This document shows, in pieces, positions 1-64,000 of a stretch of DNA of 64,000 nt. Numbering within the stretch: the stretch's first letter is position 1; the number at the start of each line of letters is the position of its first letter. The translations under genes were made by a program, and so were the position numbers. Source of the DNA: Micrococcaceae bacterium (GTDB taxonomy: Bacteria; Actinomycetota; Actinomycetes; Actinomycetales; Micrococcaceae); contig JAODMR010000084.1 in the NCBI GenBank assembly GCA_025465475.1, positions 1 to 64,000 of the forward strand. Direction: 5' to 3'. Under the pieces are notes generated by a model. It saw nothing but the letters and a program-made list of their open reading frames with translations, was not told the origin of the DNA and searched no databases.

Positions 1-110
1 GTGAAGACGGCCAGCTGGTTCAGGAACTCCCCGGCGTCGGTGGTATGCAGCACCATGTCCTGCAACGCCTCGGCCACGTCCGCCGTCGGCTCGCTCAGAT
101 GCTCGTTCAT
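1..110 (-). CDS. N-terminal fragment of a probable GAF/ANTAR regulator (runs off left edge)
   Basis: Only the first 36 codons are inside the window, starting at the ATG complementary to 108-110 and continuing past base 1. The peptide begins MNEHLSEPTADVAEALQDMV and goes on to LNQLAVF. This resembles the opening helix of actinobacterial GAF-ANTAR proteins, including the one at 30459-31196, which starts with an SLQDLVLESEDMQQFLDALV stretch. Such proteins usually bind nascent RNA through ANTAR to control termination. The start overlaps the ctaG stop in an ATGA, so the two are probably translationally coupled. The assignment rests on a short stretch only. Confidence 0.5.
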   Translation of the reverse strand, partial: MNEHLSEPTADVAEALQDMVLHTTDAGEFLNQLAVF

Positions 111-994
111 AAGTGTCCCGTCATTCCGCGCCGCCCATATCCGCCCCTGTCCATCCTAGGCGTTGCGCCGGGATACGCCCGATGCCCCCACCGATGGACA
201 CGCCCGGACCGGTCGCCGGCAACATGGCTGGCGCCTGCAACATACCAACGATGGCAGAGCAGCACCATCAACAGGATCTCCAGGGCCCCTCCGCCGTAAT
301 ACATCAGCAACGCCCCTGCGGCACCCTGTCCGGAAGGGACCCCGACCGGCGGGTGCGCATAAAGGTACTTGGCAAGGATGTCGTGCCCGGCCACCGACAG
401 GACCAGCACGGCGGCGCGGACCCGGAAAGCCGGCCGGTGCGGTTGCGGATCGGGTCCGATCAGAGCCGCGACCAGGAGGTACCCGGCGACCAGGAAGTGG
501 ACCTGCACCAGCACATGCAGCACGGATGATGCGGAGCTCAGCGGATACAGCACTGATGTGTAGAACAGCCACAGACCGCCCACGTTCAGCACGGCGGCGC
601 CGGCCGGGGAACTTCCGGCGCGGACCGGCCATGAGCGCAGCAGGGCGGACACCCGGCGTGCGTGCGCCACGGGCAGGACCCGCAGCAGCAGGGTCACCGG
701 GGCAGCGGGAACCAGCAGCAAGGGCGCCAGCATGCCCAGCAGCAGGTGCGCCGTCATGTGCGCGACGAAATCGGTGGCGGCCGGAGCAACCAGCGGACCG
801 GCCACCGCCACCGCCGCCACCACGCTGCCGGCCATCCATCCGGCGGTGCGGGCCAGCGGCCAACGGATATTCCTGCGGCGCAGCCGGCGGACTGCGCCCA
901 GGTAAGCCAACACGCCGCCGGCCAGCAGCAGCACGGCGAGCGCCCCAAGGAACCATCCGTCCGCGCCCATTCCGGAATGCTGGTGCCCCGTCAC
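107..994 (-). CDS. ctaG: Cytochrome c oxidase assembly factor CtaG (caa3_CtaG family)
   Basis: A 295-residue polytopic membrane protein with about six or seven hydrophobic segments. It matches the caa3-type CtaG family, which supports assembly or copper loading of heme-copper oxidases in the cytoplasmic membrane. Visible signatures are the FVAHMTAHLLLGMLAPLLLV segment with paired histidines, the VHFLVAGYLLVAALIGPDP segment, and a GHDILAKYLYA segment. Translation starts at GTG (994), 18 nt after the DUF2243 gene stops. Its stop overlaps the next start in an ATGA. The last 40 residues are Arg/Gly-rich and hydrophilic. CtaG beside DUF2243 is a recurrent actinobacterial pairing. Function is inferred from the family. 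Confidence 0.85.
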   Translation of the reverse strand: MTGHQHSGMGADGWFLGALAVLLLAGGVLAYLGAVRRLRRRNIRWPLARTAGWMAGSVVAAVAVAGPLVAPAATDFVAHMTAHLLLGMLAPLLLVPAAPVTLLLRVLPVAHARRVSALLRSWPVRAGSSPAGAAVLNVGGLWLFYTSVLYPLSSASSVLHVLVQVHFLVAGYLLVAALIGPDPQPHRPAFRVRAAVLVLSVAGHDILAKYLYAHPPVGVPSGQGAAGALLMYYGGGALEILLMVLLCHRWYVAGASHVAGDRSGRVHRWGHRAYPGATPRMDRGGYGRRGMTGHL

Positions 995-1012
995 GACCGG
1001 ATTCCCGGCGGC

Positions 1013-1510
1013 CTAAGAGCTGGGCGGCGGGCGGAGGCCCGCCGCCTGAGAGCGCAGGACCAGCCATGCGCCGGCCACCAGCAGCACGACGGCGACCAAA
1101 TTCCACGTGAGATCGTAGGGCAGCAGGTCGACGTCGTAGCGGATCTGGTGCAGCCCGAACAGCTTGTGCTGGATGGTGCCGTCGTACAGCTGGAACGCCC
1201 CTGCACCAAGCAGCACGCCGCCCCACCATCGCCGAACGCTCAGGGGTCCGCGCCGCCGCAGATCCGCCAGCAGGAACAGCCCGGCTACGACGGCGAACCA
1301 GCCGAACGCATGAAACAATCCGTCCGAGACCAGGCCGGCGGCACTGGTGGACCCGTCGTAGAAGTGGTGCCAGTGCAGCAGCTGGTGGAACACGGTCTCG
1401 TCGACAAAGGCAGCCGTGCCAATTCCGGACAGCGCCCCGGAGAGCAGCGTCCGGCGTCGGATTGCGGCTTCATTGCTGCCCGGCGGAGCCTTGCCCGCGG
1501 CCGGCACCAT
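1013..1510 (-). CDS. DUF2243 family membrane protein
   Basis: 165 residues with four predicted membrane segments. It carries the DUF2243 features: FVDETVFHQLLHWHHFYDG near residue 35, LVSDGLFHAFGWF in the middle, and a QLYDGTIQHKLFGLHQIRY segment. The histidines suggest metal or heme contact, but the family has no established function. It starts 3 nt after the M24-like gene stops and is followed 18 nt later by ctaG. It is therefore probably co-transcribed with ctaG and may be read through from the sugar genes upstream. Family assignment is firm; its role is unknown. Confidence 0.8.
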   Translation of the reverse strand: MVPAAGKAPPGSNEAAIRRRTLLSGALSGIGTAAFVDETVFHQLLHWHHFYDGSTSAAGLVSDGLFHAFGWFAVVAGLFLLADLRRRGPLSVRRWWGGVLLGAGAFQLYDGTIQHKLFGLHQIRYDVDLLPYDLTWNLVAVVLLVAGAWLVLRSQAAGLRPPPSS

Positions 1511-1513
1511 CTC

Positions 1514-2638
1514 CTAAAGCTCCAAAGGAACCGGCCGGGACAGCCCGGCTACGTCGACGACCGGCCAGCGCGGGTCCACCGACAAGGGGCGGATTCCCTG
1601 ATCCGTGAGCTGTACCGTGTCTTCGATTTTGACTCCCGGAGCCGAGGGGTTCCACGTGAACGCCTGGGACAGGACGACCTCGTCGTCGGTCTGCGGCGTG
1701 GCACGCGGATCCCTGCCAGCGTATCCTGCAGGGCCGCCCTGATGGTGGAGTTGCCATTGATCGGACCCAAAACCGTGGGCAGCGTAGGAGGCCTGGAACG
1801 TCGTTAGGATGCTGTTCAGCCGGGCACCCGGCCGTGTGGCAGCGAAGACATCCGCCTCAACAGCGGCGATCCTGGCTTCGGCATCGCGTTCGGCCGCGGT
1901 GGAGGAGTCGAAGCGGACCCAGCGGGTGACATTGGCGATCATTCCGTTGCGCCGGGCGCACACCACCACCATGGCGCGGCGGCCCAGGGGCGCGTCGGTG
2001 GGTAGCGGGTGGCGGAAACCGGCGCGCGAGGATCCGCTGCACAGCAGCACCAGGGGATCCGCGCCGGCCGCAACGATGCGTGCTGCCAACCCCGCGGCCA
2101 CGGCCCGTTCCGTACTGGCCGGGGTGGCGATCGAGAGCTCGTCGGTAAGGGCTTCCGCTGCGGTACGGCACAGGGCTGCGTAGCGGGTGCTCTCACCGGG
2201 GAGCAGGGCCCGCCGGGCATCGCGAAGTTCGCGGCCCAGCTCGGCTTCGGGAACGGGTTGGACGGACTGGCCGAGCCAGGACGGGACGTCGGAAAGGGAA
2301 CCGTACCAGGGCACGGTGTGCAGCTGGAGGCCGGAAGGCAGTTCCTCCGTGCGGAGGCGGTCGGCTTCGTTGGTGAACGTTACGGCGTGGTCACCCTCGC
2401 GGGTGACGAGGACGTTCACGATCGGGTCGGCGGCAAGGCCCACATGGGTGCGGCCGCCATCAAGGTACCAGCCCACGGTGGCGGAACTGGTCAACAGCAC
2501 CCCGTCCAGTTCCCGCGCCGCAAGGATGTCCAGCACGCGCCGGCGCTTGATGTCGCGGTCGGAGTTCCCGGCCGGGCCGGGAACTCCTGCCCGAGCGACC
2601 TCGGCGGTCGGAGCCATGGCGTCGCTGAGGCCGGTCAT
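1514..2638 (-). CDS. M24 family (Xaa-Pro aminopeptidase-like) protein
   Basis: 374 residues with a creatinase/prolidase-type N-terminal domain (about residues 30-150, including DGVLLTSSATVGWYLDGGRT) and an M24 pita-bread domain. Several canonical M24 metal ligands are not obvious: the usual D-x(10)-D pair is replaced by a diverged segment, and QLHHQGGPAGYAGRD stands where a metal-binding His motif is expected. It may therefore be a non-peptidase or altered member. The start overlaps the end of the Gfo/Idh-DUF6807 gene by ATGA, so the two are translationally coupled. In sugar-acid and rhamnose loci such proteins are usually annotated only as Xaa-Pro peptidases; the substrate is unknown. Confidence 0.75.
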   Translation of the reverse strand: MTGLSDAMAPTAEVARAGVPGPAGNSDRDIKRRRVLDILAARELDGVLLTSSATVGWYLDGGRTHVGLAADPIVNVLVTREGDHAVTFTNEADRLRTEELPSGLQLHTVPWYGSLSDVPSWLGQSVQPVPEAELGRELRDARRALLPGESTRYAALCRTAAEALTDELSIATPASTERAVAAGLAARIVAAGADPLVLLCSGSSRAGFRHPLPTDAPLGRRAMVVVCARRNGMIANVTRWVRFDSSTAAERDAEARIAAVEADVFAATRPGARLNSILTTFQASYAAHGFGSDQWQLHHQGGPAGYAGRDPRATPQTDDEVVLSQAFTWNPSAPGVKIEDTVQLTDQGIRPLSVDPRWPVVDVAGLSRPVPLEL

Positions 2639-4668
2639 CGGGCCTGCACCAATGCTGCCAGCTCGTTCCCGGAGCGGTGCCCGTCGGCAACAACCACGGT
2701 GATGCTCCGGGTGAGGGATTCGCCCGGCTGCAGCACCACCGGCTGCTCCCAGGCCAGGGATGATCCGACGCCTGGATAGTCGCTGGCGCGGACGAACCAG
2801 GGGTCCGGTGCTTCCGGTGGTGCCAGGAAGAGCAGCGTGGCTGGTCCGTCGGCGAAGTCCGCCTGCCAGGCGAGCCAGGGCGCGGCGTTGCCGTGCACGG
2901 CAGCCTCGCCGGTGGCTTGGGGGGTTTGCACGGTTACGGAGCTGCAGGCGGGCAGCCGCCAGAAGAACCCGCCGTAGCCGCCCTGCGGTCGGCCGTTGGA
3001 TCCCGGGCTTCCGAGGGTCACGGGAGCATCACCCGCAGCGGTCAGGGTGTAGGACAGCTGCAGCGACCAGGCGCCGGCACCGGCTGGGGCGCAGGTCCAG
3101 GTCCGGTGTTCGGTTAGCAGTTCGGCCCCCGAAGTGTCCTGCCAGCTGAGTTCCTCGACCCGACCGTTGTCGGTGGTGTCCGCACCCGTGGCAACGATCC
3201 GTCCGTGGTCAGCCCGCCACACGTAACCGCCTGCCTGGCGGGTGTAGGTGCGTCCGCCCCACAGGTTGTAGCCGTTGACGTCCTGCAGGGCGACCCCCGC
3301 ACCGAGGTGCCACACGTGGTCGGCGGGCATCTGATCCGTTACGGTAACCCCCGCGAGGGTACGGATCGGGTGCAGGTAGGGCCGGGGGGAGGAGGTGGGC
3401 ACGACGGCTGAACCGTCGCGGGCAACTGCCACGACGACGTCGTCCACCCGAAGCGTCCCGGCCGACGGCAGTGGACGCGCCCAGGGCGCGCCCAGTTCCG
3501 TGAAGGTAGCCTGCGCCCTGGTCGCACGCAGGATCCAGTCTTCGATCCGTTCCACGACAGGATGCGCTGCATCCCCGTCACCGGTCCAGTCGACATAGCG
3601 GGAGGGAATCTCGGCTGGTGCTTCAGCGGTGCGGATCGTCTCGACGGCGCACATGAACGCCCCTGTCTCCTCCAGCGGGCTCAGCAGAGCAGCGCCCGAC
3701 GCGCGGTGTTCCAGCAGGTTTTCCAGCAAATCCCTGCGGCCCAACTGCACCCGTCGCGGTGCTTCGGACCCGATGGTCACGTCCAGAATGTCCTCGGTGT
3801 AGGCGAACACCGCCTGTCCCAGGGTTCCATGGACGGTGACCACGGGCTCGGTCTGTTCGGCGGCACACAGCGTGAGCGCACACGTGATGGTGGGACCGGT
3901 TACCGGGCGGATCCGGATCACTGACGTGTCGTCCGATTCGACGTCGTGCGCCCGGTAAAGATCGGCATCCACCTGCAGGACGTCGGCAACCCGCGTTGTG
4001 TTGGCGATCCGGAGGGCTGTTGCCACGGCGTGGGCCAGCGCGTTGGTGGCGACACCGTCAACGACGTCAGTACCATTTAGGCTTCGCTTGCCGGCCCAGC
4101 GTGAGCGTTTGAAATAGGCCCGGTCCCGTACCCACGTACCGGAGGCAGAAATGCCGCGAACCTGGCCGAGCGTACCGTTGGCGATCAGGTCGGCGACGTA
4201 GGCCAAAACGTCGGAACCAAGGCTCTGGAAACCGACCTGGACGGCACGGCCATGCGTCCTGGCCGCCGCGGTGATGCTGTCGAACTCCGCCATAGAGGCC
4301 GCCGTCGGCTTTTCCAGGTACACGTCCGCTCCGGCAGCCAAAGCGGCCAGGGCCAGTGGCGCGTGCGTCTGGATGGGCGTTGCGATGATCACGACGTCGG
4401 GGTTCACGTTCGCGGCCAGCAACTCGTCCAGGCTTCCGTAAACATCCACGTCGTCCTGGAGTTTTCCGGGGCCTGGCGGGACGGGATCCGCGGCGGCCAC
4501 CAGTTTCAGCCGGCCGGCTTCCTCCAACCTCCGAAGGTTGACCAAATGCCTCGCTCCAAAGCCGTGAACGCCCACCAGGGCGATGCGGGGCAGGGTCTGG
4601 GGGCGGAGGGCGGGATCTGTGCCCGGGTCCGTGGCGACACTGCCGACGGTATGAGGAGAAGAGGACAT
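2635..4668 (-). CDS. Gfo/Idh/MocA oxidoreductase fused to a C-terminal DUF6807 (PmoA-like) domain
   Basis: 677 residues from the ATG at 4668; the frame is open further upstream, but only this start lies downstream of the operator at 4715. Residues about 25-150 form a Rossmann fold (IALVGVHGFGARHL). They are followed by the Gfo/Idh EKP motif (VYLEKPTAAS), the signature for NAD(P)-dependent sugar dehydrogenases, and the alpha/beta substrate domain. From about residue 400 a second domain begins, with HVWHLGAGVALQDVNGYNLW and HGNAAPWLAWQ, typical of DUF6807/PmoA. This is an unusual two-domain fusion, probably acting on a sugar lactone or modified sugar. It overlaps the M24-like gene by 4 nt. A LacI-type operator sits 47 nt upstream. 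Confidence 0.85.
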   Translation of the reverse strand: MSSSPHTVGSVATDPGTDPALRPQTLPRIALVGVHGFGARHLVNLRRLEEAGRLKLVAAADPVPPGPGKLQDDVDVYGSLDELLAANVNPDVVIIATPIQTHAPLALAALAAGADVYLEKPTAASMAEFDSITAAARTHGRAVQVGFQSLGSDVLAYVADLIANGTLGQVRGISASGTWVRDRAYFKRSRWAGKRSLNGTDVVDGVATNALAHAVATALRIANTTRVADVLQVDADLYRAHDVESDDTSVIRIRPVTGPTITCALTLCAAEQTEPVVTVHGTLGQAVFAYTEDILDVTIGSEAPRRVQLGRRDLLENLLEHRASGAALLSPLEETGAFMCAVETIRTAEAPAEIPSRYVDWTGDGDAAHPVVERIEDWILRATRAQATFTELGAPWARPLPSAGTLRVDDVVVAVARDGSAVVPTSSPRPYLHPIRTLAGVTVTDQMPADHVWHLGAGVALQDVNGYNLWGGRTYTRQAGGYVWRADHGRIVATGADTTDNGRVEELSWQDTSGAELLTEHRTWTCAPAGAGAWSLQLSYTLTAAGDAPVTLGSPGSNGRPQGGYGGFFWRLPACSSVTVQTPQATGEAAVHGNAAPWLAWQADFADGPATLLFLAPPEAPDPWFVRASDYPGVGSSLAWEQPVVLQPGESLTRSITVVVADGHRSGNELAALVQAR

Positions 4669-4714
4669 GCTTCGGTTCCCATCTGAGTCATCAACGCTGA
4701 TGCCGTCAGCGTAC

Positions 4715-4734
4715 GCGAGAAAACGCTTTCTCGC
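4715..4734. promoter_or_regulatory. LacI-type operator, class A
   Basis: Near-perfect palindrome GCGAGAAAACGCTTTCTCGC with the central CG typical of LacI-family operators. The core GAGAAAACGCTTTCTC occurs again, exactly as its reverse complement, at 12746-12761 before the sugar-binding protein gene. It lies upstream of the Gfo/Idh-DUF6807 gene. Confidence 0.8.
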
Positions 4735-4804
4735 AGCCCTTCGTCGAAGAGCAAGATGCTTTTCCGGAGATTCGGTCCTGCCGTGACGGGGTAGCAGCGG
4801 TTCC

Positions 4805-4833
4805 TTGACAGTGCTGGAGAGCAACCCTAGGTT
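4805..4833 (+). promoter_or_regulatory. Sigma70-type promoter for the mutarotase gene
   Basis: A consensus -35 TTGACA (4805-4810) is followed after 17 bp by TAGGTT (4828-4833). The operator at 4846 lies just downstream, over the likely transcription start, consistent with repression by blocking RNA polymerase. Confidence 0.65.
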
Positions 4834-4845
4834 GGGCTGGTTGGC

Positions 4846-4857
4846 TGAAACGGTTTC
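4846..4857. promoter_or_regulatory. LacI-type operator, class B (TGAAACGGTTTC)
   Basis: TGAAACGGTTTC, a CG-centred imperfect palindrome between the promoter and the rhamnose mutarotase ribosome binding site (GGAGG at about 4859). It resembles the sites at 6360, 6450 and 14082, suggesting one regulator, probably the LacI protein encoded next door. Confidence 0.7.
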
Positions 4858-4871
4858 CGGAGGAATGCTGC

Positions 4872-5234
4872 ATGAAGGTCTGTTTTCGGTCCAGTGTGGA
4901 TCCACGCTTCCTCGATGAATACCGGCGCCGCCACGCAGCGGTCTGGCCGGACATGCTCCGTGCACTTCAGGACGCCGGGTGGCGCAATTACTCCCTCTAT
5001 CTGGACGATGATGGGTTGCTCATCGGCTTCGTCGAGTGCGATGACTTCGATGCGATCCGCGCCCGCATGGCCCTCACGGAGGTCAACGGCCGCTGGCAAG
5101 CCGAGATGGCACGCCTCTTCGAGGGTAGCGACGTGCCACCGGACCAGGGGTTCGTCGCCCTTGAACAGGTCTTCAACCTTGAGGACCAGCTGGCGGCCGT
5201 GCCGCCCGGACCGGGAGCTACTTCCGGCCGGTAA
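4872..5234 (+). CDS. rhaM: L-rhamnose mutarotase
   Basis: 120 residues, the usual length plus a short Pro/Gly tail. The family signature is complete: KVCFRSSVDPRFLDEYRRRH at the N-terminus, the H-x-x-VWPDM segment, the GWRNYSLYLD strand, and a C-terminal LEQVFNL. The enzyme interconverts alpha and beta anomers of L-rhamnose so that the isomerase gets its preferred form. The start follows a GGAGGAATGCTGC spacer and an operator-controlled promoter. The 3' end overlaps the convergent LacI gene by 17 bp. Confidence 0.9.
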   Translation: MKVCFRSSVDPRFLDEYRRRHAAVWPDMLRALQDAGWRNYSLYLDDDGLLIGFVECDDFDAIRARMALTEVNGRWQAEMARLFEGSDVPPDQGFVALEQVFNLEDQLAAVPPGPGATSGR

Positions 5235-6297
5235 GCAGCCCGTCGGTCTCCGGCGCGCGGTCAAGGTCCGTTGCCGAACTTCCCCGCACCACCAGCTCGG
5301 GCGGAAAGATCACCTGTCGGCGGGAGCCTGGGGAGGCCAGCTCCTCGTTGAGCAGTTCAATGGCTGTTCGTCCCATCAGCTCCGTCGGCTGCCGGATGGA
5401 GCTCAGCGGCACCACAGCGGAGGCGGCGAAACCGATGTCGTCGTAGCCTACGAGGGCAAGATCGTCCGGGACGCGCAGCGAACGCAGCATGGCCAAGGCC
5501 TGGAGTACCCCGAGGGCCAGCAGGTCATTGGCGCAGAATATGCCATCGGGCATCAGCCTGCGGGACCTGCCACTGAGCTGGTCGCCGGCCGCCCTGCCCT
5601 GCAGCACTGTCAGTGCGTCCTGCTCCACCACCTCCAGCGACGCGCCGCTGCACTCGGCCACGGCCGCTTCCGCCCCCCGGCGCCGGTCAGCCACCTGACG
5701 AATGGACGCCGGGCCGCCGATAAACGCGATCCGGCGACGGCCCTGTTCCAGCAGGTGACGCACCGCGAGGTAGCCGCCCGCCACGTCGTCGACGGCGACG
5801 GAGCTGTACCTGTCCGCGTCCTCCAGCCGGTCCACCAGGACGGTGGTCACGCCCCTGGCCCGCAGCACCTCGAGCCGTTCGTTCGGGTCCCCCACGGGGG
5901 ACAGCAGCAGGCCCAGGACCCGCTGCTCCTCAAACGCGTCAATGTAGCGCGCCTCGCGCGCCGCATCATGACCGCTGTTGCCCAGCATGACCAGATTTCC
6001 CTGCCGTGCAGCTTCGTCCTCAGCAGCGCGGGCCAGGTCGGTGAAGAACGGGTTCCCGGCGTCCAGGACAATCAGGCCGATGGTCCGGCTGGAACCGGCC
6101 CGCAGTTGCCGGGCCGCGTCATTGCGGACGAATCCCAGTTCTTCGATCACCCGCAGGACCGCGTCCCGCTTGGCCGGTGCCACCCGTTCCGGGTGGTTGA
6201 GGACGTTCGACACGGTGCCCACGGCGACATTTGCCCGCAGGGCGACTTCCTTGATGCTCACGGGACGGCGCGGGGGGAGGGAGGGGAATTGGGCCAT
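5218..6297 (-). CDS. LacI family transcriptional regulator of the rhamnose locus
   Basis: 359 residues. A LacI helix-turn-helix at about residues 13-60 (VSIKEVALRANVAVGTVSNVLNHPERV, with the minor-groove LxAGSS hinge) is followed by a periplasmic-binding-protein-like ligand domain (SRTIGLIVLDAGNPFF to PDDLALVGYDDIGFA). It lies between the mutarotase and isomerase genes, which makes it the best candidate to bind the TGAAACG-type operators at 4846, 6360, 6450 and 14082. The inducer would be rhamnose or a derivative; that is inferred from context. A weak operator-like site at 6360, upstream of its start, suggests autoregulation. Confidence 0.9.
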   Translation of the reverse strand: MAQFPSLPPRRPVSIKEVALRANVAVGTVSNVLNHPERVAPAKRDAVLRVIEELGFVRNDAARQLRAGSSRTIGLIVLDAGNPFFTDLARAAEDEAARQGNLVMLGNSGHDAAREARYIDAFEEQRVLGLLLSPVGDPNERLEVLRARGVTTVLVDRLEDADRYSSVAVDDVAGGYLAVRHLLEQGRRRIAFIGGPASIRQVADRRRGAEAAVAECSGASLEVVEQDALTVLQGRAAGDQLSGRSRRLMPDGIFCANDLLALGVLQALAMLRSLRVPDDLALVGYDDIGFAASAVVPLSSIRQPTELMGRTAIELLNEELASPGSRRQVIFPPELVVRGSSATDLDRAPETDGLLTGRK

Positions 6298-6359
6298 GGG
6301 CTTCGGCCTCCTCTGGGCAGCGTTTGGCGGCGGTCTGGTTGTCCGAGGCCACTCTACGT

Positions 6360-6371
6360 TGAAACGTGCAA
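6360..6371. promoter_or_regulatory. Possible class B operator upstream of the LacI gene
   Basis: TGAAACGTGCAA shares its first seven bases with the class B operators but is a poor palindrome. It lies between the divergent lacI-type and isomerase genes, 63 bp from the regulator start, so it may serve autoregulation. Confidence 0.4.
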
Positions 6372-6414
6372 AATGACCGGCCAGCGACGGCTGCTCCTCC
6401 GAGCGTTCGCACTA

Positions 6415-6444
6415 TTGACAGGGCTTTTCCAGGGGCAGTAGTCT
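6415..6444 (+). promoter_or_regulatory. Promoter for the rhamnose isomerase operon
   Basis: TTGACA at 6415-6420 followed after 18 bp by TAGTCT (6439-6444). The operator at 6450 overlaps the expected start of transcription. Confidence 0.6.
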
Positions 6445-6449
6445 GCTGC

Positions 6450-6461
6450 TGAAACGATTCA
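6450..6461. promoter_or_regulatory. LacI-type operator, class B (TGAAACGATTCA)
   Basis: TGAAACGATTCA, a CG-centred palindrome with one mismatched position, just downstream of the -10 hexamer of the isomerase promoter. The same sequence with one change (TGTAACGATTCA) is found at 14082. Confidence 0.8.
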
Positions 6462-6524
6462 ACCGCGGTGGGGGATTTTGTGGCCTGCACCTGCGGTTCC
6501 AAGCACAATCTGGAAGTGAACACG

Positions 6525-7691
6525 ATGACTGATATGTCACTGGCGTTGGACCGGCTGGGCGAGCTGGCAATCGAGGTCCCCTCGTGGGCCTACGGAAATT
6601 CGGGCACCCGGTTCAAGGTGTTCTCCACGCCGGGCACACCTCGAACGGTGCAGGAAAAGATTGCCGACGCCGCCAAGGTGCACGAGCTGACCGGCCTTGC
6701 TCCCGCCGTGGCTCTGCACATCCCCTGGGACCGGGTGGAAAACTACGCCGAGCTGAAGGCGTACGCGGCGGACCTGGGCGTCGGCCTGGGCACCATCAAC
6801 TCCAACACCTTCCAGGACGACGTCTACAAGTTCGGTTCCCTGACGTCTTCCGATCCCGCCGTGCGGCAGAAGGCCATCGACCACCATTTTGAATGCCTTG
6901 ACGTCATGGACCAGACCGGTTCCCGGGATCTGAAGATCTGGCTGGCGGACGGCACCAACTACCCCGGACAGGGCGACATGCGCTCCCGGCAGGACTGGCT
7001 TGCCGAATCACTGCAGAGCATTTATGCCCGTCTGGGTGAAGACCAGCGCCTGGTGCTGGAGTACAAGTTCTTTGAGCCGGCGTTCTACCACACCGACGTT
7101 CCGGACTGGGGCACCTCGTTCGCCCACACCCTGGCCCTCGGGGAGAAGGCCTTTGTTTGCCTGGACACCGGCCATCACGCTCCCGGAACCAACATCGAGT
7201 TCATCGTCGCCCAACTGCTGCGGCTGGGAAAGCTCGGCTCATTCGACTTCAACTCCCGCTTCTACGCCGATGACGACCTGATCGTCGGCGCCGCGGACCC
7301 GTACCAGCTGTTCCGCATCATGTACGAGGTCATCCGCGGAGGCGGTTTCGGCAAGGACTCCGGGGTGGCCCTCATGCTGGACCAGTGCCACAACCTGGAG
7401 GAAAAAATCCCCGGCCAGATCCGGTCGGTCCTGAACGTCCAGGAAATGACCGCCCGGGCGCTGCTGGTGGACCGCGAGGCGCTCGGCGAGGCACAGCGAG
7501 CCGGGGACGTCCTGGCCGCCAACGGCATCTTCTCGGATGCGTTCTACACCGACGTCCGGCCGGTGCTGGCGCAATGGCGGGAATCCCGCGGCCTGCCGGC
7601 GGATCCGATGGCCGCCTACGCTGCCAGCGGCTATCAGAAAAAAATCAATGAGGACCGCGTCGGCGGTACCCAGGCCGGATGGGGAGCATGA
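6525..7691 (+). CDS. rhaI: L-rhamnose isomerase (Pseudomonas stutzeri-type TIM barrel)
   Basis: 388 residues from ATG 6525. The frame is open back to 6468, but that extension overlaps the leader just after the operator. The enzyme converts L-rhamnose to L-rhamnulose. It is of the xylose-isomerase-like TIM-barrel type, not the E. coli RhaA type. The metal-site pattern is visible: LEYKFFEPAF (Glu near residue 178), CLDTGHHAPGTN (Asp near 214), and FDFNSRFYADDD (near 240). It is the first gene of rhaI-rhaEW-rhaB, with a 4-nt gap to the next gene. The start has only a weak GGAAG ribosome site. Confidence 0.9.
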   Translation: MTDMSLALDRLGELAIEVPSWAYGNSGTRFKVFSTPGTPRTVQEKIADAAKVHELTGLAPAVALHIPWDRVENYAELKAYAADLGVGLGTINSNTFQDDVYKFGSLTSSDPAVRQKAIDHHFECLDVMDQTGSRDLKIWLADGTNYPGQGDMRSRQDWLAESLQSIYARLGEDQRLVLEYKFFEPAFYHTDVPDWGTSFAHTLALGEKAFVCLDTGHHAPGTNIEFIVAQLLRLGKLGSFDFNSRFYADDDLIVGAADPYQLFRIMYEVIRGGGFGKDSGVALMLDQCHNLEEKIPGQIRSVLNVQEMTARALLVDREALGEAQRAGDVLAANGIFSDAFYTDVRPVLAQWRESRGLPADPMAAYAASGYQKKINEDRVGGTQAGWGA

Positions 7692-7695
7692 TCCG

Positions 7696-9795
7696 ATGAG
7701 CACCGAAACGGGAACACCGGCAACAACGACGACGAATACCGGCACCGCTGCCGGCGCACCGGCCAACCCGGCCGTGGCGGACCTGATCGCGCGTTCCAAC
7801 CGGTTGGGCGCTGACAAACGGAACACGAACTACGCTGGCGGCAACACCTCCGCCAAGGGCGTCGGGAAGGACCCCGTCACCGGGGAGGACGTGGAACTGT
7901 TGTGGGTCAAGGGCTCCGGCGGTGACCTGGGGACCCTGCAGGAAGCCGGCCTGGCGGTCCTCCGGCTGGACCGGTTCCGTGCCCTGCGGGGCGTGTATCC
8001 CGGAGTGGAGCGCGAGGATGAGATGGTCGCGGCGTTCGATTACACGCTGCACGGCAAGGGCGGTGCCGCCCCGTCCATCGATACCGCCATGCACGCCCTG
8101 GTGGACGATGCCCACGTGGACCACCTGCACCCCGACTCCGGCATCGCCATCGCGACAGCCATGGACGGGGAGGCGCTGACCCGGGACATCTTTGCCGGAA
8201 AGGTGGTCTGGGTGCCCTGGCGCCGGCCGGGCTTCCAGCTGGGCCTGGACATCGCCGACATCAAGCAGGCCAACCCGGACGCGGTGGGCACCATCCTGGG
8301 CGGGCATGGCATCACGGCCTGGGGCTCCACCAGCGCCGAGGCCGAGGAGAACTCGCGGTGGATCATTGACACGGCGGAACGCTACCTCGCCGAGCACGGA
8401 AAGGCCGACCCCTTCGGCCCCGCGCTCCCGGGCTACGCGGCGCTGCCGGAGGCTGAACGCAGGGCCAAAGCCGCGGCCCTCGGCCCGCTCATCCGTGGCC
8501 TGGCCTCCACCGATGCGGCGCAGGTCGGCGCCTTCACCGACGACGCCGTCGTGCTGGATTTCCTGGCAGCGGCTGAACATCCGCGCCTGGCCGGGCTGGG
8601 TACCTCCTGCCCGGACCACTTCCTGCGCACCAAGGTCAAACCCCTGGTCCTGGATTTGCCCGCGGAGGCCTCCATCGAGGACTCCGTGGCCCGGCTGCGG
8701 GAACTGCACGCCGATTACCGCCGGGACTACGCGGCCTACTACCAACGGCACGCGGACCCGTCCAGCCCGGCGATGCGCGGAGCGGATCCCGCGATCGTAC
8801 TGGTCCCCGGCGTCGGCATGTTCTCCTACGGGGCGAACAAGCAAACCGCCCGCGTGGCGGGGGAGTTCTACCTGAACGCCATCAACGTGATGCGCGGGGC
8901 TGAAGCCGTCTCCAGCTACGCGCCCATCGAGGAATCGGAGAAGTTCCGCATCGAGTATTGGGCGCTGGAGGAAGCAAAGCTGGCTCGGCTGCCCAAACCC
9001 AAATCGCACGCCACCCGCATCGCCTTGGTCACCGGTGCCGCATCGGGCATCGGCAAGGCCATCGCCACCCGGCTCGCCGCCGAGGGTGCCTGCGTGGTCA
9101 TCGCCGACCTGAACCTGGAAGCCGCCGAGCAGGTCGCCGCCGAACTCGGCGGACCAGACACCGCCGTCGGCATCCGCGCGGACGTGACCGACGAGGACCA
9201 GGTGCAGGCCACCGTCAACGCCGCCATCCTGGCCTTCGGCGGACTGGACCTGGTGGTTAACAACGCCGGCCTGTCGATCTCCAAGCCGCTGCTGGAAACC
9301 AGCGGCAAGGACTGGGACCTGCAGCACAACGTCATGGCCAAAGGCTCCTTCCTGGTCTCCAAGGCCACCGCGAAGGTGCTCATCGAGCAGGACATGGGCG
9401 GGGACATTCTCTACATCTCCTCCAAGAACTCCGTCTTCGCCGGACCCAACAACATCGCCTACTCAGCAACCAAAGCCGACCAGGCCCACCAGGTCCGGCT
9501 CCTGGCCGCCGAACTGGGCGAACACGGCATCCGGGTCAACGGCATCAACCCGGACGGAGTCGTCCGCGGCTCGGGGATCTTCGCCGGCGGCTGGGGCGCC
9601 AAGCGCGCCGCGGTGTACGGCGTCGAGGAACAGGACCTGGGCAAGTACTACGCCCAACGCACCCTGCTCAAGCGCGAAGTCCTGCCCGAAAACGTCGCCA
9701 ACGCCGCAGCGGTCCTGACCAGCGCCGAACTGTCCCACACCACCGGCCTGCACATCCCCGTCGACGCAGGCGTCGCCGCTGCCTTCCTGCGATGA
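7696..9795 (+). CDS. rhaEW: Bifunctional L-rhamnulose-1-phosphate aldolase / lactaldehyde dehydrogenase (RhaEW type)
   Basis: 699 residues. Residues about 20-410 form a class II aldolase/adducin domain with zinc-site histidines (HVDHLHPDSG near 141). Residues about 435-699 form a short-chain dehydrogenase with TGAASGIG (446-453), NNAG, and catalytic Tyr589/Lys593 (YSATK). The aldolase half cleaves rhamnulose-1-phosphate to dihydroxyacetone phosphate and L-lactaldehyde, and the second half oxidises or reduces the lactaldehyde. This architecture is known from Bacillus, Chloroflexus and actinobacteria. The N-terminal 20 residues are a Thr/Ala-rich tail. The stop overlaps the kinase start by ATGA. 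Confidence 0.92.
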   Translation: MSTETGTPATTTTNTGTAAGAPANPAVADLIARSNRLGADKRNTNYAGGNTSAKGVGKDPVTGEDVELLWVKGSGGDLGTLQEAGLAVLRLDRFRALRGVYPGVEREDEMVAAFDYTLHGKGGAAPSIDTAMHALVDDAHVDHLHPDSGIAIATAMDGEALTRDIFAGKVVWVPWRRPGFQLGLDIADIKQANPDAVGTILGGHGITAWGSTSAEAEENSRWIIDTAERYLAEHGKADPFGPALPGYAALPEAERRAKAAALGPLIRGLASTDAAQVGAFTDDAVVLDFLAAAEHPRLAGLGTSCPDHFLRTKVKPLVLDLPAEASIEDSVARLRELHADYRRDYAAYYQRHADPSSPAMRGADPAIVLVPGVGMFSYGANKQTARVAGEFYLNAINVMRGAEAVSSYAPIEESEKFRIEYWALEEAKLARLPKPKSHATRIALVTGAASGIGKAIATRLAAEGACVVIADLNLEAAEQVAAELGGPDTAVGIRADVTDEDQVQATVNAAILAFGGLDLVVNNAGLSISKPLLETSGKDWDLQHNVMAKGSFLVSKATAKVLIEQDMGGDILYISSKNSVFAGPNNIAYSATKADQAHQVRLLAAELGEHGIRVNGINPDGVVRGSGIFAGGWGAKRAAVYGVEEQDLGKYYAQRTLLKREVLPENVANAAAVLTSAELSHTTGLHIPVDAGVAAAFLR

Positions 9796-11222
9796 CCGGA
9801 CGGGCCTACATCGCCGTCGACATCGGAGCCTCCTCCGGGCGGGTCATTCTCGGCAGGCTAACGACCGGCGGAGGCCCGGAGATGCAGGTGGTGCATCGGT
9901 TCCCCAACGGGGTCGTGGAACTCGACGGCGCCCTCCGCTGGGACATCACCGCCCTGCTTGAGCAGGTCCTGACCGGCCTCACTGCCGCCGCCGCTGCTGC
10001 GGCGGCGGCAGGGGACGCGGTGGTAAGCATCGGCGTCGACACGTGGGCAGTTGATTATGGCCTGCTGGACAGGAACGGCAAGCTTGCCGGAGTGCCGTTC
10101 AGCTACCGCGACGAGAGGTCCCGCACAACGGTCTGCGACGTGCACCGAAGCGTCAGTCCCGCAGACCTGTACGCCGCGACCGGAATCCAGTACCTGCAGT
10201 TCAACACGATCTACCAGCTCGCGGCCGAAAAGAGCCTGGACGACCTGCAGGCCCTGCTCATTCCGGACCTGCTGGCCTACTTCCTGACCGGGCAGCGCCA
10301 GACGGAAGTGACCAACGCCTCCACCACCGGGCTGCTCAACGCGACCACCGGGCAGTGGGATCAACGCCTGTTTGAGGCACTGCAGCTGCCGCGGGAGCTG
10401 TTCCCGCCGCTGCGCCAGCCCGGCCAAACAACAGGTGTCCTCCTGCCGGCGGTGGCGCAGCGGACCGGCCTGGACCCCGCAACGACTGTCGTCTCGGTGG
10501 GGTCCCACGACACGGCATCAGCTGTGGCCGCCGTACCGGCTGGCCAGGGGCCGTTTGCCTACATCTCCTCAGGAACGTGGTCGCTGGTCGGTGTTGAACT
10601 GCCAACTCCCGTCCTGACCGAGGAAAGCCGGGCCCTGAACTTCACCAACGAGCGGGGCCTCGACGGGACCGTCCGTTATCTGCGCAATGTGGGGGGCCTG
10701 TGGCTGCTGTCCGAGTGCCAGCGAACCTGGGCTGACGAGGGCATTCCCCTGAACCTGCCCGACCTGTTGGCGGCAGCTGCCCGGGAGCCCGTTGGGGGGC
10801 CCCGAATCAATGTCGACGACCCTTCCTTCATTGCACCGTGCCACATGCCCGATCGGATCCGTGCGGCGGTGCGGGCGGCCGGTGATCCGGCTCCGGCAAC
10901 TCCTGCGGCCCTGGTGCGCTGCATCCTGGACAGCCTCGCTGCCAGTTATGCCCGGACGCTGGCGCAGGCGATGGAACTGTCGGGCCTTCCGGTGGAAGCG
11001 GTGCACATCGTTGGCGGCGGCTCGCAGAACCGGTTGCTCTGCCAGTTGACGGCAAATGCCACAGGGCTTCCCGTGACGGCTGGACCGGTTGAAGCCACGG
11101 CCCTGGGCAACATCCTGGCCCAGGCGCAGGCGGACGGCACCGTACCGGCAGGACTGCCGCAGCTGCGTCAGCTGGTCCGGATGGGGGCAGACCTGCAGCA
11201 CTATGACCCGCAGCCTGCCTGA
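9792..11222 (+). CDS. rhaB: Rhamnulokinase (FGGY carbohydrate kinase)
   Basis: 476 residues with the FGGY-kinase actin-like fold: an N-terminal phosphate loop (AVDIGASSGRVILG, residues 5-18), a middle SVGSHDTASA segment, and the C-terminal adenosine-binding GGGSQNRLLC. It phosphorylates L-rhamnulose with ATP to give rhamnulose-1-phosphate for the upstream aldolase. It overlaps that gene by 4 nt. A run of eight alanines near residues 64-73 is encoded by a perfect inverted repeat (9982-10011). The operon ends at the hairpin at 11317-11348. Confidence 0.92.
   Translation: MTGRAYIAVDIGASSGRVILGRLTTGGGPEMQVVHRFPNGVVELDGALRWDITALLEQVLTGLTAAAAAAAAAGDAVVSIGVDTWAVDYGLLDRNGKLAGVPFSYRDERSRTTVCDVHRSVSPADLYAATGIQYLQFNTIYQLAAEKSLDDLQALLIPDLLAYFLTGQRQTEVTNASTTGLLNATTGQWDQRLFEALQLPRELFPPLRQPGQTTGVLLPAVAQRTGLDPATTVVSVGSHDTASAVAAVPAGQGPFAYISSGTWSLVGVELPTPVLTEESRALNFTNERGLDGTVRYLRNVGGLWLLSECQRTWADEGIPLNLPDLLAAAAREPVGGPRINVDDPSFIAPCHMPDRIRAAVRAAGDPAPATPAALVRCILDSLAASYARTLAQAMELSGLPVEAVHIVGGGSQNRLLCQLTANATGLPVTAGPVEATALGNILAQAQADGTVPAGLPQLRQLVRMGADLQHYDPQPA
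9982..10011. other. Perfect inverted repeat inside rhaB
   Basis: CTGCCGCCGCCGC at 9982-9994 and GCGGCGGCGGCAG at 9999-10011 form a 13-bp perfect stem with a TGCT loop. It encodes an in-frame poly-alanine run and could form a very stable mRNA hairpin about 190 nt into the kinase gene. Confidence 0.7.
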
Positions 11223-11316
11223 CGGCTTGCCTAGCCCACCCCTGACAGGTGCTCGCGGCACCGACGTCAGCCTCCCCGACTGACCGGCCACAACAGAACA
11301 TGGTGCAACGAAAATA

Positions 11317-11348
11317 GCCTGCAGGTCCGCACATCCGGACCTGCAGGC
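11317..11348. terminator. Bidirectional terminator hairpin between rhaB and the sugar-binding protein gene
   Basis: GCCTGCAGGTCCG (11317-11329) pairs perfectly with CGGACCTGCAGGC (11336-11348) around a 6-nt loop. It separates two convergent genes. An A-rich stretch (11310-11316) gives a short T-tract on the minus strand. Confidence 0.85.
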
Positions 11349-11395
11349 AATTGGTGATTCCCGGCGCCGGCACCGGAGTCGGCGCCGGGAGGCTC

Positions 11396-12706
11396 TTACT
11401 TCTTGGCGGAGTTGATCAGTCCATCAACTTCCGTCTTGAACGCCTCGGCAGCGGCCTTGGGCTGCGTCCGGTCGAACAGGACATCTTCCGTGTACCGCTT
11501 GATAACGCTCTGCACGGTACCCGTGCCCACCGGGGGAACCGGGGGAGTGGTCTTGATGTCCGACGCGATGGCGTCGAGGAACTCCCCGGCCGCCTTGTCC
11601 GCCGGGCTCAACTGGGAGGCGATGGCGGCACGGATGTCCGGGTTGCCGGGGAAGCCACGCTCGGTGAGGATGATCTTTCCGGCTGCCTCATCGTTGAGCA
11701 TGAAGTTGATGAACTCGACGGCCTGCTTCGGGCTCTTGCTGCGGGCCGAGACGGACCAGAACATGGAGGCCTTGTAGTACATGCCGTTGTCGGCGGCCTT
11801 TCCGGTCTGGCTCGGAGCACGCAGGATCTTGATGTCGGACTTGGTGGCGCTGGTCAGGGCGGCAACCTGGTTGGTCCACCACCAGCCCATGCCCAGCTTG
11901 CCTGTTGCGAACAGAGTCTGCTCCACGGCGGCGTTCACGTCCTCGGATGCCAGGGACGCCGGCGCTCCGGCCTTCATGTCGCGCTGCTTCTTCAGCCGCT
12001 CCCAGTAGCTGGTGAGGGAACCGACGCTGGCGCCGAGGTTTCCGTCCTCCGAGTACAGGTTCTCGCCGTTCTGGCGGAGCCAGACGTTCAGGTCGGCGTC
12101 AGTTCCACCGTAGGCGGAGCCGTAGTTGCCGGGGATCTTGGCGGCGATTTCCGCGGCGATGGCCAGGTACTCGTCCCAGGTCCACTTGGTGTCATCGGGC
12201 AGGGCAATTCCGGCGGCTTCGAAGATCTTGGTGTTGGCCATGACGCCGTGGGCATTCTGGCCGGTGCTGATTCCCATCTGCTTGCCGTTGACCTGGCCGG
12301 ACTTCAGCGAGGATTCCTCCAGCTTGGACGTGTCCAGCCCGTCCTGCTTTGACAGGTCCAGCAGCGCCCCACGTCCACCGTATTCGGAGATGTAGGCCTG
12401 ATCCATCTGGATGATGTCAGGAGAGTCGTTGGCCGCCGTCGTCGTGGCCAACTTGTCCCAGTAACTGGCCCAGATGCCGGGCTCAGCGTTGATGGTGATG
12501 TTGGGGTGCCCCGTCTTGAAGGCATCGATCGCGGCCTGGGTCTGCTTGTTGCGCAGATCGTTGCCCCACCAGGTGAAGCGGAGGGTGGCGGTTCCGTCAC
12601 TCGAGGTGCTGGCGTTGTTGGTGCCGCACGCGGTGGCCAGTGCTGCCAAGCCGGCCGCGCCGATGAAGGCCTGGGCGAACTGGCGTCGGTTCATAATGAT
12701 CGTCAT
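11396..12706 (-). CDS. Sugar ABC transporter substrate-binding lipoprotein (family 1)
   Basis: 436 residues. The start at 12706 is chosen because AGGA lies 5 nt upstream. A twin-arginine-like signal (MNRRQF) and a lipobox ending in Cys27 (LATAC) indicate export and lipid anchoring. The mature protein follows the family-1 sugar-binder pattern: LRFTWWGNDLRNKQTQAAID, PDIIQMDQAYISEYGGRG and a C-terminal FINFMLNDEAAGKIIL. It would capture rhamnose-containing oligosaccharides for the permeases at 14295-16152, with which it is divergent. The class A operator at 12746 links it to the locus. The ligand is inferred from context. Confidence 0.88.
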   Translation of the reverse strand: MTIIMNRRQFAQAFIGAAGLAALATACGTNNASTSSDGTATLRFTWWGNDLRNKQTQAAIDAFKTGHPNITINAEPGIWASYWDKLATTTAANDSPDIIQMDQAYISEYGGRGALLDLSKQDGLDTSKLEESSLKSGQVNGKQMGISTGQNAHGVMANTKIFEAAGIALPDDTKWTWDEYLAIAAEIAAKIPGNYGSAYGGTDADLNVWLRQNGENLYSEDGNLGASVGSLTSYWERLKKQRDMKAGAPASLASEDVNAAVEQTLFATGKLGMGWWWTNQVAALTSATKSDIKILRAPSQTGKAADNGMYYKASMFWSVSARSKSPKQAVEFINFMLNDEAAGKIILTERGFPGNPDIRAAIASQLSPADKAAGEFLDAIASDIKTTPPVPPVGTGTVQSVIKRYTEDVLFDRTQPKAAAEAFKTEVDGLINSAKK

Positions 12707-12745
12707 TGATCCTGCTCTCAAAGAAGATACATCGGCTGTTTGGGA

Positions 12746-12761
12746 GAGAAAGCGTTTTCTC
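12746..12761. promoter_or_regulatory. LacI-type operator, class A
   Basis: GAGAAAGCGTTTTCTC, the exact reverse complement of the core of the site at 4717-4732. It lies 40 bp upstream of the binding-protein start and presumably controls it. Confidence 0.8.
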
Positions 12762-12835
12762 GGCCGGTTGGAAAAAGTATTGCAATGGCTTCCCGGTGTG
12801 TCAATAGGTTTGGAGAGCGCATTCCAAGTCGTTTC

Positions 12836-14023
12836 TCATACGGCCAGCGAGCGGTGCAGGAAGGCGGTCACCTCAGCCTGCATGGCTGTCGTCATCACGT
12901 GCCCGCCGGGATGCCAGCTGCCGGTGTATCCGGCGGCATGCCGTCGCGACAGCTCCAGCAGCCTGTCGTCGGCACCTTGCATTCCCTCCAGGGGAAATAG
13001 CTCGTCCTCCCGGGCGTACTGCACCAGTAGTTCGGCGCCGGCGAAGGCCCACAGGTCCGGCAGGTCGACGGCGGCGGCCAGGCCCGGAGTCGCCAGCAGC
13101 CAGGAATGCGCGTCCAGATACGCCGGGAAAAGCGCGGAGACGGTGGTCATCATGCCCGTTACGGCACAGGCGCGGAGGTCCGTGTCCAGGGCCGCCAGGG
13201 TCAGCGCCCTGCCCCCGCCACCGGAGAATCCGGCGGTGCCGACCGACAGGGGATCGACCCCCGGAAGGGAGCGCAGGACGGCTAACGCCGCCAAGTCGTC
13301 GTAGGCCACCATGCCGCCGAAGCTTGTTCCGAGCAGGCCGGCAGCCTTCGCCACCGTGTTTTCGTGCTCGGCGGCGGCAGCGTTGTAGAGTTCCGCGGCC
13401 GAAGGGACGTGGCCTGAAGCGGCCCACTGGCTGCGCTGGGCCTCCACGGCCTCTGCCGTGCGCCGGGGAGCAGGCTCCAGCAGGAACCGGCGGGAACCCC
13501 AGCCAAAAGGGTCGTGGACCAGCACGGCCATTCCCGTGCGCGCCAGGTCGCTGGCCACAGCGCGGCCCTCATACAGCCGGCGACGATACGCGACGGCCTC
13601 CGGCGTGTTCCGTGCTCCGAGGTCGATCAACCGCTCCGCGCCGAGCCACTTGTTTCCACCATGACAGTGCATCCACAGCACTCCGGGCAGCACTTCGGCA
13701 GGCTCATCCGGTGTCAGCAGGAAGGCCGATGTCGAAGGTCCGAAGGGAAGCTCCCATTGCAGCGGTGTTACGCGCACCCCCTCGACGAGGAAAGCCTGTC
13801 CCCGCTCAACCCGGGGAGGATCAGGAGGAAGGTCCGGAACGCCCAAGGCAGCGAGGGCGTAGCGCGCAACTTCACCGGTTTCGGGCAGTCCGCCGGTTCC
13901 GGCTGCTTGCCGGATCCCCGGTATGAACGCCCGTCCCGCCGCCCCGAGGTGAAATGTCCTGCTGTTCCGCACAAAGTCGGGCCAATCCTCGTAGCCGCCA
14001 ATGGCGCTGGGCCGGGGGTCCAT
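12836..14023 (-). CDS. Alpha/beta-hydrolase, acetyl-xylan-esterase-like
   Basis: 395 residues from ATG 14023, which is preceded by AAAGGA; an open extension to 14077 lacks such a site. The nucleophile elbow GFSGGG places Ser267, an Asp lies in the YAREDELF segment, and a C-terminal GSWHPGGH would provide the His. No signal peptide is seen, so it acts in the cytoplasm. It resembles large bacterial hydrolases grouped with acetylxylan esterases and dienelactone hydrolases. Next to a sugar importer it probably removes acyl groups from imported oligosaccharides. The substrate is inferred. The divergent region upstream carries operator-like sites. Confidence 0.75.
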   Translation of the reverse strand: MDPRPSAIGGYEDWPDFVRNSRTFHLGAAGRAFIPGIRQAAGTGGLPETGEVARYALAALGVPDLPPDPPRVERGQAFLVEGVRVTPLQWELPFGPSTSAFLLTPDEPAEVLPGVLWMHCHGGNKWLGAERLIDLGARNTPEAVAYRRRLYEGRAVASDLARTGMAVLVHDPFGWGSRRFLLEPAPRRTAEAVEAQRSQWAASGHVPSAAELYNAAAAEHENTVAKAAGLLGTSFGGMVAYDDLAALAVLRSLPGVDPLSVGTAGFSGGGGRALTLAALDTDLRACAVTGMMTTVSALFPAYLDAHSWLLATPGLAAAVDLPDLWAFAGAELLVQYAREDELFPLEGMQGADDRLLELSRRHAAGYTGSWHPGGHVMTTAMQAEVTAFLHRSLAV

Positions 14024-14081
14024 GGTTTCCTTTCGGGAACGGAGAGCTGGAAGGTTCCGCCAGCGTAACAACCCCATGAAG

Positions 14082-14093
14082 TGTAACGATTCA
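14082..14093. promoter_or_regulatory. LacI-type operator, class B (TGTAACGATTCA)
   Basis: Differs from the isomerase operator (6450) at one base. It lies in the divergent region between the hydrolase and permease genes, near the hydrolase start, and ties both to the rhamnose regulator. Confidence 0.6.
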
Positions 14094-14101
14094 ACATTTC
14101 G

Positions 14102-14115
14102 GGAAAGCGCTTTCT
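14102..14115. promoter_or_regulatory. LacI-type operator, class A variant
   Basis: GGAAAGCGCTTTCT contains the perfect palindrome GAAAGCGCTTTC and abuts the -35 hexamer of the permease promoter. It is close to the class A sites at 4715 and 12746. Confidence 0.65.
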
Positions 14116-14143
14116 TGACGGCGGGAGCGGGGACCGCTATCGT
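14115..14143 (+). promoter_or_regulatory. Promoter for the sugar permease operon
   Basis: TTGACG (14115-14120), 17-bp spacer, TATCGT (14138-14143). The -35 overlaps the operator at 14102-14115. The transcript would begin about 75 nt before the small leader frame at 14224. Confidence 0.6.
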
Positions 14144-14223
14144 CGAGAAATCGCTTCCGGATTGTGAGGCGGAACACTTTCAGGGCTATCTGCCCAGCCA
14201 TACTGACCAAAGGAGGTCCGGTA

Positions 14224-14298
14224 ATGGGCCGTCACTGCACCCTTACCGAGAGCAGCTCCCGTCCGGTCGCCGCCCATTCCAGCGCGGTGGTCCCATGA
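14224..14298 (+). CDS. 24-residue leader reading frame coupled to the sugar permease
   Basis: An ATG at 14224 sits 6 nt after an ideal Shine-Dalgarno sequence (AAAGGAGG), the best in this region. The frame runs 24 codons, from MGRHCTLTESSS to HSSAVVP, and ends in TGA overlapping the permease ATG at 14295 in an ATGA. The permease itself has only a weak ribosome site (GGTGG). This arrangement implies that translating the short frame delivers ribosomes to the permease start. The peptide resembles nothing I know and may have no function of its own. Confidence 0.55.
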   Translation: MGRHCTLTESSSRPVAAHSSAVVP

Positions 14299-15215
14299 GT
14301 GCTCTTGGCGAACTCGGCAAGCTGAAGAAAGGCGCAGCCGGAGAACGCAAACAGAACAAGGCAGCTTTTATTTTCCTCTCGCCTTGGCTGCTCGGACTTG
14401 TGGCCATCACCATCGGACCGATGCTCGTTTCGCTTTACCTGTCATTCACTGACTACAACCTCATCCAGGACCCGTCCTGGATCGGCTTGGACAACTTCAC
14501 CCGGATGCTCCATGACACCCGGCTGCTGAACTCCCTGCGGGTCACCTTCACCTATGTTCTGGTGGGCGTGCCGCTGCAGCTGGGCCTGGCGCTGTTCATC
14601 GCCGTCCTGCTCGACCGCGGCATGCGCGGGCTTGCCATTTACCGCTCGATCTTTTACCTGCCCTCCCTGCTGGGCACCTCCGTTGCCGTGGCCATCCTGT
14701 GGAAGCAGATGTTTGGCACCACCGGTCTGGTGAACCAGTTCCTGGCCGTCTTCGGGATCCAGGGCCCGGGATGGATCTCCAATCCGGACACCGCGCTGGG
14801 CAGCATCATCCTGCTGCACGTGTGGACCTTCGGGTCCCCCATGATCATCTTCCTGGCCGGTCTGCGCCAGATCCCGGTCATGTACTACGAAGCCGCGGAA
14901 GTCGACGGCGCCAACCGCTGGAAGAAGTTCAGCCGCATCACTCTCCCGCTGCTGAGCCCCATCATCTTCTTCAACCTGGTGCTGCAGATCATCGGTGCTT
15001 TCCAGTCCTTCACCCAGGCGTTCATCGTCTCCGGTGGCACCGGTGGCCCGTCCGACTCCACCATGTTCTTCACGCTCTACCTCTACCAACGCGGCTTCGG
15101 CCAGTTCGATATGGGGTACGCCTCAGCCATGGCTTGGGTGCTGCTCATCATGGTGGGCATTCTGACCGCTATCAACTTCTTCGCCTCAAAGTTCTGGGTG
15201 TTCTATGACGACTAA
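14295..15215 (+). CDS. Sugar ABC transporter permease, MalF type
   Basis: 306 residues with six membrane segments, beginning at about residue 24 (AAFIFLSPWLLGLVAITIGPM). The EAA loop for contacting the ATPase is present (YYEAAEVDGANRWKKFSRITLPLLSP). It forms the transmembrane channel with the next gene, which overlaps it by 11 nt. The start at 14295 is coupled to the leader frame at 14224. No ATPase gene is nearby. Many actinobacterial importers of this class share a single MsiK-type ATPase encoded elsewhere, and that is the likely case here. Confidence 0.9.
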   Translation: MSALGELGKLKKGAAGERKQNKAAFIFLSPWLLGLVAITIGPMLVSLYLSFTDYNLIQDPSWIGLDNFTRMLHDTRLLNSLRVTFTYVLVGVPLQLGLALFIAVLLDRGMRGLAIYRSIFYLPSLLGTSVAVAILWKQMFGTTGLVNQFLAVFGIQGPGWISNPDTALGSIILLHVWTFGSPMIIFLAGLRQIPVMYYEAAEVDGANRWKKFSRITLPLLSPIIFFNLVLQIIGAFQSFTQAFIVSGGTGGPSDSTMFFTLYLYQRGFGQFDMGYASAMAWVLLIMVGILTAINFFASKFWVFYDD

Positions 15216-16152
15216 TATCGAGTCCTCGCCAGCCGCCGGCCCGCTCGCTGCGGAAGCCAGCGGATCCAACCAGTCCCCACGGCAGCGTCGCCGTGAATCA
15301 CGCGGCAACCTCACCTTCAGCAAAGGCGCACGCGCCAAGGCGGTCATCAAGCATGTGATCCTGAGCGTGGCGGCCCTGGTCATGATCTACCCGCTGCTGT
15401 GGTTGGTGGTCAGCTCCCTGCGGCCCAACGACCTCATCTTCAAGGACCCCACCCTGCTGTTGACCACCTTCAAGCTGGACAACTTCACCAACGGCTGGAC
15501 GGCCCTGAGCCACCCCTTTGGCCAGTACCTGTTCAACTCGGCCGTGGTTGTGCTGGGTTCCATCATCGGAAACCTGGTCAGCTGCTCCATGACTGCCTAC
15601 GCCTTTGCCCGGTTGCACTTCACCGGCAAGAAGTTCCTCTTCGGCAGCATGCTGGTGACCATCATGCTGCCGATCCACGTCATCCTGGTGCCGCAGTACA
15701 TCCTGTTCTCGCAGATCGGCTGGATCAACACCTTCTGGCCGCTCATCGTGCCCAAACTGCTGGCCACCGACGCGTTCTTCACGTTCCTCATGGTGCAGTT
15801 CATCCGCGGCATTCCGAAGGAACTCGATGAAGCGGCCCGCATTGACGGTGCAGGCCACCCGCGGATCTTCCTCCGGGTGATCCTCCCGCTGATGGTTCCG
15901 GCCCTGGCAACGACAACCATCTTCACGTTCATCTGGACCTGGAACGACTTCTTCAGCCAGCTGATCTACCTGACGAAGCCGGAAACCTTCACGGTACCCG
16001 TGGCCCTGCGCCAGTTCGTCGATTCCACCAGCGCCACCGACTGGGGATCCATGTTCGCCATGTCAGTGGTCACCCTGCTGCCCGTCTTCGTGGTGTTCCT
16101 CTTCGGTCAGCGTTTCCTGATCAAGGGCATCGCCACCACCGGCATCAAGTAA
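15205..16152 (+). CDS. Sugar ABC transporter permease, MalG type
   Basis: 315 residues. A hydrophilic N-terminus of about 45 residues is followed by six membrane segments and the EAA motif (ELDEAARIDGAGHPRIFLRVILPLMVP). The C-terminus, GQRFLIKGIATTGIK, is typical of MalG-type subunits. It overlaps the MalF-type gene by 11 nt, indicating stoichiometric translation. A hairpin at 16167-16193 follows it, then the CE7 esterase gene, which may be partly read through. Confidence 0.9.
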   Translation: MTTNIESSPAAGPLAAEASGSNQSPRQRRRESRGNLTFSKGARAKAVIKHVILSVAALVMIYPLLWLVVSSLRPNDLIFKDPTLLLTTFKLDNFTNGWTALSHPFGQYLFNSAVVVLGSIIGNLVSCSMTAYAFARLHFTGKKFLFGSMLVTIMLPIHVILVPQYILFSQIGWINTFWPLIVPKLLATDAFFTFLMVQFIRGIPKELDEAARIDGAGHPRIFLRVILPLMVPALATTTIFTFIWTWNDFFSQLIYLTKPETFTVPVALRQFVDSTSATDWGSMFAMSVVTLLPVFVVFLFGQRFLIKGIATTGIK

Positions 16153-16166
16153 CCGCCCGCGCAGCG

Positions 16167-16193
16167 AGCCCCTGGACCTTCCGTCCGGGGGCT
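16167..16193 (+). terminator. Hairpin after the permease genes
   Basis: AGCCCCTGGAC (16167-16177) pairs with GTCCGGGGGCT (16183-16193) with one G-T wobble and a 5-nt loop. There is no strong T-tract, so it may attenuate rather than fully stop transcription into the esterase gene. Confidence 0.55.
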
Positions 16194-16330
16194 TCCTGCG
16201 TCCCCGTCTCCGCTTCGCACGTACCGGAGACCGGACCAATGTTCCACGCCCCGGTCCCCGGTGTTCCACTTTTCTCGTTTTGTCCCCCAACCGCCCGCTG
16301 TTCCCTCAACAGCCCTGCCGGAAGCAACTG

Positions 16331-17383
16331 ATGCCCCTTTCCGACCTGCCCCTGCCCCTGCTGTCCGCCTACACCTCTGCTGTGCAGGAGCCGGAGGACT
16401 TCCGGAACTTCTGGGACAGCACCCTGCGCGAGGAGCGCGCACGGCCCCTCGACGTGACGTTCGAGCCGGTGGAGAACCACCTGCAGGTGATTGACACGTT
16501 CGACGTCACCTTCGCCGGATTTGGTGGAGCACCCATCAAGGCCTGGCTGCACCTTCCCGCGAACCTGCCCGCAGAGGCAGCGCTGCCGGCCGTCGTACAG
16601 TACGCCGGCTACTCCGGTGGACGGGGGCTGGTGAACCAGGACACCAGGTGGGCGCAGGCAGGCTACGCCCACCTGCTCATGGACACGCGGGGACAGGGTT
16701 ACGGGGTTCATGCCGGTGATACCGCGGACCCGCACCCCTCGGCAGGTGAAGTCGCCTACGCCGGACAGATGACGCGGGGGATCAGCAGCAAGGAGACCTA
16801 TTACTACCGCCGGGTTTTCGTGGATGCGTTCCGGGCCGTGGAGGCCGTGCAGGCCCATCCGGCCGTCGACGCGTCCCGCATCATCCTGAGCGGCGGCAGC
16901 CAGGGTGGCGGCATGACCCTGGCGGTGGCCGGACTGGCTCCCGGAAGGCTGCCCGGCGTTATTGCCGCCATGCCTGATGTGCCGTTCCTGCAGGACTTCC
17001 CCCGGTCTGTGGACCTGGCCGGCCGCGGACCATATCCCGAAGTGGCCGCGTTCCTTGCCCGTCATCGCGACAGGGAGGAACAGGTTCTGGCCGTGCTGAA
17101 CTATTTCGACGGCGTACACCTCGCTAAGTACGCCGAGGTTCCGGCACTGTTCTCCGTTGCCTTGATGGATGACATCTGTCCTCCCTCGACGGTGTTCGCC
17201 GCCTACAACGCCTACGGCACGGCGTCGGTCCAACCCGGCGCAGCGCCTGAAGGAACTTCCGCCGGGGCGGCAACGGAGACAGCCAAGGACATTGAGGTCT
17301 ACCGGTACAACAACCACGAGGGCGGCCAGGAGCACCAGTGGATCAAGCAGCTTTGTTACGTGCGGAACTTGCTGGCCTCGTAA
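16331..17383 (+). CDS. Acetyl xylan esterase / cephalosporin C deacetylase (CE7 family)
   Basis: 350 residues from ATG 16331; the frame is open to 16280, but GGAAG lies just before 16331. CE7 landmarks are clear: YAGYSGGRG, MDTRGQG, the nucleophile motif GGSQGG (Ser190), ALMDDICPPSTVF supplying the Asp, and His335 in GGQEHQW. A 25-residue Ala/Gly/Thr insertion before the last strand (AAPEGTSAGAATETA) is unusual. CE7 enzymes remove acetyl groups from short oligosaccharides in the cytoplasm, which fits the importer next door. Confidence 0.9.
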   Translation: MPLSDLPLPLLSAYTSAVQEPEDFRNFWDSTLREERARPLDVTFEPVENHLQVIDTFDVTFAGFGGAPIKAWLHLPANLPAEAALPAVVQYAGYSGGRGLVNQDTRWAQAGYAHLLMDTRGQGYGVHAGDTADPHPSAGEVAYAGQMTRGISSKETYYYRRVFVDAFRAVEAVQAHPAVDASRIILSGGSQGGGMTLAVAGLAPGRLPGVIAAMPDVPFLQDFPRSVDLAGRGPYPEVAAFLARHRDREEQVLAVLNYFDGVHLAKYAEVPALFSVALMDDICPPSTVFAAYNAYGTASVQPGAAPEGTSAGAATETAKDIEVYRYNNHEGGQEHQWIKQLCYVRNLLAS

Positions 17384-17397
17384 CGGCCGCTTATGGT
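17369..17397 (+). promoter_or_regulatory. Possible promoter of the aroF leader transcript
   Basis: TTGCTG (17369-17374), 17-bp spacer, TATGGT (17392-17397). If used, transcription would begin within a few bases of the leader ATG at 17405, giving a nearly leaderless leader peptide. The -35 is inside the esterase gene and is weak. Confidence 0.3.
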
Positions 17398-17404
17398 GAG
17401 GGCT

Positions 17405-17464
17405 ATGACAAACCGTTGGTATGCGTATTTTTCGTTGGCTCTGGAGGAGCCCGCGTCTAACTGA
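17405..17464 (+). CDS. Aromatic-rich leader peptide upstream of DAHP synthase
   Basis: A 19-residue frame, MTNRWYAYFSLALEEPASN, ending in TGA at 17462-17464, preceded by GGTGAGG. It holds Trp, Tyr, Tyr and Phe within five codons (W5-Y6-A7-Y8-F9), covering all three end products of the pathway begun by the gene downstream. This is the classic design of an attenuator sensing charged aromatic tRNAs. Its codons overlap the left arm of a strong RNA stem (17434-17446). Function is inferred from this arrangement. Confidence 0.7.
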   Translation: MTNRWYAYFSLALEEPASN

Positions 17465-17517
17465 CACGCACCCAACCATCCTTCAGAGCCAACAGGGCAG
17501 AGATCACTCTCTGCCCT
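17434..17517 (+). promoter_or_regulatory. Two adjacent RNA stems forming a probable attenuator before aroF
   Basis: Stem 1 pairs 17434-17446 (GTTGGCTCTGGAG, inside the leader peptide) with 17481-17493 (CTTCAGAGCCAAC), 13 bp with one G-T pair. Stem 2 pairs 17494-17503 (AGGGCAGAGA) with 17508-17517 (TCTCTGCCCT), 10 perfect bp and a 4-nt loop. A CTCTG/CAGAG sequence is shared between the arms, so alternative pairings are possible. No U-tract follows stem 2, so whether control is by termination or by translation is unclear. Confidence 0.65.
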
Positions 17518-17574
17518 TCGCCATTTCCAGGCGGACTCTGAACCGGTCCGTCGCCCGCACGGACAGGAACACTT

Positions 17575-18753
17575 GTGACCAGCACCGCCTTCCCCCAGAC
17601 CCTGCAGACAGCCCCGCCGGCCCCGTCGTCGGCAGCTCCAACCTCCAACCTCCGGGTCAACCGGTTCACGGAACTTCCCCCGCCAGCCGCGCTGCGGGCT
17701 GAATTGCCGCTGAGCGCTACCGGTGCCGCCGTCGTCGAACGGGGCCGGAACCAGGTGCGGGCCGTACTCAACGGAGTGGATGACCGGCTGCTCGTCGTGG
17801 TTGGTCCCTGTTCCATCCACGACCCCCGGGCAGGGCTGGAGTACGCCGGCAGGTTGGCCTCGTTGGCCGAACACCATGCCGAGGACCTGCTCATTGTCAT
17901 GCGTGCCTACTTTGAGAAACCGCGCACGACCGTCGGTTGGAAGGGCCTGATCAACGATCCCCACCTGGACGGGAGCCACGATGTGGCTGCGGGCCTGCGG
18001 ATGGCGCGACAGTTCCTCCTGCGGGTCGGACAACTGGGGCTTCCCGTCGCCACCGAATTTCTCGAACCCGTCAGCCCCCAGTACACGGCCGACCTGATCT
18101 CCTGGGGCGCCATCGGGGCCCGTACCACCGAGAGCCAGGTCCACCGGCAGCTTGCTTCGGGCCTGTCCATGCCGATCGGTTTCAAGAACGGGACCGACGG
18201 CGGCCTCCCGGTTGCACTCGATGCCTGCACCGCGGCGGCGCAGCCGCAGTCCTTCCTGGGGATCGACGACGACGGTCGGGCCGCGCTGGTTGCCACCACG
18301 GGTAACCCGGATGCCCACCTGATTCTGCGGGGCGGCTCCGCCGGCCCCAACTACTCCGACGAAGAGGTCCGTCGCGCGAGTGACCTGCTGCGGGGCCGCG
18401 GACTCAACCCCCGGCTGGTGGTCGATGCCAGCCATGCGAACAGCGGCAAGGACCATCTTCGCCAGGCCGAGGTGGCCGGGGAACTGGCGGCCCGGTTGGC
18501 TGCGGAAGCAGGCGGAGCGGTCGGTGAGGGCCGGCGCGGACCGGGCCCGCTGGCGGGCGTGATGCTGGAAAGCTTCCTGGTTCCCGGGGCGCAGCCCTTG
18601 ACCGTTCCCGAGGATGGGGACCCCCGGAGGCGTCCGGAACTCACCTACGGTCAGAGCGTGACCGACGCCTGCATGGGCTGGGACGTGACACAGGACGTGC
18701 TCGGACAACTGGCTGCCGGTTCCCGAGCACGACGCTTAGGTGCGCAGAAGTAG
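17575..18753 (+). CDS. aroF: 3-deoxy-7-phosphoheptulonate (DAHP) synthase, class I
   Basis: 392 residues from GTG 17575 with an AGGA ribosome site. It catalyses condensation of phosphoenolpyruvate with erythrose-4-phosphate, the first step of the shikimate pathway. Class I AroF/G/H signatures are complete: VVGPCSIHDP (residues 76-84), MRAYFEKPRTTVGWKGLIND (about 109-128), GFKNGTDGG, and VDASHANSGKD. The family's metal and substrate residues lie in these segments. The 30-residue Pro/Ala-rich N-terminus is longer than in E. coli. An aromatic leader peptide and stems precede it, implying feedback at the RNA level. Confidence 0.95.
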   Translation: MTSTAFPQTLQTAPPAPSSAAPTSNLRVNRFTELPPPAALRAELPLSATGAAVVERGRNQVRAVLNGVDDRLLVVVGPCSIHDPRAGLEYAGRLASLAEHHAEDLLIVMRAYFEKPRTTVGWKGLINDPHLDGSHDVAAGLRMARQFLLRVGQLGLPVATEFLEPVSPQYTADLISWGAIGARTTESQVHRQLASGLSMPIGFKNGTDGGLPVALDACTAAAQPQSFLGIDDDGRAALVATTGNPDAHLILRGGSAGPNYSDEEVRRASDLLRGRGLNPRLVVDASHANSGKDHLRQAEVAGELAARLAAEAGGAVGEGRRGPGPLAGVMLESFLVPGAQPLTVPEDGDPRRRPELTYGQSVTDACMGWDVTQDVLGQLAAGSRARRLGAQK

Positions 18754-18773
18754 CCGAGGCCTGGGAAACATCT

Positions 18774-18802
18774 TTCACAAAGGCCACATCCCGCACTAGA
18801 GT
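18774..18802 (+). promoter_or_regulatory. Possible promoter of the BldC-like gene
   Basis: TTCACA (18774-18779), 17-bp spacer, TAGAGT (18797-18802), about 77 bp upstream of the ATG at 18879. Confidence 0.4.
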
Positions 18803-18878
18803 ATCTGTCAACGGTCGGGCTATGGCTCAGCATTCCTGTGCCGCCCGCGCTGACCGATAACGAAGGACGCAAAAACAC

Positions 18879-19130
18879 ATGGCTGAGCAGCAGAACTTCG
18901 CTGACGTGCATTTTCTGACCGTCTCCGAGGTTGCGGAGGTCATGCGGGTCTCCAAAATGACCGTGTACCGGCTGGTGCATTCGGGGGAGCTTCCCGCTGT
19001 CCGATTTGGCCGCTCCTACCGTGTGCCGGAAACGGCTGTTCAGCGCTTTCTTCGGGCCGCATTCCTGGACGAGGCCGAGGGCGAGGGTCCGTCTTCACCC
19101 GGCCGGCCGGGTTCGGCGGAGACGGCCTAG
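18879..19130 (+). CDS. BldC-like MerR-type helix-turn-helix DNA-binding protein
   Basis: 83 residues. The core VSEVAEVMRVSKMTVYRLVHSGELPAVRFGRSYRVPETAVQRFL is the excisionase/MerR winged helix found in Streptomyces BldC, a small regulator that coats direct repeats and controls developmental and growth genes. The C-terminal 20 residues are Gly/Pro/Ser-rich and probably disordered. It lies alone between aroF and the bS22 gene, an order often seen in Micrococcaceae as I recall it. The family is sure; its targets here are unknown. Confidence 0.85.
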   Translation: MAEQQNFADVHFLTVSEVAEVMRVSKMTVYRLVHSGELPAVRFGRSYRVPETAVQRFLRAAFLDEAEGEGPSSPGRPGSAETA

Positions 19131-19164
19131 AGGCGGTACCCTGTTAGAGATCCATTTTCGGCTT

Positions 19165-19187
19165 TGACCGATTCCTGAGATCGGTCA
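19165..19187. other. Inverted repeat in the leader of the bS22 gene
   Basis: TGACCGAT (19165-19172) and ATCGGTCA (19180-19187), perfect 8-bp arms around a 7-nt loop, 64 bp before the bS22 start. It could end transcription from the BldC-like gene or act in the bS22 leader. No T-tract follows. Confidence 0.45.
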
Positions 19188-19250
19188 GCTAATTCCAGTG
19201 TCAATCGCCCGCATGGGTTGGTTGCTGTTATGCAGTTTGTGAGGACTTCC

Positions 19251-19349
19251 ATGGGTTCAGTTATTAAGAAGCGCCGCAAGCGGATGGCGAAGAAGAAGCA
19301 CCGCAAGCTGCTTCGCAAGACGCGCCACCAGCGCCGCAACAAGAAGTAG
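19251..19349 (+). CDS. Small ribosomal subunit protein bS22 (AURKAIP1/Cox24 domain)
   Basis: A 32-residue, strongly basic protein beginning MGSVIKKRRKRMAKKKHRKL and ending in RRNKK. This sequence is almost invariant in actinobacteria, where it was identified as a ribosomal protein bound to the 30S subunit in mycobacteria. The ATG follows GAGG at 7-8 nt. It has its own strong terminator (19365-19401). It is short enough to be missed by gene finders. Confidence 0.92.
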   Translation: MGSVIKKRRKRMAKKKHRKLLRKTRHQRRNKK

Positions 19350-19364
19350 GCTGCCCGCAGCCAC

Positions 19365-19401
19365 AAAAGCCCGCCGCCCTTCGGGGTCGGCGGGCTTTTT
19401 T
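19365..19401 (+). terminator. Rho-independent terminator after bS22
   Basis: AGCCCGCCG (19368-19376) pairs with CGGCGGGCT (19388-19396), loop about 11 nt, followed by a six-T run. AAA before the stem makes it work on both strands, so it also serves the convergent HAD gene. Confidence 0.92.
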
Positions 19402-19426
19402 ATGGGTCACGTGCCGGGAGCAGCTC

Positions 19427-20239
19427 TCACCGGCGTCGAAAGGCGCTGAAGCCCTTCCACCCGCCGTACAGGATGCCGGCTCCGGTGGCCGCGCGGAGGC
19501 CCAGCGTTGCTGCCCGCCGTCCGGAGCGGAAATCATAAATTGGCCAGTTGCGGTCCCGTGCGTGCCGCCGCAGCTTTGCGTCGGGGTTGATGGCCACCGC
19601 GTGACCCACCAGGGACAGCAGCGGCACGTCATTGTAGGAGTCGCTGTAGGCCCAGCAGCGCGCCAGGTCCAGGTTCTCCCGTGCGGCCAGTTCCGCGACG
19701 GCCACCGCCTTGGCTTCCCCGTGCAGGATGTCACCGACCAGGCGGCCCGTGTACATCTCCTCGACGACTTCCCCGACGGTGCCCAGGGCTCCCGTCAGGC
19801 CCAGTCGCGAGGCAATGATGCTGGCAACCTCCACCGGTGTCGCGGTGACCAGCCATACCTGCCGCGGTGTACGCAGGTGCTGTTGGGCCAGCGCCCGCGT
19901 GCCGGGCCAGATCTTGGAGGCGATCATCTCGTCGTAGACTTCTTCGCCCAAGGTCCTGATGAACTCGGTGCTGATGCCCGAGGCAAACGCGAGCGCTGAA
20001 TCACGCACGGAGTGGACGTCGGCAAGGTTCTCCCCGCGCAGGTTGAACTTGATCTGCTTCCAGGCGAATCCGGCGGCATCCCGCAGCGTGAAGGCCTTAC
20101 GCTGGAACATTTTGCGCGCGACGTGGAAGATGCTGGCACCCTTCATGAGGGTGTTGTCGACGTCAAAAAATGCTGCTTCGCCCTGGATTGTGGGGGTGTC
20201 CGAGGGGTCCTCGGCCTTCACCATCGTTACTTCGGGCAT
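19427..20239 (-). CDS. HAD-superfamily (IB, SerB-like) phosphatase
   Basis: 270 residues. HAD motif I is FDVDNTL (Asp26, Asp28), motif II is VTATP, and motif III/IV is [14 protein letters not shown] with the metal-binding Asp pair. The helical cap between motifs I and II contains [22 protein letters not shown], as in IB-type phosphatases that act on phosphoserine-like or lysophospholipid head groups. The C-terminus is basic with a glycine-rich stretch ([18 protein letters not shown]). It ends beside the bS22 terminator and is divergent from the glutaredoxin-like gene. The substrate is unknown. Confidence 0.85.
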
Positions 20240-20311
20240 GGTCCGAGTCTAGCCAATGGCCAGCGTCGGTGCGGTTGTGCACGTGGATTCCCGCCGCCGT
20301 ACCGTGGAGCC

Positions 20312-20593
20312 ATGGACAAGACAGCTCCGAGGGCCCATCAACCGGAACTCGCCCTGGTCACCAAGGCGGACTGCCACCTTTGCGACGACGCCAGGAAAGT
20401 AGTCGCCAACGTGGCAGCTGAGCTGGGACTTCCGTGGCGGGAAGAACGGTTGGAGGACAACCCGGTGTTGGCGGAGCGTTTCGCGGAGGAGGTGCCGGTT
20501 GTCCTGGTGGACGGAATCCAGCGGGACTTCTGGAAGATCGATCCGGTGCGCCTGCGGCGGATTCTGCAGTCCAGGCTGAACTCCGGCGCATAA
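20312..20593 (+). CDS. Glutaredoxin-like thiol-disulfide protein
   Basis: 93 residues from ATG 20312. A thioredoxin-like fold with a CxxC site (ADCHLCDDA, Cys21 and Cys24), the cis-proline region EEVPVVLVDG, and C-terminal FWKIDPVRLRRIL. It is a small cytoplasmic protein of the DUF836/glutaredoxin-like type. It is commonly found just before rex in actinobacteria, which suggests a link to redox status, although no biochemical role is established. Confidence 0.85.
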   Translation: MDKTAPRAHQPELALVTKADCHLCDDARKVVANVAAELGLPWREERLEDNPVLAERFAEEVPVVLVDGIQRDFWKIDPVRLRRILQSRLNSGA

Positions 20594-20594
20594 G

Positions 20595-20623
20595 TTGGTC
20601 CCCCGCAGTGGGAGTCCTACAGT
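20595..20623 (+). promoter_or_regulatory. Possible rex promoter
   Basis: TTGGTC (20595-20600), 17-bp spacer, TACAGT (20618-20623), 73 bp before the proposed rex start. Confidence 0.45.
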
Positions 20624-20695
20624 GTAATTAGCCCGGACGGCACCGGTTTCCTGACCGCCGACCGGGCCCCGCCACAGGAAGCTGGAGCGCCACCG

Positions 20696-21472
20696 TTGAC
20701 ATCTTCTGACCTGCCCCCGGACCGTTCGCCTGTTCAAGGTGTTCACGGCGGCCGCGCTGATCCGCCGACCGACGCCGTCGCCCGTCAACTGCCCCCTGCC
20801 ACAGTGGCGCGGCTGACCCTGTACCTGCGTGCGCTGAACACCCTGCTGACCGAGGGGACCGAGCGCATCTCCTCCGAAACCCTGGCCGAGGCCACGGGAG
20901 CCAGCTCCTCGAACGTTCGCAAGGATCTGTCCTATCTCGGTTCGTACGGAACCAGGGGCGTTGGCTATGACGTCCAATATCTGAGCCGGCACATTTCCGC
21001 GGCCCTTGGCCTAACCCACGAATGGCGCGTAGCGATTGTCGGTGCCGGCAACCTCGGCCGGGCGCTCGCACGCTACGCGGGCTTTGAATCCCGCGGGTTC
21101 GACGTCGTCGCGCTTTTGGACGCCGATCAGATGCTCATTGGCAGCGAGATTGGCTGGCTCCGGGTCAGCGACGTGCAACAGCTGGAGGCGGTCCTGACCC
21201 GCACGAAAACGAACATGGTGGTGCTCGCCCTGCCAGCGGCCGCCGCCCAGGAGGTCTGCGACCGGGTGGTGGCGGCCGGCGTCCACAGCATTCTCAGCTT
21301 TGCTCCCGTGGCGCTCCAGGTCCCGGCGAACGTCAACCTCCGCAAGGTGGACATGGCCACCGAACTGCAGATCCTGGCGTACCACGCCCAGCGGATGGCG
21401 GAGCCTGGCCTGGATCGCGAGGACGGACTGGCTCCCGTGTCGGAGCTGGCCGAGCGCCGCCCCGGCGCCTGA
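20696..21472 (+). CDS. rex: Redox-sensing transcriptional repressor Rex
   Basis: 258 residues if the TTG at 20696 is the start (GGAG lies 8 nt upstream); the N-terminal 30 residues are poorly conserved, so a later start is possible. An N-terminal winged helix (RLTLYLRALNTL to SNVRKDLSYLGSYGTRGVGYDV) is followed by a Rossmann domain with GAGNLG (116-121). Rex binds DNA when NAD+ is high and is released by NADH, controlling respiratory genes. No hemA follows it here, unlike in Streptomyces. I found no clear TTGTGAA-type Rex box upstream. Confidence 0.93.
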   Translation: MTSSDLPPDRSPVQGVHGGRADPPTDAVARQLPPATVARLTLYLRALNTLLTEGTERISSETLAEATGASSSNVRKDLSYLGSYGTRGVGYDVQYLSRHISAALGLTHEWRVAIVGAGNLGRALARYAGFESRGFDVVALLDADQMLIGSEIGWLRVSDVQQLEAVLTRTKTNMVVLALPAAAAQEVCDRVVAAGVHSILSFAPVALQVPANVNLRKVDMATELQILAYHAQRMAEPGLDREDGLAPVSELAERRPGA

Positions 21473-21564
21473 GAGCCCCCGGCTGGAGGCATCCGAAGGG
21501 CGCTGGGTGCTTGGGTTCCCTGCCGGTGCCTGGGTTTTCTGCCCGCGGGAAGCGGCCCCCCGGA

Positions 21565-22227
21565 TTAACGGCGTTTGAAGTATCCAGTCGCGGTTGGAGC
21601 AAACGTCAAAACGATGGCGACCACACCCAGCGACACCTGAATCAGCGTCGGCAGTGTGGGTTGCAGGAGGTTCAGCAGCGACAAGGCCGCAAGCACCGCG
21701 CCGGTGATCCGCGCCCAGTTCCGGCCCTTGCGGATCTGGAACGCGAGCAGAACGTACACGCCAACCGCCAAGGTGACGAAAACCACAGCGATGATCAACA
21801 CCGGCTGCAACAAACCCTGGTCAGCGACGCCCATCTCGCTCAATGCCAGCCGCAGCTCGTTCTGACCGGAAGGGGACACCAAGGCGTAGATCGCCCCCGC
21901 AAGGGCGAAGACCTCAAGCGCCGCCGCCAACAGGATCAGTTGAAAAGCAACCAGCACCAACCGAGGCGGTTTCGGGTTTCCGGAGCCTTTCGCCGGGCTC
22001 CCGTCGGGACCCGATCCGGGCTGCCCGGCCGGGTGTCCAGGTGCGGGCGCATACCCTGGTGCCAATGGCTGGCCCGCCGGCCCCCGGAGATGCGCGTTCG
22101 GATCGAGGCCTTCCGGGGGCCGGTATCCTTCCGGTGCGTACTGGCCGTAGCGGGGGACCCCTGGAGCAATTTCGCCGTATGAGCCGGGGCGTGGCTGCGG
22201 CTTGTTCTCATCCTGCGGGCTGGTCAT
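21565..22227 (-). CDS. Membrane protein with proline-rich N-terminal tail
   Basis: 220 residues. The first 85 are Pro/Gly-rich and hydrophilic (GYRPPEGLDPN, GYAPAPGHPAGQPG) and probably cytoplasmic. The rest is four membrane segments with the cytoplasmic turn RKGRNWARITGAVLAALSLL, also present in the 22264-22773 gene as RRGRNWARLTAAVFAALSLL. The two are clear paralogues in tandem. Their fold matches uncharacterised actinobacterial DUF4064-like or DUF2127-like families; I cannot assign a function. Confidence 0.7.
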   Translation of the reverse strand: MTSPQDENKPQPRPGSYGEIAPGVPRYGQYAPEGYRPPEGLDPNAHLRGPAGQPLAPGYAPAPGHPAGQPGSGPDGSPAKGSGNPKPPRLVLVAFQLILLAAALEVFALAGAIYALVSPSGQNELRLALSEMGVADQGLLQPVLIIAVVFVTLAVGVYVLLAFQIRKGRNWARITGAVLAALSLLNLLQPTLPTLIQVSLGVVAIVLTFAPTATGYFKRR

Positions 22228-22263
22228 GACGTGCCTTCCATCTGTGCCGGGGCGGGCGGGTGG

Positions 22264-22773
22264 TCAAAGACCGAGGGCGGACTTCTTGCGGGCCCGGAAG
22301 TACGCGCTTGAGGGCCGAAGGTACAGGGCGAGGACCGCGGCGATTCCCAGGGCAATCTGGAGGTACGTGATCGACGTCGAACCGGCGTTGAAACCGGCAA
22401 GCGAGAGCAACGACAGGGCCGCGAACACCGCTGCCGTGAGCCGGGCCCAGTTTCTGCCCCGGCGGCTATAGAACGCCACGAGCAGGTAGACGCCAATGGC
22501 CACCGCGGCGATGGCGATGAGGACACCGATCGTGATGTTGCGCGCCGATTGGACCACTCCTGCCGGCACGTCCTGTCCCTCCAGCTGCTTGGCGATCTCC
22601 GCGGAATAGGCTGGGGAAGCGATGAAGGCAAGGCCCAGTCCCAGTGCCACCAGCTGCAGGGCAGCTGCGGCAAGGAACAGCCAGAAAGCCACGCGGACCG
22701 GGGTGGGCGGGACCAGGCTGGGTTGACCGTCCCGTGGCCCGGGCGTGTACCCCGGGATATTTCCGGAACTCAT
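22264..22773 (-). CDS. Four-helix membrane protein, paralogue of its downstream neighbour
   Basis: 169 residues from ATG 22773 with a strong GAGGAG site 5 nt upstream. A short Pro-rich N-terminus (NIPGYTPGPRDGQPS) is followed by four membrane segments containing YSRRGRNWARLTAAVFAALSLLSLAGF. It shares architecture and the RGRNWAR loop with the 21565-22227 gene. The last residues are basic (YFRARKKSALGL). No function can be assigned; the close tandem arrangement suggests the two may work in one complex. Confidence 0.7.
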   Translation of the reverse strand: MSSGNIPGYTPGPRDGQPSLVPPTPVRVAFWLFLAAAALQLVALGLGLAFIASPAYSAEIAKQLEGQDVPAGVVQSARNITIGVLIAIAAVAIGVYLLVAFYSRRGRNWARLTAAVFAALSLLSLAGFNAGSTSITYLQIALGIAAVLALYLRPSSAYFRARKKSALGL

Positions 22774-22875
22774 GGGCACTCCTCAACGGCCAGGGCCGCG
22801 GACACGTAGGGGCCGCGGCGGTTTCCTCAACCCTACCGTGACCCCTTTCGGAGCAAACGCCTGGCTGTGCCGTCC

Positions 22876-23769
22876 TCAGCCCTGCGGAACACCCTTCCGC
22901 GAGTTCAGCCAGGCGGTGGACTCCGGGAGCCACATAAGCACCGCGGCAGCAACTCCGATAATGCTCACCCATGCCCCGAAGAAGACAAGGATGAGCGAGA
23001 TGATCGCCAGAGCGGTAAGGGCCAGGCGGGGCCATTGCAGGCCCTCCTTGAGCTTCATGGCACACACCACGATGGCCGTGATCACCACCAACGCGATGAT
23101 GGAGACCACGATGCCCGAGGCGCCGCTCGCGCGCAGCGCGGCGCCGCTGCCCGGAACCTCATAACCCAGGAAGGTGTCATCCCTGGCGCCCAGGAAGACG
23201 ATGGAGAGGATGAGCCCGATGATGGTCGTCAGCAGCCACAAGGCCGCCGTCACGAGCCAAAGAATGTACGAAACTTTGATGAGCGTCGGCAGGCCAGCCA
23301 ACTTGAAGACGCCTTTGAGGCCGCCGGCGGGAACCACGTCGCTGAAGGTGCGGGGCGCGTCCTTTGGCATCGAGAACTGCCCGCCCCGTTGCGGGTAGCC
23401 GGGCTGTTGGGGATAGCCGCCCTGTTGCTGGGGGTAGCCGGGCTGTTGCTGGTAGCCGCCAGGTTGCTGGGGGTAGCCGGGCTGCTGCGGATACCCGCCC
23501 TGTTGGGGGTAGCCGGGTCGCTGCGGGTAGCCGCCGGACTGCGGATAGCCGCCGGACTGCGGGTAGCCGCCCTGTTGTTGCGGGTAGCCCGGTGGCTGAG
23601 AATAACCGGGCTGCTGAAAGCCTGGGCCGGGATAGCTTGGTGGCTGTTGGGAGGGCGGCTCGTTGCCGGCTGGGTACTGCTGTCCCTGTCCCGGTAAGCT
23701 GCCGCCGTCACCCGAGGAAGACTGCTGGCCTGGCTGTTCAGGGCGCGGATTCTCAAGAGGCGAACTCAT
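22876..23769 (-). CDS. Membrane protein with long Pro/Gln/Gly/Tyr repeat tail
   Basis: 297 residues. About the first 135 are low-complexity: tandem [12 protein letters not shown]-like units, with Tyr about every six residues. Four membrane segments follow ([17 protein letters not shown] onward), with [20 protein letters not shown] in the position of the RNWAR loop of the neighbours. Such tails resemble self-associating disordered regions. There is no Shine-Dalgarno; TACAGT lies 6 nt before the ATG, so the mRNA may be leaderless. It is third in a row of similar membrane proteins. Function unknown. Confidence 0.75.
23395..23600. repeat. Degenerate 18-36 bp repeats encoding the PQQPGY tail
   Basis: Imperfect direct repeats around the unit GGGTAGCCGGGCTGTTG and variants with GCCGCC. 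They all stay in frame and encode the Tyr/Pro/Gln/Gly tail of the gene at 22876-23769. Confidence 0.8.
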
Positions 23770-23775
23770 GGTCAA

Positions 23776-23781
23776 ACTGTA
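23776..23781 (-). promoter_or_regulatory. -10 element suggesting a leaderless transcript
   Basis: On the minus strand TACAGT ends 6 nt before the ATG at 23769, the spacing expected when transcription starts at the initiation codon. No Shine-Dalgarno is present and no good -35 is visible. Confidence 0.45.
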
Positions 23782-23880
23782 GACCCGGCCCCCACCCTTG
23801 CATAGGAAAAATCCCCGCCATTGCTGGCCTGCGGCAGTCGGTGGCCCCGTGTCCCCGAACCGCACCTACCCACCAAGACT

Positions 23881-23923
23881 TGTCGCCCGCCGGCTTTCCA
23901 CTTCGGAAAGCCGGCGGGCGACA
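23881..23923. terminator. Strong hairpin terminator after yceI
   Basis: TGTCGCCCGCCGGCTTTCC (23881-23899) pairs perfectly with its complement at 23905-23923, a 19-bp stem with a 5-nt loop. It lies 24 nt beyond the yceI stop. No long T-tract. Confidence 0.8.
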
Positions 23924-23947
23924 GGAGTAAAAGGTGAACCCGAAGGA

Positions 23948-24505
23948 TCAGGCCTTGACGAAGGCGACCTCAAGGCTGATGGTGACCTTGTCGCCCACCA
24001 GCACGCCGCCGGCTTCAAGGGCTGCGTTCCAGGTCAGTCCAAAGTCCTTGCGGCTGATGATGGTCTGGCCGGAGAAGCCGGCCCGGGTGGCGCCGAACGG
24101 GTCAACGGCGACACCGTTGAATTCGGTCTCGAAGGTGACGGGCTTGGTGATTCCACGGATCGTCAGGTCGCCGGTCAGCTCGTAGGTCTCGCCGGAGCCG
24201 GAGATGGACGTGGAAACGAAGGTCAGCTCGGGGAACGTCTCAACGTCGAAGAAGTCGGCGCCCTTGACATGTCCGTCGCGGTTGGCATCGCCGGAGTTGA
24301 AGCTTGAGGCCTGGATGGTGGCGGTCACGGAGGTCCCGCTGAGGTCCGAACCAACGGTTGCTACGGCAGTGGCTTCCAGGAACTTTCCGCGCACCTTGGA
24401 GATGCCGGCGTGACGGACGGAAAAACCGATCTCGCTGTGCGAGGCGTCCAGGTTCCAGGTGCCCTGGCTCAGGGCGGTGGGGACGGTTTCAGTTGCAACA
24501 GACAT
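23948..24505 (-). CDS. yceI: YceI-like lipid-binding protein
   Basis: 185 residues with the YceI lipocalin-like pattern: GTWNLDASHSEIGFSVRHAGISKVRGKFLEATA, the LTFVSTSISG strand, the ELTGDLTIRGITKPVTFETEFNG strand, and a C-terminal VGDKVTISLEVAFVKA. YceI proteins bind polyisoprenoids in a beta-barrel. This copy has no signal peptide, as is common in actinobacteria, so it is probably cytoplasmic. It is transcribed alone and ends at the 23881 hairpin. A physiological role is not established. Confidence 0.92.
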   Translation of the reverse strand: MSVATETVPTALSQGTWNLDASHSEIGFSVRHAGISKVRGKFLEATAVATVGSDLSGTSVTATIQASSFNSGDANRDGHVKGADFFDVETFPELTFVSTSISGSGETYELTGDLTIRGITKPVTFETEFNGVAVDPFGATRAGFSGQTIISRKDFGLTWNAALEAGGVLVGDKVTISLEVAFVKA

Positions 24506-24695
24506 GGAAACTCCTTAGTTGGCAAAACACGATGTCAGGAAGGCTGCATGCCGACCATCAGGAGGTACAAGCATGCAAACGTATCTATTATTCCGGGCAG
24601 CCGAAAGTTTTGAGGAAATTTTCCTAACTGCTCAGCTGCGCTTGCTGGGAGAACCCTGATTTAGGAATCCCTTCCGGGTTTGAGAAACTTGGTCC

Positions 24696-25358
24696 ATGTC
24701 CCGAGCCCTAGTTCACCTGCTCCGCCACGGCGAGGTCCACAATCCCGACGGTGTGCTGTACGGACGGTTGCCGGAATTCCACCTGTCCGGGCGCGGCCGC
24801 GCCATGGCAGCCCTGGTTGCTGAACATCTGAAGGAGCAGTCCGACGACGGCGCCAAGCTGGTCCACCTGGTCGCGTCACCGCTGACCCGGGCCCAGGAAA
24901 CGGCGGAGCCCGTCGCCGAAGCGCTTGGCCTGGCCATCGTGACCGAACCGCGCATCATCGAAGCGGCGAACCACTTCGAGGGGGCCAAGGTGTCGCGCCA
25001 CGAGCTGCTCCGACCGCGTCACTGGCCATACTTCTGGAACCCCCTCCGACCGTCTTGGGGTGAGCCCTACAAACAGCAGGCCAGCCGGGTCTTGGCGGCG
25101 GTACAGCAGGCGCGGGCCACCGCCGTCGACCTCGCCGGGGACGGAGCCGAGGCGGTTCTGGTCAGCCACCAGCTGCCAATTTGGGTGACCCGACTGCGGG
25201 CCGAGAACCGCCCGCTTTGGCACGACCCGCGACGCCGGGAATGCACCCTGGCGTCCCTTACCACCCTGGTCTTCGACGGCGAGGACATCGTGGAGGTCCG
25301 CTACAGCGAACCTGCCTCAGCCCTTCTCCCTGGGGCTGCCACGACTCCGGGAGCTTGA
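24696..25358 (+). CDS. Histidine phosphatase (phosphoglycerate mutase-like)
   Basis: 220 residues. The catalytic LLRHGE motif is at residues 8-13, RLPEFHLSGRGRAMA follows, the second arginine lies in VASPLTRAQETAEP, and the second catalytic His in VLVSHQLPIWV. This is a broad-specificity histidine phosphatase, not a true glycolytic mutase. It is the usual first gene before the tlpA-ccdA-resB-ccsB cluster in actinobacteria. About 100 nt separate it from tlpA. The substrate is unknown. Confidence 0.88.
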   Translation: MSRALVHLLRHGEVHNPDGVLYGRLPEFHLSGRGRAMAALVAEHLKEQSDDGAKLVHLVASPLTRAQETAEPVAEALGLAIVTEPRIIEAANHFEGAKVSRHELLRPRHWPYFWNPLRPSWGEPYKQQASRVLAAVQQARATAVDLAGDGAEAVLVSHQLPIWVTRLRAENRPLWHDPRRRECTLASLTTLVFDGEDIVEVRYSEPASALLPGAATTPGA

Positions 25359-25456
25359 GAAAGTGCTCCCCGGTAGGAGACAATTAGATTTTCGACGTCG
25401 TGTAGAAGAGCCGGGCGGCGGCGGAACAGCCTCACTGAACAGATGTGGATGAATAC

Positions 25457-26059
25457 GTGACGACCCCTTTCAGCCGCCGTGCGCTGCTGGCAGCTTCCGG
25501 TGCTGCCATCGTTGCGGCCCTTGCCGCCTGCACGTCAAAGGACCCGCTGGCGCAACAGGCCTCCGCTGGGGATAACAAGAACTACATTGCCGGCGACGGT
25601 TCCGTGACCGAGTACGCTGCAACTGACCGGAAACAGCCGGTGCAGTTTTCCGGCACGCTATTCGACGGCACAGTGGTCAACTCGGCTGCCGTGGCCGGTC
25701 GTGTCACGGTACTGAACTTCTGGTACGCGGCATGCGCACCCTGCCGGCTGGAAGCCCCCGATCTGGAAGCGTTGCACCAGGAACTGGCGCCGCAGGGCGC
25801 CACCTTTTACGGGGTGAACATCCGGGATGAGGCAGCCACGGCTGATGCCTTCAACCGCAACTTTGGTCTGAGCTACCCCAGCTTCCAGGACAAGGACGGC
25901 GGCGTCCTGCTGTCCCTCACGGACTACGTGCCACCAGCCGCTGTCCCCACCACCCTGGTGCTCGACAAGCAGGGCCGGGTTTCCTCACGCATTCTCGGTG
26001 TGGCAGAAAAGGGCACCCTCAAGAGCCTCATCACCGCGGCGCTGGCCGAAAACCCGTGA
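25457..26059 (+). CDS. TlpA/ResA-like thioredoxin lipoprotein for cytochrome c maturation
   Basis: 200 residues from GTG 25457 (GGATGA upstream); an in-frame GTG at 25445 is an alternative. A twin-arginine-like signal (SRRALLAASGA) and lipobox with Cys25 (LAAC) place it outside the membrane. The thioredoxin active site is WYAACAPCRLEAP (Cys93, Cys96). It keeps apocytochrome c heme-binding cysteines reduced, taking electrons from CcdA. Its stop overlaps the ccdA start by GTGA. Confidence 0.9.
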   Translation: MTTPFSRRALLAASGAAIVAALAACTSKDPLAQQASAGDNKNYIAGDGSVTEYAATDRKQPVQFSGTLFDGTVVNSAAVAGRVTVLNFWYAACAPCRLEAPDLEALHQELAPQGATFYGVNIRDEAATADAFNRNFGLSYPSFQDKDGGVLLSLTDYVPPAAVPTTLVLDKQGRVSSRILGVAEKGTLKSLITAALAENP

Positions 26060-26811
26060 ACAACCCCTTCGCGGAAACCATTCTCAGCGGGTCCATGCTG
26101 TTGGCCCTGCCGGTTGCCCTCCTGGCGGGCCTGGTCTCCTTCCTTTCACCGTGTGTGCTGCCGCTGGTCCCCGGTTACCTCGGATACGTCAGCGGCCTGA
26201 CCGGCGTCGACCTGGAAAAACGACGGCGCGGCCGAATGGTCGCAGGGATCGGGCTGTTCGTCCTCGGGTTTTCCGTCGTCTTCATGCTCATCGGCGCCGT
26301 TTTCGGACAGCTGGGCGCGTGGCTCAAGGGGCCCGACGCTGCCTGGGTCACCCAACTGCTCGGCGTCGTTGTCATTCTGCTCGGCGTGATCTTCCTGGGT
26401 GGGCTGGGCTGGTTTCAGAGCGAGGCCAAGATCCACGCCAAGGCGCCTGCGGGCCTGTGGGGGGCGCCCCTGCTGGGCGTCACCTTCGGCCTCGGCTGGG
26501 CTCCCTGCACCGGGCCCACCCTGGCCGCCGTCCAGGCTCTCGCCTTCACCAACGGCCCCAGCGCGGCAAAAGGTGCCCTGCTCACTTTTGTTTATTGCCT
26601 GGGTCTGGGACTTCCGTTCCTGCTCATCGCACTCGGTGTGCGCCGGGGGCTCGGCGCCCTGGCGTACTTCCGCAGGCACCGCCGCGCGCTGCAATGGTTC
26701 GGCGGCGGGCTTCTGATCGCTCTGGGACTGCTCATGGTCACCGGTCTCTGGGGCATATGGATCAACCAGCTGCAATTCTGGTTCGCCAACGAAGTCCGGC
26801 TGCCCATCTGA
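26056..26811 (+). CDS. ccdA: Cytochrome c biogenesis protein CcdA (thiol-disulfide electron carrier)
   Basis: 251 residues and six membrane segments. The conserved cysteines are in FLSPCVLPLVPGYLGYVSG (segment 1) and GWAPCTGPTLAAV (segment 4). CcdA passes electrons across the membrane from cytoplasmic thioredoxin to TlpA/ResA. It starts at GTG overlapping the tlpA stop, and its own stop overlaps the resB ATG (TGATG). The operon is therefore tightly coupled. Confidence 0.94.
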   Translation: MNNPFAETILSGSMLLALPVALLAGLVSFLSPCVLPLVPGYLGYVSGLTGVDLEKRRRGRMVAGIGLFVLGFSVVFMLIGAVFGQLGAWLKGPDAAWVTQLLGVVVILLGVIFLGGLGWFQSEAKIHAKAPAGLWGAPLLGVTFGLGWAPCTGPTLAAVQALAFTNGPSAAKGALLTFVYCLGLGLPFLLIALGVRRGLGALAYFRRHRRALQWFGGGLLIALGLLMVTGLWGIWINQLQFWFANEVRLPI

Positions 26812-28568
26812 TGCCGTCCCTTCCGCCACCCTCCGCCGTTCCGCCATCCTCCGCCGTTCCGCCACCCGCTCCGCAGCAACCCGTAGAAAAGAAGTTTGTG
26901 CCTTCCACTTCCCACACCTCCCCGGACGACGTCGCCCTGCCGCGGCTGGGCCTGACCGGCACCCTGCGCTGGGCCTGGCGCCAGCTCACCAGCATGCGTA
27001 CAGCTTTGTTCCTGCTGCTGCTGCTGGCGGTCGCTGCCGTGCCTGGCTCGCTGTTTCCGCAACGGCCCGCGAACCCGTCAGTGGTAACCAAGTACCTGCA
27101 GGACCATCCCGGCATCGGGCCCGTGCTTGACTGGTTCAAGCTCTTCAACGTCTACTCCTCGCCCTGGTTTTCGGCGATATACCTGCTGCTGTTCATCTCG
27201 CTGATCGGTTGCGTCATTCCGCGGGCCATCGCCCACTACAAGGCGGTACGGTCCACGCCGCCGCGCACTCCCCGCCGGCTGTCACGCCTGCCCGAGTACG
27301 GGACGCTTGAGATACCGGCCGCTTCGGAGGTGACACCGCGGCAGGCGATGCAGGACGCCGCCGCCGCCCTCAAGTCGCGCGGTTACCGGGTGGATCTGAG
27401 GGATGCCGATGGCGAGCGTCCTTCCGTCGGTGCCGAGCGTGGCTTCCTCAAGGAAGTGGGCAACCTGTTGTTCCACACCTCCCTGATCGGCGTGTTGGTC
27501 TCCGTCGCGCTGGGCGGCCTGTTCGGATACAGCGGACAGCGGGTGCTGGTCGAGGGGGAAACATTCGTCAACACCCTGGTCGGTTATGACACCTTCACGC
27601 CCGGCACCAGCTTCGATTCGAACCAGCTGGAACCGTACTCGGTGCGGCTGGACAGGTTCCAGGTCACCTTCGACCGCGAATCAAAGGCCCATTACGGACA
27701 GCCGCTGGACTTCAACGCCACGCTGACCACCAAGTCCTCACCCACGGCGGCCGAGGAACAGCAGACACTGAAGGTCAACGACCCGGTGGCCCTGGGCGGA
27801 ACCAGCATCTATCTGGTCGGCAACGGCTACGCCCCCGTCGTCACCGTGCGCGATGGGGCGGGGAACGTCGCATTCCAGGGACCGGTCGTGGCCGTACCCA
27901 CCGATGGCGCCTACACCTCCCTCATCGTGATCAAGGCTCCGGACGCGCAGCCCGATCAACTTGGTTTTGTCGGGTTCTTCCTGCCCACGGCCCTGCAGGA
28001 CGAGAAGGGCGTCGCCTTTGGCTCCGATCCTGATCCCTTCAACCCGCAGCTGAACCTGAACTCCTTCTACGGCGATCTGGGCCTGGACGACGGAACACCG
28101 AAGAATGTGTTCACGCTGGACACCTCCGGCCTCACCCAACTCAACGGCAGGGACCTGGACGCGGGGGGCATCGTGCTGGCTCCGGGCGCCAGCTACACCC
28201 TTCCGGAGGGCAAGGGCAGCATCAGTTTCGACGGCATCAAGCGCTACGTGGCGCTGGACATTCATCACAACCCAGGGCAGCTGGCCGCCCTGGTGTTCGC
28301 CGTACTGGCCCTGGCGGGCCTGGTCGGCTCCCTCTTCCTGACCCGCCGCCGGGTCTGGGTGCGCACGGGGTCCCACCCGGATGGGCGGACCATGGTGGAG
28401 TACGGGCTGCTGGCCCGCGGCGAAGATCACCGGCTTGCCGGCGAAGCGACGGCGATCCGCAAGGCGCTGGCCCAACGCTGGTTGGCGGAGCCGTCGGAAG
28501 TGGCGGAAGATAGCAAGGAGGCGCAGCGCTCGGCCGGACGCGTGGACGCCACCCAGGACGGTAAGTAA
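26811..28568 (+). CDS. resB: Cytochrome c biogenesis protein ResB
   Basis: 585 residues from ATG 26811. A Pro/Ser-rich cytoplasmic tail (first 45 residues) is followed by ResB membrane segments (LTSMRTALFLLLLLAVAAVPGSLFPQ, then FSAIYLLLFISLIGCVIPR, then EVGNLLFHTSLIGVLVSVALG). A large extracytoplasmic domain (about residues 245-480) and a final segment with HHNPGQLAALVFAVLALAGL follow. With CcsB it forms the System II synthase that exports heme and attaches it to CXXCH motifs. It overlaps ccdA by one base, and ccsB begins 9 nt later. Confidence 0.93.
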   Translation: MPSLPPPSAVPPSSAVPPPAPQQPVEKKFVPSTSHTSPDDVALPRLGLTGTLRWAWRQLTSMRTALFLLLLLAVAAVPGSLFPQRPANPSVVTKYLQDHPGIGPVLDWFKLFNVYSSPWFSAIYLLLFISLIGCVIPRAIAHYKAVRSTPPRTPRRLSRLPEYGTLEIPAASEVTPRQAMQDAAAALKSRGYRVDLRDADGERPSVGAERGFLKEVGNLLFHTSLIGVLVSVALGGLFGYSGQRVLVEGETFVNTLVGYDTFTPGTSFDSNQLEPYSVRLDRFQVTFDRESKAHYGQPLDFNATLTTKSSPTAAEEQQTLKVNDPVALGGTSIYLVGNGYAPVVTVRDGAGNVAFQGPVVAVPTDGAYTSLIVIKAPDAQPDQLGFVGFFLPTALQDEKGVAFGSDPDPFNPQLNLNSFYGDLGLDDGTPKNVFTLDTSGLTQLNGRDLDAGGIVLAPGASYTLPEGKGSISFDGIKRYVALDIHHNPGQLAALVFAVLALAGLVGSLFLTRRRVWVRTGSHPDGRTMVEYGLLARGEDHRLAGEATAIRKALAQRWLAEPSEVAEDSKEAQRSAGRVDATQDGK

Positions 28569-28577
28569 GGACCAGTC

Positions 28578-29681
28578 ATGCCTGCAATCAACGAATCTTT
28601 GGCCCTCTACAGTGAACGCTTCATCCTGCTGGCGGGCATCGCGTATGCCATCGCCTTCATAGCCTTCACCTGGGATCTCGTCCAGAACAGCAAGACCACC
28701 CGCAATGTGCTGCAGCAGAGCCAGGCCGCGGCGGGAGGCCAGGTCCGGACCCGCGAAACGGTCGCCGCGGCCTCGCGGACCTCAGCCGCGTCGGGCGCCG
28801 GGTTCACCGAGGTGGCCACCGGTCCGGAAGGCAGGGCCGAGCGCCCGGCCAGCCGCCCCACCGGGGCAGGCGCGGGGGCAGGCACGGCCGACGACTCCAT
28901 GCGCTACGGCTCGGTCCGCCGCAACCCGGCGCGCATCGCCGTCGCCCTGACAGCCCTCGCGGCCCTGATCCACGCCGCGGGCGTGGTCTGCCGCGGCCTG
29001 GCTGCCGGCCGGGTGCCGTGGGGCAACATGTACGAGTTCTGCACCACGGGCGGCATGGTTGTCGCCGTTGTCTTCCTGCTGGTGCTGACCCGCCGCGACC
29101 TGCGCTTCCTCGGCACCTTCGTCGTCGGGCTGGTTCTGGTCATGATCACGGCTGCCTCGGTCGCCTTCTGGACGCCGGTCGGCCACCTGGTTCCTGCGCT
29201 GCAGAGCTACTGGCTCGTCATCCACGTCTCCATCGCCGTGATGTCCTCGGCCCTGTTCACCCTGACCTTCGCCATGTCGGTGCTGCAGCTCCTGCAGTCC
29301 CGACGGGAAGCGGCAGGAGCCGATGGGCGAACGGACCGGCTGCCGTTCCTGCGGCTGGTGCCGTCCGCGTTGAGCCTGGAAAACATGGCCTACCGGATCA
29401 ACGCCATCGCGTTCGTCGGCTGGACCCTGACCCTGATGTTCGGCTCCATCTGGGCGGAAAAGGCCTGGGGCCGGTTCTGGGGCTGGGACACCAAGGAAGT
29501 CTGGACCTTCGTGATCTGGGTGGTCTACGCCGGTTACCTCCACGCCCGCGCCACACGGGGGTGGACCGGAGCCCGCGCCGCCTGGCTGTCGATCGTCGGC
29601 TACCTGTGTGTGGTCTTCAACTTCACCATCGTGAACATCTACTTCTCCGGACTCCACTCCTACGCCGGTGTAGGTTCCTAG
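28578..29681 (+). CDS. ccsB: Cytochrome c biogenesis protein CcsB (CcsA/heme-handling subunit)
   Basis: 367 residues. The first membrane segment is followed by an Ala/Gly-rich loop of about 75 residues, then the core membrane bundle. The heme-handling tryptophan motif is WGWDTKE (W301-G-W303-D304), with conserved histidines in LVIHVSIAVM and FSGLHSYAG. It partners with ResB in System II. An AAGGA site precedes the ATG. The operon ends at 29681, close to the convergent YitT-type gene. Confidence 0.94.
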   Translation: MPAINESLALYSERFILLAGIAYAIAFIAFTWDLVQNSKTTRNVLQQSQAAAGGQVRTRETVAAASRTSAASGAGFTEVATGPEGRAERPASRPTGAGAGAGTADDSMRYGSVRRNPARIAVALTALAALIHAAGVVCRGLAAGRVPWGNMYEFCTTGGMVVAVVFLLVLTRRDLRFLGTFVVGLVLVMITAASVAFWTPVGHLVPALQSYWLVIHVSIAVMSSALFTLTFAMSVLQLLQSRREAAGADGRTDRLPFLRLVPSALSLENMAYRINAIAFVGWTLTLMFGSIWAEKAWGRFWGWDTKEVWTFVIWVVYAGYLHARATRGWTGARAAWLSIVGYLCVVFNFTIVNIYFSGLHSYAGVGS

Positions 29682-29735
29682 GGCTTTCCGTGGACTGAGG
29701 CGCCTGCCATTGGGGTGCGAGTGGAACCGGGGTCG

Positions 29736-30425
29736 CTAGAGGCCGAGGTAGCGGCCCGGGCGGTGGTTAACGGCAAGCACCAGGTTCAGCACCGCCGCGC
29801 CTGCTGCTGAAAGCAGCACGTTCCCGGCAGGAACCACCGCGAAAGACGACAGCACGACGGCGATATCCAACACCATCTGGACGTAACCGGCCCGCCATCC
29901 CAGCCTTTCCTGCAGGATCAGCGCCAGGATGTTGAACCCGCCCAGGCTCGAGCCGTGCCGGAACAGGATAAGCAGGCCGATGCCGGCCAGCAGGTTTCCG
30001 AACACGGCCGCATACACGGACTCCAGGTGCAGCGGACCGGTGCCGAGTGGGTGGAGAAACGAGAACGCCGAAAAGAGCGCCACGCAGAGCGCCGTCCGGA
30101 GCGTGAACTTCCACCCCTTCTTTTTGGCCGCCAGCACAAAAAATGGTGCGTTCACGGCCAGGAAGAGGACCGGAAACGGAACGGGGCTGGCGTAGCTGAT
30201 CAACAGGGCCAGGCCGGCCGTTCCACCGGTGACCAGGTAGGCCGCCTTGAGCAGGTACAGTCCCAGCGACGCGACGAGAACGCCGGTGAGGAGGCCGAAC
30301 ACATCGTCTACGGCGGTATGCCGGAGCGGGACCGGCGCCCCAGGAGATAATGACGTCGATGCGTGTGCCGATGCGGCGGGGCTGGAACCCGTTGCCGGCC
30401 GTGCCGGGGGAGAAGGTGCTGCCAT
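29736..30425 (-). CDS. YitT family membrane protein
   Basis: 229 residues. A Pro/Ala/Ser-rich N-terminus of about 35 residues is followed by five or six membrane segments with YitT-type features: GGTAGLALLISY, VNAPFFVLAAKKKGWKFTLRTAL, and GSSLGGFNILALILQERLGW. The family is widespread and of unknown transport substrate. It lies 33 nt downstream of the GAF-ANTAR gene on the same strand, so the two may be co-transcribed. Confidence 0.8.
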   Translation of the reverse strand: MAAPSPPARPATGSSPAASAHASTSLSPGAPVPLRHTAVDDVFGLLTGVLVASLGLYLLKAAYLVTGGTAGLALLISYASPVPFPVLFLAVNAPFFVLAAKKKGWKFTLRTALCVALFSAFSFLHPLGTGPLHLESVYAAVFGNLLAGIGLLILFRHGSSLGGFNILALILQERLGWRAGYVQMVLDIAVVLSSFAVVPAGNVLLSAAGAAVLNLVLAVNHRPGRYLGL

Positions 30426-30458
30426 AACTGATTCCTCGTTGTTCCGCAGCTTCGGAAC

Positions 30459-31196
30459 CTATTCCTCGAAGTGTGTTTGGGCCGGGGTGCTGCTGGTGGA
30501 TTCCACGACCGTAACAGCCACGTCCCGCAGCTTCAGGTTACGGGCACTCGAGGCGGCTTTGAGGATATGGACCGCCTGTTCCTGGGAGCAGCGGTTCTGG
30601 CCCATGATGATGCCTGCGGCGAGATCGATCATGGTGCGGGAGTCCAATGCGGACCGCAGGTTGTGGGCCGTCTCCTGGAGGTAGGCGATGCGGACAGCGG
30701 TCCGCATCGCCTGGGACGCCTCCGCGGCAAACTTCTCAGCCGCCGTCACGGCCATCTCGTCAAACGCTCCCGCCTCGGGAGAATAGAAATCGAGACCTGC
30801 GGCCGCGTTGCCACCCAGGAGCACCGGAATTCCGAGGGCGGAGCGGATGCCGTGCTCGGCAATGGCCTCGGCATACTTGGGAAAGCGGGGCTCGCTGAGG
30901 AAATCGTCCACCCAAATGACGTTGCCCTCCCGGGCGGCGCGCAGGCAGGGGCCGTCATCAAAGCGGTACTGGATCTCGTCCATCTTTTGCGCCTGCGGGC
31001 TGCTGCTGGCCACCGTAATGCTGGTTCTGGGCCGCAACAGCGTCACACCGGCAAGCACTTCACCTGCACTGGATCCAGACAACTGGGCCGCGGCGATCCT
31101 TACCAGAGCGTCCAGGAACTGCTGCATGTCCTCGCTCTCCAGCACGAGGTCCTGCAGAGACGCCGAATCGTGGGGGCGGGCCTTTGCTTCCGTCAT
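30459..31196 (-). CDS. GAF and ANTAR domain regulator
   Basis: 245 residues. A GAF sensor domain (about residues 25-160, with QYRFDDGPCLRAAREGNVIWVDD and SALGIPVLLGGNAAAGLDFY) is followed by an ANTAR RNA-binding domain (about 165-225, NLRSALDSRTMIDLAAGIIMGQNRCSQEQAVHILKAASS). ANTAR proteins bind paired hexaloop stems in nascent mRNA and prevent termination. The GAF ligand is unknown. A possible relative begins at the left edge of the window. No ANTAR target stem was recognised nearby. Confidence 0.9.
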   Translation of the reverse strand: MTEAKARPHDSASLQDLVLESEDMQQFLDALVRIAAAQLSGSSAGEVLAGVTLLRPRTSITVASSSPQAQKMDEIQYRFDDGPCLRAAREGNVIWVDDFLSEPRFPKYAEAIAEHGIRSALGIPVLLGGNAAAGLDFYSPEAGAFDEMAVTAAEKFAAEASQAMRTAVRIAYLQETAHNLRSALDSRTMIDLAAGIIMGQNRCSQEQAVHILKAASSARNLKLRDVAVTVVESTSSTPAQTHFEE

Positions 31197-31380
31197 TGAG
31201 CTGCTTTCTGCCGTCAGGGGCGGAGGGCCGAACGCCCGCGCCGCATAAGTCTAGCTGGGGACCGGGTCACTCCGCCGGGGCGCCGGGGACCCCGGAGCGG
31301 CGCCAGGATTCCTGGGGGCACCCACTGCCACGGAGACTTCCCGGCGCCCGCCAGTGCCGGGCCGCAGGTCGCGCGTTGCC

Positions 31381-31980
31381 TCAGGCAGCGGCCAGCACCT
31401 CGAGGACGGCGGGGAACAGCTGGCCGGTCCGCCCCCACATGGGGTCAAGGATCTCCACGTACCAGCAGTCCGCCAGGACCAGCGCCAAAGACTCGTTCGT
31501 CTCATCCGCCCAATCCTGGACCTGGTCCGTGTCGGAGGGGCTTTCGCTTGATCCCAGCACCGTCACGATCTCGTTGTTCCTGACGCTCACCGGAATCGAC
31601 GATGAGCCGGCCTCTCCGGGCGCGTGGGCCACAGTGACCAGGTCACTGTGCGTCGACAGGGTAAGCAGGGTGGACGCTTCCGCTCCGGCACAGTACGCGG
31701 TGACGTATTCACGCTGCGCGTTTCCTGGGTCGGTCACCTGGCCCGGTTGGGACTCCCTGGTAAACAGTCCGCTCCGGTTCAGTCGGGCCAGGGGTTCCGC
31801 TATGGACTCGGTCTCGGCGTCATAGCGGGCGGCGTACGTCGCAGGCTGATACTGACTCCTGCCCTCCAGCCAGCGCGCGGTTAGCTCGCCGGCGGCGGCC
31901 AAAGTGACGGCCTGACGCCATGCGCCCCGGTCAATGAGCAGCCGGCCGAAGCGGTCACGCTCCCTGCCTTCCAGTTCCAT
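31381..31980 (-). CDS. Hypothetical protein (about 200 residues, soluble)
   Basis: 199 residues, soluble, no signal peptide. It begins with RDRFGRLLIDRGAWRQAVTLAAAGELTARWLEG, then a segment listing Tyr-rich contacts (YQPATYAARYDAET), a cluster NRSGLFTRESQPGQ, and an acidic middle. The C-terminus is WYVEILDPMWGRTGQLFPAVLEVLAAA. The organisation recalls DUF6919-type proteins of Streptomyces, but I hold that only loosely. It stands alone, with 184 nt to the GAF-ANTAR gene that contain GC-rich inverted repeats near 31270-31310. Function unknown. Confidence 0.6.
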   Translation of the reverse strand: MELEGRERDRFGRLLIDRGAWRQAVTLAAAGELTARWLEGRSQYQPATYAARYDAETESIAEPLARLNRSGLFTRESQPGQVTDPGNAQREYVTAYCAGAEASTLLTLSTHSDLVTVAHAPGEAGSSSIPVSVRNNEIVTVLGSSESPSDTDQVQDWADETNESLALVLADCWYVEILDPMWGRTGQLFPAVLEVLAAA

Positions 31981-32030
31981 CCCCAGATGCTATCGCCGCG
32001 GGCACGCGGGGGAGGAACGCGTTGCGACGG

Positions 32031-32067
32031 GTGACGGGTCATGAAGTGGCGGCCGGCGAAAGTGACG
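32031..32067 (+). promoter_or_regulatory. GTGACG boxes upstream of the flavin reductase
   Basis: GTGACGG at 32031-32037 and GTGACG at 32062-32067, 31 bp apart (about three helical turns), 117-153 bp upstream of the ATG. The same motif in the same sense orientation lies before three other units of this locus. Confidence 0.5.
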
Positions 32068-32183
32068 CCATGAGACGGCAGATGTACTCCCGTTAAGCGG
32101 CGTGTCGGTTGGTTGCAGTCCGTCTTGAGGCCGGTTCCGGGGACGTGGTTGATTGAACGTCACCAGCATCGAGAGGACCCTCC

Positions 32184-32750
32184 ATGACAGTTCCCACAGA
32201 CTTGACGCCGCGCCGGTTGCGCAACGTCCTAGGCCAGTTCGCCACCGGACTGACGGTCATCACTGCCAGCACACCGGCCGGACCGGCGGGCTTTACCTGC
32301 CAGTCGTTCGTGTCCCTGTCACTGGAACCACCCCTGGTCTCGTTCAATCCGACACGCACGTCAAACACGTGGCCCGTACTGCGCCACCTGGGAAGCTTCA
32401 CCGTGAATGTCCTTTCGGCTGAACTTGAACACCTGTCCGGTCAGTTTGGCCGTTCCGGAACTGACAAGTTCGCCGGCGTCGGCTACCACCTTTCCCCATT
32501 GGGGCATCCGGTGCTGGACAACGGGTTGGCGTGGATCGACTGTGAACTGGTCCAGGAGTACGACGGCGGTGACCACACGATTGTGGTTGCCGCGGTCCGC
32601 TCCCTGCAGTCCACGCACGACGGCGAGCCGCTGGTGTTCCACCGGGGTCGGTACGTCCGTCTGCAGCCCGGCGCCGAGGGAGCCGTTACCGCACCGCCAG
32701 CGGTTCCCGAAGCGCAGGCAGCGGGTGCTCCCTCCGGTGCAGTTGCCTGA
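32184..32750 (+). CDS. Flavin reductase domain protein (FMN reductase partner)
   Basis: 188 residues. The flavin reductase-like fold begins at about residue 10: LRNVLGQFATGLTVITAS, GFTCQSFVSLSLEPPLVSF, then FTVNVLSAEL, GLAWIDCELVQEYDGGDHTIVVAAV and the C-terminal PLVFHRGRYVRL. It uses NAD(P)H to make reduced FMN, which diffuses to two-component monooxygenases. Three LLM monooxygenases lie within 12 kb and lack a dedicated reductase, so it is the likely supplier. A Pro/Ala-rich tail of 25 residues is extra. A strong hairpin follows. Confidence 0.88.
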   Translation: MTVPTDLTPRRLRNVLGQFATGLTVITASTPAGPAGFTCQSFVSLSLEPPLVSFNPTRTSNTWPVLRHLGSFTVNVLSAELEHLSGQFGRSGTDKFAGVGYHLSPLGHPVLDNGLAWIDCELVQEYDGGDHTIVVAAVRSLQSTHDGEPLVFHRGRYVRLQPGAEGAVTAPPAVPEAQAAGAPSGAVA

Positions 32751-32790
32751 GACACGTTCTTCCCACCTCGCAGTGGCATCACAGCGCAGG

Positions 32791-32836
32791 CGCAAATATC
32801 CCCGGGGGGCTCTTGGCCCTACCGGGGATATTTGCG
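32791..32836. terminator. Bidirectional terminator hairpin
   Basis: CGCAAATATCCCCGG (32791-32805) pairs perfectly with CCGGGGATATTTGCG (32822-32836), loop 16 nt. It separates the flavin reductase from the convergent binding-protein gene. Confidence 0.85.
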
Positions 32837-32853
32837 TCGTCACCTATTACTGA

Positions 32854-33885
32854 TCAGGTATCAGGCAACCCGGGCGGGTTGGTTTGCGGGGCATCAATGG
32901 CTTCGGCGGTCAGGTTCCACCTCTTCAGCACCTCGGCGTAGGTGCCGTTGTCGAACGCTTCCTGGAGAGCCAGTTGCAGGGCGGTTACCAGCCCGTTGTC
33001 CTTGGCAGTGGTGGCAGCAATTTCGGCCTTCAGGGGAAAGCCGCCGGACACCGTTCCCACGAGTTTGGTCCGGCCCGTGCTTGCGGCCTGATACGCACCC
33101 GTAGCGTTGGGCCCAAAGGTGAGGTCCGCCCGGCCCGACTGGATGGCCAGCGACGCTGCAGCTTCGTCATCGTAGTACTGGAAGGCCACGGCGGGAAGGC
33201 CGGCGGCGGTGTTGCCGGCGTCCCAGGCCAGGAGGATCTTCTCCTGGTTCGTGCCGGAGCCGACGATGATCCGCTTGCCGGCGACGTCGGGCGCAGCGGT
33301 GATGGACGCAATGTCGTTGCCTGCCTTGGCGTAGAAGCCCAGCACGTCATTGCGGTAGGTGGCGAAATCAAAAAGCTGCTTGCGTTTTTCGGTCACCGTG
33401 ACGTTGCTGAAAACCACGTCGTATTTGCCTGACTGCACGCCCAGTGGCCAGTCCGCCCAGGCTGTTTGCTGAAGCTCCAACGTCAGCCCTAGCCCGTCGG
33501 CAACAAGCTGGGCAATGTCCGGCTCACTGCCGATGATCGTGGTGTTGTCAGTGGCGGTGAAGCTGAGCGGAGGGTTTCCGGTGCCCGTTGTTGCGACCAG
33601 CAGACGGCCACTGGAGCGGATCTTTTCGGGCAATGCGGCCACCGCCGCCGAATTGCGCTGCGACCGCACCCGGTGTTGGTCAGGATCTAGGTTGAAGGAG
33701 GTACCCGTGCCGGCAGCCGTGCCGGTACCCGTCGCGGTACCGGGCACGGCATTGTCTGCGTTGGCTTTGGTGGCGGCAGGGTCTGCGCAGCCGCTCAGGG
33801 CAAGGGCAGCCAGCAAGGGCAGGCCCAGCAGGGCCCGGCGGGGAAGTTCGCGGGCGGGGCGGGAGGACGGATGATGTAAAGGCAT
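32854..33885 (-). CDS. Polar amino-acid-type ABC substrate-binding lipoprotein
   Basis: 343 residues with a lipobox (LALSGC, Cys33) and a Thr/Gly-rich linker (TATGTGTAAGTGTSF). The family-3 binding fold shows LLVATTGTGNPPLSFTATDN, IIGSEPDIAQLVADGLGL, YDVVFSNVTVTEKRKQLFDFATYRND, and IIVGSGTNQEKILLAWDAG. It is a paralogue of the 40299 protein; both share the SGTNQEKILLAW segment. It has no permease of its own here and probably docks on the permease at 38510. The ligand is unknown; it is likely an amino acid derivative. Confidence 0.88.
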   Translation of the reverse strand: MPLHHPSSRPARELPRRALLGLPLLAALALSGCADPAATKANADNAVPGTATGTGTAAGTGTSFNLDPDQHRVRSQRNSAAVAALPEKIRSSGRLLVATTGTGNPPLSFTATDNTTIIGSEPDIAQLVADGLGLTLELQQTAWADWPLGVQSGKYDVVFSNVTVTEKRKQLFDFATYRNDVLGFYAKAGNDIASITAAPDVAGKRIIVGSGTNQEKILLAWDAGNTAAGLPAVAFQYYDDEAAASLAIQSGRADLTFGPNATGAYQAASTGRTKLVGTVSGGFPLKAEIAATTAKDNGLVTALQLALQEAFDNGTYAEVLKRWNLTAEAIDAPQTNPPGLPDT

Positions 33886-33947
33886 GGCTGTCTTTCCGGA
33901 GAAGGTCTCCTGGTTGGGACGCGGGGGAATGTCTCGGTGGTGTTGGT

Positions 33948-34475
33948 TCAGCTGTTGCTCGGTTGGCCGGCGCTCGCGGGCAGGACCTTGTCGAAGGCCA
34001 ACTGGCCCAGGTCCTCCGGGTCAGCGGCGAGATCAAATTGGGGCTGGTAACCGCAGGCCAAATAGAGGGCGCGTGCCTCCGGTTGGCGGGGGCCGGTAGT
34101 GAGGTGCACGGCGGCATATCCCCGGCGCTTGGCCTCGGCTTCGAGCCGGTCCAGCACCAGGCGGGCCAGCCCTTGGCGCCGGTGCGTTGACGCGGTCCAG
34201 ATCCTTTTGAATTCAGCAGTCCGTGCATCCCAACGCCGGAATGCTCCACCGGCGACGCTGACGCCGTCAACCAGTACCAAAAGGACAGCACCGTTTGGCG
34301 GTTCAAATTCCGTCGCAGGATAGCGGTTCAGTTCCGCTTCCACCGATCCTGACTGGTTGCCATAGCGGTTGGTGTATTCCGCTGCCAGTTCGTCCAATAA
34401 GGGGCGAACGCGGGGGTCATGCAGCGGAACCTGCACCACCTGCCATTTGGCGGTTGTGGTTGCAGTGGAGGTCAT
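33948..34475 (-). CDS. GNAT family N-acetyltransferase
   Basis: 175 residues with the GNAT fold. The acetyl-CoA pyrophosphate loop is THRRQGLARLVLDRLEAEA, preceded by the NGAVLLVLVDGVSVAGGAFRRWDARTAEFKRIWTAS strands. GPRQPEARALYLACGYQ is the typical C-terminal helix. Its ATG overlaps the stop of the LLM monooxygenase gene (ATGA), so the two are made together. Acetylation of a substrate before or after monooxygenation is a possibility (compare YxeL with YxeK in B. subtilis). The substrate is inferred only. Confidence 0.85.
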   Translation of the reverse strand: MTSTATTTAKWQVVQVPLHDPRVRPLLDELAAEYTNRYGNQSGSVEAELNRYPATEFEPPNGAVLLVLVDGVSVAGGAFRRWDARTAEFKRIWTASTHRRQGLARLVLDRLEAEAKRRGYAAVHLTTGPRQPEARALYLACGYQPQFDLAADPEDLGQLAFDKVLPASAGQPSNS

Positions 34476-35656
34476 GCTGCCGGCTGCCCGGGAAAGGAAC
34501 GCTGCGCGCCCACCGCACCGGCGCCCGCCGCACCGGCGCCCGCCAGACCGGCGCCCGCCAGACCGACCGTAGCCTGCCGGTGGGCAAGCTCCTGTCGAAC
34601 CAACGGAATCACGTGGCGCCCAAAGTCGACCGCGTCGGGAAGGGTGTCGTATCCCCGCGCCGAAATGACGTCCACGCCCAGTTCAATGTGGTCCACGAGG
34701 GCTCGGGCAACTGTCTCCGGTGAGCCGACCAGCGCGGTTGAGTTGCCGCCACCGCCGGTCAACCCGGCCGTACGGGTCCAGATGGCCCCATGTCGGCTGC
34801 CTTCCCTGGCGATCCGAAGCAACCGCTGAGAACCGGCGTTTTCGGGTTGCGTCAGTGACCTGCGGTGCCGGGCGACGGCTGCACCGGAGCGAAGCCGCTC
34901 CTGAAGCACCGCCTCAATGCGGTGCGCCCTTTCCCAGGCCAAGTCATCGGTGCGGCCGAGGATGGGACGGAACGCCACCTGGATTTTGGGTGCGTCCGCG
35001 CGTCCAGCGACACGAGCGGCCTCCCTAACGGTGCCGATCTGCTCAGCGGTGTCCTCCAACGGTTCTCCCCAGAGCGCGTAGACGTCCGCCTCTGCCGCTC
35101 CGACACTGTAGGCGGCGGTGGAAGAACCTCCGAAGGAAATCACGGGCCGGGGGGATTGTGCGGGAAAGATTTCAGCCGCGAAGTCCTCGAACTGGTAGTG
35201 CTTGCCGGCGAAGCTGAACGCTTCCCGGGAGGTCCAGGCCTGCTTCACGATCTGCAGGTATTCCCGCGTCCGTGCATACCGTTCGTCTTTGGGCAGGTGG
35301 TCGCCTTCCGCTGCCTGGTCTGCATCCGTTCCCCCGGTAATAAAGTGGACGCTCACCCGCCCGCTGCTGGCCTGGTCCAATGTTGCGTAGGTGGTCGCAG
35401 CGAAGGTGGGGTAGGAGACGTTTGGTCGGTGTGCCACAACGAGTCCCAGGCGCTCCGTCCGGGCGGCGACGAAGGCCGCCGCCTGCGCCGGGTCGGGTGT
35501 GGCCGAGGAGTAGGCAAAAAGGACCTTGTCCCAGCCGTTGTCCTCGTGGGCTTTGGCCAGGCGCAGCGTGTAGTCGGGGTCAAAAGCCGGTCCGGACGGT
35601 GGGGTGGTTTCCGTACCGTCGTTCAGTCCTGCCATGCCCAGGAACTGGATAGTCAT
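34472..35656 (-). CDS. LLM class flavin-dependent monooxygenase (SsuD-like)
   Basis: 394 residues with the luciferase-like TIM barrel: FDPDYTLRLAKAHEDNGWDKVLFAYSSATPDPAQAAAFVAA, the HRPNVSYPTFAATTYATLDQASSGRVSVHFITGG flavin region, and FEDFAAEIFPAQSPRPVISFGGSS. These match alkanesulfonate-type monooxygenases, which use FMNH2 and O2 to cleave C-S bonds. The C-terminus carries a repeated Gly-Ala-Gly tail from 15-bp DNA repeats. It is coupled to the GNAT gene, and tandem GTGAC boxes lie upstream. The substrate is not determined. Confidence 0.88.
   Translation of the reverse strand: MTIQFLGMAGLNDGTETTPPSGPAFDPDYTLRLAKAHEDNGWDKVLFAYSSATPDPAQAAAFVAARTERLGLVVAHRPNVSYPTFAATTYATLDQASSGRVSVHFITGGTDADQAAEGDHLPKDERYARTREYLQIVKQAWTSREAFSFAGKHYQFEDFAAEIFPAQSPRPVISFGGSSTAAYSVGAAEADVYALWGEPLEDTAEQIGTVREAARVAGRADAPKIQVAFRPILGRTDDLAWERAHRIEAVLQERLRSGAAVARHRRSLTQPENAGSQRLLRIAREGSRHGAIWTRTAGLTGGGGNSTALVGSPETVARALVDHIELGVDVISARGYDTLPDAVDFGRHVIPLVRQELAHRQATVGLAGAGLAGAGAAGAGAVGAQRSFPGQPAA
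34516..34565. repeat. 15-bp tandem repeat, 3.3 copies, at the 3' end of the LLM gene
   Basis: Unit CACCGGCGCCCGCCG with first and last bases varying, at 34516, 34531, 34546 and partly at 34561. It encodes the in-frame AGAGL/AGAGA tail on the minus strand. Confidence 0.85.
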
Positions 35657-35781
35657 GTTGCACCTTCCTCGTTGCGAACCAGCGATGGTGACCCTGTCCG
35701 GGAGGATCCCGCTGCTCGGTCCATTGAACGTAGAAGCGCCGGGTGATGGGGGTCAATTGAGTGCGACTCGGGGGTTAACGG

Positions 35782-35811
35782 GCGGTCACGGGCGGTCACC
35801 GGACGTCACGG
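35782..35811 (-). promoter_or_regulatory. Three 10-bp-phased GTGAC boxes upstream of the LLM monooxygenase
   Basis: GTCAC on the plus strand (GTGAC in the sense of the gene) at 35785, 35795 and 35805, exactly 10 bp apart. They lie 129-154 bp before the LLM start and just past the SRPBCC stop. The face-of-helix phasing suggests cooperative binding by a direct-repeat-recognising regulator. Confidence 0.6.
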
Positions 35812-35821
35812 AACGCAGTAC

Positions 35822-36346
35822 TCAGGCCTGGGTTCCGGACGTGCGTTCGCAGACAAGCCGCAACGCCTCCAGCTCCTGCCGGCTGTTTTCTACGATGGTG
35901 TCCAGGACGGACGCCAGCACCGAAGGAGCCATGGCCGTGACCGTCAGCTGGTGCTGAAGTTCAACGGTGGCGACTCCGTCATTCCTGCTGATCTGCCAGT
36001 GGCCGGTGAGGGCGAGCAGGGGAGGTTGCAGGTCGGTGCGCTGGAACAACAGCCTGCGGCCGGACGGGTCGAACACGCGCCGGCACGTGCTGGCATGAAG
36101 GGTTCCGTCCACGACAGCAGATAGGCGCAGCACGTGGTCGCGGTCCGTCCCGCTGATCCGCTCAGCGTAGGCCGTTACCCCCTTCAGTTCCGGCCAATGC
36201 GAGAGGTCCCGGAGTGCGCCGAAAATAGCGGCGTCGAAGGCCTTGATCGTTACCGAGTGGCTGACCTCGTAGCGGCCGGCTAAAGCAGGCGGAGGGGCTG
36301 CCCGGGCTGGCGACGGGGCGGTCGACCCGCCAGAAGGGTGGTTCAT
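35822..36346 (-). CDS. SRPBCC-fold (START-like) protein
   Basis: 174 residues. A Pro/Ala-rich start is followed by YEVSHSVTIKAFDAAIFGALRDLSHWPELKGVTAYAERISG and later LTGHWQISRNDGVATVELQHQLTVTAM, the pattern of polyketide-cyclase/SRPBCC proteins with a hydrophobic cavity. It begins 3 nt after the FAD protein stops. Its strong GAGGAGG site lies within the end of that gene, so the two are tightly coupled. Its role is unknown; binding the product or substrate of the FAD protein is possible. Confidence 0.75.
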   Translation of the reverse strand: MNHPSGGSTAPSPARAAPPPALAGRYEVSHSVTIKAFDAAIFGALRDLSHWPELKGVTAYAERISGTDRDHVLRLSAVVDGTLHASTCRRVFDPSGRRLLFQRTDLQPPLLALTGHWQISRNDGVATVELQHQLTVTAMAPSVLASVLDTIVENSRQELEALRLVCERTSGTQA

Positions 36347-36349
36347 GCC

Positions 36350-38269
36350 CTATTCCTCCTCTGGTGCGGACATCGCCGGCTGCCGCGTCCGGTTGGCGAG
36401 GACCAGGAGCCGGCGGGCGAGCGCATCGTTTTCCCGAAAGGGTGCGGCATTGGTGCCGGGTCGGGCGAAAGCCCCGGACGCCCATCCCGAGGTGCCCGGC
36501 CCCACGGCGAACAGTCCCGGCACCTGATCTCCCATCGCGTCCAGCAGGGCGTTGTCGCCGTCGACCAGCAACCGCCCGGTGGATTGCAGGCCGTCCACGG
36601 TGAGCAGCAGCTGCTCCTGGCCCAACCCCGAGGAATGGAGTCGGTGCAACAGCGGGTTCGCTGTCCCCGCCAGGGCCGGAGCCGGCAACCGCGCTTCGAT
36701 CAGGACCGGCGACGTGACGGACGGGCCACCCTGGCCGGAGCAAGCGGTAAAGCACCCGGCCTGTTCATCCACGTCCACGATTAACCCCGGTCCCAGGAAG
36801 GAGAGCAACCCGGCGCGGTGCAGGGCAAGCATTTGCCTGAGCCGCTGCGGCGGAGGACCGGAATCAACAAAGCTGAAGAACCCGTGCCACCAACCTTGCA
36901 CGATCCGCTGTGACCGGGCATTCAGTTGTTCCGGAAGGACCAGCCGGCCCAACTCCATATAGGTGCCCAGCAAGCCCAGGAAGAGCGCGAGGGATTCCGA
37001 GTGATCAGGACCCGTCCGCAGCAGCAGGTCCTGCTCAATGTGGCTGATTACCGCCTGTTGGACGGCGGTTGAGTCGGAGAAGCTCCTGCCGTTTAAAGGC
37101 TGGTCGAGGGTCTCCAGGTTCAGGTGCAGGAAGGAGTCCGGTACAGCGTCGGCCACCAGCCGTTCGCGTTCCCCGCTGTACCAGTCCAGGTCCGCGAACC
37201 GGGCGGAGAAGTCCTGCCAGCTGGCGTTCATGACATGGGGGCGGGCGGCAAACAGCTCCTGGTAGTAGGCGTATGCCAGGTCCTTTGCGATCAACGGCCA
37301 CAGGTGGGCCATGAAGTCCAACTCCCCATTGGCTTGCAGGAGTGCGGCGACGGCCGGTGGAGTGAGGAACCGGGGTGTGGTGTGGGACAGGCCGCGCAGC
37401 GTGGCCGAGACTTTGGAGTGGTAGGGGACGCCCCGCCGGGAGCCGGCCCAGAGGTGGGGCTCCCGGCCGGAGGGCAGGTAGCGCAGGCCACCGGCCGACT
37501 CCACGAACCGGCCACCCCTGCCCTCCATCAGGATCACCAACAAGTCAACGAAGGCCAGTCCCATCCCGCTGACGATGACGTCCTGTCCGGCAGGAACGGC
37601 CGCATAGTCGACGTCGGCGGTGTAGCTGGGCGGAATGTGGACAGCGCCGTGGCGGGCAGCGAAATCGGACCAGGCCACTGAAGTGCCCTCGGGCCGGGCG
37701 TCGGTGTGACCGATGGCCACCACCAGTAAATCGGCGTCCAGGGCTTCCCCACCCGCTAGCCGTAGTCGGAAGCCGGCTCCCGTCCGCTCGACGTCGATGG
37801 CGGTGTCCCGGTGAACCGTCACGGTCGCTTTCGGCTGCAGACGGCGAACGGCGCGGCAAAAGAACCACTCCAGGTAGCGGCTGTGCAGTTGCCGGGTCGG
37901 AAATGTCCCCGGTTGCAGGGAACGCAACTGCTCGTGCAGGTGGCGGGGCATGTCCGGCGCATCAGCCACGGATCCATCCAGGACGGCCTTGGCCCATTCG
38001 AACAGGCTGGGTCCGGGGTCGGATGGACCATCACATTGAACAGACGCATCAGTAAACATGGTGACGTCGGCGGCTGTCGAGTTCAGCAGAAGCCCCGGGT
38101 CCTGATCGAGCCGCCAAATGCGGCCGGACCCCGGCCGGTGAGGTTCCACCACATGAATGTCCAGCGGGCCGGCATGGATTGCCTCCCGGTTCGCTGCCAG
38201 CCGCTCCAACAGTCCGGCCGTGCGTGGACCACCGCCAACGAAGACCATTGACGGGGGTTGTTCTGGCAC
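36350..38269 (-). CDS. FAD/NAD(P)-binding protein (NAD_binding_9 / HI0933-like)
   Basis: 639 residues from a GTG at 38269 placed 6 nt after CAGGAG; an ATG at 38305 lacks such a site. The N-terminal dinucleotide fold is MVFVGGGPRTAGLLERLAAN. It is followed by FAD contacts (GRIWRLDQDPGLLLNSTAADVTMF), the LLVVAIGHTDARPEG strand, and a C-terminal AVGPGTSGWASGAFARPGTNAAPF. The family resembles flavoprotein N-hydroxylases of unknown substrate. It is coupled to the SRPBCC gene and divergent from the ABC permease. GTGAC boxes lie 80-105 bp upstream. Confidence 0.82.
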   Translation of the reverse strand: MPEQPPSMVFVGGGPRTAGLLERLAANREAIHAGPLDIHVVEPHRPGSGRIWRLDQDPGLLLNSTAADVTMFTDASVQCDGPSDPGPSLFEWAKAVLDGSVADAPDMPRHLHEQLRSLQPGTFPTRQLHSRYLEWFFCRAVRRLQPKATVTVHRDTAIDVERTGAGFRLRLAGGEALDADLLVVAIGHTDARPEGTSVAWSDFAARHGAVHIPPSYTADVDYAAVPAGQDVIVSGMGLAFVDLLVILMEGRGGRFVESAGGLRYLPSGREPHLWAGSRRGVPYHSKVSATLRGLSHTTPRFLTPPAVAALLQANGELDFMAHLWPLIAKDLAYAYYQELFAARPHVMNASWQDFSARFADLDWYSGERERLVADAVPDSFLHLNLETLDQPLNGRSFSDSTAVQQAVISHIEQDLLLRTGPDHSESLALFLGLLGTYMELGRLVLPEQLNARSQRIVQGWWHGFFSFVDSGPPPQRLRQMLALHRAGLLSFLGPGLIVDVDEQAGCFTACSGQGGPSVTSPVLIEARLPAPALAGTANPLLHRLHSSGLGQEQLLLTVDGLQSTGRLLVDGDNALLDAMGDQVPGLFAVGPGTSGWASGAFARPGTNAAPFRENDALARRLLVLANRTRQPAMSAPEEE

Positions 38270-38350
38270 GGCTGCTCCTGATCGTGGCTGGCTGGAAGCC
38301 CTCATGCTAGGTGGCGGGCGACGGGCCGGTCGACCAGGCGGTAACCCCCG

Positions 38351-38374
38351 GTCACGACGCGTCACATGGGGTCA
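38351..38374 (-). promoter_or_regulatory. 10-bp-phased GTGAC boxes upstream of the FAD protein gene
   Basis: GTCAC at 38351 and 38361 and GTCA at 38371 on the plus strand, that is GTGAC in the sense of the minus-strand FAD gene, in exact 10-bp steps. Confidence 0.55.
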
Positions 38375-38395
38375 AAAAAAGAAAGAAACCGTCTT

Positions 38396-38422
38396 GTGAC
38401 GGCAGAAGTAGCCCGGTGACGG
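38396..38422 (+). promoter_or_regulatory. GTGACGG boxes upstream of the ABC permease
   Basis: GTGACGG at 38396-38402 and 38416-38422, 20 bp apart (two helical turns), 88-114 bp before the permease ATG. They share the 240-bp divergent region with the boxes for the FAD gene. Confidence 0.55.
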
Positions 38423-38509
38423 AATGCAACAGGCAACTTTTGATCGTCAGAATCGCGCCCTTAGATTTGCAGCCACCAGGCAGGTTTCCACGGCGAGGAG
38501 CAGGACGTC

Positions 38510-39493
38510 ATGAGTTCAACAGCAACCAGAGCATTGCTTCCACCCGGCGCGCAGGGCCCTCCACCGGCTGCCGCGGACGCGGTCCCTCGTTATTCGCAGT
38601 ACCACCTTGTCGGGTCCCGGCATCCGTGGCGTTGGGCCGGCACTGCCCTGGTTGCGTTGCTGGTCATCGGCGTCGCGTGGTCGCTTATCACCAATCCCCG
38701 GTGGGAGTGGGCAGTGGTGGGCCAATGGTTCACCGCCCAGTCGGTCCTCCACGGATTGGGAGAGACGCTCCGGCTGACGGCAATTTCCGGAATTCTGGGG
38801 TTCGTCCTCGGCTTCCTTCTGGCCTTGATGCGGCTGTCCGGCTCGCCCCTCCTGGTGGCCGTGTCCTGGACCTTCTCCTGGATTTTCCGTTCCACGCCGC
38901 TGCTGGTGCAGATGCTCCTTTGGTACAACCTGGGGTACCTCTACGAAAAAGTCAGCGTGGGGATCCCCTTCACGGACGTTCGGTTCTTCGAGGTCCCCAC
39001 GACCACCCTGATCAGCCAGTTCGCTGCTGCGGTACTTGGGCTGACGCTCAATCAGGCGGCCTATTCGGCCGAAATCATCCGAGGCGGCATCCTGTCCGTG
39101 GACCAGGGCCAACTGGAGGCGGCAGCGGCGCTGGGCATTCCGGCATGGCGTCGGTCCACCGGCATCGTCCTTCCTCAGGCCATGCGCGCTATCCTGCCCA
39201 CCGCCTTCAACGAAATTATCGGGTTGGTTAAGGGCACGTCAATCGTGTACGTCCTGGCGTACTCCGAGCTGTTCTACACCGTGCAGGTCATCTACAACCG
39301 GACCCAGCAGGTGCTTCCCCTGCTCCTGGTTGCCACGCTCTGGTACGTCGTCATTACCTCGGTGCTCAGCGTCTTCCAGTACTACATCGAACGGTATTAC
39401 GCGAAGGGGGCAGTGCGCACCCTGCCGCTGACACCCCTGCAGAAGGCCAGGAAATATCTGTCAACCCATGCTGCAGGAAAGGTGACCCGATGA
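38510..39493 (+). CDS. Amino-acid-type ABC transporter permease (HisM family)
   Basis: 327 residues with a hydrophilic start, then five or six membrane segments. The family signature is clear: [54 protein letters not shown], and the EAA loop [37 protein letters not shown]. It is probably a homodimer, since no second permease is present. The next gene overlaps by 4 nt. It would serve both binding proteins (32854 and 40299). Confidence 0.93.
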
Positions 39494-40287
39494 GCCGGCC
39501 CGCCCAGACGAGGGGTCTCGTTGAGATCACCGACGTCCGCAAGTCCTTCGGCACCGTTGAGGTACTGCACGGCATCACCCTCACCGTTCAGCCGGGGGAG
39601 GTCACGGTCATCGTCGGACCATCAGGGTCAGGCAAGTCGACCCTGCTGCGCACCATCAACCATCTGGAGAAGGTCGACGGCGGATTCATCGCCATCGACG
39701 GTTCCTTGATTGGCTACCGCGGAAAGGGCACCAAACTGCACGAGCTGCCGGAACGGGAAATTCTCAAGCAGCGCACCGAGATCGGCATGGTCTTCCAGAA
39801 CTTTAATTTGTTCCCTCACTTCACCGCTCTGGAAAACGTCACCGAAGCTCCCGTGGTGGCGCAGGGCCGGTCACGGACCGAGGCACGGAAACTCGGGCTG
39901 GAATTGCTAGACCGGGTGGGACTGAAGGACCGCGCCAACGCCTACCCCCGTCAGCTCTCGGGTGGGCAGCAGCAACGGGTGGCCATTGCGCGGGCCCTGG
40001 CGCTCGAACCCAAAGTGCTGCTCTTTGACGAGCCCACCTCGGCCCTTGACCCCGAGCTGGTCAATGAGGTCCTTGACGTCATGCGGGAGCTGACCGAGTC
40101 CGGGACCACCCTGCTCATCGTCACCCACGAAATGGCGTTCGCCCGCGACGTCGCCGACCGGGTGATCTTCATGGACCAGGGACGCATCGTCGAACAGGGC
40201 ACCCCGCAGGAACTGTTCAGCAACCCCCAGGAGGAACGGACCCGTGCCTTCCTGTCCAAAATCCTCGAACCCGCATTCAACATTTAA
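39490..40287 (+). CDS. Amino-acid-type ABC transporter ATP-binding protein
   Basis: 265 residues with complete ATPase motifs: Walker [11 protein letters not shown]-loop [18 protein letters not shown], signature [15 protein letters not shown], Walker [17 protein letters not shown], and the switch His in [14 protein letters not shown]. It closely matches GlnQ/HisP-type subunits of polar amino acid importers. It overlaps the permease by 4 nt and is followed after 11 nt by the binding protein. Confidence 0.95.
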
Positions 40288-40298
40288 GGACCACCCCC

Positions 40299-41303
40299 AT
40301 GGCACCGCTAGCGCCTCGACGCTTCCGCAGCACCGTTCCTGCCCTTCTTGCCCTTAGCGCCGTCGTCGGTTCCGCCACCCTGACGGGCTGCTCGGACCCT
40401 TCAGCAGCTGCCTCTGTCGGCGGGGCGGAAACCTCCGCAGCCGGCAACGGCATCATCTACAACACCTCCCCCGACCAGCAGCGCATCCGGGCGGACAAAG
40501 ACCCGGCGTTGGCCGCGGAGGTGCCCGACCTGATCAGCAAGGACGGGAAGCTGACCGTCGCCACTACGGCGGGGTCCGTTCCGCTGTCCTTCCACGCAAC
40601 AGACGACAAAACGCCCATTGGCTCGGAACTGGACCTCGCCCAACTCGTCGCTGACAAACTCGGCCTGGCACTGGACGTGCAGGTCACGTCCTGGGAAAAC
40701 TGGCCGCTGAAAACCCAGTCCGGCGACTTCGAGGCCGTGTTCTCCAATGTGGGCATCAACGCCGACCGGGTGAAACTCTTCGATTTCGCCAGCTACCGTG
40801 CCGCCTACATGGGCTTCGAAGCCAAGAAGAGCTCCAGCTATGACATCAAGGCCGCTGACGACATTTCCGGGCTGAAGGTTTCCGTGGGCTCGGGCACCAA
40901 CCAGGAAAAAATTCTGCTGGCCTGGAACAAGGAACTCGAAGGCAAGGGGAAGGCGCCGGCCGAACTGCAGTACTACTCGTCCGAGGCAGACACCATCCTG
41001 GCGCTATCCTCCGGCCGGACAGACCTCAACATCGGCCCCTACCCGTCGGCCGTCTACCGGCAGAACACCCGCAACGACCTGAAAGTGGTGGGCAAGGTTA
41101 ACGCAGGCTGGCCGAACGAGACGCTCGTGGCCGCCACCACCTTGAAGGGCAACGGCCTGGCACCGGTCCTCACCGATGCGTTGAACTCCGCGATCGAGGA
41201 CGGATCCTACGGAAAGGTACTGGAACGCTGGGGCCTGTCAGAAGAAGCCATCCCCTCCTCGACAACAGTCACCGAGGCCACCTTCCCGGGCGGCACGAAG
41301 TGA
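40299..41303 (+). CDS. ABC transporter substrate-binding lipoprotein (polar amino acid type)
   Basis: 334 residues with a lipobox (TLTGC, Cys30) and the family-3 fold: LTVATTAGSVPLSFHATDDKTPIGSELDLAQLVADKLGL, DFEAVFSNVGINADRVKLFDFASYRA, and VSVGSGTNQEKILLAWNKELEG. It is a paralogue of the 32854 protein, both keeping SGTNQEKILLAW and the YY(D/S)xEA segment. Its gene follows the ATPase, and its stop overlaps the DUF1684 start (GTGA). The ligand is unknown. Confidence 0.92.
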   Translation: MAPLAPRRFRSTVPALLALSAVVGSATLTGCSDPSAAASVGGAETSAAGNGIIYNTSPDQQRIRADKDPALAAEVPDLISKDGKLTVATTAGSVPLSFHATDDKTPIGSELDLAQLVADKLGLALDVQVTSWENWPLKTQSGDFEAVFSNVGINADRVKLFDFASYRAAYMGFEAKKSSSYDIKAADDISGLKVSVGSGTNQEKILLAWNKELEGKGKAPAELQYYSSEADTILALSSGRTDLNIGPYPSAVYRQNTRNDLKVVGKVNAGWPNETLVAATTLKGNGLAPVLTDALNSAIEDGSYGKVLERWGLSEEAIPSSTTVTEATFPGGTK

Positions 41304-42157
41304 AACGCGAGGTCCTGGACCCAACGACGGAGGCTTCCGGCCAGAAGCTTTTCGCCGCAGCCTGGCGGGACTGGCATGACAGTCATGAAGCCAGACGCGC
41401 CGACCGGCACGGGTTCCTCGCCGTGACGCACCTGCATTGGCTGGACGAAGCGGCCCAACGGCTGGCCGGGGTCCCCGGTCTGTGGCAGGTCCGCGACGAC
41501 GTTGTGCACCTGGTCCTGGGCCCCGACGAGAACCTGCTCCGCGACGGGGACAGCCTCAACCCGGAAGGGCGCGGCGCTGACGTGGTTTTCGAGCCCATCC
41601 CGGAACGGGGCGGATTGAACCTGGTGGCCGGTGAGACGGTATTCGAGCTTGCCCGCCGTGGCGGTGCGCATCTCATCCGTCCACGATCGCCGCACAACCC
41701 GCTGCTGCTTGGCTACCGGGGCACCCCGGCGTATGCCCCGGAACCCCGCTACGTCGTTCCGGGAAGGTTCACGCCGTTTGATGTTCCCCGGCCGACGACG
41801 GTGGGTGCCGCCGTGGAAGGGATCCAGCACGTCTACGAAGCGCCCGGCGCGGTCAGCTTCGAACTGGAGGGACGGCAGCTCAGCCTGACCGCCTTCAACG
41901 GTGCGGGGGAGGGGTCCCTGCTGTTCCTGTTCACCGACGCCACCTCCGGGGTCACCACCTACGCGGCCAACCGCTCACTCACCGTTGCAGCCCCAGACCC
42001 GGACGGAACCGTCACGCTGGACTTCAACCGGGCGGTCAACCTTCCCTGCGCCTACACCGACCTCGCCACCTGCCCCCTGCCTCCCGCTGAAAACCGGCTC
42101 CCCGTACCGATCGCCGCCGGAGAAAAGATCCCCTACGAACGTCAGGACCTGCAATGA
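41300..42157 (+). CDS. DUF1684 family protein
   Basis: 285 residues, GTG start overlapping the preceding stop. DUF1684 hallmarks: WRDWHDSHEARRADRHGFLAVTHLHWLDEAAQRL at the N-terminus, and the C-terminal VTLDFNRAVNLPCAYTDLATCPLPPAENRLPVPIAAGEKIPYE, which holds two cysteines. The family has no proven activity. It often sits with ABC importers and flavin monooxygenases, as here, so a role in handling the imported compound is likely. No signal peptide. Confidence 0.88.
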   Translation: MKREVLDPTTEASGQKLFAAAWRDWHDSHEARRADRHGFLAVTHLHWLDEAAQRLAGVPGLWQVRDDVVHLVLGPDENLLRDGDSLNPEGRGADVVFEPIPERGGLNLVAGETVFELARRGGAHLIRPRSPHNPLLLGYRGTPAYAPEPRYVVPGRFTPFDVPRPTTVGAAVEGIQHVYEAPGAVSFELEGRQLSLTAFNGAGEGSLLFLFTDATSGVTTYAANRSLTVAAPDPDGTVTLDFNRAVNLPCAYTDLATCPLPPAENRLPVPIAAGEKIPYERQDLQ

Positions 42158-43335
42158 CGGACACCCAAACGCCCTTCCCGCCGGAACGCGGAGGCCTGCT
42201 CCTGCTGGACCTCGACGGATCCGGCGCCCACCCCGCCGCCTGGCGGCTCGATCCGGCCGGTCCGGCCCGGTCACTGCTCCCGCAGCGCCTGCGGGAAACC
42301 GTGCTGGCAGCTGAATCGGCTGGCTTCCACGCGGCAACCTTCTCCGACGGGCCCACTCCGCGCAACCCCTCCGCCGCAGCCCACCTGGACGCCCTGCAGC
42401 GGGCAGCCTTCGCGGCGCCCGTCACCCGATCGCTGGCACTGATCCCCGAAGTCGACACTGTCTATACCGAGCCCTTCCATGTCGGCACCCAACTGGCCAG
42501 CCTTGACTACGTATCGTTGGGAAGGGCCGGCTGGCTGGTTGCGGCGTCGGCCGATGCTGCCGCTGCCGCCGCCGTGGGGCGGGAGCACGTGGCGGCACCA
42601 GCGCTGGCGGACGAGGCCGCTGACGCGATCGAGGTCAGCCGGCGGTTGTGGGACAGCTGGGAAGACGACGCCGTCATCCGGGACGTCCCGTCGGGGCGCT
42701 ACCTCGACGTGGACAAACTGCACTACGCCGATTTCGCCGGCAGGAACTACTCCGTCAAGGGTCCGGCCATCATCCCCCGGCCCCCACAGGGGCAACTGCC
42801 CGTGCTGGCACCGGCAGGGTTGCTGGCCCCCGAACAGGTGGCAGCCGGAGCCGTCGACGGGCTCCTGCTTTCCGCCCCGGCGCCCGGGCTCCTGGCCGCC
42901 GAGGTGACGGCCGCGAGGGCGCAAAACCAGCCACGCGTGGCCGGCGGTCCGGCCCTGATCGTCGAACTCGACATCGTCCTGGACGCCCGCGGCCAGTCGG
43001 CGTCGGACCGCCTGGCGGCCCTTGATGCGTACACTCCCTGGCAGGAAACCCGCGCCCGGTTCACCGGAACAGCCGCGGAGCTCGCCGACCTGCTGGCAGA
43101 ACTGCTGCTGGTCACCGACGGTGTCCGGCTGCACCCAGCGGTCCTGGACGTCGAACTCGAAGAACTGGCGCGGCTGGTGCTGCCGGCCCTCCGCCTCCGC
43201 GGGCTGCTGGCCCCCATCCACCCCGACGCGACCTTCCGGGAACAGCTTGGCCTGTCCCGGCCCCCCAGCCGGTACGCCGATGCGGTCACTCGGGCCACCA
43301 CTGCCGTCCCGTCAACCCGAGGAGCGAACGCATGA
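42154..43335 (+). CDS. Diverged LLM (luciferase-like) oxidoreductase subunit
   Basis: 393 residues. LLM features are present but diluted: a first strand GGLLLLDLDGSGAHPAAWRL (compare NtaA-type GHHPAAWR), SLDYVSLGRAGWLVAASAD for the usual DLLSGGR region, then VSRRLWDSWEDDAVIRD and YADFAGRNYSVKGPAIIPRPPQGQLPVLAPAG. The catalytic core is less conserved than in the next gene, and flavin contacts look weakened. It overlaps DUF1684 and the next LLM gene by 4 nt each. It may form a heteromeric pair with the NtaA-type enzyme, an inference from coupling. Confidence 0.8.
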   Translation: MTDTQTPFPPERGGLLLLDLDGSGAHPAAWRLDPAGPARSLLPQRLRETVLAAESAGFHAATFSDGPTPRNPSAAAHLDALQRAAFAAPVTRSLALIPEVDTVYTEPFHVGTQLASLDYVSLGRAGWLVAASADAAAAAAVGREHVAAPALADEAADAIEVSRRLWDSWEDDAVIRDVPSGRYLDVDKLHYADFAGRNYSVKGPAIIPRPPQGQLPVLAPAGLLAPEQVAAGAVDGLLLSAPAPGLLAAEVTAARAQNQPRVAGGPALIVELDIVLDARGQSASDRLAALDAYTPWQETRARFTGTAAELADLLAELLLVTDGVRLHPAVLDVELEELARLVLPALRLRGLLAPIHPDATFREQLGLSRPPSRYADAVTRATTAVPSTRGANA

Positions 43336-44735
43336 GCGAGCAGACCGAACCAGCGACCACCTTTGTCCCATCGGGCCGTCTGCAGCTGGGAGTCTTCTTC
43401 CAGGGAGTCAACTCGGGAACCGTCTGGAAGGCGGCCGAGTCCGGTTCCCAAACGGACTTCGAGTCTTTCCGGCGGATAGCGCAGACCGCCGAGCGGGGCC
43501 TGTTCGCCGCATTCTTCCTGGGCGAGGGCCTCCGCTTGCGGGAGCACCTCGGCAGGCCACACGCCCTGGACGTGGCAGGACGGCCGGACGCGCAGACCAT
43601 GCTCGCCGCGCTCGCGGCGATCACCTCAAGGATCGGGCTCGTTGCCACACAAAACACCACTTACAACGACCCGGCCGACCTGGCGCACCGGTTGTCCACC
43701 CTGGACCTGCTGTCCGGAGGACGTGCAGCCTGGAATGTGGTGACCACTGACAACGCCTGGACCGGGGCAAACTTCCGGCGCGGGGGATATCTTGACCACG
43801 CGGATCGCTACCGCCACGCCGAGGCGTTCGTTCAGACGGCCAAGGAAATCTGGGACTCATGGGACGAGGGTGCCCTGGCCGCCAGCGGAACGGACGAGAC
43901 CTGGGTGGACCGGGCTGCACTTCGTCCGATCCACCATAACGGTCGCCATTACACCGTTGACTACCTGCCCAGGCTGCCGCGTAGCCCCCAGCACCACCCG
44001 GTGCTCTTCCAGGCCGGGGACTCCCCGGAAGGCAGAAACTTCGCCGCGCGGCAGGCCGACGTTATTTTTTCGGCGCACCCCCAGTACGACGACGCCCTTC
44101 AGTTCCGCAGCGACATTGTGGCCCGCACCGTTGCGGCTGGCCGCGGAGCAAATGACGTCAAAATCATGCCTGCCAGCGAATTCATTTTGGGCGCCACCTC
44201 GAAGGAGGCCCAGGACAAAAAGGCATGGGTGCGCAGCCTGCAGATCGGACCCCAACAGGCCATCGCTTACCTCGAGCAGTTCTGGGGGCGTGAACTGTCG
44301 GCCTACGATCCGGACGGCCCGTTGCCGGACATTGACCCGGTGGTGGAGGAGACCTCGGAGACCAGGGGAAGCGGTTTCCACGGAGCCAAGGCCCGTGAAC
44401 TCGCAAGTACCTGGCGCAGCGAAGCGGCCGAAAAGGGACTCACCATCCGGCAGTTCGTCAGTGCCAGGACCAGCAGGGGCGACGCGACGTTCACCGGCTC
44501 CTACACCGAGGTTGCCGACCGGTTGCAGCAGTATGCCGTCACGGGGGCGGTGGACGGCTTCAACATCTCACCCTGGCTCATCCCCACAGGCCTGGATGAC
44601 ATTGTGAACCATCTGGTTCCGGCGTTACAGGAACGCGGGGTGTATCCCACCGAGTACGAAGGCAGCACGCTGCGGGATAACCTGGGCCTCGCCAACCCCG
44701 CTCGGTTGCCGACGCTTTCCCCGGCGTCGGCATGA
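43332..44735 (+). CDS. NtaA/SnaA/DszA-type FMN-dependent monooxygenase
   Basis: 467 residues, the normal length for this family. Signatures: GVNSGTVWKAAESGSQTDFESFRRIAQTAERGLFAAFFLGEGL, GLVATQNTTYNDPADLAHRLSTLDLLSGGRAAWNVVTTDNAWTGANFRRGGYLDHADRY, and QAGDSPEGRNFAARQADVIFS. These enzymes use FMNH2 to oxidise nitrilotriacetate, dimethyl sulfone, dibenzothiophene sulfone or S-(2-succino)cysteine-like compounds. The flavin reductase at 32184 can supply FMNH2. The substrate is undetermined. A 74-codon frame overlaps its stop. Confidence 0.92.
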   Translation: MSEQTEPATTFVPSGRLQLGVFFQGVNSGTVWKAAESGSQTDFESFRRIAQTAERGLFAAFFLGEGLRLREHLGRPHALDVAGRPDAQTMLAALAAITSRIGLVATQNTTYNDPADLAHRLSTLDLLSGGRAAWNVVTTDNAWTGANFRRGGYLDHADRYRHAEAFVQTAKEIWDSWDEGALAASGTDETWVDRAALRPIHHNGRHYTVDYLPRLPRSPQHHPVLFQAGDSPEGRNFAARQADVIFSAHPQYDDALQFRSDIVARTVAAGRGANDVKIMPASEFILGATSKEAQDKKAWVRSLQIGPQQAIAYLEQFWGRELSAYDPDGPLPDIDPVVEETSETRGSGFHGAKARELASTWRSEAAEKGLTIRQFVSARTSRGDATFTGSYTEVADRLQQYAVTGAVDGFNISPWLIPTGLDDIVNHLVPALQERGVYPTEYEGSTLRDNLGLANPARLPTLSPASA

Positions 44736-44956
44736 CGAACCCTCCGGAAAAGCTTACCGGCGGGGCGGGCGGAACCTCTGCCCGCCCCGCCGCTGCCCTT
44801 ACAGCCGCCGTCGCTGGGGCTGTCACCGCCCTCAAGGGCGCTCTGAGGGCCCGACGGTCCGCCACTCGAGCCACAACGTGGGAACCCGCCCCAGCGAGGG
44901 AGGGCAGTGCGGCCACCGTCCTGCTGCAGTTGGCGGTCTGGCAGCAACAGCTCTAG
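44732..44956 (+). CDS. Possible small coupled protein (74 residues), doubtful
   Basis: The frame begins with an ATG overlapping the monooxygenase stop (ATGA), like every gene junction before it, and has G/C-rich third positions. The product is Ala-rich (RPAAALTAAVAGAVTALKGALRARR) with one possible amphipathic helix and no recognisable family. Against it: a 12-bp terminator-like hairpin lies within the first 20 codons (44759-44791). It may be a real short protein or chance. Confidence 0.3.
   Translation: MTNPPEKLTGGAGGTSARPAAALTAAVAGAVTALKGALRARRSATRATTWEPAPAREGSAATVLLQLAVWQQQL
44759..44791 (+). terminator. Terminator-like hairpin after the monooxygenase operon
   Basis: GGCGGGGCGGGC (44759-44770) pairs perfectly with GCCCGCCCCGCC (44780-44791), loop 9 nt. 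It begins 24 nt after the stop of the monooxygenase. No T-tract. Confidence 0.6.
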
Positions 44957-45009
44957 TCCCGCGAGCATCCAACAGGCGCCCGCCTACGCTGGCCAACGCC
45001 ACGGGCAGC

Positions 45010-45480
45010 CTACGCCGTCGTGTCCGGCCGATCCTGCCGATCCTTACCTTTGGGCGGCTCCGAGTTTCCCCCGTCACCCATTCCCTCCAGTTTGTTGAAC
45101 GGTGTTCCGCCGCCCGTCCTGCCGCCGTCGCGTTGCTGGGCGTCCCGCGCGTCGAGCTGGTCCTTCAGCTGGCGGAGGCGCTCAGCCTCGGCCCGATTGC
45201 GGCGCTGCCGTTCCAGGTTACGCAGGAACTCCGGGTCGTCGTCCGGTGCCACAGCCCGACGAGGCGGTGCCAGCGTGGGCCGGCCACTGGTTTGGGGGAC
45301 AAAACGAGGCCGGCCGAGGGCAAACCAGAGCACCACTCCGATGACGGGCAGCAACACGATCACGATCAGCCAGGCGGTCTTGGAGATGCCGCGCACATCC
45401 GATGCTGAGCTGCGGGCACAGTCGATGATCCCGTAAATGAAGAGGGCCAACACGAGGATGACCGGAAAGTAGCGGACCAT
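45010..45480 (-). CDS. PLDc_N domain membrane protein
   Basis: 156 residues. Two membrane segments (YFPVILVLALFIYGIIDC and TAWLIVIVLLPVIGVVLWFALG) form the phospholipase D-nuclease N-terminal domain, followed by GRPRF. A charged cytoplasmic tail has a coiled-coil-like part (DPEFLRNLERQRRNRAEAERLRQLKDQL) and a Gly/Lys/Asp-rich end. No phospholipase catalytic domain is attached. It is divergent from the DUF4229 gene with only 62 bp between starts. Neighbours are menaquinone genes; its role is unknown. Confidence 0.8.
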   Translation of the reverse strand: MVRYFPVILVLALFIYGIIDCARSSASDVRGISKTAWLIVIVLLPVIGVVLWFALGRPRFVPQTSGRPTLAPPRRAVAPDDDPEFLRNLERQRRNRAEAERLRQLKDQLDARDAQQRDGGRTGGGTPFNKLEGMGDGGNSEPPKGKDRQDRPDTTA

Positions 45481-45542
45481 GATTTATTCTATCGTCCGTA
45501 GCAGCACGGAAGGCTCCCAGCTTTGGCGGCTAAACTGTACCA

Positions 45543-45878
45543 ATGGCTTTTTTCAAGTACTTCCTGATCCGTGCAGCGGTGTTCCTGCCCCTGCTGGTCG
45601 TTTTCCTGCTGCTGGGTCTGGGCGCCATCTTTTCGACGCTGGCGGCCGCGGCCATGGCATTCTGCATCAGCTACCTTTTCTTCCGGAAGCAGCGGGATGA
45701 GGCCGCAGCCCAGTTGCAGCACCGTTTCTCTGGCAAGGCCAAGCCGCTGCGTTCCGCCATGGAACTGCGCGACGCCGACGCTGAGGATTCCCTGGTCGAT
45801 GCCCACCCGGACATCGTGGTGAACTCCGATGCGCGGCCCCCACGGATTATCCCCGGGAAATCACCAGACCAAGGGTGA
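45543..45878 (+). CDS. DUF4229 membrane protein
   Basis: 111 residues. Two membrane segments (AAVFLPLLVVFLLLGLGAIFS, then LAAAAMAFCISYLFF), followed by RKQRDEAAAQLQHRF, the DUF4229 signature, and an acidic tail. It is a standard companion of menA in actinobacteria, of unknown function. Its last 32 bases overlap the convergent menA gene end, so both genes share coding DNA on opposite strands. Confidence 0.85.
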   Translation: MAFFKYFLIRAAVFLPLLVVFLLLGLGAIFSTLAAAAMAFCISYLFFRKQRDEAAAQLQHRFSGKAKPLRSAMELRDADAEDSLVDAHPDIVVNSDARPPRIIPGKSPDQG

Positions 45879-46725
45879 ACAAAACGCTGTAACCCAGGTT
45901 GATCAGCCCCGTCTGCTTGAGCACGGGGATCAGTTCCTGGCGCTGCGTTCCTGAGAGCATCCGCCGGGAGGGCATCACGCAGATCGGAAGCAGCAGCAGC
46001 ACCAGCAGGATGGCTGGTTTTGCCGGTGCCAGAACCAGCACCAGCAGCAGCGCCACGGCAAGCATGGCCACGTAGCTCCTGCGGGCATTCCGATCACCCA
46101 GCCGAACGGCCAACGTCCGTTTGCCCACCAGGCTGTCAGTGGGTATGTCACGGACGTTGTTGGCCATCAGCAGCGCGTCAGCGATCAGGCCCGTGCCGAT
46201 GGCACCGATCACGGACGGAAGGCTGACGGTTCCGGCCTGCGTATACGTGGTGCCCAGGGTCGCCACCAGACCGAAGAACACGAAGACGAACACGTCGCCC
46301 AGGCCCAGGTAGCCGTAGGGGTTTTTGCCGCCGGTGTAACCCCACGCCGCGAGCACGCAGCCGGCACCGATCAGCAGGAGCCACCAGGCCTGGGAGAGCA
46401 GGACCAGTCCGAGCCCGGCCAGCATGGCGACGCCGAACGCGGCGAACGCGGCCAGCTTCACCTGTCGGGGGCTCGCCGCTCCCGAACCGACCAGGCGCAG
46501 CGGCCCCACCCGTACATCATCCGTTCCGCGGATGCCGTCCGAGTAGTCGTTGGCGTAGTTGACCCCCACCTGCAGCAGGAGTGCGACGACGGCGGCCAGG
46601 ATGGCGTTGACCGGCTTGAAAGCGTGCAGGTCATAGGCGGCGGCTGATCCGATCAGCACCGGTGCCACAGCCATCGGCAGGGTGCGCAGCCGTGCCCCTT
46701 CGATCCATTGACCAGCAGTGGCCAC
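45847..46725 (-). CDS. menA: 1,4-dihydroxy-2-naphthoate polyprenyltransferase
   Basis: 292 residues with eight or nine membrane segments. UbiA-type Asp motifs are visible: NYANDYSDGIRGTD (first, N-x-x-x-D) and the second near LGDRNARRSY, with the DALLMANNVRDIPTD segment before it. It attaches the isoprenoid chain to dihydroxynaphthoate, making demethylmenaquinone in the membrane. GTG start with AGAGGAG 7 nt upstream. It lies 66 nt downstream of menE on the same strand. Confidence 0.93.
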   Translation of the reverse strand: MATAGQWIEGARLRTLPMAVAPVLIGSAAAYDLHAFKPVNAILAAVVALLLQVGVNYANDYSDGIRGTDDVRVGPLRLVGSGAASPRQVKLAAFAAFGVAMLAGLGLVLLSQAWWLLLIGAGCVLAAWGYTGGKNPYGYLGLGDVFVFVFFGLVATLGTTYTQAGTVSLPSVIGAIGTGLIADALLMANNVRDIPTDSLVGKRTLAVRLGDRNARRSYVAMLAVALLLVLVLAPAKPAILLVLLLLPICVMPSRRMLSGTQRQELIPVLKQTGLINLGYSVLFTLGLVISRG

Positions 46726-46791
46726 AGTTCAACTCCTCTAGTGGTGTGGCCCGTCCGGTAGGTGCCGGTGGGCGCAGTTTGACGGCGGCCG

Positions 46792-47940
46792 TTAGGCGTC
46801 GGTGGCGGCCAGCAGCCTCTGCAGCAGTTGCCGGTCGGGCTTTCCGGTGGCCAGCAGCGGGATTTCCGGCACAAACAGCACGGACTTGGGAATAGCGTGG
46901 GCTTCCAACAGGCCAGCCAACCCGGCCAGCAGCTCTTCCCGCGAACAGGCGCCGGCGACCGCGGCGCAAACACGCTGCCCCCACTCGGGGTCGTCAACAC
47001 CAGCCACGAAGGCGTCCCGGACGCCGGGAACGAGCCGGATCCGGTCGGCCACCCGTTGCGCGGAGACCTTGAGCCCACCGGTGATGATTACATCATCCAG
47101 CCGGCCCAGCACCCGCAGCGTCCCGTCCTCGGCCCATTCGCCTTCGTCATCAGTGCGGTACCAGGCCAGCGGGCCATCCTCCGTCTCTTCGAGCGCGAAC
47201 GCCTGCTCCGTCAGCTCTGGGGCTTTGAGGTATCCGGAGGCGATGGTGTCACCGCCGAGCCAGATTCGTCCCTCGCGGAGGGAAACCTGAACTCCTTCCA
47301 GCGGTACCCCGTCGTAAACGCAGCCGCCCGCCGTTTCGCTCGAACCATAGGTGGTCACGACACGAACCCCTGCCTGCCGTGCCCGGTCCAGCAGCCCCTC
47401 GCTGATCGGGGATCCACCCAACAGCACCGCCTGGAACCGGCGCAGCACGCCGAGGGTTTCCGGCGTGGGGTCGGCCAGCAGCCGCTCCAGCTGGGTGGGC
47501 ACCAGGGAGGTGTACCGGATGCGGTCTGTCATCTCCAGCGCTGAAGCAGTGAACGCTTCGGCGGTGAAACCGTTGGTGGTGTCCACGGACTCCGGACGCG
47601 TGCCGGCGAACAGCGAACGCACCAGGACCTGGACGCCTGCCACGTAGTGCACCGGCAAGGCCAGCAGCCACTGCCCCTCGCCACCCAGGGCAATGGCAGT
47701 ACCCATGGAGGACGCCGCCAGGGCGTCAACGCTCAGCTGTGTCTGCTTGGGTTGGCCGGTGGACCCGGACGTCGAGACCACGACGGCGATCGGAGAGTCG
47801 GTGCGGACCAGGGGCCCGGCGTCGGGCAGCAGCTCAACCAGCGGCTCGCTGCTGCCGTCGGTCGGCGGGCCGAGCCGGACAGCGGGGCCGTCACCGGCCA
47901 GGGCGGCGGCCAGGACTTTCAGGAGGGGATCCACGTTCAT
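46792..47940 (-). CDS. menE: o-Succinylbenzoate--CoA ligase
   Basis: 382 residues, short for the adenylate-forming superfamily but normal for actinobacterial MenE. P-loop STSGSTGQPK (residues 56-65), TTYGSSETAGGCVYDG, and RVLGRLDDVIITGGLKVSAQRVADRI with the C-terminal catalytic lysine region VLFVPEIPLLATGKPDRQ. It forms succinylbenzoyl-CoA for MenB. It starts 8 nt after menB ends on the minus strand, so menB-menE-menA form one unit. Confidence 0.92.
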   Translation of the reverse strand: MNVDPLLKVLAAALAGDGPAVRLGPPTDGSSEPLVELLPDAGPLVRTDSPIAVVVSTSGSTGQPKQTQLSVDALAASSMGTAIALGGEGQWLLALPVHYVAGVQVLVRSLFAGTRPESVDTTNGFTAEAFTASALEMTDRIRYTSLVPTQLERLLADPTPETLGVLRRFQAVLLGGSPISEGLLDRARQAGVRVVTTYGSSETAGGCVYDGVPLEGVQVSLREGRIWLGGDTIASGYLKAPELTEQAFALEETEDGPLAWYRTDDEGEWAEDGTLRVLGRLDDVIITGGLKVSAQRVADRIRLVPGVRDAFVAGVDDPEWGQRVCAAVAGACSREELLAGLAGLLEAHAIPKSVLFVPEIPLLATGKPDRQLLQRLLAATDA

Positions 47941-47948
47941 GCCAGGTC

Positions 47949-48929
47949 CTAGAAGTAGTAGGGGAAGCGGGACCAGTCCGGATCGCGTTTTTCCAGGAAC
48001 GCTTCCTTACCCTCCACCGCTTCGTCCGTCATGTAGGCCAGGCGGGTCGCTTCACCGGCGAACACCTGTTGGCCCGCCAGCCCGTCGTCGGCCAGGTTGA
48101 AGGCAAACTTCAGCATCCGCAGTGCCTGAGGCGATTGACGGGCGATGTCCGCGGCATACTCCAGGGCAACCTGTTCCAGTCGCTCATGGTCGACCACCTC
48201 ATTCACCGCCCCCATCCGATACATGTCGTCAGCGGAATATGGGCGCGCGAGGAAAAAGATTTCACGGGCTGCTTTCTGGCCGATCTGCCGGGCCAGCAGG
48301 GCCGAGCCGTAGCCGGCGTCGAAGGATCCCACCGTCGCGTCCGTTTGCTTGAACTTGCCGTGCTCACGGGAGGCGATGGTCAGGTCGGCCACGACGTGCA
48401 GGGAGTGACCTCCTCCGGCCGCCCAGCCGTTCACGACGGCGATGACCACCTTGGGCATGGTGCGGATGAGCCGTTGCACCTCCAGGATGTGGAGCCGACC
48501 GGCGCGGGCAGGGTCAATGGTTTCGCGGGTCTCACCTTCGGCATACCGATAGCCGTCCCGGCCGCGGATGCGCTGGTCGCCGCCGGAGCAGAAGGAATGT
48601 CCGCCGTCTTTCGGTGACGGCCCGTTACCCGTGAGGAGCACGGTCGCCACGTCCGGAGTCATCCGCGCATGATCCAGCGCCCGGTACAGCTCGTCGACGG
48701 TTCCCGGCCGGAAGGCGTTACGCACCTCGGGGCGGTTGAAAGCAATCCGCACGGTGGGCAGGTCCCGGACCACGTCACCGTCGGCGTTCCGCTCCACCTG
48801 GCGGTGATAGGTGATGTCGGCCAGGTTCTCGAAGCCGGATACAAGCCGCCACTGCTGCGGATCGAAGATGTCCGACACGCGGTCGGGGAGCCCTGAGCCG
48901 GCGGGCGCGGCGGTATCTGCACTGGTCAC
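47949..48929 (-). CDS. menB: 1,4-dihydroxy-2-naphthoyl-CoA synthase
   Basis: 326 residues. A crotonase-fold enzyme with MenB-specific segments: VRIAFNRPEVRNAFRPGTVDELYRALDHARM, SFCSGGDQRIRGRDGYRYAEGE, VNGWAAGGGHSLHVVADLTIAS, TDATVGSFDAGYGSALLARQIG, and the C-terminal FLEKRDPDWSRFPYYF. It closes the second ring of the naphthoate. It is first of the minus-strand men genes; menC, menD, menF and menH are not in the window. Confidence 0.95.
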   Translation of the reverse strand: MTSADTAAPAGSGLPDRVSDIFDPQQWRLVSGFENLADITYHRQVERNADGDVVRDLPTVRIAFNRPEVRNAFRPGTVDELYRALDHARMTPDVATVLLTGNGPSPKDGGHSFCSGGDQRIRGRDGYRYAEGETRETIDPARAGRLHILEVQRLIRTMPKVVIAVVNGWAAGGGHSLHVVADLTIASREHGKFKQTDATVGSFDAGYGSALLARQIGQKAAREIFFLARPYSADDMYRMGAVNEVVDHERLEQVALEYAADIARQSPQALRMLKFAFNLADDGLAGQQVFAGEATRLAYMTDEAVEGKEAFLEKRDPDWSRFPYYF

Positions 48930-48986
48930 GCTTACGAGTTTAGCCGCCGGACTGCAGGCCTCCCGCCGGGCAAAAAGCCCCGGACG

Positions 48987-49469
48987 TCAGGAGATGCAGA
49001 ACTCGTTGCCCTCCGGATCGGCCATCGTGAACCAGGCGTGCGGTCCCTGGCTGGATTCCCAGAGAAAGGTGGCGCCGCGGGCAAGGAGCCGGTCCCGGAC
49101 AGCTTCTTTGCTGCTGTCGGTGGTGCCGCCAGTTCCGGAGTCGGCACCATCGTTGGAGGGTGAGCGAAGGTCGACGTCCCAGTGCACCCGGTTTTTTACT
49201 GTCTTTGGCTCAGGCACCACTTGGAACAGGATTCGTTGGCGGGGCCGCTTACCCACCTGGTCAGTTGGACAGATGGCCGCCCCCGGTCTCCAGACCAACT
49301 GGCCCTTGTGCACCATGGTTTCCTCCTCCGTGGCGAAGCCCTGGTCGACCATCGAGCGGATGAAGTCCGCGTCACTGGGTTCCACGGACCAGCCAAGGGT
49401 TTCGGCCCACCAGTCAGCCTGGGCGTGAGGGTCGGCGGCGTCAACGACGATCTGCAGTGAGTAACTCAT
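48987..49469 (-). CDS. VOC (glyoxalase/bleomycin-resistance fold) protein
   Basis: 160 residues from the ATG at 49469 (MSYSLQIVVDAADP). Two beta-alpha-beta-beta-beta modules: DPHAQADWWAETLGWSVEP in the first and FLWESSQGPHAWFTMADPEGNEFCIS in the second, the usual glyoxalase-like ending. A Gly/Ser/Thr-rich loop joins them (DGADSGTGGTTDSS). It stands between menB and the CPBP protease on the same strand. It may bind a small ligand or metal; no substrate can be named. Confidence 0.85.
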   Translation of the reverse strand: MSYSLQIVVDAADPHAQADWWAETLGWSVEPSDADFIRSMVDQGFATEEETMVHKGQLVWRPGAAICPTDQVGKRPRQRILFQVVPEPKTVKNRVHWDVDLRSPSNDGADSGTGGTTDSSKEAVRDRLLARGATFLWESSQGPHAWFTMADPEGNEFCIS

Positions 49470-49587
49470 GCAGCCGACCCTAGGGGTGGCCGACGCTGGC
49501 GGAAAGGGCTCTGCGGACAATTTTTGTCCGGATAGGAACTGTTTCCTCTGCCGGTCCCTGGATTGCCCTGACAGGGTGCCCGGCAGC

Positions 49588-50337
49588 TCAGGGGGAGAGC
49601 AGCTCCACGGGGAGCGTATAAATCAGGACCACCGCCAGGAGGTTCTTCCCGGCGTGCACCAGATAAGAGAACATCAGGTTCCGACCCGAGAGCAGATACG
49701 CGCCCACCAGCGTGACGCCCATGGCAAGATACGGCAGCAGCGCCGGCAGCGTCAGGCCTTCCTTGCCCAGCACATGCACGGCCGCAAATAGCAGCACGGA
49801 CAGGGCGCAGCACAGCCACACGTTAACGTGCCGGCTGAGCTTGCCAATGAGCAGATGCCGGAAAATGTACTCCTCCACGAAGGGGCCGAGCAGCACGACG
49901 ACGGGGATCATCAGCCAGGCCGGCACCGACTTCATCAGCGCCTCCAATCCCTGCTGGTTGACGGTGGGCTGCAGGGGCCCGGTCATTGCAGCGAGCAGTG
50001 CCGTGAGCAGCAGCATCGCCACGATGGCGAGCACGGCCATCGCGGTCGTGAAGAACGGACGGCGGGCCAAAACGCGCACGCACGGCACCACAAAGCTCCA
50101 CGCAGCGTATCCGGCGCCGGCTGCCAGCAACGCGTACGTTCCCAGGTTCAGCAGGTAGGTGCGGCTAACCGGATCGGGCACCAGCCGGTCCAACCCCGGC
50201 ACCTGTGTTGCGGGCAGGAGTACAAACAGCCCGGCGAGCAGCAGGTAGAGCGTGCCCGGTACGGCGTCGGCAGCCGAAAATCGCCAGGAAATCCGCGCAG
50301 GGGAGCCTACTCCGGTTTCAGGGCGTCGACCTTTCAT
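49588..50337 (-). CDS. CPBP family intramembrane metalloprotease
   Basis: 249 residues from ATG 50337 and about seven membrane segments. The protease motifs are the glutamate pair with Arg in GPFVEEYIFRHLLIGKL (Glu155, Glu156), a His in LLFAAVHVLG, and a third in YLVHAGKNLLAV. CPBP (Abi/CAAX-like) proteins cleave peptides in the membrane; targets in actinobacteria are mostly unknown. It is divergent from the amino-acid permease gene with 176 nt between. Confidence 0.87.
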   Translation of the reverse strand: MKGRRPETGVGSPARISWRFSAADAVPGTLYLLLAGLFVLLPATQVPGLDRLVPDPVSRTYLLNLGTYALLAAGAGYAAWSFVVPCVRVLARRPFFTTAMAVLAIVAMLLLTALLAAMTGPLQPTVNQQGLEALMKSVPAWLMIPVVVLLGPFVEEYIFRHLLIGKLSRHVNVWLCCALSVLLFAAVHVLGKEGLTLPALLPYLAMGVTLVGAYLLSGRNLMFSYLVHAGKNLLAVVLIYTLPVELLSP

Positions 50338-50513
50338 GGGTTTCAGCGTAGCCCGGGCACCCCCGCAGGCATGCGGTGGCAGTGAGCCGAAACACAACAG
50401 CCGATCCACTGGGCTAAACTGGGATGGTTTTTGCGCCGGTCAGGACCGCCATCGAAGCCGGTTCCGCAGTGCGTCCGGGCAGGAACTTACCGCACCAAAC
50501 CAAAGGAATACGT

Positions 50514-51971
50514 GTGTCCAACGAGCTGACCGAACAACAGCAGCTGCTGGCCGAAGGCCAGGATGCCTCCAGCACCATCTCCGCCGAGGGCTACCACAAG
50601 ACACTGTCCCGCCGGCACGTCACCATGATCGCCATGGGTGGCGCCATCGGCGTCGGACTGTTCATGGGCGCCGGCGGCCGACTGGCCAGCACCGGCCCGG
50701 CCCTGATCTTCTCCTACGCCGTTGCAGGGGTCATCGCCTACCTGCTGATGCGGGCACTGGGCGAGCTCATCATGTACCGGCAGACCTCCGGCTCCTTCGT
50801 CTCCTACGCCGGGGAACTGTTCGGTTCCAAGGGCGCTTACCTCTCCGGCTGGATGTACTTCATCAACTGGGCCATGACCGGCATCGCCGAGCTCATCGCC
50901 ATCGGCCTGTACTTTCAATTCTTCTTTCCCAACGTCCCGGTGGAACTGAGCGCCATCTGCGCCCTGGTGCTGCTGGTCGCCGTCAACCTCTTCAGCGTCA
51001 AGGCCTTCGGCGAGTTCGAGTTCTGGGCTTCGTGCCTCAAGGTCGGTGCCATCGTGCTGTTCCTGATCGTCGGCACCGTCATGGTGGTCGGCAACGCCCA
51101 GATCGGGAACGGGAACGCGTCGGTGTCCAACCTGTTCGCCGGTGACGGCGGAATGTTCCCCAAGGGCGCCCTGGTGATGATCCTGGTCCTGAACGCCGTC
51201 ATCTTTGCCTACAACGCCATCGAACTGGTCGGCATCACAGCCGGTGAAATGCAGCACCCGGAACGCGAAGTGCCCAAGGCGATCCGCGCCGTCGTGCTGC
51301 GCATCGTGGTCTTCTACGTCGGATCCGTGACCCTGCTGGCCATGCTGATGCCCTCTGACCACTACAAGTCAGGCGAAAGCCCCTTCGTCACGGTCTTCGG
51401 GCAGATGGGACTGGGCTGGGTGGGTTCCATCATGAACATGGTGGTCATCACGGCTGCACTATCATCCTGCAACTCCGGCCTGTACTCGATTGGGCGCATC
51501 TTCCGCACCATGGCCAACAACGGGCACGCCCCGCAATGGCTGACCAAAATGTCTTCCCGTCACGTCCCGTACGCGGCGATCCTGAGCATTGGGGCCGTCT
51601 ACCTGGTCGGCATCCTGCTCAACATTTGGCTGGGTGGCTCGCATGCCTTCGACCTGGCCCTGAACACGGCATCCATCGGGGTGATCTTCACCTGGGGATC
51701 AATCTTTGCCTGCCAAATCATGCTGCGCAAGAAGAAGGGCAAGGTCTCCAGCCTGCCGATGCCCGGGTCCCCGTGGACCAGCTGGGCCGGCCTGATCGCG
51801 CTGCTGCTCATCGCCGTGCTTATCGGCTTTGACACGATGACCAGCAGCACGGGCGAGGTGTTCCTGCTCGGCCTCTGGACCCTGGCCACGGTGCCGTTCT
51901 TCGCCGTCGTGCTGTGGCTGGGCTGGACCAAGGTCAAGCACAACAAGCCCCGGAACCAGCTCTACAGCTAA
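50514..51971 (+). CDS. Amino acid permease (APC superfamily)
   Basis: 485 residues from GTG 50514, preceded by AAAGGAA. Twelve membrane segments. The family signature is HVTMIAMGGAIGVGLFMGAGGRLASTGPALIFSYAVAG with the unwound substrate-site glycines, then ELIMYRQTSGSFVSYAGELFG. It belongs to the AAT (GabP/AnsP/CycA) group of proton-coupled amino acid importers. The exact amino acid cannot be read. The C-terminus is short and Lys/Asn-rich. The phosphatase gene begins 5 nt later. Confidence 0.92.
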   Translation: MSNELTEQQQLLAEGQDASSTISAEGYHKTLSRRHVTMIAMGGAIGVGLFMGAGGRLASTGPALIFSYAVAGVIAYLLMRALGELIMYRQTSGSFVSYAGELFGSKGAYLSGWMYFINWAMTGIAELIAIGLYFQFFFPNVPVELSAICALVLLVAVNLFSVKAFGEFEFWASCLKVGAIVLFLIVGTVMVVGNAQIGNGNASVSNLFAGDGGMFPKGALVMILVLNAVIFAYNAIELVGITAGEMQHPEREVPKAIRAVVLRIVVFYVGSVTLLAMLMPSDHYKSGESPFVTVFGQMGLGWVGSIMNMVVITAALSSCNSGLYSIGRIFRTMANNGHAPQWLTKMSSRHVPYAAILSIGAVYLVGILLNIWLGGSHAFDLALNTASIGVIFTWGSIFACQIMLRKKKGKVSSLPMPGSPWTSWAGLIALLLIAVLIGFDTMTSSTGEVFLLGLWTLATVPFFAVVLWLGWTKVKHNKPRNQLYS

Positions 51972-51976
51972 CCGCC

Positions 51977-52669
51977 ATGCCTGCCGTGGATTGGGAAGGA
52001 GCGGTGAACGCCCGGCATCTGCTGGGCGACATCTACCGCATGGGCCGCAGTGAATGGGTCACCGCGGCAGGCTGGCAGCAGGCGTACGACGACGGTATCC
52101 GGACCGTCGTCGACCTGCGTAATCCCACCGAACGCGGCCCCCGGCCGACGGACCCCGCACAGGACCGGCTCGTGCTGGAACGCTTCACGGTGCTGAACTG
52201 CCCCACGGAGGAGCCGGACCGGAACGGATTCTCCGATCAGCCGTTGCCGTACCTGAACCACCCACGCTCCTACGCGGACTATCTCCGGCGCTTTCCCGGC
52301 CCCATCGTCGGCGTGCTGAAAACGCTGGCAACCGCACCCGGCGCCGTGGTCATCCACTGTTCGGCCGGCAGGGACCGGACCGGACTGATCTCCACCCTGT
52401 TGCTCCTGCTGGCCGGCGTACCGGAGCAGGTGGGCAGCCAATATGAGCTCGGTATGCGTGGCATCAATGAATGGCACCGGATCAGTCCTGTCCGGCACCC
52501 GTATGAGCGGCATCTGTCTGCTGACGAGCTGGAGGAGGAGCTGGCCGGGCGTCTGCTCGCCTTGGCGCAGTTCCAGTCGACCCTGAATGCCGAGGCCTTC
52601 CTGCGGGCCCATGGCCTCACCGACCAGGAGCTGGCATCCCTGCGCCGACGCCTGGGGATATCCCACTAG
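51977..52669 (+). CDS. Tyrosine-protein phosphatase-like protein (DSP/PtpB type)
   Basis: 230 residues from ATG 51977. The CX5R active site is HCSAGRDRTG (Cys128, Arg134), preceded by ARHLLGDIYRMGRSEWVTAAGWQQAYDDGIRTVVDLRNPTE, as in MptpB-like and lipid/tyrosine phosphatases. It follows the permease by 5 nt, suggesting co-transcription. The substrate could be a phosphotyrosine protein or a phosphoinositide. Confidence 0.87.
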   Translation: MPAVDWEGAVNARHLLGDIYRMGRSEWVTAAGWQQAYDDGIRTVVDLRNPTERGPRPTDPAQDRLVLERFTVLNCPTEEPDRNGFSDQPLPYLNHPRSYADYLRRFPGPIVGVLKTLATAPGAVVIHCSAGRDRTGLISTLLLLLAGVPEQVGSQYELGMRGINEWHRISPVRHPYERHLSADELEEELAGRLLALAQFQSTLNAEAFLRAHGLTDQELASLRRRLGISH

Positions 52670-52679
52670 GCTTGGCGGA

Positions 52680-53276
52680 ATGGACAGCATGCTTGACCCC
52701 GTCACACTGACCGGGCGCCTGGTCACCCTGGAACCACTGCACCGCGATCACGAAAGCGGGCTCGCGGAAGCGGTACGCGACGGTGAGCTGTGGAACCTTT
52801 GGTACACCAGCGTGCCGCGGCCAGAGGACATGGCGGCCGAAATTGACCGTCGGCTGGCCCGTGCTGCGGCCGGTCAGATGCTTCCTTTCGCCACCCGTCG
52901 GAACAGCGACGGCCGCCTGATCGGCATGACTTCCTACTGCAGCATTGATCCGGATGTGCCACGTGTGGAGATCGGTTACACCTGGAACGCCCGTAGCGCC
53001 CAGGGGACCGGCACCAACCCGGAATCCAAGCGGCTGCTCCTGGCCCACGCCTTCGACACGCTCGGATGCGAAGCTGTGTGCTTCGTCACCCATTGGATGA
53101 ATCAGCAGTCCCGTGCAGCGATCGCCCGCCTGGGTGCGAAACAGGACGGCGTGCTCCGCGCCCACCGCCGCAGCGCCAACGGATCACTGCGCGATTCGGT
53201 GATTTTTTCGATCCTCCGCTCCGAGTGGCCGATGGTTCGCGCCGGTTTGGATCTGCGGTTGTCGGCACGCCCCTAG
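52680..53276 (+). CDS. GNAT family N-acetyltransferase (RimJ/RimL type)
   Basis: 198 residues from ATG 52680. TLTGRLVTLEPLHRDHESGLAEAV is the usual opening; RLIGMTSYCSIDPDVPRVEIGYTWNARSAQGTGTNPESKRLLLAHAFDTLGCEAVCFVTH contains the acetyl-CoA loop, and NQQSRAAIARLGAKQDGVLRAHRR is the last helix. It resembles RimJ/L enzymes acting on protein N-termini or small amines. It lies 10 nt after the phosphatase and probably in the same unit. Confidence 0.88.
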   Translation: MDSMLDPVTLTGRLVTLEPLHRDHESGLAEAVRDGELWNLWYTSVPRPEDMAAEIDRRLARAAAGQMLPFATRRNSDGRLIGMTSYCSIDPDVPRVEIGYTWNARSAQGTGTNPESKRLLLAHAFDTLGCEAVCFVTHWMNQQSRAAIARLGAKQDGVLRAHRRSANGSLRDSVIFSILRSEWPMVRAGLDLRLSARP

Positions 53277-53364
53277 GTGTTCCCCACGCGCTCTTAAGGG
53301 CCAGGAAAGGGGGGTCCTTTTTCCTGGGTCCGGCGTAAAATCGTGCCCGTAGGAGGTGGCTTAG

Positions 53365-53772
53365 ATGAGTCTAGTTTTGGACAAAGCCATCACGATCCTG
53401 CCGGTCGATGACGCCGCCCGGGCCCGTTCGTTTTATACGGAAAAGCTTGGGCTGCCGCACCGCGGTACGGCGAGCGATGGAAGCGATTTACTCGGCAACG
53501 ACGGCGGTCCCATGCTGCAGTTGATGCCGGTCAGTGACGGGGTGCATTCCGCCCACACCGCACTGAGCTTTGAAGTTCCGGACGTTGAAGCAACGGTCCG
53601 TGACCTGGGTACGGCGGGTGTTCGGTTCGAGGACTATGACCTGCCGGACCTTAAAACGGAGAACCACATCTGCACCACGGACTCCGAAAAGTGCGCCTGG
53701 TTCAAGGACAGCGAGGGTAATTTCCTTTGCCTGCACCAGGACCTGACGTCGTCACCGGAATACTCGGTCTAA
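53365..53772 (+). CDS. VOC family protein (glyoxalase-like)
   Basis: 135 residues with an excellent GGAGGTGG ribosome site and TAAAAT at 53336-53341 as a likely -10. Fold motifs: ITILPVDDAARARSFYTEKLGLPHRG in the first half, then SFEVPDVEATVRDLGTAGVRFEDYDLPD, and WFKDSEGNFLCLHQD at the end. It is a single-module VOC protein, probably a dimer. The ligand is unknown. A long branched hairpin follows. Confidence 0.88.
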   Translation: MSLVLDKAITILPVDDAARARSFYTEKLGLPHRGTASDGSDLLGNDGGPMLQLMPVSDGVHSAHTALSFEVPDVEATVRDLGTAGVRFEDYDLPDLKTENHICTTDSEKCAWFKDSEGNFLCLHQDLTSSPEYSV

Positions 53773-53784
53773 GCGGACGCAAAT

Positions 53785-53838
53785 ATCCGGCCCGGCTCCG
53801 CCGGCGGCAGTGACGCCGCCGGAGAGGTCGGGCCGGAT
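53785..53838. terminator. Branched terminator between convergent genes
   Basis: Outer arms ATCCGGCCCG (53785-53794) and CGGGCCGGAT (53829-53838); inner stem CCGGCGGC (53801-53808) with GCCGCCGG (53815-53822). It follows the VOC stop. The rest of the 225-bp gap to the DUF427 gene shows nothing recognisable. Confidence 0.75.
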
Positions 53839-53997
53839 CCTTTCTGCTGACCCTGCCGGGGTGGGCGGAAACTGGCAGAAAAGCATAGTTTTATCGGTTT
53901 CATTTTCCGGGAGTGAAACTTTGGGGATGGCCCGGTGCAGTTTCGGTGCATCCGGTCCTACTGTTTGCGGGCCCGGTCCTCCGGCTTGCCGGCCGGT

Positions 53998-54918
53998 CTA
54001 GGACCAGGGCGTGATGGGGCGTGGCTGAAGGACACCGTCGACGGTGGCGTCCAGGCGCTCCTCAAAGAAGCACAGCAGCCCGGCAATCAGGGAGGACTCC
54101 GGCAGCGGCTCCTCGTAGCTCCAGGCAATGTCGGTTCCACCCGGCGTGTCGGGCAGCGACCAGTACGTGGCGATGCCCTTGTACGGGCAGATGGTGCGGG
54201 TTCGGCTGGGGACCAGAACGTCCAGGCGGACGTCCTCCCGCGGCACATAGGCCCGGACCGGCAACATCGTCTCGTACAGCAGCCGGGCTTGCCGGGTGTT
54301 GGCCAGTTCCACCCCCGCCAGGTCATTACGCCGATGCTGCGACGAGAGCCGCACGTCCACCCGATGGAACGGGTCCCGCGGATGGCCCAGGATGGGCTCC
54401 TCGTCCTCGATCCAGTCAAAGGCGGCAAAACTGAGCACCACATAATCGGCAAGGGAAGGGTCCGCCAGCCGAAACGCCGCACCCTCCAGCGCCGCATCCC
54501 GCCGTCGTTCGTCCGCTCCTGACGGCGCGGAACCGGACTGGCCGGAACCTGGCTGGCCGGAACCGGACTGGCCGGAACCTGGCAAATCGGACCTTGGCAC
54601 GTGGACTGTCAGTTCCGTCCCCGCGGTGGTGTGATGCCGGAAACCAGTGCGTGGGTCCAGGCGCATCGGCCCTCCCTTACCCAACGCGAAAGGGAACGCC
54701 TCAGCCTCGATCGATTCCGCCGGCACGAGGGGAACCAGAAGATCTTCTTCAGGGACGGCATAGACGGGCGTCACCCGTTGCGGTTCCCACAGCAGCACTG
54801 CGCGCCAGGTGTCCACTACCGGCGTCCCGTGGTAGATGGCGCGGACCCGCTTGGCGGTTGGTTCAAAGCGAAGCTGGGGCATCAGGCCGAACAAGGCCTC
54901 GGACATCCGGACGGACAT
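53998..54918 (-). CDS. DUF427 domain protein
   Basis: 306 residues if the ATG at 54918 is used; 54906 is an alternative and neither has an ideal ribosome site. Two related modules: RVRAIYHGTPVVDTWRAVLLWEPQRVTPVYAVPEEDL near the start, and VRAYVPREDVRLDVLVPSRTRTICPYKGIATYW with SLPDTPGGTDIAWSYEEPLPES near the end, which is the DUF427 core. They are joined by a GSGQ-rich linker encoded by tandem repeats. The family is small, soluble and of unknown activity. Confidence 0.82.
   Translation of the reverse strand: MSVRMSEALFGLMPQLRFEPTAKRVRAIYHGTPVVDTWRAVLLWEPQRVTPVYAVPEEDLLVPLVPAESIEAEAFPFALGKGGPMRLDPRTGFRHHTTAGTELTVHVPRSDLPGSGQSGSGQPGSGQSGSAPSGADERRRDAALEGAAFRLADPSLADYVVLSFAAFDWIEDEEPILGHPRDPFHRVDVRLSSQHRRNDLAGVELANTRQARLLYETMLPVRAYVPREDVRLDVLVPSRTRTICPYKGIATYWSLPDTPGGTDIAWSYEEPLPESSLIAGLLCFFEERLDATVDGVLQPRPITPWS
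54529..54583. repeat. 15-bp tandem repeats in the DUF427 gene linker
   Basis: Units GGAACCGGACTGGCC (54529, 54559) alternate with GGAACCTGGCTGGCC (54544) and a partial copy at 54574. They encode the in-frame PGSGQSGSGQ linker. Confidence 0.85.
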
Positions 54919-54982
54919 CCCCTTACTGTGGACCTGCGGCGGCAGCCCGTCAATCCTGCGAACGCGTGTTGAGCGGGCCTGT

Positions 54983-57193
54983 TTACCCCCGGCGGTTGAG
55001 CAACTCGGTGGCACCGAGGGCGTCGGCCACGAAGGCATAGTCCCAAGCGCGGGTCTTCCACCCTTCGTAACGACCGGAGGCGCCGCCGTGTCCGCCGTCC
55101 ATCTCAATCTTCAGCACCACTGGCTCCGAGCCGGTGGTTTTCTCCCGGAGCGCCTGCACCCACTTGGCCGGTTCGACGTACAGCACTCGGGTGTCGTTGA
55201 AGCTCGTGACTGCGGCGATCCGTGGATAGGCCACCGGCCGGATGTTTTCGTACGGCGTGTAATCCTTCATGTAGCGGTACACGTCAGCGTCGGTGATGGG
55301 GTTGCCCCATTCTTCCCACTCCAACGCGGACAGCGGCAGGTCGGGATCCAGGATCGTGGTTAGAGCATCGACGAACGGCACTTGTGCCACGATCGCCGCG
55401 TACTTTTCCGGCGCCAGGTTAGCGACCGCGCCCATCAGCAGTCCACCGGCAGATCCGCCCATCGCGGCAATCCGGGCTGGATCCACCCAACCGGATTTGG
55501 CCAACCAGTCAGTGGCATCAACAAAGTCAGTGAACGTGTTCCGCTTCTGCAGCTTTTTACCGGCGTCGTACCAGTTCCTGCCCATCTCCCCGCCTCCGCG
55601 CACGTGGGCGATGACAAAGACAACGCCGCGGTCCAGCAGCGAGAGCCGGGCCACCGCGAAGCCTGGGTCCATGCTGACCTCGTACGACCCGTACCCGTAG
55701 ATCAGGCCGGGATTGGAACCGTCCCGTGCGAGATCAGCCCGCCGGATCACCGAGAGGGGAATACGGGTGCCGTCCGCCGCCTTCGCCCATTCGCGCTCCG
55801 CCACATAATCGGCCGCAGCGTAGTTTCCCAGGACAGGGGTCTCCTTGCGCAGCAGCAGTTCGCCATCCGGCTGGTCCGCGCCGGGCAGGACGTAGTCATA
55901 CACACGCGGCGGGGTCAGGTAGGAGGTATAGCCGAGCCGGATGACAGGCGCCTCATAGTCGGATCCGCCGACGTGGCTGGTGTACAGCTCCTCGTCGAAG
56001 GAAGGCTCGACGGCGCCGGCTTGGGCGTCAGTGCCCAGTCCGGCCAGTGGAACCACCTGCACCCGCTCGATGGTGCCCTTGCGGATGGACAGGACCAGGT
56101 GCGTCGAGGTGACCGTCGCACCGTTGACCCGGACGCCGTCGTCGTGCGGCAGGACCGTCCGCCAGTGCTGGTCCGCTACCGGCTTGTCCAACTCCGCGGG
56201 GTCCACCAGCGACACCATGGAGTTGACGGCGTTCCTGTTGTGGGTCAGCAGGATGGTTTCCACCCCGTCCAGCAGGAACGGTTCGGCCTCATAGAGCACC
56301 CGTTCGCTGCGTGGAAGAACCAGCGTCAGCCCCGCTTCCGGATTGTCGAAGCTGAGGTAGCGGGTTTCGCTGTACTCGGAGCAGCCGATGCTCAGGACCA
56401 GGCTGCGCCGGTCGGCGGACAGCTCGAAGCCGGTCCACATTGCGACGTCGTCCTCCTGGTAGAGCACGGTGTCCTGCTCAACGGGGGCGCCCAGGACGTG
56501 CACCTTGACCTGGTGGGGGCGCCAGGAATCGTCGACGACGGTGTAGAAGAGTCGGCTGCCGTCAGGGGAAAACGTGAGCCCGTAAAAGACGTTCTCGATG
56601 ACATCCGGAAGCAGCTCCCCGCTGCGCAGGTCCTTGATCCGTACAGTGAAGCGCTCGTCGCCCGCATTGTCCACGGCATAGGCGTACAGGTTGCCGTCCT
56701 GGGTCACGGCTGCACCGCCTATGGAAAAGAACGGCTTGCCCTCGGCCTCCGCGTTGCCGTCCAGGATGACCTGTTCGCCGGGGACGGGGGTTCCGGCCAC
56801 GACGTCGGGCGGTGTCCAGTCGGCGATCGGATTGCCGGTGTTTCCCGCGGCCTCCCGGCAGTAGATACCGTATGCCTTGCCCTCCTCTATCCGGGAGTAG
56901 TACCACCAGTCGTCCTTGCGGCTGGGAACCGAAAGGTCAGTCTCCTGGGTGCGGTTCTTGATCTCGTTGAAGATGTCCTGCCGCAACTGCTCCTGGGAGG
57001 CGGTGACGGCATCCGTATAGGCCTGCTCGGCCTCGAGGTGCGCCTTGACCTCCGGATTCTCCTTGTCCCGCAGCCATTCGTAGGGGTCGACGAAGGTATC
57101 CCCGTGGTGCGTCCGGGCCGATGGCACTTTCTTGGCGACCGGAGCGCTCGTCAAGGGACCCGCAGGAGCAGCAGAAGCTGGAGTTGAACTCAT
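54983..57193 (-). CDS. ptrB: S9 family oligopeptidase B (protease II)
   Basis: 736 residues. A seven-bladed propeller (about 80-440) follows an N-terminal DPYEWLRDKENPEVKAHLEAEQAY. The catalytic domain has GGSAGG (Ser581), FNDTRV (Asp667) and DGGHGG (His702). The family cleaves short peptides after basic residues. LIYGYGSYEVSMDP and ARIAAMGGSAGGLLMGAVANLAPEKYAAIVAQVPFVDALTT are the classical family blocks. No signal peptide, so it is cytoplasmic. The 5' side faces the short repeat cluster at 57256. Confidence 0.93.
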   Translation of the reverse strand: MSSTPASAAPAGPLTSAPVAKKVPSARTHHGDTFVDPYEWLRDKENPEVKAHLEAEQAYTDAVTASQEQLRQDIFNEIKNRTQETDLSVPSRKDDWWYYSRIEEGKAYGIYCREAAGNTGNPIADWTPPDVVAGTPVPGEQVILDGNAEAEGKPFFSIGGAAVTQDGNLYAYAVDNAGDERFTVRIKDLRSGELLPDVIENVFYGLTFSPDGSRLFYTVVDDSWRPHQVKVHVLGAPVEQDTVLYQEDDVAMWTGFELSADRRSLVLSIGCSEYSETRYLSFDNPEAGLTLVLPRSERVLYEAEPFLLDGVETILLTHNRNAVNSMVSLVDPAELDKPVADQHWRTVLPHDDGVRVNGATVTSTHLVLSIRKGTIERVQVVPLAGLGTDAQAGAVEPSFDEELYTSHVGGSDYEAPVIRLGYTSYLTPPRVYDYVLPGADQPDGELLLRKETPVLGNYAAADYVAEREWAKAADGTRIPLSVIRRADLARDGSNPGLIYGYGSYEVSMDPGFAVARLSLLDRGVVFVIAHVRGGGEMGRNWYDAGKKLQKRNTFTDFVDATDWLAKSGWVDPARIAAMGGSAGGLLMGAVANLAPEKYAAIVAQVPFVDALTTILDPDLPLSALEWEEWGNPITDADVYRYMKDYTPYENIRPVAYPRIAAVTSFNDTRVLYVEPAKWVQALREKTTGSEPVVLKIEMDGGHGGASGRYEGWKTRAWDYAFVADALGATELLNRRG

Positions 57194-57255
57194 AGTGCCA
57201 CTCTATAAAGCGCCACCGGCCGCCGTCGTTCCCTTACCCCCACAGCGAAACCCGC

Positions 57256-57377
57256 CGAGTGTCGAGCTCTGCACCGCTTCTGACCTGCCGAGTGTCGAGC
57301 TCTGCACCTTTCCATAAGGTCGAGTGTCGAGCTCTGCACGCTTTTGGTTGTTGGAGAGGTGCTTATCTCGACACTCG
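57256..57377. repeat. Three direct copies and one inverted copy of a 19-bp repeat
   Basis: CGAGTGTCGAGCTCTGCAC occurs perfectly at 57256-57274, 57289-57307 and 57321-57339 (33 and 32 bp apart). An inverted copy at 57359-57377 keeps CTCGACACTCG and the outer GTGC. Copy 3 and the inverted copy can form an 11-bp stem. They fill most of the 200-bp gap between ptrB and the crotonase-like gene. Confidence 0.9.
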
Positions 57378-57393
57378 ACGGGAAGATGGGACT

Positions 57394-58206
57394 GTGGGAA
57401 GAGTGTCCGTGCAGAGCGGTGTTGCGGAAATCGAGCTTGGTCCTGGCCCGACCGTCATGGCGGCGGCGGGGAGCGACGGGGCCCTGGTGGTTGCGCTCGA
57501 GCGCGTGGGCCAGGCGGTAGACGCAGGAATTGCCAAGGTGCTGCTGGTGCACGGCCCGCCCGGCGCGTTTGATGCTCCTCAGGATCAGGATCAGGATCAG
57601 GATCAGGATCAGGATCAGGATCAGGATCAGGATCAGGACCGGGGCCGGGGCCGGAACGACGACGGCGGCGGGGCAACGGAAACGTCCAGGGGAGAAGCGG
57701 CGCTGCAGCGAAAAGCTAGGGCGTCGACCCGGAACCAACTGCTGGAGGCCGTGATGTCGATGTCCATTCCGGTCGTCGTCGCTGTGCAGGGCGCGTGTGC
57801 CGGGCCGGGCTTGGCCCTGGTGCTGGCAGCCGACGTCGTTTATTTGGACGTGTCCGCGGTGCTGCGGGCACCGTCAAGGGAAGAACTTGTCCGTTCTCCG
57901 GCTTGGCAGCTCCTGGCGCAACGGCAACAGACCGTTCCGATTTGGCAGGCGCTGCGACGGGCTGGAGCTTTGGATTCGGCGCTCGCGCTCGCCGCTGGTT
58001 TACCGGGACACATCAGGCCGGCAGCGTTCTTGTTGGCGGAGGCCCGCTCCGCCGCCCGGGGATTGACAGGACCGCCGGTGGTTGAACCGCTCGCGGAAAG
58101 GTTCGGCGGAAGCCGTTCGGACAGGGTCAGCTCGCTGCCGCCCGACGTGCGAATCCACAGGCCACCGGAGCGGGGCTATTGGCACGGACCGGCACCTGAA
58201 AAGTAG
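57394..58206 (+). CDS. Diverged crotonase (enoyl-CoA hydratase/isomerase)-like protein with QD repeat
   Basis: 270 residues if GTG 57394 is the start; GTG 57403 is equally possible. The oxyanion-hole region of the crotonase fold is recognisable (MSIPVVVAVQGACAGPGLALVLAADVVYLDVSA), and the N-terminal half has GALVVALERVGQAVDAGIAKVLLVHG. The central catalytic Glu region is not clear. A (QD)10 run plus RGRGRNDDGGG is inserted where the first loop would be, encoded by a CAGGAT hexamer array. It may be non-catalytic. It lies alone between ptrB and the AsnC regulator. Function is uncertain. Confidence 0.65.
   Translation: MGRVSVQSGVAEIELGPGPTVMAAAGSDGALVVALERVGQAVDAGIAKVLLVHGPPGAFDAPQDQDQDQDQDQDQDQDQDQDRGRGRNDDGGGATETSRGEAALQRKARASTRNQLLEAVMSMSIPVVVAVQGACAGPGLALVLAADVVYLDVSAVLRAPSREELVRSPAWQLLAQRQQTVPIWQALRRAGALDSALALAAGLPGHIRPAAFLLAEARSAARGLTGPPVVEPLAERFGGSRSDRVSSLPPDVRIHRPPERGYWHGPAPEK
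57580..57639. repeat. Hexanucleotide microsatellite (CAGGAT)9 plus CAGGAC
   Basis: Ten exact 6-bp units in frame encode Gln-Asp repeats in the crotonase-like gene. Changes in unit number would keep the reading frame. Confidence 0.95.
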
Positions 58207-58282
58207 GAGCCGCACCCGTCCGATCTACCCACTCACCGGCCCAAGCGTCACCTGCCAGCCAAAGGCGCAGCCCCAACGATTG

Positions 58283-58735
58283 TCAGCGGGTGTCCATGTC
58301 CTCGAAGACCAGGAATGTTTGGGTGTCCAGCACACCGGGCATGGACTGCAGTTGGTCGAAGATCACGCGGCGCAGGTCCACGTTGTCCACCGCGCGCACC
58401 AGCAGGATCACATCAAAGTCGCCACCGACCAGAGCAATGTGATGCACCTCGGGGATTGCGCGCAGTTGTTCGCGAAGTTCCCGCCAGGAATGCTGGCTGA
58501 CTTTCAGGGTGACGTAGGCGGAGGACCGCAATCCCGCCTTGATCGGGTCCACCAGGGCGGTGAACCGGGTGAGAACCCCATCGCTGGTCAACCGGGCGAT
58601 GCGGGAGTAGGCGTGAGCCCGGGAAATGTGCACGTTTTCCGCTACCGCGGTCACGGACAACCGGCCGTCGCGGGTCAGTTCCTGCAAGATACGCCGATCC
58701 ACATCGTCCAGTGGCGCGGGAAGGGCATCAGGCAT
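58283..58735 (-). CDS. Lrp/AsnC family regulator
   Basis: 150 residues. The N-terminal winged helix is LDDVDRRILQELTRDGRLSVTAVAENVHISRAHAYSRIARL; the C-terminal RAM ligand domain has AYVTLKVSQHSWRELREQLRAIPEVHHIALVGGDFDVILLVRAVD. Such proteins (BkdR-like) sense branched-chain amino acids. It is divergent, 214 bp away, from the E1 alpha gene of the branched-chain 2-oxoacid dehydrogenase, so it is the expected local regulator. Confidence 0.9.
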   Translation of the reverse strand: MPDALPAPLDDVDRRILQELTRDGRLSVTAVAENVHISRAHAYSRIARLTSDGVLTRFTALVDPIKAGLRSSAYVTLKVSQHSWRELREQLRAIPEVHHIALVGGDFDVILLVRAVDNVDLRRVIFDQLQSMPGVLDTQTFLVFEDMDTR

Positions 58736-58949
58736 TCGAATCCTTTGAAGCGTGCTGCATCACTTTTGTGCAGTTCGTCTCCGAGAATAGCCGTTACGGC
58801 AGCAACCTTCCACACCTTCGCCGAGTACTGGCGACAAAACGACCACCAGTTCCATACTGAGCCCACAAGGCATCTTCCACCGCACGCACCGTCAAATGTC
58901 GGGATGACGCGATGACGGCGGAAGTGGCGGCACCAAGGAAGGTGGCGGG

Positions 58950-60134
58950 ATGGACGTCCCCACGAGGTTTTCGGGTCCTGCAGTGCAGTCGTTGCTGCCT
59001 TCGTCCGAGCCCGTCCAACTGATTGATCACGACGGCAACCGGGCCGCACCGCAGGTGACAAAAGAGGCCTATCCCATCCCCGACGTCGACCTCCTGTTGC
59101 GCGGTTACCGACAGCTCGTGACGGGCCGCAGGGTCAACCAGCAGGCGTCGGCCCTGGTCCGGCAAGGCAGGCTCGCGGTTTACCCGTCCTCCTTCGGGCA
59201 GGAAGCGTGCCAGGTCGCAGCCGCCCTCTGCCTTGCGCCCGGCGACTGGTTGTTTCCCACCTATCGGGACACGGTCGCCGCAATCGCCCGCGGCCTTGAC
59301 CCCGTTCAGGCGCTCGGCGCGTTGCACGGAAACTGGCATTGCGGCTACAACCCCTTGGAGCACCGGGTAAGCATCGCTGCCACGCCGCTGGCCACCCAGC
59401 TGCTGCACGCCGTCGGTGTTGCGCATGCCGCAAAGATGCGCGGTGAGGACACCGTGGTATTGGCCATGTGTGGTGACGGGGCCAGCAGCGAGGGCGACTT
59501 CTCCGAAGCCCTGAACTTTGCCGCAGTCTTCCAGCTGCCGGTGGTCTTTCTGATCCAAAACAACCAGTACGCCATCTCCGTTCCACTGTCCCGGCAAACC
59601 GCGGCCCCGTCCCTGGCGCACAAGGGAGTCGGTTTCGGCATGCCAGGGGAAGGCGTGGACGGTAACGACCTTGCTGCCCTGCTGGCCGTTCTGGGCGCCG
59701 CTGTCCGGCACGCCCGCGACGGCGGCGGCCCCACGCTTGTGGAGGCACACACCTATCGCATGGAAGCGCACACCAACGCCGACGACGCCGACCGGTACCG
59801 CAGCCGGGAAGAAGTCGCGCAGTGGCTGCCAAAAGATCCGCTCCGCAGAATGGAGGCATACCTGCGCACCCGTGGAACGCTGACCGACGACGACGCGGAA
59901 CTGGCGGCCGCCGCGGCCGAGGAGGTTGCCGCTCAACTCCGCAACGGGTGGCAGCAGGACGACGTGGACCCACTGGACCTGTTCCGTTTTGTCTACAGCA
60001 ACCCCACACCACAATTGCGTGAACAGGCCGCACAGCTCCAGGAGGAGCTGGCACGGGCCGATAAGCCGGACGCGGTCGGAAGCACGCCGTCAGCCCCCCA
60101 GAAACTGCAGCCGGAAGGCGGTAGCGCGCGATGA
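58950..60134 (+). CDS. bkdA: 2-oxoacid dehydrogenase E1 component, alpha subunit (branched-chain type)
   Basis: 394 residues. The thiamine-diphosphate motif runs from GDG (175-177, GDGASSEGDFSEALNFA) to NN (204-205, FLIQNNQYAIS). N-terminal RQGRLAVYPSSFGQEACQVAAALCL and EAHTYRMEAHTNADDADRYR are typical of branched-chain and acetoin-type E1 alpha proteins. It decarboxylates a 2-oxoacid and passes the acyl group to E2. The stop overlaps the E1 beta start by ATGA. Confidence 0.92.
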   Translation: MDVPTRFSGPAVQSLLPSSEPVQLIDHDGNRAAPQVTKEAYPIPDVDLLLRGYRQLVTGRRVNQQASALVRQGRLAVYPSSFGQEACQVAAALCLAPGDWLFPTYRDTVAAIARGLDPVQALGALHGNWHCGYNPLEHRVSIAATPLATQLLHAVGVAHAAKMRGEDTVVLAMCGDGASSEGDFSEALNFAAVFQLPVVFLIQNNQYAISVPLSRQTAAPSLAHKGVGFGMPGEGVDGNDLAALLAVLGAAVRHARDGGGPTLVEAHTYRMEAHTNADDADRYRSREEVAQWLPKDPLRRMEAYLRTRGTLTDDDAELAAAAAEEVAAQLRNGWQQDDVDPLDLFRFVYSNPTPQLREQAAQLQEELARADKPDAVGSTPSAPQKLQPEGGSAR

Positions 60135-61216
60135 CCGCCGTATCAGATCAAAGGCCCGCCCTGGCAGATGCCGCGGAAGGCGACGCAACAGTCCTGACCT
60201 TTGCCGGCGCCTTGAATCTGGCCTTGGCCGATGCCCTTGAGGCGGATCCGACGGTGCTGATGTTTGGCGAGGACGTGGGTACGCTCGGCGGGGTTTTCCG
60301 GGTAACAGACGGACTGGCCAAGCGATTTGGGCCCGACAGGTGCTTCGATACACCGCTCGCCGAGTCCGGAATTGTCGGGGTGGCGATCGGTATGGCCATG
60401 AACGGCATGCGGCCCGTCGTCGAAATGCAGTTCGATGCCTTCGCCTACCCGGCCCTGCAGCAGATCCTCAGCCACGCCGCCAAGTTCTCCAACCGCACGC
60501 GCGGTCGCGTGCATCTGCCCCTGGTCATCCGAATTCCGTATGCGGGCGGCGTCGGCGGGGTGGAGCATCACAGCGATTCCTCCGAGGCCTACTACGCGCA
60601 CACCCCCGGACTGACGGTGCTGACTCCCGCCACCGTGCAGGACGCCTACCGGATGCTCCGGGACGCCATCCGCTGGCCCGACCCGGTTGTCTTCCTGGAA
60701 CCAAAGAAGCTGTACTTCGCCAAGGAAACGGTGGACCTTGGGGCCCTGCGGGAGGATTATGCCCGGGATACGGCCGACCGTACAGGCAGTCCCCGTTATG
60801 CAGCCATCGGCAAGGCGGTGGTGGCCCGGCCAGGTACTGACGCCACCCTGATCGCTTACGGCGCGTCGGTGCCCGTTGCGCTGGCAGCTGCGGAAGCGGC
60901 CGCAGTGGAGGGAAGGTCTCTTCAGGTGTTGGACGTGCGCTCGCTGGTGCCATTCGATGATGAAACGGTGATGGCAGCGGTGCGACGTACGGGCCGGGCC
61001 GTCGTGATCGCCGAGGCGCCCGGTTTTGCCTCCGTCGCTTCCGAAATTGTTGCCCGCATCCAGGAGCGCTGCTTCCACTGGCTGGCAGCGCCGGTGCTGC
61101 GGGTGACAGGGTTCGACATCCCCTACCCGGCGCCCAAGCTGGAGCACTATCACCTGCCCGACGTGGACCGGGTTCTCGACGCCGTTGATGAGTTGCAGTG
61201 GGAGGAGGACGAATGA
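60131..61216 (+). CDS. bkdB: 2-oxoacid dehydrogenase E1 component, beta subunit
   Basis: 361 residues. Transketolase-like beta signatures: LMFGEDVGTLGGVFRVTDGLAKRFGPDRCFDTPLAESGIVGVAIGMAMNGMRPVVEMQFDAF, PYAGGVGGVEHHSDSSEAYYAHTPGLTVLTPATVQDAYRML, and LDVRSLVPFDDETV near the C-terminal domain. It completes the E1 heterotetramer. It overlaps both neighbours by 4 nt. The first 20 residues are extra. Confidence 0.93.
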   Translation: MTAVSDQRPALADAAEGDATVLTFAGALNLALADALEADPTVLMFGEDVGTLGGVFRVTDGLAKRFGPDRCFDTPLAESGIVGVAIGMAMNGMRPVVEMQFDAFAYPALQQILSHAAKFSNRTRGRVHLPLVIRIPYAGGVGGVEHHSDSSEAYYAHTPGLTVLTPATVQDAYRMLRDAIRWPDPVVFLEPKKLYFAKETVDLGALREDYARDTADRTGSPRYAAIGKAVVARPGTDATLIAYGASVPVALAAAEAAAVEGRSLQVLDVRSLVPFDDETVMAAVRRTGRAVVIAEAPGFASVASEIVARIQERCFHWLAAPVLRVTGFDIPYPAPKLEHYHLPDVDRVLDAVDELQWEEDE

Positions 61217-62715
61217 ACGAGCAGGTGTTCCTGCTGCCGGATCTGGGCGAGGGCCTGAGCGAAGCGGAGTTGGTGCAATGGCTGGTAGCCGTCGGCGACG
61301 AGGTGCGTGTTGACCAACCTGTCGCCGAAGTGGAGACGGCCAAGTCCGTGGTGGAGGTGCCGACGCCCTTCGCCGGCAGGGTCGCCATGCTGCATGGCAG
61401 CCCGGGGCAGATGCTCGACGTCGGTAAACCTTTAGTGTCGATCCTCGCCGCTGATTCGGTGGCCGGAGGGACTGCATCCGTGCCGGAAACTGAAGGGGAG
61501 CGGGAGCCAGAACCGGAAGGAGAGCGGGAGCCAAAAGCGGAACCGGAAGTGGAGCGGGTGCCTCCGGCTCGGGCCGTAGGGGTGGCTTCGGGAGGCCGAG
61601 TCGAGAGGACGGAAGAACTCTCCGGCAACGTGCTGATTGGCTACGGGACGCGAGCCGGGGCCGGCGGGAGGACGCGGCCCCGCAAAACCAGGGTCCCGGC
61701 GTCGTCGCGCGGTTCCGGCCCTCGACAGCCTGCAGGGGCGGTAGCCGTGGTGTCGCCGCTGATCCGTAAGCTGGCCCGCACCAACGGTGTCCGTTTGTCC
61801 GACGTTGACGGCAGCGGACCCGACGGATTGATCCTGCGGCGGGACGTGGAGGCGGCCGCTCCGGGACCTGCGGCCAGCGACGTGCCCACAGGCATTCCTG
61901 CGCCGAAACTTAACGCGGCGTCCACGGCAAACACGGCGTCCACAGCAAACACGGCGTCCACAGTCACAACGGAAACGGCCGACGTCGGCATGGCCCTGGA
62001 TGCGATGACGGGCCTGCCCGTGGCGTCCCGGGAATCATTGCGGGGTGCACGTCGTACCGCTGCCGCCATGTACAGCCGTAGCCGTCGCGAAATCCCCGAG
62101 GCGACGGTCTGGGTCGACGCGGATGTGACGGCGCTGATGCAACTGAGGGAGCAACTCAAGACCCGCGACGCCGTCGTGCCCGGGATGTTGGCTTTTGTGG
62201 CCCGCTTCGTCACCGCTGGCCTTGGCCGTTACCCGCAACTGAACTCACGGTTCGACGACGAGCCGGTGGGTGGTGAGGTTGTCACCTTTGCCGGTGTGAA
62301 CCTCGGATTCGCTGCCCAGACGGACCGTGGACTCGTGGTGCCCGCCGTCGAGCACGCGGACCTGCTGACGGCCCGGCAGTTGGACGCGGAAATCCGACGG
62401 CTTACCGCCGCAGCCCGTTCCGGTACCGCCAGCGCGGCCGAACTGGGTCGTGGAACCTTCACAGTGAACAACTATGGCGTGTTCGGAGTGGATGGGTCGG
62501 CCGCCATCCTGAACTACCCGCAGGCCGCGATGCTGGGAGTGGGACGGGTGCTCGAACGTCCCTGGGTTGTGGCGGGGCAGTTGGCGGTCCGGCAGGTCGT
62601 GGAACTGACCTTGGTCTTTGACCACCGGGTCTGCGATGGCGAAGTCGCCGCCGGGTTCCTGCGCTTTGTCGCGGACGCGCTGGAAAACCCGGCGATGGCA
62701 CTGGCGGACCTCTAG
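61213..62715 (+). CDS. bkdC: Dihydrolipoamide acyltransferase (E2) of branched-chain 2-oxoacid dehydrogenase
   Basis: 500 residues. One lipoyl domain (residues 2-78, Lys44 in VETAKSVVEV), an acidic Glu/Pro/Arg linker (about 90-120), an E1/E3-binding domain (VSPLIRKLARTNGVRLSDVDGSGPDGLILRRDVEAA), a second linker with the repeat STANTAST, and the catalytic domain (about 265-500) with HRVCDG (His471, Asp475). It accepts the acyl group from E1 and passes it to CoA. It overlaps E1 beta by 4 nt. No E3 gene is in the window. Confidence 0.93.
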   Translation: MNEQVFLLPDLGEGLSEAELVQWLVAVGDEVRVDQPVAEVETAKSVVEVPTPFAGRVAMLHGSPGQMLDVGKPLVSILAADSVAGGTASVPETEGEREPEPEGEREPKAEPEVERVPPARAVGVASGGRVERTEELSGNVLIGYGTRAGAGGRTRPRKTRVPASSRGSGPRQPAGAVAVVSPLIRKLARTNGVRLSDVDGSGPDGLILRRDVEAAAPGPAASDVPTGIPAPKLNAASTANTASTANTASTVTTETADVGMALDAMTGLPVASRESLRGARRTAAAMYSRSRREIPEATVWVDADVTALMQLREQLKTRDAVVPGMLAFVARFVTAGLGRYPQLNSRFDDEPVGGEVVTFAGVNLGFAAQTDRGLVVPAVEHADLLTARQLDAEIRRLTAAARSGTASAAELGRGTFTVNNYGVFGVDGSAAILNYPQAAMLGVGRVLERPWVVAGQLAVRQVVELTLVFDHRVCDGEVAAGFLRFVADALENPAMALADL

Positions 62716-62772
62716 GACGGCTACGGCAGAATGGAAGAACAGTAACGGCAGGCAACAGACGGGGAGGACACC

Positions 62773-63582
62773 ATGGCGCAACGGCGGGACGTTGGAACCG
62801 GGAACTACGTGCTCAGCACAGAGGGGGCCCTGCTCAATACCGGACTCGTGGTGGGTGCGGAACGCGCCCTGGTGATCGACACCGGCAGCGGGCCCCGTCA
62901 GGGCGCAGAAATCCTGGCCGCCGTCCGTGGCATCACCGATCTGCCCCTGGTCGTGGTGAACACCCATGCCCACTACGACCACTTCTTTGGAAATGCCGTC
63001 TTCGCCGCAGCAGGCGTCACGGAATTTTGGGCGCACAGCAACGCGGCGCGCAGCATGGCCGAAACGGCTGACCTGCAGCGACGCTGGGTGGGGGAGGCGG
63101 AACCGGAAATGGCAGCCGCCGACGGTGCCAATACCGACGTCGTGCTGCCTACGGCTTTGGTGCAGGATCAACCCGTGCTGGTCGATCTGGGCGGACGCGC
63201 CGCTACCCTGTTCCATTTGGGGCGCGGACACACTGATGGTGACCTGCTGGTTGGTGCCGGGACCGCGTTGTACGCCGGAGATCTGGTCGAAGAGGGCGCC
63301 CACCCTTCCTTTGAAGACTCCTTCCCGGCGGACTGGGCGGCCGTGTTGCGCCAGCTTTCCGCCCTGCGCAACCGCTATGAGTTCCTGGTTCCCGGACATG
63401 GGACGCCGGTGTCCGATGAGTTTGTCCGCACCATGGCCAACACCATGACCACCGCCGTCCGGCAGGGCCACCAGGCGACCCGCGAAATGCCGGCAGACGC
63501 GACCAAGGCGATCCCGATCCTGCCCTACGGACCTGAGCAGTCGCGCTGGTTCATCACCCGATTGAAGGAAACGAGCGCCTAA
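62773..63582 (+). CDS. Metallo-beta-lactamase-fold hydrolase
   Basis: 269 residues. Zinc motif HAHYDH (His65, His67, Asp69, His70), then LGRGHTDGDLLVGAGTALYAGDLVEEGAHP and FLVPGHGTPVSD. Without a signal peptide it is cytoplasmic, which argues against an antibiotic-resistance enzyme. It lies 57 nt after E2 and may be read with the bkd genes. Possible roles include hydrolysis of a thioester or lactone; none is proven. Confidence 0.9.
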   Translation: MAQRRDVGTGNYVLSTEGALLNTGLVVGAERALVIDTGSGPRQGAEILAAVRGITDLPLVVVNTHAHYDHFFGNAVFAAAGVTEFWAHSNAARSMAETADLQRRWVGEAEPEMAAADGANTDVVLPTALVQDQPVLVDLGGRAATLFHLGRGHTDGDLLVGAGTALYAGDLVEEGAHPSFEDSFPADWAAVLRQLSALRNRYEFLVPGHGTPVSDEFVRTMANTMTTAVRQGHQATREMPADATKAIPILPYGPEQSRWFITRLKETSA

Positions 63583-63636
63583 CCTACGTGTTCCGTCGCA
63601 GGCAAAGGGCGACGGCGGACGGCATACAGTGGGTGA

Positions 63637-64000
63637 GTGAGTGGATCCGCAGACCGTCAATACTTCAGCCTCCGGTCGATCGCGGTGCCTGCGTTCGGGC
63701 CGTCCCTCCTCTTTGGCCTCGGTGAAGGTGCCATCCTTCCGGTAATCGCCCTCACGGCCCGGGACCTGGGGGCAACGGTGGCAGGTGCGGCGCTGATCGT
63801 CACCCTCATCGGGATCGGGTCCCTGCTGAGCAACATTCCGGCGTCCGTGCTGACGGCGCGCTACGGCGAACGCAGGGCCATCGTTGTCGCAGCAGGGCTA
63901 AGCACTGGCGCCATGCTGCTGTGCGTCTTCGCCGGCAACCTTTGGCTGTTCGCCGTCGGCATTTTCCTCATTGGCGCGGCCTCAGCGGTATTCAACCTGG
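63637..64000 (+). CDS. MFS transporter, N-terminal fragment (runs off right edge)
   Basis: 121 codons from GTG 63637 to the window end, with no stop. The frame reads SLRSIAVPAFGPSLLFGLGEGA, the ALTARDLGATVAGAALIVTLIGIGSLLSN segment, then ASVLTARYGERRAIVVAAGLS, the MFS loop 2-3 motif with RYGERR, and two more membrane segments. It has the opening of a drug/proton antiporter-type transporter. The ligand is unknown. It was identified by direct reading of the last bases. Confidence 0.8.
   Translation, partial: MSGSADRQYFSLRSIAVPAFGPSLLFGLGEGAILPVIALTARDLGATVAGAALIVTLIGIGSLLSNIPASVLTARYGERRAIVVAAGLSTGAMLLCVFAGNLWLFAVGIFLIGAASAVFNL

Follow-up and report, generated by a model that had tools for sequence, protein, structure and literature searches.

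The window, that is, the whole 64-kb stretch of DNA analysed here, carries a monooxygenase and ABC transporter locus in which four promoter regions contain arrays of short direct repeats related to GT(G/T)A(A/C), set 10 bp apart. The arrays, the genes that they precede and the promoter elements predicted near them are as follows.

35775..35809, minus strand: four-box array GTGAC-N5-GTGAC-N5-GTGAC-N5-GTTAA before the LLM monooxygenase operon, scoring 20/20
34472-35656, 33948-34475 and 32854-33885: LLM monooxygenase operon (LLM, GNAT and family 3 SBP genes, respectively)
35727..35732, minus strand: -10 element TACGTT of the LLM operon, predicted from sequence only, 47 bp from the start of box 4
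38341..38375, minus strand: four-box array TTGAC-N5-GTGAC-N5-GTGAC-N5-GTTAC before the FAD-NAD(P) protein and Polyketide_cyc2-like genes, scoring 19/20
38269, minus strand: GTG start of the FAD-NAD(P) protein gene
38304..38309, minus strand: predicted -10 element TAGCAT of the FAD gene, 36 bp from the start of box 4, with the hexamer at the same position in orthologs
38396..38430, plus strand: weaker four-box series GTGAC, AAGTA, GTGAC, GCAAC before the ABC permease operon
38510-44735, plus strand: ABC permease operon (permease, ATPase, family 3 SBP, DUF1684 and two LLM enzymes)
38462..38467, plus strand: predicted -10 element TAGATT of the permease operon, 36 bp from the start of box 4
32062..32116, plus strand: degenerate six-box array GTGAC, GAGAC, ATGTA, GTTAA, GTGTC, GTTGC before the flavin reductase gene (start 32184), scoring 25/30
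32148..32153, plus strand: weak -10-like GTTGAT of the flavin reductase gene, picked by eye, 36 bp from the start of the last box (32112)
32031..32035, plus strand: GTGAC listed by the first-pass annotation, 31 bp from 32062, out of phase and excluded from the array

The arrays lie 119-153 bp (LLM), 72-106 bp (FAD, with GTG 38269 as the start), 80-114 bp (permease) and 68-122 bp (flavin reductase) from the start codons. The GTGAC copies reported by the first-pass annotation are all present at their coordinates except that at 38371, which reads TTGAC. Those at 35785/35795/35805 and 38351/38361 lie on the minus strand, in the sense orientation of the genes downstream, in line with its description of them as sense-strand copies. 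Its proposal that the spacings place the boxes on one face of the helix is borne out by a 10-bp phase far above chance, but not by 32031 and 32062. At the flavin reductase gene that pair gives way to boxes that keep phase from 32062 to 32116, GTGAC being the sequence of the first one alone. Before the permease, the 20-bp pair corresponds to the first and third boxes of a series of four, which taken alone is weak.

As a single word GTGAC is not enriched in the window (153 observed versus 160.8 expected). The enrichment resides in its phased repetition: GTGAC-N5-GTGAC occurs three times versus 0.21 expected, and GTKAM-N5-GTKAM-N5-GTKAM three times versus 0.01. The box form is GT(G/T)A(A/C), and its arrays at exactly 10 bp are far above chance in the 64-kb window, including before the genes in question. 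In a six-box scan of the window at 10-bp phase, the LLM, FAD and flavin reductase promoters rank first at 25/30 each, compared with a maximum of 23 in 60 first-order Markov windows and a best score of 22 at periods 7, 8, 9, 11, 12 and 13. When four boxes are scored, the null maximum is 17; the LLM (20/20) and FAD (19/20) arrays lie above it, and the flavin reductase array (17/20) equals it without exceeding it.

The arrays are also conserved in related loci; neither of the outcomes that the first-pass annotation had given as refuting its proposal was observed. Upstream of the FAD gene, the best 80 of 196 relatives were compared, and 72 of these 80 loci have a four-box array scoring at least 17/20, at period 10 only. 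Reduction of these 80 by similarity left 64 promoters, which contain 88 box pairs at 10 bp, 38 at 20 bp and at most two at any other distance up to 60 bp; a reversed-letter control on the same 64 gave no pairs at 10 bp. The spacers vary over dozens of these loci and the phase is kept. On the permease side of 64 loci, again from the best 80 of 196, relaxed boxes form 134, 76 and 49 pairs at 10, 20 and 30 bp, and strict boxes show no clear pattern (10 pairs at 10 bp and 13 at 20 bp). The weak permease series is thus supported by its orthologs, through the 10-bp phase of relaxed boxes. Among ssuA-type promoters, 21 of 40 loci score at least 13/15 at period 10, while periods 8, 9, 11 and 12 give 0, 0, 1 and 0, and a TAnnnT lies 45-46 bp from the last box in 18 of the 21. 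The other 19 ssuA loci have no array, in many cases apparently because ssuA directly follows cysN.

Similar arrays precede ssuA, cysG, fprA, sir, metY-like and metE genes in other genomes. A sulfur homolog lies downstream of 18 of 30 family arrays and of none of 21 reversed-pattern controls (Fisher p 3e-6, a value that ignores relatedness), so that one operator is common to several sulfur operons. The 30 loci derive from 36 array rows: five of the others repeat arrays already counted, in overlapping frames, and the sixth (G010:C8:75822) lacks its own locus; 21 of 22 reversed-pattern rows were tested. For f7, f17 and f20, array rows were examined where they had a locus, besides stretches fetched separately. 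The sulfur reference set consists of FAD and ssuA loci picked by homology, not by motif, and shares genomes with the tested arrays; only 3 of 28 arrays of f19 matched it. Within the genome itself, the exact triple has two copies, both at sulfur promoters, and the relaxed triple has four zero-mismatch matches on three sulfur promoters, the reversed pattern having none. Across the family the raw excess is modest (36 rows versus 22 reversed for the relaxed triple, 20 versus 15 for the exact one). The zero-mismatch triple is absent from four genus mates, three of which score 13-14/15 at ssuA. These patterns make it very probable that the arrays serve as operators for a sulfur regulon. The possible new regulon of the first-pass annotation is thereby supported and can be named as one of sulfur acquisition and cysteine and methionine synthesis. 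Separately, no sulfur gene was seen at the one-mismatch matches on C17 and C94.

The arrays differ from two operators described for actinobacterial sulfur genes. CysR and SsuR of Corynebacterium glutamicum are ROK-type activators of sulfate-reduction and sulfonate genes that bind 10-bp inverted repeats upstream of -35, with A/T-rich half-sites of the TGAAtnnAAt type (PMC2580772); they share with the system proposed here the role of activating sulfur genes in an actinobacterium, but the arrays here are phased GTGAC direct repeats, not inverted ones. NdgR of Streptomyces coelicolor, an IclR-type protein, binds upstream of cys and met genes and also of branched-chain amino-acid genes, at a 15-bp imperfect palindrome of the GTCCAC...GGAC type (PMC4340878). 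The targets are alike, whereas the arrays are direct repeats of another sequence and form no such palindrome. With the wrong motif, both NdgR and CysR/SsuR were rejected as binders. As short-box direct repeats at 10-11 bp in a single orientation, the arrays instead have the layout of OmpR/PhoB-type sites.

Their position just upstream of promoter-like sequence suggests an activator that binds direct repeats, as the first-pass annotation proposed, and perhaps a single protein, at all of them. The best candidate is an orphan OmpR/GlnR-type winged-helix protein (G000:C96:36573-37538, minus strand; L191, L266), encoded at a site unlinked to the window and giving no receiver match. PDB matches place GlnR and other OmpR-type winged-helix regulators closest to its DNA-binding domain, and its nearest relative in its own genome is the GlnR-like L186 (RTIDVHIRRLRSKLG versus RTVDVHVRRLRAKLG). 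Among the genomes listed for f1, f6 and f19, the families with sense-strand sulfur arrays, all 30 have a homolog with E<1e-27; the listing leaves out three genomes without a match, and 5 of the 10 f6 matches cover little more than the DNA-binding domain. Matches in f11 reach 1e-25, with no shared cysteine leader there. It may simply be that f1, f6 and f19 are closely related.

The candidate gene is often preceded by a short ORF with Cys codons at its end (...MCCCRMQA; ...MCCRMCR; ...MLCVRCR), and in the genome analysed here these codons are consecutive. At least two Cys in the last eight residues of the upstream short ORF are found for 21 of 30 candidate genes versus 83 of 721 other genes, and the Cys residues are kept through TGT/TGC changes, that is, conserved as coding. 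The arrangement is that expected of a cysteine-responsive leader, with Cys codons near the stop, though partial in f1, where 5 or 6 of 11 have it and about half lack it. A looser cut-off of two Cys in the last 12 residues discriminates poorly: among control genes 161 of 721 pass it, and so do two further OmpR-type genes in the genome as well as 3 of 10 f11 loci. A leader signature found in 22 of 30 versus 1 of 721 is circular, having been drawn from the same leaders, and its p-values ignore relatedness. No Rfam family matched in the five leader loci searched. Cysteine leader peptides with Cys codons near the stop of a short ORF, and with no conserved terminator described, are known before actinobacterial cys operons (PMC1262725; also Canestrari 2020, as cited in PMC9094748). 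Those leaders precede enzyme genes, whereas the one here precedes a candidate regulator gene. A search upstream of the winged-helix gene itself turned up no array, and autoregulation was rejected: an upstream GTTAC pair fits a -35/-10 pair, and in f6 the GTGAC before the leaders is probably the leader start codon.

Whether the winged-helix protein binds the arrays appears evenly balanced. We lean slightly towards the whole proposal that the arrays are sulfur-starvation operators bound by this protein under its Cys leader. In this model, each box would accommodate one DNA-binding domain. A promoter would have three to six such boxes, all facing the same way and spaced by one helix turn, on which activators would line up head to tail immediately before a sigma-70-type promoter, with 36 or about 46 bp between the start of the last box and the -10 element. 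Low cysteinyl-tRNA would stall the leader ribosome and raise the level of the regulator, which would turn on the sulfonate, sulfate and organosulfur genes, including the locus in the window. The arrays point to a hitherto undescribed switch, which probably turns on sulfur uptake at low cysteine. A more tentative extension, for which we hold somewhat less than even confidence, is a master sulfur switch, unlike any found described, of Micrococcaceae-type actinobacteria and two or more further families of the order, in which a receiver-less GlnR-like activator, set by the Cys leader, lines up head to tail on 10-bp arrays of sulfate, sulfonate, organosulfur and methionine genes and the sensor is Cys-codon translation, not a bound metabolite.

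Appreciably below even, yet a serious contender, is the reading that the same operator and sulfur regulon are served by another unlinked binder, such as an AraC-type dimer, an IclR-type protein or an MraZ-like ring. No regulator gene adjoins the arrays, which makes the winged-helix link indirect, and AraC-type proteins carry two HTH motifs in each monomer, so that a dimer would match four phased boxes. In the MraZ operator, a multi-subunit protein recognizes three boxes phased at 10 bp, although the box sequence and target genes there are other than those here; triples of other sequence at 10 bp do exist in the family, several reversed-pattern controls being AAGTGGGGNNAAGTGGGGTAAAGTG-like, as MraZ boxes are. 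Against another binder, the box sequence and phase fit OmpR-type winged helices such as OmpR and CpxR, and the candidate combines the family distribution of the sulfur arrays with a cysteine-coded leader. It is improbable that a GlnR-type nitrogen regulator, the genome's own L186, binds the arrays and that the regulon answers to nitrogen. GlnR/OmpR-type regulators recognize tandem direct repeats of GTnAC-like boxes, the GlnR a-site resembles the GTnAC of the arrays, and the recognition helix of L186 is nearly identical to that of the candidate, which differs from GlnR in giving no receiver match. Both amtB promoters of this genome, however, carry GTnAC/GAAAC boxes at 11 bp, the GlnR arrangement, whereas the sulfur arrays run at 10 bp with none at 11, and their targets are sulfur genes; this phasing of the amtB promoters makes sulfur, not nitrogen, limitation the candidate signal. 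That the repeats are accidental, or are tandem repeats that drift and have no regulatory role, as some plainly low-complexity or coding matches elsewhere are (L200, L208, L211, L213), was already disfavoured and is scarcely credible given variable spacers at constant phase across dozens of loci, arrays shared by unrelated sulfur promoters and a steady -10 distance.

In the open literature, with most subscription journals outside the coverage, no description was found of this operator or regulator, or of how Arthrobacter-type soil bacteria sense and respond to sulfur shortage. A conserved operator of exact geometry would make the regulon predictable in many genomes of the order, would assign little-known genes (the FAD-NAD(P) protein, DUF1684 and the LLM pairs) to sulfur supply, and comes with one named candidate regulator. 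If the cysteine-leader model is true, the logic is unlike that of CysB or CysR, the regulon being driven by translation of the leader of its activator.

Two other regulators near sulfur-related genes were set aside. A PucR-type regulator clusters beside fprA in 10 of 40 ssuA loci; it is convergent with the operon tail, adjoins an aldehyde dehydrogenase gene in both loci checked (L121, L137), and is read as a bystander. A HemD-winged-helix protein (L194), whose gene follows those for a nitrite/sulfite-reductase flavoprotein and for a tetrapyrrole methylase, is read as nitrite-linked. Near the G062 ortholog, a four-box array is oriented away from that gene.

Counted singly, GTGAC shows no enrichment across the window (153 occurrences against 160.8 expected). 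Box counts are therefore no evidence in themselves, and it is the phase that is informative. Relaxed GT(G/T)A(A/C) boxes (GTKAM) repeated as triples at 10 bp occur three times in the window where 0.01 is expected, which bears out the view of the first-pass annotation that GTGAC repeats upstream of four transcription units, often in 10-bp phase, could mark a regulon. In a six-box phased scan of both window strands, the top three scores (25/30 each) fall at the LLM monooxygenase, FAD-NAD(P) protein (FAD) and flavin reductase promoters; the maximum never exceeded 23 in sixty Markov windows, and never 22 at periods of 7-9 and 11-13 bp. The individual boxes proposed earlier are correct in letters and position except at 38371, which reads TTGAC. 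At the flavin reductase promoter the array is the run at 32062-32116 and not the pair at 32031 and 32062; with four-box scoring this run equals the null maximum without exceeding it. At the ABC permease, the two GTGAC copies 20 bp apart are the first and third members of a series of four boxes that is weaker.

The element is also conserved in related loci. The best 80 of 196 loci of FAD-protein relatives were taken, mostly from Arthrobacter, Pseudarthrobacter and Paenarthrobacter, and pairs were counted over 64 non-redundant promoters. GTKAM pairs number 88 at 10 bp and 38 at 20 bp, with at most 2 at every other distance up to 60 and 0 at 10 in the letter-reversed control. Four-box scores of at least 17/20 are reached in 72 of the 80 loci, with a consensus of TTGAC-N5-GTGAC-N5-GT(G/T)AA-N5-GT(G/T)AC and spacer letters that vary. 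On the permease-facing strand, pair counts for relaxed boxes are highest at 10, 20 and 30 bp (134, 76 and 49); strict boxes give no clean signal there. One Arthrobacter-like FAD locus (L097, 58% identity) comes from an entry labelled Vibrio cholerae strain 35D, an assembly that is probably mislabelled or contaminated.

The arrays are very probably the operator of a sulfur regulon. The genome holds two copies of the exact triple, one before the LLM gene and one on contig C22, between cysN and the gene of an SsuA-family binding protein (TIGR01728 match barely over cut-off); its four zero-mismatch relaxed triples fall on three sulfur promoters, of which the window contains two. Raw excess over the reversed pattern is modest, both for the exact triple (20 rows versus 15; 295 family genomes) and for the relaxed one (36 versus 22; 100 family genomes). 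Gene context, unlike raw counts, separates arrays from controls: 18/30 distinct arrays are followed within 1 kb by a sulfur-assimilation homolog on the same strand, versus 0/21 controls (Fisher p 3e-6). The reversed pattern itself matches another phased three-box array, AAGTGGGG...AAAGTG (L236, L237, L238, L239, L244), presumably the MraZ operator, which serves as an internal positive case of boxes in 10-bp phase. Beyond the reference set, the pattern also fitted an OAH-sulfhydrylase-like gene (L026), a rhodanese gene (L014) and a divergent Sulf_transp gene (L173). Wider searches covered 248 genomes at order level and 120 of family f19; many further matches are unclassified or plain repeats, and just 3 of 28 arrays in f19 have a reference-set match.

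Genes with an array upstream, at order level or in f19 (locus handles in brackets)
Sulfite reductase (L221, L222), named by homology
O-acetylhomoserine sulfhydrylase (L219)
MetE (L205)
SfnB-like oxidase (L320), under the model's cut-off
NtaA-type LLM enzyme (L311)
Rhodanese gene (L223)
OsmC-like genes (L313, L318)
DUF1684 gene (L226)

In two f6 genomes (L204, L206) a GTGAC triple also precedes an MFS transporter gene, of like kind in both. Read by eye, pdxS-like genes lie near GTGAC arrays in two families (L012, L214), either by chance or through a link with PLP supply.

The window genes themselves look like an organosulfur scavenging set. The LLM monooxygenases have SsuD, SfnG and NtaA as nearest models, the cut-off being passed by 43332-44732 only, and are accompanied by GNAT, flavin reductase, family-3 binding proteins and a polar amino-acid type permease. 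S-alkyl-cysteine operons are known in Bacillus, and by analogy the locus is read as serving uptake and oxidation of alkyl-sulfur compounds, a putative substrate class.

The start of the last box lies 36 bp from a -10-like hexamer at FAD and the permease and 47 bp at the LLM gene; a weak GTTGAT at the flavin reductase is also consistent with 36 bp. In 18 of 21 array-bearing ssuA-type promoters, TAnnnT occurs 45-46 bp from the last box. The two distance classes are one helix turn apart, as would be required of an activator contacting RNA polymerase from one face, and we infer activation.

No regulator gene adjoins the array locus. OmpR-type winged helices typically have binding sites made of tandem GT-rich boxes 10-11 bp apart, and this genome has nine matches to that domain. 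Among these nine, one protein shows a match to that domain and to no other:

G000:C96:36573-37538, minus strand (L191, L266), orphan receiver-less OmpR/GlnR-like winged-helix protein

This C96 protein has about an even chance of being the binder of the arrays. Each of the 30 listed f1, f6 and f19 genomes has a match below 1e-27, and no other listed family of a 149-genome set does; three genomes of these families with no match fall outside those listed. Half of the f6 matches (5/10) span little more than the DNA-binding domain, and f11 has a match as good as 1e-25. Sense-strand arrays before sulfur genes were found in the same three families (the rows covered for f7, f17 and f20 being those with a locus); one array of f11 is at metF, on the opposite strand. 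Of six aligned own-genome relatives, GlnR-like L186 is nearest at 31% (C96 protein RTIDVHIRRLRSKLG, L186 RTVDVHVRRLRAKLG). We take L186 to be GlnR, as we do the best PDB match, 8hig; no NCBIfam name scores above cut-off for L186, nor for the candidate among the best 25 of 39 matches. The amtB promoters of this genome (L308, L309) carry GTnAC/GAAAC boxes phased at 11 bp, so the nitrogen system looks separate; these boxes have the textbook form and offer a useful contrast to the 10-bp sulfur arrays.

A short ORF with Cys codons at its end often lies upstream of the C96-type gene. It reads ...FMCCCRMQA in this genome, and counterparts end in CCRMC(R/H/C/S) in f19 and are LCVR-type in f6; TGT/TGC codon changes retain Cys. 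Leaders with at least two Cys precede 5/11, 8/9 and 7/10 loci in f1, f19 and f6, respectively. Scored in the same way for both groups, some short upstream ORF has at least two Cys in its last 8 residues in 21/30 C96-type genes versus 83/721 others, a comparison whose p-value overstates the significance because the orthologs are related. It is quite possible, though somewhat less likely than not, that a receiver-less GlnR-like activator whose synthesis is set by a Cys leader lines up on the 10-bp arrays as a master sulfur switch; confidence is held down by the weak discrimination of the loose Cys-leader test in control genes and by partial coverage in f6.

Published accounts describe control of similar genes through inverted sites by CysR/SsuR (PMC2580772) and through palindromic sites by NdgR (PMC4340878), whereas the sites here are phased direct-repeat arrays. 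Cys leader peptides are already known upstream of actinobacterial cys operons (PMC1262725) and as mycobacterial sORFs (PMC9094748). Searches of open-access papers, which span just part of the literature, yielded no account of the array operator or of a Cys-leader-controlled regulator for it. Short ORFs with Cys near the stop also lie between array and ssuA (L157, L138, L139, L140, L142, L121, L127, L129 and others; about 10/21 loci), for example ...MPRCRARR and ...NTCRAS, and are perhaps a second, cysteine-dependent layer of control.
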